Positions 1 through 16,342 of a DNA stretch of 16,342 nt are shown piece by piece. Location of the stretch: contig NHDL02000002.1 in NCBI GenBank assembly GCA_002167555.2, forward strand, positions 41,717 through 58,058. Reading direction: 5' to 3'. The notes beneath the pieces are model-generated. The model worked only from the letters and a program-made list of their open reading frames with translations. It had not been told where the DNA came from and ran no database searches. This stretch comes from Deltaproteobacteria bacterium TMED58. Its GTDB lineage: Bacteria; Desulfobacterota_D; UBA1144. Each line of letters starts with the position of its first letter. The stretch's first letter is position 1. Both the position numbers and the translations under genes were made by a program.

Positions 1-270
1 GGTTGGATTAATAATATTCAGGTATCGTGGGTAAAGCAGGGACCAGAGTTTGCTCAGTATTGTTTGAATGCTGGAGCTAATGATTTTGGGGGGACTCTGA
101 TGGAAGAAAAGATAACTACGGCTGCAGGCGGTAAATTTGGCCAGTATTTTCCACCTGAGGAATTTAGAAGGTTAACATTTGAAATTAATAGAAGACCAGT
201 TGAAAGGTCGACCAAATATGATTACTTAAAAGTCTTTGAAGATGATTTTAAGGCCGCAGAGAATAATTAA
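1..270 (+). CDS. cofH: FO synthase subunit 2 (CofH), C-terminal fragment
   Basis: The frame is open from base 1, so this is the last 89 codons of a gene that begins upstream of the window; the TTG near position 64 is internal. CofH is a radical SAM enzyme that joins tyrosine to 5-amino-6-ribitylaminouracil. With CofG it makes the deazaflavin FO, precursor of cofactor F420 and of the 8-HDF antenna of some photolyases. The remnant holds the conserved C-terminal signatures NNIQVSWVK and GANDFGGTLMEE, an alanine-glycine run, and a late PVERSTKY segment like the usual RTTLY ending. The radical SAM cysteine motif lies outside the window. The related menaquinone enzymes MqnC and MqnE share the fold, but their version of this region usually reads differently, so CofH is favoured. 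The next gene starts 7 bases after the stop. Confidence 0.8.
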   Translation, partial: GWINNIQVSWVKQGPEFAQYCLNAGANDFGGTLMEEKITTAAGGKFGQYFPPEEFRRLTFEINRRPVERSTKYDYLKVFEDDFKAAENN

Positions 271-277
271 TTAAGTC

Positions 278-919
278 ATGAGCTTTTTTCGTAGTGTCAG
301 GTTAGATGTTTCGGCTGTTAACGATAGAGACCCAGCGGCTAGAAACTTTTTAGAAATCCTGATAAATTATCCTGGTTTTCATGCCATTTTCTGGCATAGA
401 ATAGCTAACATTTTATGGGCTTTAAGATTAAAACTTATTGCTAGGCTACTTTCTAATATTCTAAGAACTCTTACAGGAATTGAGATACACCCAGCTGCAA
501 AGATTGGAGAGGGTTTTTTCATAGACCATGGAATGGGAGTCGTAATAGGGGAAACATCAGAAATTGGTACGAATGTAACAATTTATCAAGGAGTAACTCT
601 AGGCGGTGTCAGTGCAAATCCAGGGAAAAGGCATCCGACAATAGGGGATAATGTAATTATTGGAGCTGGAAGTAAAATATTAGGTCCCTTAATTATCGGT
701 GAAAATACTAAGATTGGAGCTAATTCCGTGGTTATAAATGATATTCCTGAGAATTCAACCGTTGTAGGCGTTCCTGGAAAGGTTGTTGGAAAGTCTTTTT
801 CTTCCTTAGCCCCAGATTTATATCATAATAAATTACCGGATCCAAGTGGCGAAGATATACTTAATATTCGCAAAGAAATTGAAGAATTAAAGAAAAAAAT
901 GGATAGCTTAAAGCCCTAG
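278..919 (+). CDS. cysE: Serine O-acetyltransferase (CysE/EpsC type)
   Basis: Transfers acetyl from acetyl-CoA to L-serine, giving O-acetylserine, the direct precursor for cysteine synthesis in the cytoplasm. The 213-residue protein has a short N-terminal helical part (about 1-65) and a left-handed beta-helix of hexapeptide repeats (about 66-170). The active-site histidine is H84 in [12 protein letters not shown], and RHP at 118-120 supplies the second conserved histidine. GVTLGG and GAGSKILGP are classic family signatures, and GVPGKVVG closes the acyltransferase domain. Glu69 stands where E. coli CysE has Asp143, as in the Bacillus-like form. The C-terminus is a charged helix. There is no clear Shine-Dalgarno sequence before the ATG; the 7-base gap to cofH suggests co-transcription. 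The last 12 bases overlap the end of argC on the other strand. Confidence 0.95.
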
Positions 920-1921
920 GTTTTCCTCTAGTCCAAATAATAAGTTCATATTTTGAATAGCTTGGCTTGCAGCACCTTTTAACAAGTTGTCAATTACGCA
1001 TGATATAAGTAGGCTTTTATTGTTTGGTAGAACTTTGATTCCAATATAACAATAATTTGTATTTTGTACCTCTTTTATTTCAGGGAGCCTATTGTCTAGA
1101 ATTTTTACAAAACTGCTTTTAGAATAATATTTTTTGAATTCATTAATAATATTTTTTTCATTGAAAGTCGTATTTCTTGAAATATATATGTTAGACATTA
1201 TTCCTCTTTTTATAGGTAGCAAATGAGGAATCATTATTACATTAACATTTTTTTTAAATTCTCTGTTTAAGAGTTGTTCAATTTCTGGTCCGTGTCTGTG
1301 ATTTCCAACATTGTATGTAGATAAATTCTCATTACATTCTGTGAAACTATGCTCTAATTTACCACTTTTTCCAGCACCCGAAATTCCAGATTTCGTATCC
1401 ACAATAATATCCTCAGATTTCTTTAAAATTTTGTTAATTGGAGATAGACCTAGAAGAATAGATGTTGCATAGCAACCTGGATTAGCAATATTCTTATTCT
1501 TATTAATTTTTGCTTTATTTATCTCTGGTAGTATATACTGAAAATCTTTAAAAGTATTTTTGTTTCTCTTTGATTCGTACCACTTATTATGACTTTTTTG
1601 ATTTAATCTAAAATCCCCACTTAAATCAATAATTTTAGCATCTAATTTTTTTAATCCATTGTAGATTGAAACCAGTCCTCCATTTGGAAGGCATGAGAAG
1701 ATTAAGTCTATATTATCATTTTTTAATATTTCCATATTCTTTTTTATTCTTAGTCTTTTTGTTAATTTAAGATTAGGAATATGGTCATTGATATAAGAGC
1801 CATAATTTGTATTCGCACCAACAAAGACTATATTTGTTAGAGGATGGTTGTTTAACGTTTTTATTAGCTCAATCCCTGTATATCCAGTAATACCGATTAT
1901 ACCAATATTAATATTCTTCAT
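908..1921 (-). CDS. argC: N-acetyl-gamma-glutamyl-phosphate reductase
   Basis: Third step of arginine synthesis: NADPH-dependent reduction of N-acetylglutamyl 5-phosphate to the semialdehyde. The product is about 337 residues, normal for the short bacterial form. The N-terminal Rossmann motif is [10 protein letters not shown] (10-19). The catalytic cysteine is C150 in NPGCYATS, followed by SGISGAGK and the HRHGPEIEQ histidine region near 208-210. I chose the ATG at 1921 because the protein then begins [10 protein letters not shown], as the family does; a TTG at 1942 would add seven residues with no better ribosome site. No strong Shine-Dalgarno is visible for either. The gene stands alone, with no other arg genes here. 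Its stop lies inside the end of cysE, with no intergenic terminator. Confidence 0.95.
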
Positions 1922-1961
1922 AATTGTCACAGTATCATGCAATTTTTATAAATTCAATTGT

Positions 1962-1989
1962 TTGAAATCTATTATGAAAAGTGTAAAAT
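1962..1989 (+). promoter_or_regulatory. Candidate sigma70-type promoter of the gapA operon
   Basis: TTGAAA (1962-1967) and TAAAAT (1984-1989) are separated by 16 bases in the roughly 100-base gap between divergent argC and gapA, the longest non-coding stretch of the window. Start of transcription would be near 1996, giving a leader of about 27 bases. That leader carries AAGGA at 2010-2014, 8 bases before the ATG, which is the clearest ribosome site in the window. In AT-rich DNA such boxes arise by chance, so this is supported mainly by position and spacing. Confidence 0.5.
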
Positions 1990-2022
1990 AAAAAAACTCT
2001 CTTATTAAAAAGGATAAAAACT

Positions 2023-3036
2023 ATGTCAATTAAAATTGGAATTAATGGATTTGGAAGAATAGGAAGGAATTTACTTAGGATTTCTCTACTTTCTGATCAA
2101 ATTGATGTTGTCGCGATAAATGACATTGCAGACATTAAGACTTGTGCTCACTTACTTAAATATGATTCAGTTTTTGGTGTCCTAGGGAATAATGTCTCCC
2201 ACGATTCTGATGGCATTATAATTGACGAAAAAAAAATAAAGGTTTTTTCTGAGAGAAATCCTACAGATATTAATTGGTCTGATGAAGAATGTCGGATTGT
2301 TGTCGAATCCACAGGAATTTTTACTTCAAAAGAACAGGCATCACAACATCTAGGGGGAAATGTATCGAAAGTTATAATTTCAGCACCTGCAAAGGGTGAT
2401 GTTGATTTTACTACTGTCATGGGAGCAAATGATGATATGTATGATAACAAAATACATCATATTATATCAAATGCTTCGTGTACAACTAATTGCCTCGCAA
2501 TGATAGTTAAAGTTTTAAGAGATAATTTCAGTTTAGAAGGTGGACATATGACAACTATTCATTCATATACAAATGATCAAAGAATTATTGATTCCCCCCA
2601 TTCTGATATTCGAAGAGCAAGGGCTGGTGGACTGTCCATGATTCCTACTAGCACTGGTGCAACAAAAGCCATAGAGGAAATTTTTCCTGATTTAAAGGGG
2701 AATCTTTCTGCGATTTCTGTTAGAGTGCCAACACCGAATGTTTCCATGGTTGATTTTGTGGCAAAGATAGGAAATAAAGGTCAGTCAGCCGATTCTATAA
2801 ATGACGCGTTTATAAAAGCTTCTAAATCTTCACTACTTGGTTATCTTGACATAGCTCATGAGGGGGCTGTATCTGTTGATTTGCTAAAGAATAAACATTC
2901 TGCAATATTTGATCCTTTTGGTACTAGTATAATAGGAGATGATTTCGTTAAAATTATAGCTTGGTATGATAATGAATATGGCTATTCTTCAAGGGTCTTA
3001 GATTTAGCAATAAAAGTTGGAACTTCGCTTGAATAA
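2023..3036 (+). CDS. gapA: Glyceraldehyde-3-phosphate dehydrogenase
   Basis: Phosphorylating GAPDH, interconverting glyceraldehyde 3-phosphate and 1,3-bisphosphoglycerate in glycolysis and gluconeogenesis. The 337-residue protein has the full layout: Rossmann motif GINGFGRIGRN (7-17), the catalytic C143 in ASCTTNC, H170 in the TTIHSYT segment, and the late WYDNEYGYS signature. Asp34 in the AIND segment sits at the end of the second strand, where an acidic residue favours NAD+ over NADP+ (known for the family). It is first in a gapA-pgk-fbaB operon behind a promoter-like sequence and a good AAGGA ribosome site. Its 3' end overlaps the start of pgk. Nothing looks broken. Confidence 0.97.
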   Translation: MSIKIGINGFGRIGRNLLRISLLSDQIDVVAINDIADIKTCAHLLKYDSVFGVLGNNVSHDSDGIIIDEKKIKVFSERNPTDINWSDEECRIVVESTGIFTSKEQASQHLGGNVSKVIISAPAKGDVDFTTVMGANDDMYDNKIHHIISNASCTTNCLAMIVKVLRDNFSLEGGHMTTIHSYTNDQRIIDSPHSDIRRARAGGLSMIPTSTGATKAIEEIFPDLKGNLSAISVRVPTPNVSMVDFVAKIGNKGQSADSINDAFIKASKSSLLGYLDIAHEGAVSVDLLKNKHSAIFDPFGTSIIGDDFVKIIAWYDNEYGYSSRVLDLAIKVGTSLE

Positions 3037-4225
3037 AAAGAAAGTGATTTCAGATTTTCCCAAGTCTTTCTATAAAAGTAAAAAAGTTTTTGTTCGTGTT
3101 GATTTTAATGTTCCAATTAACATTGAGACTGATTCTATCAGAGAGGATTATAGAATCAGGAGAGCTATACCAACAATTGATTATCTTATAGATGCAGGTG
3201 CAAAAGTTATTTTAGGCTCTCATTTAGGTAGACCAAAGGGAAAAGTTGTAAAAAATCTTTCACTTCAGATAGTCTCCAAAAGACTATCTGAATTGATTGA
3301 TAAAGAAGTCGTTTTTGTAGAAGATTTTATTGAATCAAAATTAGCAGAAAAACTTGATAATCTACCTAATGGTTCTGTTATTATGCTTGAAAACTTGAGA
3401 TTCCATAAAGAGGAAACAGATAATGATTCAAAATTTTCATCCTCTTTAGCCAAACTTGCTGATGTATATGTGAATGAGGCATTTGGAACGTCTCATAGAG
3501 AACATTGCTCAACTCATGGAATGGCGAAAGATTTTGAAAATAAAATTAGTGGTTTCCTTGTAGATAAAGAATTGAGTTTTGTATCTAAAATGATGAAAAA
3601 ACCAGAGCACCCTTTTTTGGTTATCATTGGAGGCTCTAAAATAAAAGATAAGATTTCTGCACTTGGAAATTTACTTGATAGTGCCGATAAAATTTTAGTC
3701 GGCGGTGGTGCTGCTTATACATTTTTGAAAGCCCAAGGAGTAAGTATTGGTAAATCTATCTATGAAGAAGAAATGTTAGAATGGGTTCAAGATGTTTATG
3801 TCAAATATAAGGATAAAATTGTTCTACCAATTGACCACGTGATTTCACAAACTTTAGATAAAACAAGCCAGTCTTTAATCACAGATGTTGATATACCAAA
3901 GGATTATATGGCTTTAGATATTGGTCCTAAAACTATTGAATTGTTCAACTCTATTATAAAAGGCCCTGGTTATATATTTTGGAATGGACCTATGGGGGTA
4001 TTCGAATTTAAACAATATTCTTCCGGAACAATTCACATAGCCCGCGCGGTCGCATTAGCAACTTGGAGAGGTGCTACATCTGTAGTAGGCGGTGGTGAGA
4101 CGATTGCAGCGATAAGAAAAGCAGAAGTACTGGAATCAGAAATTTCTCATATGTCCACTGGTGGCGGTGCTTTGCTTGAATATTTAGGCGGCGGTAATTT
4201 GCCAGGTATAGAAATTTTGGATTAA
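3029..4225 (+). CDS. pgk: Phosphoglycerate kinase
   Basis: Transfers phosphate between 1,3-bisphosphoglycerate and ADP, the step next to GAPDH. From the TTG at 3029 the protein is 398 residues and begins MNKKKVISDF, matching the usual MNKK start of bacterial PGKs. GGAA at 3019-3022 would serve as ribosome site 6 bases upstream. A TTG at 3017 in the same frame would add four residues. Substrate and nucleotide motifs are all present: RVDFNVP (23-29), SHLGRPKG (64-71), NEAFGTSHREH (149-159), GGSKIKDK (201-208), WNGPMGVFE (318-326), GGGETIAA (354-361) and the STGGGA segment near 376-381. The start lies inside the end of gapA (8-base overlap), which points to translational coupling. Confidence 0.96.
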   Translation: MNKKKVISDFPKSFYKSKKVFVRVDFNVPINIETDSIREDYRIRRAIPTIDYLIDAGAKVILGSHLGRPKGKVVKNLSLQIVSKRLSELIDKEVVFVEDFIESKLAEKLDNLPNGSVIMLENLRFHKEETDNDSKFSSSLAKLADVYVNEAFGTSHREHCSTHGMAKDFENKISGFLVDKELSFVSKMMKKPEHPFLVIIGGSKIKDKISALGNLLDSADKILVGGGAAYTFLKAQGVSIGKSIYEEEMLEWVQDVYVKYKDKIVLPIDHVISQTLDKTSQSLITDVDIPKDYMALDIGPKTIELFNSIIKGPGYIFWNGPMGVFEFKQYSSGTIHIARAVALATWRGATSVVGGGETIAAIRKAEVLESEISHMSTGGGALLEYLGGGNLPGIEILD

Positions 4226-4247
4226 TAATTTATAATATCAAAATAGA

Positions 4248-5321
4248 ATGAAAAAAAGCTCAAAAAATGATCTATCTTGGATAGAGAACCTACTAGGCAA
4301 CGAAGCTAGTTACCTATTGGATCATAAATGCAGTACTATAGATTCTAAAAATATAGTAAAACCAGGCCCTGATTTTGTAGATAGAGTATTAAGTAATACT
4401 GATAGACCTAATTCTGTTTTAAGGAATTTACAAACGCTATTTAATCATGGCAGACTTGCTGGAACAGGCTACCTTTCTATATTACCCGTAGACCAGGGTG
4501 TAGAGCATTCAGCGGGAGCATCTTTTGCACCAAATCCAATATATTTTGATCCTGAAAACATTATTAAGTTAGCTATTGAAGGTGGATGTGGTGGTGTAAC
4601 TTCAACATTAGGAGTCTTGGGCTCAGTGTCAAGAAAATATGCTCACAAGATACCCTTTATTTTAAAACTTAACCATAATGAATTTTTAACTTATCCAAAC
4701 CAATTTGACCAAATCAAGTTTGCATCTGTAGACCAAGCATTTAATATGGGTGCTATTGGTGTGGGAGCTACAATTTATTTTGGTTCTCAAGAAAGTACAA
4801 GACAAATCCAGGAAGTATCAGAATTATTTGAGTATGCACATTCTCTTGGTATGGTAACAATTCTTTGGGCTTACTTAAGAAATTCATCATTTAAGACAGC
4901 TGAAAATGATTATCATCTAAGTGCAGATTTGACGGGCCAAGCAAACCATCTATCTTCTACTATTCAAGCCGATATTGTAAAGCAAAAGCTGGCAGAGAAT
5001 AATGGGGGATTTAAGGATATTAGTTTTGGTAAAACTCATGATAAAGTTTACTCCAATCTTACAAGCTCGCATCCTATAGATTTAAACAGATATCAAGTAA
5101 TCAATTGTCTTTCTGGAAGAGCTGGTCTGATTAATTCTGGTGGCGCATCTGGAGATAATGATATTGCTCAAGTTGTTAAAACAGCAATAATTAATAAGCG
5201 TTCTGGTGGTATGGGACTTATTACAGGAAGAAAAGCTTTTCAAAAGCCTATGGATGAGGGAATAAATATATTAAATGCTGTTCAAAATATTTATCTGAAT
5301 AAAAAAATTAGTATTGCCTAA
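4248..5321 (+). CDS. fbaB: Fructose-bisphosphate aldolase class I (FbaB/DhnA type)
   Basis: Metal-independent aldolase that interconverts fructose 1,6-bisphosphate with dihydroxyacetone phosphate and glyceraldehyde 3-phosphate through a Schiff-base lysine. The 357-residue sequence follows E. coli FbaB almost throughout: [20 protein letters not shown] (68-87), LKLNHNE (139-145), GATIYFGS (173-180), ILWAYLRNS (205-213), ADLTGQANH (226-234), and the lysine region [13 protein letters not shown] (242-254), in which K245 is the likely Schiff-base residue. [10 protein letters not shown] and [12 protein letters not shown] are phosphate-binding loops. It lies 22 bases after pgk with no clear Shine-Dalgarno. 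Its stop overlaps the stop of fbp on the opposite strand by 4 bases. It is not the class II zinc aldolase and not the animal-type class I enzyme. Confidence 0.95.
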
Positions 5322-6343
5322 GAAAACAACTTGCTCTTTAAATATTTATCTACTAGTTTTACCATTTCAGAAGATCCAATAAAAATTGGTGATTTTTGGT
5401 GAATAGATTTTGGTTTAATAGTTAAAATACTTTTCCTTCCATCTGTAGCAAGACCACCTGCTTGTTCGATTATATAAGCCATCGGATTGCATTCATACAT
5501 TAATCTTAGTTTTCCTTCAGGCGCATTTTTTGCTTGGGAGTATATAAATAATCCTCCTTTGAATAGACTTCTATGCAGGTCAGCTACCATTGATCCAACA
5601 TAGCGAAGAGAATAAGGTCTACCAGTTTTAGGATCCTTTTGTTCGCACCATCTTATATATTCTTGTAATGCAAGAGGAAATTCAAAAAAATTCCCTTGAT
5701 TTACTGAGTACATTCTAGCTTTTTCAGGTATTTGTATATTCGTCTGTGATACATAAAATTCGTTAACATGTGGATCTAAAGTAAAAGCATCTACTCCTTT
5801 ACCGACAGTTAAAACATAAATCGTAGAAGAGCCATATATTATGTATCCAGCGGCAACTTGCTTTTTGCCCTCTTGGAGGAAATCTTTTACAGATATTTTT
5901 TTTGATGTTTTAGGCTTTTTTAGAACAGAGAAAATTGTTCCAACAGGAACATTTACATCTATATTGGAAGATCCATCTAATGGATCTATAAGAACTAAAT
6001 AGTTCGCATTTTTAGAATTTGGATTGTTGAAAATTAGTATTTTTTCATTTTCTTCAGACACTATTCCAGCACAATTTCCTCCATTTTCTAATGATTTTAT
6101 AAATAAATCATTAGCTATAAGGTCTAATTTCTTTACTTTTTCGCCGTGGGTATTTTTGGAACCTGTGTTATCACCAAGTGAACCAGTTAGAGCTCCTGTA
6201 TTAAGCTCTTTACTAACTTGTCTTCCTGCAAGTTTTAGGTCCTTTAAAAGGGCAATTAATTCTCTATTTTTATCTCCGGCAAGTTTTTCTTTTAATAAGT
6301 ACTGGTAAGCTGTTAATTTTTCGTTCACATTAAAATCATACAC
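5318..6343 (-). CDS. fbp: Fructose-1,6-bisphosphatase class I
   Basis: Hydrolyses fructose 1,6-bisphosphate to fructose 6-phosphate, the committed gluconeogenic step. The 341-residue protein carries the metal and substrate motifs of class I enzymes: SEEN with E97/E98, [18 protein letters not shown] (119-136), the GYIIYGSST loop, [14 protein letters not shown] (245-258) and the late [10 protein letters not shown] segment, in which E284 is the fourth metal ligand. It starts with GTG directly after the TAA of cvpA, without a single base between, so translation is very likely coupled. It faces fbaB tail to tail, so aldolase and phosphatase, consecutive steps, are neighbours on opposite strands. 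I see no phosphofructokinase here, which agrees with a gluconeogenic emphasis but does not prove it. Confidence 0.96.
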
Positions 6344-6787
6344 TTATATTGTTAAAAAAAAAGATAAATATCCTTTTATTTTATTAAATAAAAATGTTTC
6401 CAAATTAAAAGCATTAGTAATTATTAGTAAAAATAAATAACCTAATGTAAATCCTAAAAACAATCCAGTCATCAGACCAAATAATCTATTTAAAATAGAT
6501 AGCCTAAGACTTGAAAGTATTGCTTCAATAAGAAAGAAAAATAATTTAGATAATAAGTATATTCCCAAGTATAGTAAAACGCTAGAAGCAAGAAAGGAAC
6601 CTGTACCGCTATAAAAACTAAATTCAGAAACTAATTTTGAATTAAATTCAGACGCGCCGATATATGATATAAATAATGGTATTAGTAAGCAAAATAGCTT
6701 AGAGAAAGACTTAACAACTCCAAAATAAAGACCACCAATAGAAAATGTCAAAACTATAAATACAAATATATAATCATATATAACCAT
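6344..6787 (-). CDS. cvpA: CvpA family inner-membrane protein
   Basis: A 147-residue, very hydrophobic protein with four probable membrane helices (about 5-25, 28-48, 62-92 and 103-128). The segment LNRLFGLMTGLFLGF (100-114) matches the family pattern of a conserved Leu-Asn/Asp-Arg-Leu followed by glycines at the start of the last helix. CvpA was named for colicin V production in E. coli and has since been linked to envelope homeostasis; its molecular job is not settled. In the first loop GGLYFGVVKS fits the usual GxxxGxxR/K region. It begins an operon with fbp. A TATAAT box lies only a few bases before its ATG (see promoter entry). Family assignment rests on topology and this motif, not on a catalytic residue. 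Confidence 0.8.
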   Translation of the reverse strand: MVIYDYIFVFIVLTFSIGGLYFGVVKSFSKLFCLLIPLFISYIGASEFNSKLVSEFSFYSGTGSFLASSVLLYLGIYLLSKLFFFLIEAILSSLRLSILNRLFGLMTGLFLGFTLGYLFLLIITNAFNLETFLFNKIKGYLSFFLTI

Positions 6788-6796
6788 AATAGATAT

Positions 6797-6802
6797 ATTA
6801 TA
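6797..6802 (-). promoter_or_regulatory. Candidate -10 box for cvpA-fbp
   Basis: On the minus strand a perfect TATAAT ends 9 bases before the cvpA ATG. Transcription would begin at about 6790, leaving a leader of only about three bases. No convincing -35 box is seen at 16-18 bases spacing. The 64-base divergent gap also holds TTGACT at 6818-6823 on the plus strand, with a weak TAACTT at 6840-6845, as a possible promoter for the prenyl synthase gene. The region is extremely AT-rich, so confidence is low. Confidence 0.3.
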
Positions 6803-6851
6803 TTATTTTATGCTTTTTTGACTTATTTCTTATTTCTGATAACTTAGAAAA

Positions 6852-7832
6852 GTGGATTCTTCTTTAATTAAAAAGCCTATTTTAAATCATCTTGATCGAG
6901 TTGAATCATTGCTAAATGATGAAGTTTCAAGTGATATTAAGATATCATTTGATGTTATAAAGCATTTGATAAACAAACCAGGAAAAAGACTTCGGCCATC
7001 AATTGTAATATTATCAGCGCTTGTACTAGGAAAAAGAATCAATAAAAAGATACTATCCGCGGCCGCTTCGGTAGAACTACTTCATAATGCCTCTCTGATT
7101 CATGATGATATAGTGGATCAGGCTGAGATAAGAAGAGGATTAAAATCCGCAAATAAAATTTGGGGTGACCATGCAACTGTTTTAGTGGGAGACTTTCTTC
7201 TTGCACGGTCTCTTTTTCTAGTTAACAAGTGTAATTCAAATGATGTTATGAGCTCTGTAACAAATGCCGCATCAGAGCTAGCAAGTGGTCAAATACTAGA
7301 TATCATGATTTCTAAGAGACTCATAGATTATAATGAAAATATATATTATAAGATGATAAAGTTAAAAACAGCCTCTCTTATTTCGTCATCTGCTGAAGTA
7401 GGAGCGTTACTTTCGACAAATAATTCATTGAAAGTTAAAAAGTTAAAAACTTATGGGATAAATCTTGGAATATCTTATCAACTTGTAGATGATGCATTGG
7501 ATTTAAGAGGGAGTTCTAAAAAAATGGGTAAGAATACAATGGAAGATATAAAAGAAGGAAAAGTCACTCTACCTCTATTAATTGCATTAAAAAAAGCACC
7601 TATTAAAGAAAAAAAAATTATAACTGCAATCTTAAATAAGAAAAATTTTGATAGAAAGAATTTAGATATTCTGTATAATTTTGTATTGGATAATAATGCG
7701 ATTGAAGAAACTTTAAAGACTGCAAGTGACTATAGTTCTAAGGCAATCTCAGCAATTCAATCTTTAGATGAAAGTAAGTATAAAGATTCTTTGATAGCTT
7801 TAGCGAGGGAGAATATAATTAGGATATCTTAA
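6852..7832 (+). CDS. ispB: Polyprenyl diphosphate synthase (long-chain, trans type)
   Basis: Builds the isoprenoid side chain of a respiratory quinone by adding isopentenyl diphosphate units to an allylic primer. The 326-residue all-helical protein shows KPGKRLRP (42-49) and both aspartate-rich motifs: HDDIVD at 84-89 followed by RRG (94-96), and YQLVDDALD at 209-217. The residues 5 and 4 before the first aspartate are Ala80 and Ser81; small residues there leave a deep pocket and predict a long product (family knowledge). The chain length cannot be read further. Start is GTG with only AGAAA nearby. The stop is 2 bases before the mutase gene, so the two are probably one transcript. The symbol is given by family; a menaquinone role (hepT-like) is equally possible. 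Confidence 0.88.
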   Translation: MDSSLIKKPILNHLDRVESLLNDEVSSDIKISFDVIKHLINKPGKRLRPSIVILSALVLGKRINKKILSAAASVELLHNASLIHDDIVDQAEIRRGLKSANKIWGDHATVLVGDFLLARSLFLVNKCNSNDVMSSVTNAASELASGQILDIMISKRLIDYNENIYYKMIKLKTASLISSSAEVGALLSTNNSLKVKKLKTYGINLGISYQLVDDALDLRGSSKKMGKNTMEDIKEGKVTLPLLIALKKAPIKEKKIITAILNKKNFDRKNLDILYNFVLDNNAIEETLKTASDYSSKAISAIQSLDESKYKDSLIALARENIIRIS

Positions 7833-7834
7833 GT

Positions 7835-9460
7835 ATGAAAAAAATTGACTGGGAAAGTAAACATAAAGAGAAGCTAAAAGAAAGAAGAAGTGAATTTCAA
7901 ACTACGTCCAATATTAAGATAGAAAGATTCTATACTAGCCAGGACATATCAAAGAATATAGATGAGAAGAATTCTCTTCCTGGTGAATTTCCCTTTACAA
8001 GAGGCGTTCAACCAACAATGTATAGAGGAAGATTCTGGACTATGCGTCAATATGCTGGTTTCGGGTCTGCTAAAGAAACTAATGAAAGATTTAAATATTT
8101 ACTAGATAAAGGTCAAACAGGTCTTAGTGTTGCATTTGATCTTCCAACCCAAATGGGGTATGACTCTGATGCACCTGTAAGCAAAGGCGAGGTAGGTAAA
8201 GTTGGAGTTGCAATTGATTCATTGAAAGACATAGAAATCTTATTTGATGGAATACCCTTAGATAAAGTATCAACTTCTATGACTATAAATGCTACGGCAT
8301 CAATGCTTTTAGCGATGTATATCGTTGCCGCAGAGAAACAAGGTGTTTCGGCAGATAAGATAATGGGAACAACTCAGAATGACCTGTTAAAAGAGTTTAT
8401 CGCAAGAGGTACCTATGCTTTTCCACCAAACCCATCTGTTCAAATTAGTGTTGATTTAATGGAATATTGCAAGGATTATGTACCAAAATGGAATCCAATA
8501 AGTGTCAGTGGATATCATATAAGAGAAGCTGGATCAACTGCAGTTCAAGAGGTAGCATTTATGTTAGCTGACGCAATTGAGTATCTTGAAATTGCAAAGA
8601 ATAGAAAGCTTGATATAGATGGAATTTGTAAAAGAGTATCTTTCTTTTTTGCGGTTCATGGTAACTTTTTCGAAGAAATTTCTAAGTATAGGGCGGCTAG
8701 AAGAATATGGGCAAATATATTAAGAAAAGATTTTGGTGTAATGGATGATAATGCTTGTAAATTTAGGACTCATTCTCAAACAGGCGGTGTTACTCTTACG
8801 GCTCAGCAACCATTAAACAACATTGTTAGAACAGCTATGCAAGCTATGGCTGCGGTTTTGGGTGGCACACAATCACTTCATACAAATTCCTTTGATGAAG
8901 CCTTAGGGCTTCCTACAGAAGAGTCAGCAACTATAGCACTAAGGACTCAGCAAATTATTGCGCATGAATGTGAAGTTGCAAATACTATTGATCCATTTGC
9001 CGGTTCATACTTTATAGAGAACCTCACAGATCAAATTGAAGAAAAAGTATATGAATATTTAAATATCATTAAAGATAAGGGCGGGATGGTTAAGTGTATT
9101 GAGGATAATTATATTCAAAGTGAAATTGAGAACGCTGCCTACGATTTTCAGATTGAATTAGAAAAAAAAGATAGAGTAATTGTTGGTGTCAATGATTTTA
9201 AAGCAGATGAAGAAGAAGTCCCTCCTATTCAAGGTATTGATAAAAACCTAGAAAAAAATCAGAATGAAAGTTTAAAAGTATTGCGAAACCAAAGAGATAA
9301 TGAAAAAGTTAAAAATTGTCTTAACTTGTTAACTAAGGCTGCAGAAAATAGTGAAAATATAATGCCATATATTTTAGACGCAGTAAGAGAATATTGTACT
9401 ATTGGTGAGATGACTCATGCCCTTGAACAAGTTCATGGAAGATATAAGGGTTCAATTTAA
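7835..9460 (+). CDS. Methylmalonyl-CoA mutase, catalytic (large) subunit without B12 domain
   Basis: Adenosylcobalamin-dependent carbon-skeleton mutase interconverting methylmalonyl-CoA and succinyl-CoA. The 541 residues comprise only the TIM-barrel catalytic part and end at GEMTHALEQVHGRYKGSI, where the linker to the cobalamin domain begins in one-chain enzymes. A separate small B12-binding subunit must be encoded elsewhere. Residues that fix substrate choice in the Propionibacterium enzyme are kept with a constant offset of 16: Y73 (Tyr89, in RQYAGFG), R191 (Arg207) and H228 (His244, in SGYHIREAG). Isobutyryl-CoA-type mutases change the Tyr and Arg, so a carboxylated acyl-CoA is expected; ethylmalonyl-CoA cannot be excluded. 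It follows the prenyl synthase by 2 bases. Its last 9 bases overlap the acetyltransferase gene on the other strand. Confidence 0.9.
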   Translation: MKKIDWESKHKEKLKERRSEFQTTSNIKIERFYTSQDISKNIDEKNSLPGEFPFTRGVQPTMYRGRFWTMRQYAGFGSAKETNERFKYLLDKGQTGLSVAFDLPTQMGYDSDAPVSKGEVGKVGVAIDSLKDIEILFDGIPLDKVSTSMTINATASMLLAMYIVAAEKQGVSADKIMGTTQNDLLKEFIARGTYAFPPNPSVQISVDLMEYCKDYVPKWNPISVSGYHIREAGSTAVQEVAFMLADAIEYLEIAKNRKLDIDGICKRVSFFFAVHGNFFEEISKYRAARRIWANILRKDFGVMDDNACKFRTHSQTGGVTLTAQQPLNNIVRTAMQAMAAVLGGTQSLHTNSFDEALGLPTEESATIALRTQQIIAHECEVANTIDPFAGSYFIENLTDQIEEKVYEYLNIIKDKGGMVKCIEDNYIQSEIENAAYDFQIELEKKDRVIVGVNDFKADEEEVPPIQGIDKNLEKNQNESLKVLRNQRDNEKVKNCLNLLTKAAENSENIMPYILDAVREYCTIGEMTHALEQVHGRYKGSI

Positions 9461-9892
9461 TTCCTTACTCATTAGTAACGCATTTTGATTATCAAATTTA
9501 TAGTATTTTTTTCTAATACCATCCTTCTTGTAAAACAATTTTTTATAAAAGTTAATTGCAGAAAAATTATTTTCAGCAACCTCTAAAGTAATCTTTCTCT
9601 TTTTTTTTAAATATGCAATATTTTCTAATTCCTTCATAAGTTTTTCACCCACCTTGTTTCTTCTTTCTGACTTTATTACACCCACACGCTCAATTTCTAT
9701 AAAATCAACATAAATTCTGGAAAAGATGTATGCGATAATTCTAGAATCTTGAATAACAGCTAAATTTATAGCTTCTAAATTTTTTATTTGATTTTGAATT
9801 ATCTTTGATGACCAACTATCATCAAATATTTTTTTTTCTAAGCCAATAATTTCAATTAAATCATTAAAAACTATTTTTCTAATTGTATCCAT
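9452..9892 (-). CDS. rimI: RimI-like GNAT N-acetyltransferase
   Basis: GNAT-fold enzyme of 146 residues resembling the acetyltransferase of ribosomal protein S18 N-terminal alanine. The acetyl-CoA loop is R77-R78-N-K-V-G82, a loose form of the Q/RxxGxG motif. E104 in LEVAENN and Y116 in NFYKK match in order and spacing the catalytic Glu103 and Tyr115 of E. coli RimI. The ending, a KKYY segment followed by NALLMSKEL, is also RimI-like. The protein is lysine-rich, as expected from base composition. It is divergent from queC with 27 bases between, and convergent with the mutase gene. Other GNAT substrates are possible, since specificity is hard to read from sequence. Confidence 0.75.
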   Translation of the reverse strand: MDTIRKIVFNDLIEIIGLEKKIFDDSWSSKIIQNQIKNLEAINLAVIQDSRIIAYIFSRIYVDFIEIERVGVIKSERRNKVGEKLMKELENIAYLKKKRKITLEVAENNFSAINFYKKLFYKKDGIRKKYYKFDNQNALLMSKELN

Positions 9893-9897
9893 GAATA

Positions 9898-9903
9898 TAT
9901 AAT
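9898..9903 (+). promoter_or_regulatory. Candidate -10 box for the queC operon, overlapping a divergent one
   Basis: A perfect TATAAT stands in the 27-base gap between rimI and queC, with TTTTCT 17 bases upstream as a poor -35 box inside rimI. Transcription would start near 9910, about 10 bases before the queC ATG, and no Shine-Dalgarno is visible. On the minus strand GATAAT (9909 to 9904) could serve rimI in the same way, with a leader of about 5 bases. Both are proposals from position and consensus only. Confidence 0.35.
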
Positions 9904-9919
9904 ATTATCTATTAAATTT

Positions 9920-10651
9920 ATGAAACAAGCATTAGTTATTTTAAGTGGAGGCCAAGATTCTATTACATGTCTTTTTTGGGCAATTAGCAATGGCTATAAC
10001 TGCTCAGCCTTAACTTTTGATTATGATCAATTACATAATATAGAAATTGAGTCAGCAAAAAAAGCGGCACAAATAGCTGGAATAAAAAACCATGAGATAT
10101 CTACTATTGGACCGCTTTTTTCGGGTAATTCCCCTTTGACAAATAAGAGCATGGAACTTGAGCAATATTCGAATTTGGCAGATGTAAGTCCAGGCATACA
10201 AAAAACGTTTGTCCCTGGACGTAATTTATTGTTTTTGTCTTTAGCCGCAAATAAAGCTTATTCAATGAACATAGACACTATGATAACGGGCATATGTCAA
10301 GAGGATTTTGGTGGATACCCTGATTGTAGAAGCGATTTTATAAAAAGTCTTGAAGAAACAATTAAGCTAGGCATGGAAAAGGAGATAAAAATCTTAACAC
10401 CTTTGATGGACATGAAAAAATCAGAGATTGTTATGATGGCCAAAAACCTACCAAAAGAATGTTGGGAAGCTCTATCTTTTTCACATACCAGCTATGATGG
10501 TAAATATCCTCCTACATCAAATGATCACGCTAACCTTTTAAGGGCAAGAGGTTTCGAAGAGGCTGGTTTACCTGATCCATTGGTAGAAAGAGCAGTAGCA
10601 GAAAATTTGATGGAATTACCCAAGACGAGAAATTATGAAAATCAAGATTAA
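9920..10651 (+). CDS. queC: 7-cyano-7-deazaguanine synthase (QueC), without the usual zinc cysteines
   Basis: ATP-dependent conversion of 7-carboxy-7-deazaguanine to preQ0, on the way to queuosine in tRNA. The 243-residue protein has the PP-loop ATP motif SGGQDS (9-14), VPGRNLLFLS (98-107), a TGICQEDFGGYPDCR segment (123-137) and the C-terminal LLRARGFEEAGLPDP. In E. coli QueC four cysteines (188, 197, 200, 203) bind zinc just before the LR motif; here the matching stretch 189-204 is HTSYDGKYPPTSNDHA, with no cysteine but with H189, D202 and H203. Everything else looks intact. It starts the run queC-queE-sirtuin-like-thyX and overlaps queE by 17 bases. The adjacent QueE makes its substrate. 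Function as preQ0 synthase is likely; the metal site is unusual. Confidence 0.92.
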   Translation: MKQALVILSGGQDSITCLFWAISNGYNCSALTFDYDQLHNIEIESAKKAAQIAGIKNHEISTIGPLFSGNSPLTNKSMELEQYSNLADVSPGIQKTFVPGRNLLFLSLAANKAYSMNIDTMITGICQEDFGGYPDCRSDFIKSLEETIKLGMEKEIKILTPLMDMKKSEIVMMAKNLPKECWEALSFSHTSYDGKYPPTSNDHANLLRARGFEEAGLPDPLVERAVAENLMELPKTRNYENQD

Positions 10652-11279
10652 TGAAATTTTTTTTTCTTTACAAGGAGAAGGCTTGCAAGTTGGAGTACCA
10701 ACTATCTTTATACGTCTCTTTGGATGTAGTTTGAGATGCTCTTGGTGCGATTCGATGTATTCAGTCGAAGGTGATGATTATAATGAATTAAATACTGATG
10801 AATTATTAAATATAATTGAAAAAATTGAATGTAAAAATATTTGTATAACAGGTGGAGAACCATTAGAGCAAAAACTTCAACTTGAAAATTTGACTAATAT
10901 ATTACTAGATAGAAATTATAAGATTTTATTAGAAACCGCTGGGCATATTAAACCTATTGAAATATTTAAAAACCCCAATGTAATTATTAGTATGGACTGC
11001 AAGTGTCCTAGTTCAAATATGCAAAAAAAGACTAATGTAAAATATTTAAAAGCTCTTGAGAGTAAAGATCAAATTAAATTTGTAATTAATGATATTGTAG
11101 ATTATGAATATGCCAGAGATTTTGTCACTAGCAATAATTTGAGGGCCAAGATAGTTTTTCAACCGGTTTTTGGTTCAGATCTTAAGGATTTAGCTAATTT
11201 AGTTCTTAGAGATAAGTTGTTAGTTAGGGTTGTTCCTCAGCTACATAAAATAATATGGGGAGATATACGGGGTGTATAA
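10635..11279 (+). CDS. queE: 7-carboxy-7-deazaguanine synthase (radical SAM)
   Basis: Converts 6-carboxytetrahydropterin to 7-carboxy-7-deazaguanine by a radical ring contraction, directly upstream of QueC in the pathway. The 214-residue protein starts MKIKINEIFFSLQGEG, typical of the family, and has the iron-sulfur motif C31-x3-C35-x2-C38. ITGGEPLEQ (71-79) is the SAM-binding stretch and VPQLHKIIWG near the C-terminus is the usual ending. The length is normal. A GAG triplet 5 bases upstream may act as ribosome site. It overlaps queC by 17 bases and the following gene by 25 bases. QueD and folE, which provide the substrate, are not in this window. Confidence 0.95.
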   Translation: MKIKINEIFFSLQGEGLQVGVPTIFIRLFGCSLRCSWCDSMYSVEGDDYNELNTDELLNIIEKIECKNICITGGEPLEQKLQLENLTNILLDRNYKILLETAGHIKPIEIFKNPNVIISMDCKCPSSNMQKKTNVKYLKALESKDQIKFVINDIVDYEYARDFVTSNNLRAKIVFQPVFGSDLKDLANLVLRDKLLVRVVPQLHKIIWGDIRGV

Positions 11280-11983
11280 TTAATAATACTGTAATTCTCC
11301 TAGATAAGAACTTTTATAAAAAAGGACAAATTGAGAAGCTTTTAAGCTATGAAACACGCCCTAATATTAGCAGTTTCAGGTCTGATAGTTCAATTAGAGA
11401 CAGGTTCCTCAAGGATTTTCGAAATATTATGAAACAAGCAGGCCCTTTAGAGCTATCTTCCGATTATAAAAAAGTTTTACAAATCGAAAAAAATTCAGAA
11501 ATTATAGGAGTTATAAATTTGAATATAGATGGAATCCTTAAGCTCAACGGAGCTCAAAAACTAATAGAACTTGAAGGAAATATTAGTTGGTTCTATTGTT
11601 CAGAATGTGGAATGGACAAGGATTCTAATTTAATTGTGGAGGACGACAAAGAATTTAATTGTAATTCATGTGGAAAAAACATTCTTAAGCCTAGTATCCC
11701 TTTTATAGGACAAGAGTTTTCACAATGGGACCTTAAAGACTCCTGGATGATGTTAAACTCTTGCGATAATCTAATAATTTTTGCTGACAATTTTCTCTCA
11801 CCTGTTACCATTTCTTTTATAGATATTGTTGAAAAAAGGATGAAAAATACAAAAATTGTATGCTCGGAATTATTAGATAGCACATTGAATGATTTTCCAA
11901 ATAATAATATCAGTTTTATATATGAGTCCAATGAGTCTTATTTGAATATACTTATGAATACATATGGAGATAGTTTAGTTTGA
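11255..11983 (+). CDS. Sirtuin (Sir2)-like protein, probably catalytically dead
   Basis: The 242-residue protein lines up with the order of sirtuin landmarks but lacks the chemistry. Seen: SSFRSD (39-44) where sirtuins have GIPDFR; INLNIDGILKLNGA (87-100) in place of TQNIDGLHxxAG; ELEG (105-108) in place of ELHG, so the catalytic His is Glu107; four zinc-type cysteines C115, C118, C136, C139; KPSIPFIGQ (145-153) in place of RPxVVFFGE. The NAD-binding GAGxS loop is missing; VILLDKNFY (13-21) occupies its place. The fold and zinc ribbon thus seem kept while NAD binding and deacylation are lost. The ATG start lies inside queE (25-base overlap) and the TGA overlaps the thyX start, so it is built into the operon and not a decayed remnant with stops. 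The role is unknown; the sirtuin link is inference from motif order. Confidence 0.65.
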   Translation: MGRYTGCIINNTVILLDKNFYKKGQIEKLLSYETRPNISSFRSDSSIRDRFLKDFRNIMKQAGPLELSSDYKKVLQIEKNSEIIGVINLNIDGILKLNGAQKLIELEGNISWFYCSECGMDKDSNLIVEDDKEFNCNSCGKNILKPSIPFIGQEFSQWDLKDSWMMLNSCDNLIIFADNFLSPVTISFIDIVEKRMKNTKIVCSELLDSTLNDFPNNNISFIYESNESYLNILMNTYGDSLV

Positions 11984-12651
11984 AAATAAGATTAGTAAGT
12001 TTTTCTAAGCCCACAGAAGAGTTTTTAGGTGATGGAGTATCTAATGTTCAGGAGTTAATTGCTTTTTGTGCTAGAGTTTCTAATCCATCAAATCAAGTTA
12101 ATAATGAAACAAGTGAAAAGTTAATAAGCTACTTAATTAAAAATAAACACTGGTCACCTTTGGAGATGGTTAGTGCATGCATTGAAATTGAGACAACAAG
12201 GGATATTGCGAGACAGATATTGCGTCATAGATCTTTTAGTTTTCAGGAGTTCAGCCAAAGGTATGCAGATCCAACAAAAGATTTATCCTTTGTTACAAGA
12301 GATGCAAGATTGCAAGATAAAAAGAATAGGCAGAATTCTTTAGAGTCTAACGATCCAGATTTAGCCAAGGAGTGGAATAAGAAGCAAGAGAAACTTATAG
12401 ATTTAGCAAAAGACACATATGTCTGGGCGATTAATCAAGGAATTGCTAAAGAGCAAGCTAGATCAGTTTTGCCAGAGGGCAATACTGTTAGTAGGATGTA
12501 TATGAACGGAACATTGAGAAGTTGGGTCCACTATATTGAGCTTAGAAGCTCTAATGGTACCCAAAAAGAACATATGGATATAGCAATTGCAATTGCGAGC
12601 GTAATTAGTGATATTTTTCCAATGGCAAAGAATCTAATAAGTAAGACTTAA
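11980..12651 (+). CDS. thyX: FAD-dependent thymidylate synthase
   Basis: Makes dTMP from dUMP with methylenetetrahydrofolate and reduced FAD, replacing ThyA. The 223-residue protein contains the defining RHR-x7-S motif (R82-H83-R84 to S92), the nucleotide-binding RSVLPEGN and the conserved LRSWVHYIELRS followed by Q and E near the C-terminus. The start is TTG in a TTGA overlap with the stop of the sirtuin-like gene, preceded 9 bases upstream by GGAGA, one of the better ribosome sites here. The 3' end overlaps the next gene on the opposite strand by 4 bases. Use of ThyX is common in small, slow-growing or AT-rich genomes. Confident identification. Confidence 0.96.
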   Translation: MKIRLVSFSKPTEEFLGDGVSNVQELIAFCARVSNPSNQVNNETSEKLISYLIKNKHWSPLEMVSACIEIETTRDIARQILRHRSFSFQEFSQRYADPTKDLSFVTRDARLQDKKNRQNSLESNDPDLAKEWNKKQEKLIDLAKDTYVWAINQGIAKEQARSVLPEGNTVSRMYMNGTLRSWVHYIELRSSNGTQKEHMDIAIAIASVISDIFPMAKNLISKT

Positions 12652-13580
12652 CTATTTAAACTTATAATTTCAATTCCATCCTTTTTTATTAGCTCAAGAT
12701 TTTCGTTGTCAGGAAGCTCAAAAGTTATAATTTTTTTTATTTTTGATCCAGTAAATTCTGAGAAACCAATTTTGTTCATATAGCAAATATTGATTAATTC
12801 TTTCAGACTAACACTATCTATTATTAGATTCGAAGGCATTATCTCATTAACATTCTCAATAAATGAATTGAGTGAATTATTATTTGTAAATTTATTTTTA
12901 AATTTAATAAATAGTAAGTTTAAAACTTTTGAAAAAATATCCTTTTTAAGATATAAAGACGCGCAGAATTCATTTTCATTTATTATATTAAATGTTGATT
13001 CGTTTTTTCTGGCAAAATCATTTATATCTTCCATTGTGTAGGTTTTAATAGAATTTGATTCCAAGAAGGAAATTGTCTTGGATAGATTGATTTTAATTTC
13101 CTTATCTATTTTTGTGTCTTTTTTTGATAACAAGCCAATTTTATAAATATTTTGTAGTGATATTGAATTAGAACTAGATTCTTTAGTTTTTTTAAAATTT
13201 TGTATACTAATAATAATCTTATTTTTCGTTAAATTTTGTAAAATGTGGTTGTCATTTATATCAAGAATTGTATCAACTAATATAATATCAAAGTCTAAAT
13301 TGAACTGCACATCTAGAAGTCTGGATTTGCTTGCAAAATTAAGTGAGCAGCCTAAGTTAATTAGGCAACATTCAAGAACATAAGAGTCGATACAGTTTGC
13401 TGATAAGCTAAGAACTTTTCTATTAATAAGTTTATTTTTAGTAAGATATGAATTTACATACTCAATGTTTGAATATATATCATTGAAAGTTATCTGCTTC
13501 CAATTCATTCCATCCAAAGTTTGGTGGGCTAGCCTTGAGCCATTTTCTTTTAGCAGTATTTTTAGTGCACTTATATTCAT
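12648..13580 (-). CDS. Unrecognised protein resembling a truncated acyl-CoA synthetase (ANL) N-domain
   Basis: No family is certain for this 310-residue, Ile/Asn/Lys-rich protein. Its order of segments resembles the N-terminal domain of AMP-forming acyl-CoA synthetases: KQITFNDIYSNIEYVNSYL (28-46) like the TYAEL helix; VLSLSANCIDSYVLECCLIN (56-75) then LGC, like the VALLLPNxPEYV-LA-LRLGA region; FDIILVD (97-103) like AKVLIVD; YTMEDI (181-186) like the LTHRNL that follows the phosphate loop; and GSKIKKIITFELPDNENL (278-295) like the GGAPL region. The expected TSGTTGxPKG loop is absent (about 170-180 instead), and the protein stops just where YGxTE would come. It therefore cannot be a normal adenylating enzyme. 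The frame is intact. It could be a decayed paralogue, a regulatory pseudoenzyme or an unrelated protein. It is divergent from the CCA enzyme gene and convergent with thyX. Confidence 0.4.
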   Translation of the reverse strand: MNISALKILLKENGSRLAHQTLDGMNWKQITFNDIYSNIEYVNSYLTKNKLINRKVLSLSANCIDSYVLECCLINLGCSLNFASKSRLLDVQFNLDFDIILVDTILDINDNHILQNLTKNKIIISIQNFKKTKESSSNSISLQNIYKIGLLSKKDTKIDKEIKINLSKTISFLESNSIKTYTMEDINDFARKNESTFNIINENEFCASLYLKKDIFSKVLNLLFIKFKNKFTNNNSLNSFIENVNEIMPSNLIIDSVSLKELINICYMNKIGFSEFTGSKIKKIITFELPDNENLELIKKDGIEIISLNS

Positions 13581-13612
13581 ATTAAGGTTTGTTTAAACTA
13601 GATTTTGTCTAT

Positions 13613-13620
13613 AGTATACT
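13613..13620. promoter_or_regulatory. Palindromic AGTATACT, possible -10 element for both directions
   Basis: The 53-base gap between the two divergent genes contains the 8-base palindrome AGTATACT, which gives TATACT on each strand (13615-13620 plus, 13618-13613 minus). Read as a -10 box it would start transcription near 13627 toward the CCA enzyme and near 13606 toward the ANL-like gene. On the plus strand TTTAAA at 13592-13597 has 17-base spacing as a weak -35; it lies within the second palindrome GTTTAAAC (13591-13598). No experimental signal can be read from this. Confidence 0.3.
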
Positions 13621-13633
13621 TTAGAAGCAATTA

Positions 13634-14998
13634 ATGCAATATAGCAATATGAAACTTATTGATAAACCAACCGAAGATAATTCAAAATTTAAAGGGGCAA
13701 AATTTGTTGTAAACGAGCTTGAATCAAATGGCCATGCCGCATTTATAGTTGGTGGAGCGGTTCGAGACTTATATATGGGAATAGAACCAAGTGAGTTTGA
13801 TATCTCTACCTCAGCTACACCTAAAGAAATCGAAAATATTTTCAAGAAAACAAAACCTGTTGGCCAATCTTTTGGAGTTATTCTGGTAATTATTGATAAT
13901 CTTTTTTTTGAAGTTGCTACTTTTAGAGAGGATATGAATTATATTGATGGGAGACATCCTGAAGACGTTAAATATACAAAGGATCCTGAAATTGATATTA
14001 AAAGGAGGGACTTTACTGTAAATGGTCTTATGCTTAACCCAAATACTTTCGAAATAGTTGATTTTTGCAGGGGTTGTGAAGATATAGATAGTAAAATTCT
14101 TAGAACAATTGGTAATCCAGCAGAGAGATTTTCTGAGGACCATTTAAGAATATTGAGGGCAATTAGATTTTCTAACAAATATGATTTAAAGATTGATAAG
14201 GAAACAGAAAAGCAAATCATTAAAATGTCAGAAAAAATTCTCAATGTAAGCATTGAAAGGGTAAGAGAGGAATTTGTAAAAATTATAACAAATAAGAATC
14301 CTGGAAGAGGTATTAAAATTTTAAGTGATTATGGAATACTAAAATATATAATTCCAGAAATTGAAGAATTAAAGGGAGTAGATCAACCAGTAGAGTTTCA
14401 TCCAGAAGGAGACGTCTTTGTTCATACTTGTTTAGTTTTAGATAAACTAACCGATGATGTGCCCGTTGATCCTACTTTAGCTTTAGGAGCACTTCTTCAC
14501 GATATAGGGAAGCCCAAAACCTACACAAAAACGGATAGAGTAAGATTTAATCGTCATGAATATGTTGGAGCTGCAATGTCGGAGAGAATTTGTAAGAATT
14601 TAAAATTTTCTAATAAGCAAATATCAGATATTAAATCACTTGTTAGCGAACATATGAAGTTTGGGAATATAAAAAATATGAAAAAAAGCACTTTTAAGAG
14701 GTTCATATCAATTGATAATTTTGATTTACATTTAAAGCTACATAAGGCCGATTGTTTAGCTAGTCATGGAGATTTAAGCCTCTTGCAGTTCACTATGGAA
14801 AAAATTGAGGAACTCAAGAGTGAACCTATAAAGCCAAGCCCTATAATTAATGGTGATGACTTAATTAGCTTAGGATTGAAGCCTGGGCCAAAGTTTAAGA
14901 AAATATTATCGGAAGCCTTTGACGAACAACTAGAGGGAAATATTTTAAATTGGGAGGAGGGGATTAGTTTTGTCAAAAAGCTAATTAAAAAATTATGA
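13634..14998 (+). CDS. CCA-adding tRNA nucleotidyltransferase / poly(A) polymerase family, with HD domain
   Basis: Class II nucleotidyltransferase of 454 residues, most likely adding or repairing the CCA end of tRNA. Domains in order: catalytic head with VGGAVRDLYMG (39-49) and E54-F-D56 in front of ISTSATP; the RRDFTVNGL motif (124-132); nucleotide-selecting RFSEDHLRILRAIRF (165-179); then an HD phosphohydrolase domain with H264, H289-D290 in LLHDIGKP, and H308. The first of the two catalytic acids, usually Asp in DxD, is Glu54. AGAAG 7 bases before the ATG at 13634 supports that start; an in-frame ATG at 13649 would shorten it by five residues. Poly(A) polymerase and an A-adding-only enzyme cannot be excluded. 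It overlaps the next gene by ATGA. Confidence 0.85.
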   Translation: MQYSNMKLIDKPTEDNSKFKGAKFVVNELESNGHAAFIVGGAVRDLYMGIEPSEFDISTSATPKEIENIFKKTKPVGQSFGVILVIIDNLFFEVATFREDMNYIDGRHPEDVKYTKDPEIDIKRRDFTVNGLMLNPNTFEIVDFCRGCEDIDSKILRTIGNPAERFSEDHLRILRAIRFSNKYDLKIDKETEKQIIKMSEKILNVSIERVREEFVKIITNKNPGRGIKILSDYGILKYIIPEIEELKGVDQPVEFHPEGDVFVHTCLVLDKLTDDVPVDPTLALGALLHDIGKPKTYTKTDRVRFNRHEYVGAAMSERICKNLKFSNKQISDIKSLVSEHMKFGNIKNMKKSTFKRFISIDNFDLHLKLHKADCLASHGDLSLLQFTMEKIEELKSEPIKPSPIINGDDLISLGLKPGPKFKKILSEAFDEQLEGNILNWEEGISFVKKLIKKL

Positions 14999-15996
14999 AG
15001 GTAAATTTAATCAAACAAAATAACTTTGGTTCTCTAAGAAATCTTGAATTATCTACTAGTACATTATCTTCATTAAAAGAGAATGATATATTGGTTGAGG
15101 TTTATTGTTGTGGAATAAGCTTTGCTGATGTTTTAGCTGTTGAGGGAAAATATCAAGATACTCCACCATTGCCTTTTACACCAGGGCTAGAAATTTCTGG
15201 AGTGATTTTAGACATAGGAAGCAAGGTCAAGAATTTTAGAATAGGAGACGAGGTCATAGCTTTATCTAAATGGGGAGGTTTTGCCGATAAAGTAATTATT
15301 AATGAGAATTTTGTTGTAAGTAAATTAAAAAAAATGCCTTTTGACTTAGCGGCTTGCATGACTATTAATTATGGAACTTCATATTATGCATTAATTGAAA
15401 GAGCTAAGATAAAACCAAAAGATAAAATTTTAATTTTGGGGGCATCCGGTGGTATTGGCTTATCGGCTATTGAGATTTGTAAAGCAATAGGATGTGAAGT
15501 TACTGCGATGGCTTCATCAGAGGATAAATTATTAGCATGTAAGGAGTATGGAGCAGATAACTTAGTTTTAACAAAAAAGGATAATCTTAGAGATTCTTTA
15601 AAGGATTTCAAAGAAATAACCTTTGATATCATCTATGATACAGTCGGAGGAACATACACTAATGATTCATTAAGATTCATTGCTTGGGAAGGAAAATTGC
15701 TTATTATGGGTTTTGCATCTGGTGATATTTCAAGTATACAAACAAATAAGGTTTTACTAAAAGGTTGCGATATAATTGGAATATTTTGGGGACCCTTTGC
15801 CAGAGGAAATAAAAATTTTAATTTAAATTGTCTTAAAGGTGTTAGTGATTTATACAACAAGAAGCTTATAAAATTATCAAAACCTTCAATGTTCCATATT
15901 TCTGAATTCCTCATACCACTAGAAAAAATAAAAGAAAGAAAATCCATTGGTAAACTTTGTCTGTATACCGACTCATATAAAGGAAGACAAGAATAG
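14995..15996 (+). CDS. Zinc-independent MDR-family oxidoreductase (quinone oxidoreductase-like)
   Basis: Medium-chain dehydrogenase/reductase of 333 residues. The N-terminal GroES-like domain has GISFADVLAVEGKY (40-53), TPGLEISGVI (62-71) and GDEVIAL (84-90). The nucleotide-binding domain has GASGGIGLSA (149-158), and ASSEDK (172-177) at the end of the second strand suggests NADPH. The zinc ligands of alcohol dehydrogenases are missing, as in quinone oxidoreductases and enoyl reductases. The substrate cannot be told. It starts in a 4-base ATGA overlap with the CCA enzyme, so the two are co-translated, although no functional link is evident. Its stop codon lies within a hairpin-like inverted repeat at the convergent junction with atpE. 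Confidence 0.85.
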   Translation: MKVNLIKQNNFGSLRNLELSTSTLSSLKENDILVEVYCCGISFADVLAVEGKYQDTPPLPFTPGLEISGVILDIGSKVKNFRIGDEVIALSKWGGFADKVIINENFVVSKLKKMPFDLAACMTINYGTSYYALIERAKIKPKDKILILGASGGIGLSAIEICKAIGCEVTAMASSEDKLLACKEYGADNLVLTKKDNLRDSLKDFKEITFDIIYDTVGGTYTNDSLRFIAWEGKLLIMGFASGDISSIQTNKVLLKGCDIIGIFWGPFARGNKNFNLNCLKGVSDLYNKKLIKLSKPSMFHISEFLIPLEKIKERKSIGKLCLYTDSYKGRQE

Positions 15997-16010
15997 CTCG
16001 CCTTCCTTTA
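15978..16010. terminator. Inverted repeat at the convergent junction, possible terminator
   Basis: TAAAGGAAG (15978-15986) and CTTCCTTTA (16002-16010) form a perfect 9-base-pair stem with a 15-base loop containing the stop codon of the oxidoreductase. It lies between two converging genes, the right place for a two-way terminator. There is no run of T after the stem on either strand, so it is not a classical intrinsic terminator. It may instead protect the 3' end of the transcript. Confidence 0.4.
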
Positions 16011-16025
16011 ACTCTATAAGCTTAC

Positions 16026-16337
16026 CTATATTTTACTTTGTAATAAGAATGTTATAGCAAGAGCATAAATAACTAATGATTCAATCAGAGCCAAACCAAT
16101 AATCATTGGTGTTTGTATTTGACCAGCAGCTCCAGGATTTCTACCAATAGCATTTAATGCAGCATCCATAGTTTTTCCTTGCCCAATAGCGCCACCTGCA
16201 GCAGCAAGACCTATTCCTAATCCAGCTCCAAGGGCAAGACCAGAAATCGCTTCACCGTCTGAAGCAGCATAAACTTCTGGCGTAAAAAGAAAAAGTACAG
16301 CCAACATGCTAAATGCAAAAATTGTAAATCTCTTCAT
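16026..16337 (-). CDS. atpE: ATP synthase F0 subunit c with N-terminal signal peptide
   Basis: Forms the rotor ring of the F-type ATP synthase in the inner membrane. The 103-residue precursor has a signal peptide (KR at 2-3, hydrophobic 4-19, probable cleavage after VYA at 22-24), then a hairpin of two helices (about 33-54 and 77-100) around the polar loop R66-N67-P68. The ion-carrying acid is Glu86. Gln53 in GQG, 33 residues earlier, together with Ser87 and Tyr91, repeats the spacing of the sodium ligands of the Ilyobacter c subunit (Gln32, Glu65, Ser66, Tyr70), although that protein's Thr67 is Leu88 here. The glycine-rich first helix is typical. The ATG at 16337 is 5 bases from the window edge, so upstream neighbours (perhaps atpB) are not seen. 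Confidence 0.95.
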   Translation of the reverse strand: MKRFTIFAFSMLAVLFLFTPEVYAASDGEAISGLALGAGLGIGLAAAGGAIGQGKTMDAALNAIGRNPGAAGQIQTPMIIGLALIESLVIYALAITFLLQSKI

Positions 16338-16342
16338 TATAT

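Follow-up and report, generated by a model that had tools for sequence, protein, structure and literature searches.

A predicted pseudo-sirtuin encoded beside thyX in the Dadabacteria as a possible noncatalytic binding partner

The sirX locus and its protein

The window analyzed here is a stretch of 16,342 nucleotides from a small-genome member of the Dadabacteria (genome size of 1.01 Mb). Between queE and thyX, it contains an ORF for which the name SirX is used here (Table 1). The frame, encoding 242 aa, is uninterrupted, in agreement with the earlier note, which had described an intact gene for a catalytically dead sirtuin. The marine family that includes the window is designated f1, and the other Dadabacteria families are designated f2 to f8.

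Table 1. Genes of the sirX locus and features of SirX (positions in the window)
Feature	Position	Strand	Remarks
queC	9920..10651	+	Neighborhood; not counted in the SirX module
queE	10635..11279	+	Immediate neighbor of SirX in some loci only
SirX, predicted pseudo-sirtuin ORF	11255..11983	+	242 aa; probable true start at 11276 (ATA) or 11279 (ATT)
Degenerate NAD-binding loop, residues 13-25, VILLDKNFYKKGQ, replacing canonical xxxTGAGISxxSG	11291..11329	+	Alignment of 49 orthologs and 21 canonical paralogs
Codon 107 (Glu), position of the catalytic His (Sir2Tm His116)	11573..11575	+	PDB alignment and column counts
Trp112, SirX invariant, not in canonical sirtuins	11588..11590	+	Alignment
Zinc ribbon Cys115/118/136/139, SirX invariant	11597..11671	+	Alignment
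SirX signature Gln153, Trp158, Trp164 (GQ....W.....W), after the site of the FGE peptide-binding loop of sirtuins	11711..11746	+	
thyX, flavin-dependent thymidylate synthase of the single-domain phage type; RHRSFSFQEFSQRY motif complete	11980..12651	+	Constant neighbor of SirX
Degenerate acyl-adenylase (ANL/AMP-binding)-like gene	12648..13580	-	Between thyX and pcnB; conserved across the phylum

SirX matches the Pfam model SIR2 (PF02146) with an E value of 2.4e-13 and 50.8 bits (cut-off of 24), NCBIfam deacylases with E values down to 1.8e-15, and Sir2Tm in the PDB with an E value of 3.3e-8, which places its similarity to sirtuins far above chance. Yet it remains below every NCBIfam deacylase cut-off tested. 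The window protein stays far under them, with a best score of 57.1 bits in the CobB/PRK00481 equivalog test against a cut-off of 221, and a copy from family f5 is also below, with 194 versus 320 bits.

The sirtuin motif order described in the earlier note is found as given there, with FRSD at residues 41 to 44, NID at 90 to 92, ELEG at 105 to 108, and KPSIPFIG at 145 to 152, together with the four zinc cysteines (C-x2-C...C-x2-C, residues 115, 118, 136, and 139), which are invariant in every row compared. The alignments likewise bear out the two reported defects, the absence of the GAGxS loop and the replacement of the catalytic histidine, since Glu107 lies opposite His116 of Sir2Tm. The nicotinamide-pocket motif TQN.D is also altered, reading NLNID in f1 and mostly TQ[A/T/S].D in f2 to f8.

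An AlphaFold2 model of SirX, built from 23 relatives, shows a pLDDT of 87.3 and a pTM of 0.86. Foldseek aligns this model with 1s7g (E value of 9e-14; TM of 0.72) and VIA-align aligns it with Sir2Tm 2h2i (Z of 19.9 over 222 residues); sirtuins appear throughout among the matches listed by both programs. The model thus predicts a Rossmann and zinc-ribbon sirtuin fold for SirX over its full length. The earlier note had proposed such a structural comparison and had held that a lack of any match would speak against its reading; the match found spans the whole protein.

The called ORF overlaps thyX by 4 bases and queE by 25 bases. The former overlap stands as the earlier note had given it; the latter is doubtful, since the ATG at 11255 is not conserved and is followed two codons in by an in-frame TGA in three of the four same-genus relatives (L032 to L034). 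In L034, a GTG occupies codon 8, and in L032 and L033, just ATA/ATT at codons 8 and 9 are available before codon 34 or 16. The shared start candidate is codon 8-9, ATA/ATT at 11276 to 11281, which overlaps the queE stop (11277 to 11279) and is preceded by a purine-rich, Shine-Dalgarno-like GGGGTG/AGAGGTG. These comparisons make ATA 11276 or ATT 11279 the probable homologous start and the 25-base overlap a probable effect of annotation. Either this genome has a private ATG, or an AUA/AUU start with coupling to queE is employed throughout the genus.

Orthologs, paralogs, and selection

A profile search of 57 Dadabacteria genomes, with SirX defined as a match of at least 250 bits, detects orthologs in 49. 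Every other sirtuin in these genomes scores at most 117 bits, except for one contig-split copy in genome G054. In a tree of the 49 SirX proteins and 21 canonical paralogs, the two groups are separated by a branch with 100/100 support. The GAG loop is read in all 21 paralogs sampled, and ELHG is read in most of them. A canonical, active-looking sirtuin is found in most Dadabacteria genomes, and that of the window's own genome is intact and located on another contig.

The GAG loop is absent from all SirX orthologs covering this region (49 orthologs compared), with TG-x-[E/D]-[L/I] in its place in f2 to f8 and mostly [DE]KN in f1. The histidine column contains Tyr in 18 orthologs, Asn in 13, Glu in 9, His in 6, Leu in 2, and Phe in 1, so the histidine is lost in 43 of 49. 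According to the earlier note, relatives in the same place with both an intact GAG loop and the histidine would contradict its reading; the GAG loop is missing in the relatives too, including the six that keep the histidine. At an identity of only ∼20% between f1 and the remaining families, the four cysteines, Pro36, Trp112, Lys145, Phe150, Gln153, Trp158, Trp164, and Ser187 stay the same, among them several residues that are not typical of canonical sirtuins. Outside the Dadabacteria, a sample of ∼329 genomes from other phyla yielded no SirX; the highest-scoring matches there (137 to 161 bits) are canonical sirtuins without a two-domain ThyX nearby. By these sequence criteria, SirX is a putative sirtuin-derived pseudoenzyme family spanning the phylum rather than a single aberrant gene.

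Motif loss of this kind could also accompany a change of activity, for example, the binding of another nucleotide in a remodeled pocket or the use of Glu or Tyr in place of the histidine. The Rossmann scaffold is intact in the predicted model, f2 to f8 keep the first glycine of the loop, the TQ..D motif, and a GAN/GAS loop, the six copies with the histidine belong to f5 or are related to it, and the [DE]KN loop of f1 contains an invariant lysine. A new catalytic residue would be constant, however, and the residue at the histidine position varies between families; the last two GAG positions hold an arbitrary and an acidic residue in f2 to f8 and KN in f1. An altered catalytic or ligand-binding activity is therefore considered unlikely.

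The earlier note had also described the gene as maintained and had suggested a dN/dS comparison. Across five same-genus genomes, pN/pS values are 0.24 for SirX, 0.22 for queE, 0.08 for thyX, and 0.35 for rimI, a rough test only because synonymous sites are near saturation. The value for SirX is that of purifying selection and resembles that of queE, which argues for its maintenance.

The distance of f1 SirX to the other families is 2.28 times that among the other families, compared to ratios of 1.3 to 1.6 for the controls pcnB, queE, atpB, c4, and the ANL-like gene and 2.23 for queC. Within f1, the ratio for SirX returns to 1.18, which indicates a burst of change on the f1 stem. The same stem carries a replacement of ThyX (see below), and genome streamlining, which has been described for marine pelagic Dadabacteria (PMC8115339), fell there too. 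The burst fits a refitting of SirX to a new partner and also a partial relaxation during genome reduction. As a separate observation, QueC of f1 is unusually distant from the other Dadabacteria QueC proteins (33%, compared to 61% among the latter), and from its sequence, the f1 queC is possibly a replaced gene.

Neighboring genes and ThyX types

Gene clustering of 20 sampled loci shows sirX adjoining ThyX in all 20 and queE in 3 of the 9 loci that hold both. The order queE-sirX-thyX, for which the earlier note had suggested searching related genomes, thus recurs in its second half, and its first half is restricted to few loci. By genome-wide coordinates, ThyX lies directly downstream of SirX on the same strand in 44 genomes; in the other genomes with SirX, it is nearby in 4 (convergent in one), and a contig break intervenes in 1. 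Among the 57 genomes, SirX never occurs without ThyX, and ThyX occurs without SirX in five, all of them f1. Three non-f1 genomes without SirX are also without ThyX and are incomplete (59 to 83%). The adjacency outlasts both a rearrangement in f3 and the exchange of the ThyX type in f1. Other pairs in the block are equally stable, with pcnB and the ANL-like gene adjoining in 19 of 19 loci, which makes adjacency by itself a weak argument for a functional link.

A link to queuosine or deazapurine synthesis, raised by the position of the gene in the earlier note, is not supported. queE adjoins SirX in few loci compared to ThyX nearly everywhere, and no queE was found in the f3 genomes tested, in which SirX is kept.

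Two further genes of the block deserve mention. A GBBH-like_N gene (PF06155, known as DUF971), represented by L047:8133-8474 (-) and others, lies antisense beside sirX in 12 of the 13 loci holding both. An N-terminal match of the ANL-like family profile to ANL enzymes has an E value of 8e-9, and those family proteins that were checked have no P-loop, YGxTE, or C-terminal lysine motif. This gene persists even in genomes that have lost SirX.

None of the 57 genomes yielded a ThyA. ThyX of f2 to f8 comprises ∼495 residues with two Thy1 domains. In these proteins (L047:9456-10937 and orthologs), domain 1 keeps GHASVAEHA and S..E.SQRY and has lost RHR, and domain 2 keeps LLRHR and LRMSEGAQWDI and has lost S..E.S.R. 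These complementary half motifs suggest a single composite active site per chain. ThyX of f1 is a single-domain protein with 2cfa as its best PDB match and 62% identity to its best phage match, from a Methylophilales phage. Since this phage-type enzyme occupies the same place, an in situ replacement of the two-domain ThyX is probable.

In the five f1 genomes that lack SirX, the gaps between queE and thyX contain no remnant of it; two gaps of 319 bp hold an antisense frame resembling the DUF971 gene, and three measure 116 to 127 bp. The losses probably fall on two branches of the ThyX sequence tree. Only three ThyX columns, all variable and uninformative, separate f1 genomes with SirX from those without it. 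No sirtuin was found near two-domain ThyX in 20 loci from other phyla, and no annotated sirtuin was found near the two-domain ThyX of a Bacillus plasmid, an actinobacterial plasmid, and a phage. The five losses and the 20 sirtuin-free loci with two-domain ThyX indicate that ThyX in general does not require SirX.

The losses also bear on whether SirX is a decaying passenger kept only through translational coupling to ThyX. The fast evolution on the f1 stem, the probable two losses inside f1, and the noncanonical start codons in some relatives would agree with decay. Against this stand the intact frames of the orthologs, the pN/pS value of 0.24, and the phylum-wide invariance of the tryptophan, glutamine, and cysteine residues; moreover, the loss of SirX from five genomes with thyX intact shows that coupling is not needed. 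This explanation is already disfavored and appears very improbable.

Possible function and comparison with known systems

From the motif losses and the conserved residues, SirX most likely works as a nonenzymatic binding protein. A duplicate of a CobB/Sir2-type deacylase would have lost NAD binding in the ancestor of the Dadabacteria and would since then have been retained as a noncatalytic binding protein. The residues held fixed would be the zinc ribbon and the SirX-specific Trp112, Gln153, Trp158, Trp164, Pro36, and Arg48 around what was once the peptide-binding face, a surface that may dock another protein. The partner would be ThyX or a protein serving dTMP synthesis, and SirX would act as an assembly, stabilizing, or regulatory subunit. 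ThyX or a dTMP protein is the likeliest partner because SirX is made immediately before ThyX in the same operon, with overlapping stop and start codons in the marine family. A role as a noncatalytic binding partner, most plausibly in a ThyX module, is proposed tentatively, as a reading that may well prove wrong.

If SirX were a pseudoenzyme whose client has nothing to do with ThyX, its operon position would be historical; it might, for example, read acylated lysines and compete with or guide the active CobB-type sirtuin. The peptide-cleft region (Phe150, Gly152, and Gln153 at the position of the FGE loop) is kept and the NAD residues are lost, an active-looking canonical sirtuin is present in most genomes, ThyX does without SirX in five genomes, the block is syntenic in general, and an acyl-adenylase relative lies one gene away. 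The tunnel residues expected of an acyl-lysine reader are not kept, however, as Pro or varying residues stand in place of Sir2Tm Phe162 and His116 is mostly replaced, and peptide binding by SirX is itself putative. Such an unrelated client is regarded as rather unlikely.

The ThyX-linked reading can be extended to a dedicated partner that served the two-domain ThyX of the ancestral Dadabacteria, was refitted during the burst to the phage-derived ThyX of the marine lineage, and forms a regulatory module of two dead enzymes together with the acyl-adenylase relative that flanks ThyX on its other side; in this strong form, it is quite unlikely. If SirX does bind ThyX, it would be, to our knowledge, the first case of a thymidylate synthase with a sirtuin-fold subunit; dependence on such a subunit is not known to us for any ThyX described so far, and in the literature covered, sirtuin and ThyX are mentioned together in one paper, on jumbo phages. 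The in-place exchange of ThyX and the five genomes without SirX make the partner hypothesis directly testable by a comparison of ThyX proteins.

Among known systems, sirtuins of the CobB/Sir2Tm type (PF02146; NCBIfam NF040867, PRK00481) are closest, with matches as strong as 1.7e-57 from SirX of other families. They have the full-length fold, the zinc ribbon, and the motif order in common with SirX, which in contrast has no GAG loop, has mostly lost the histidine, and has gained the invariant Trp112, Trp158, and Trp164. Flavin-dependent thymidylate synthases of the ThyX type are related to SirX as its constant genomic neighbor. An antiphage defense sirtuin (ThsA, Sir2-APAZ, or similar) was rejected, as neither of two SirX proteins matches a PADLOC family at an E value of 0.01. 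Searches of the literature, which was covered incompletely, revealed no description of a bacterial sirtuin that lacks NAD chemistry and yet is conserved throughout a phylum, and nothing relevant on pseudoenzymes among the sirtuins, on the GAG motif, or on H116Y.

The noncanonical sirtuins FAM118A and FAM118B act through association with a partner and not alone (PMC12700824). They resemble SirX as sirtuin paralogs that work via a partner, which for SirX is presumed. Unlike SirX, the FAM118 proteins are similar to antiphage sirtuins of the ThsA type, the Asn and His of their active site are important, and their partner is another sirtuin (PMC12700824).

SirX of locus L037 shows a match to TPP_enzyme_M (PF00205) below the cut-off, with an E value of 4.7e-5. 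This domain presumably shares a fold clan with SirX (DHS-like fold). With their cofactor sites lost or altered, TPP_enzyme_M and other DHS-like members retain the fold without sirtuin chemistry; domains of this type lie within larger enzymes, in contrast to SirX, which is free-standing and contains a zinc ribbon.
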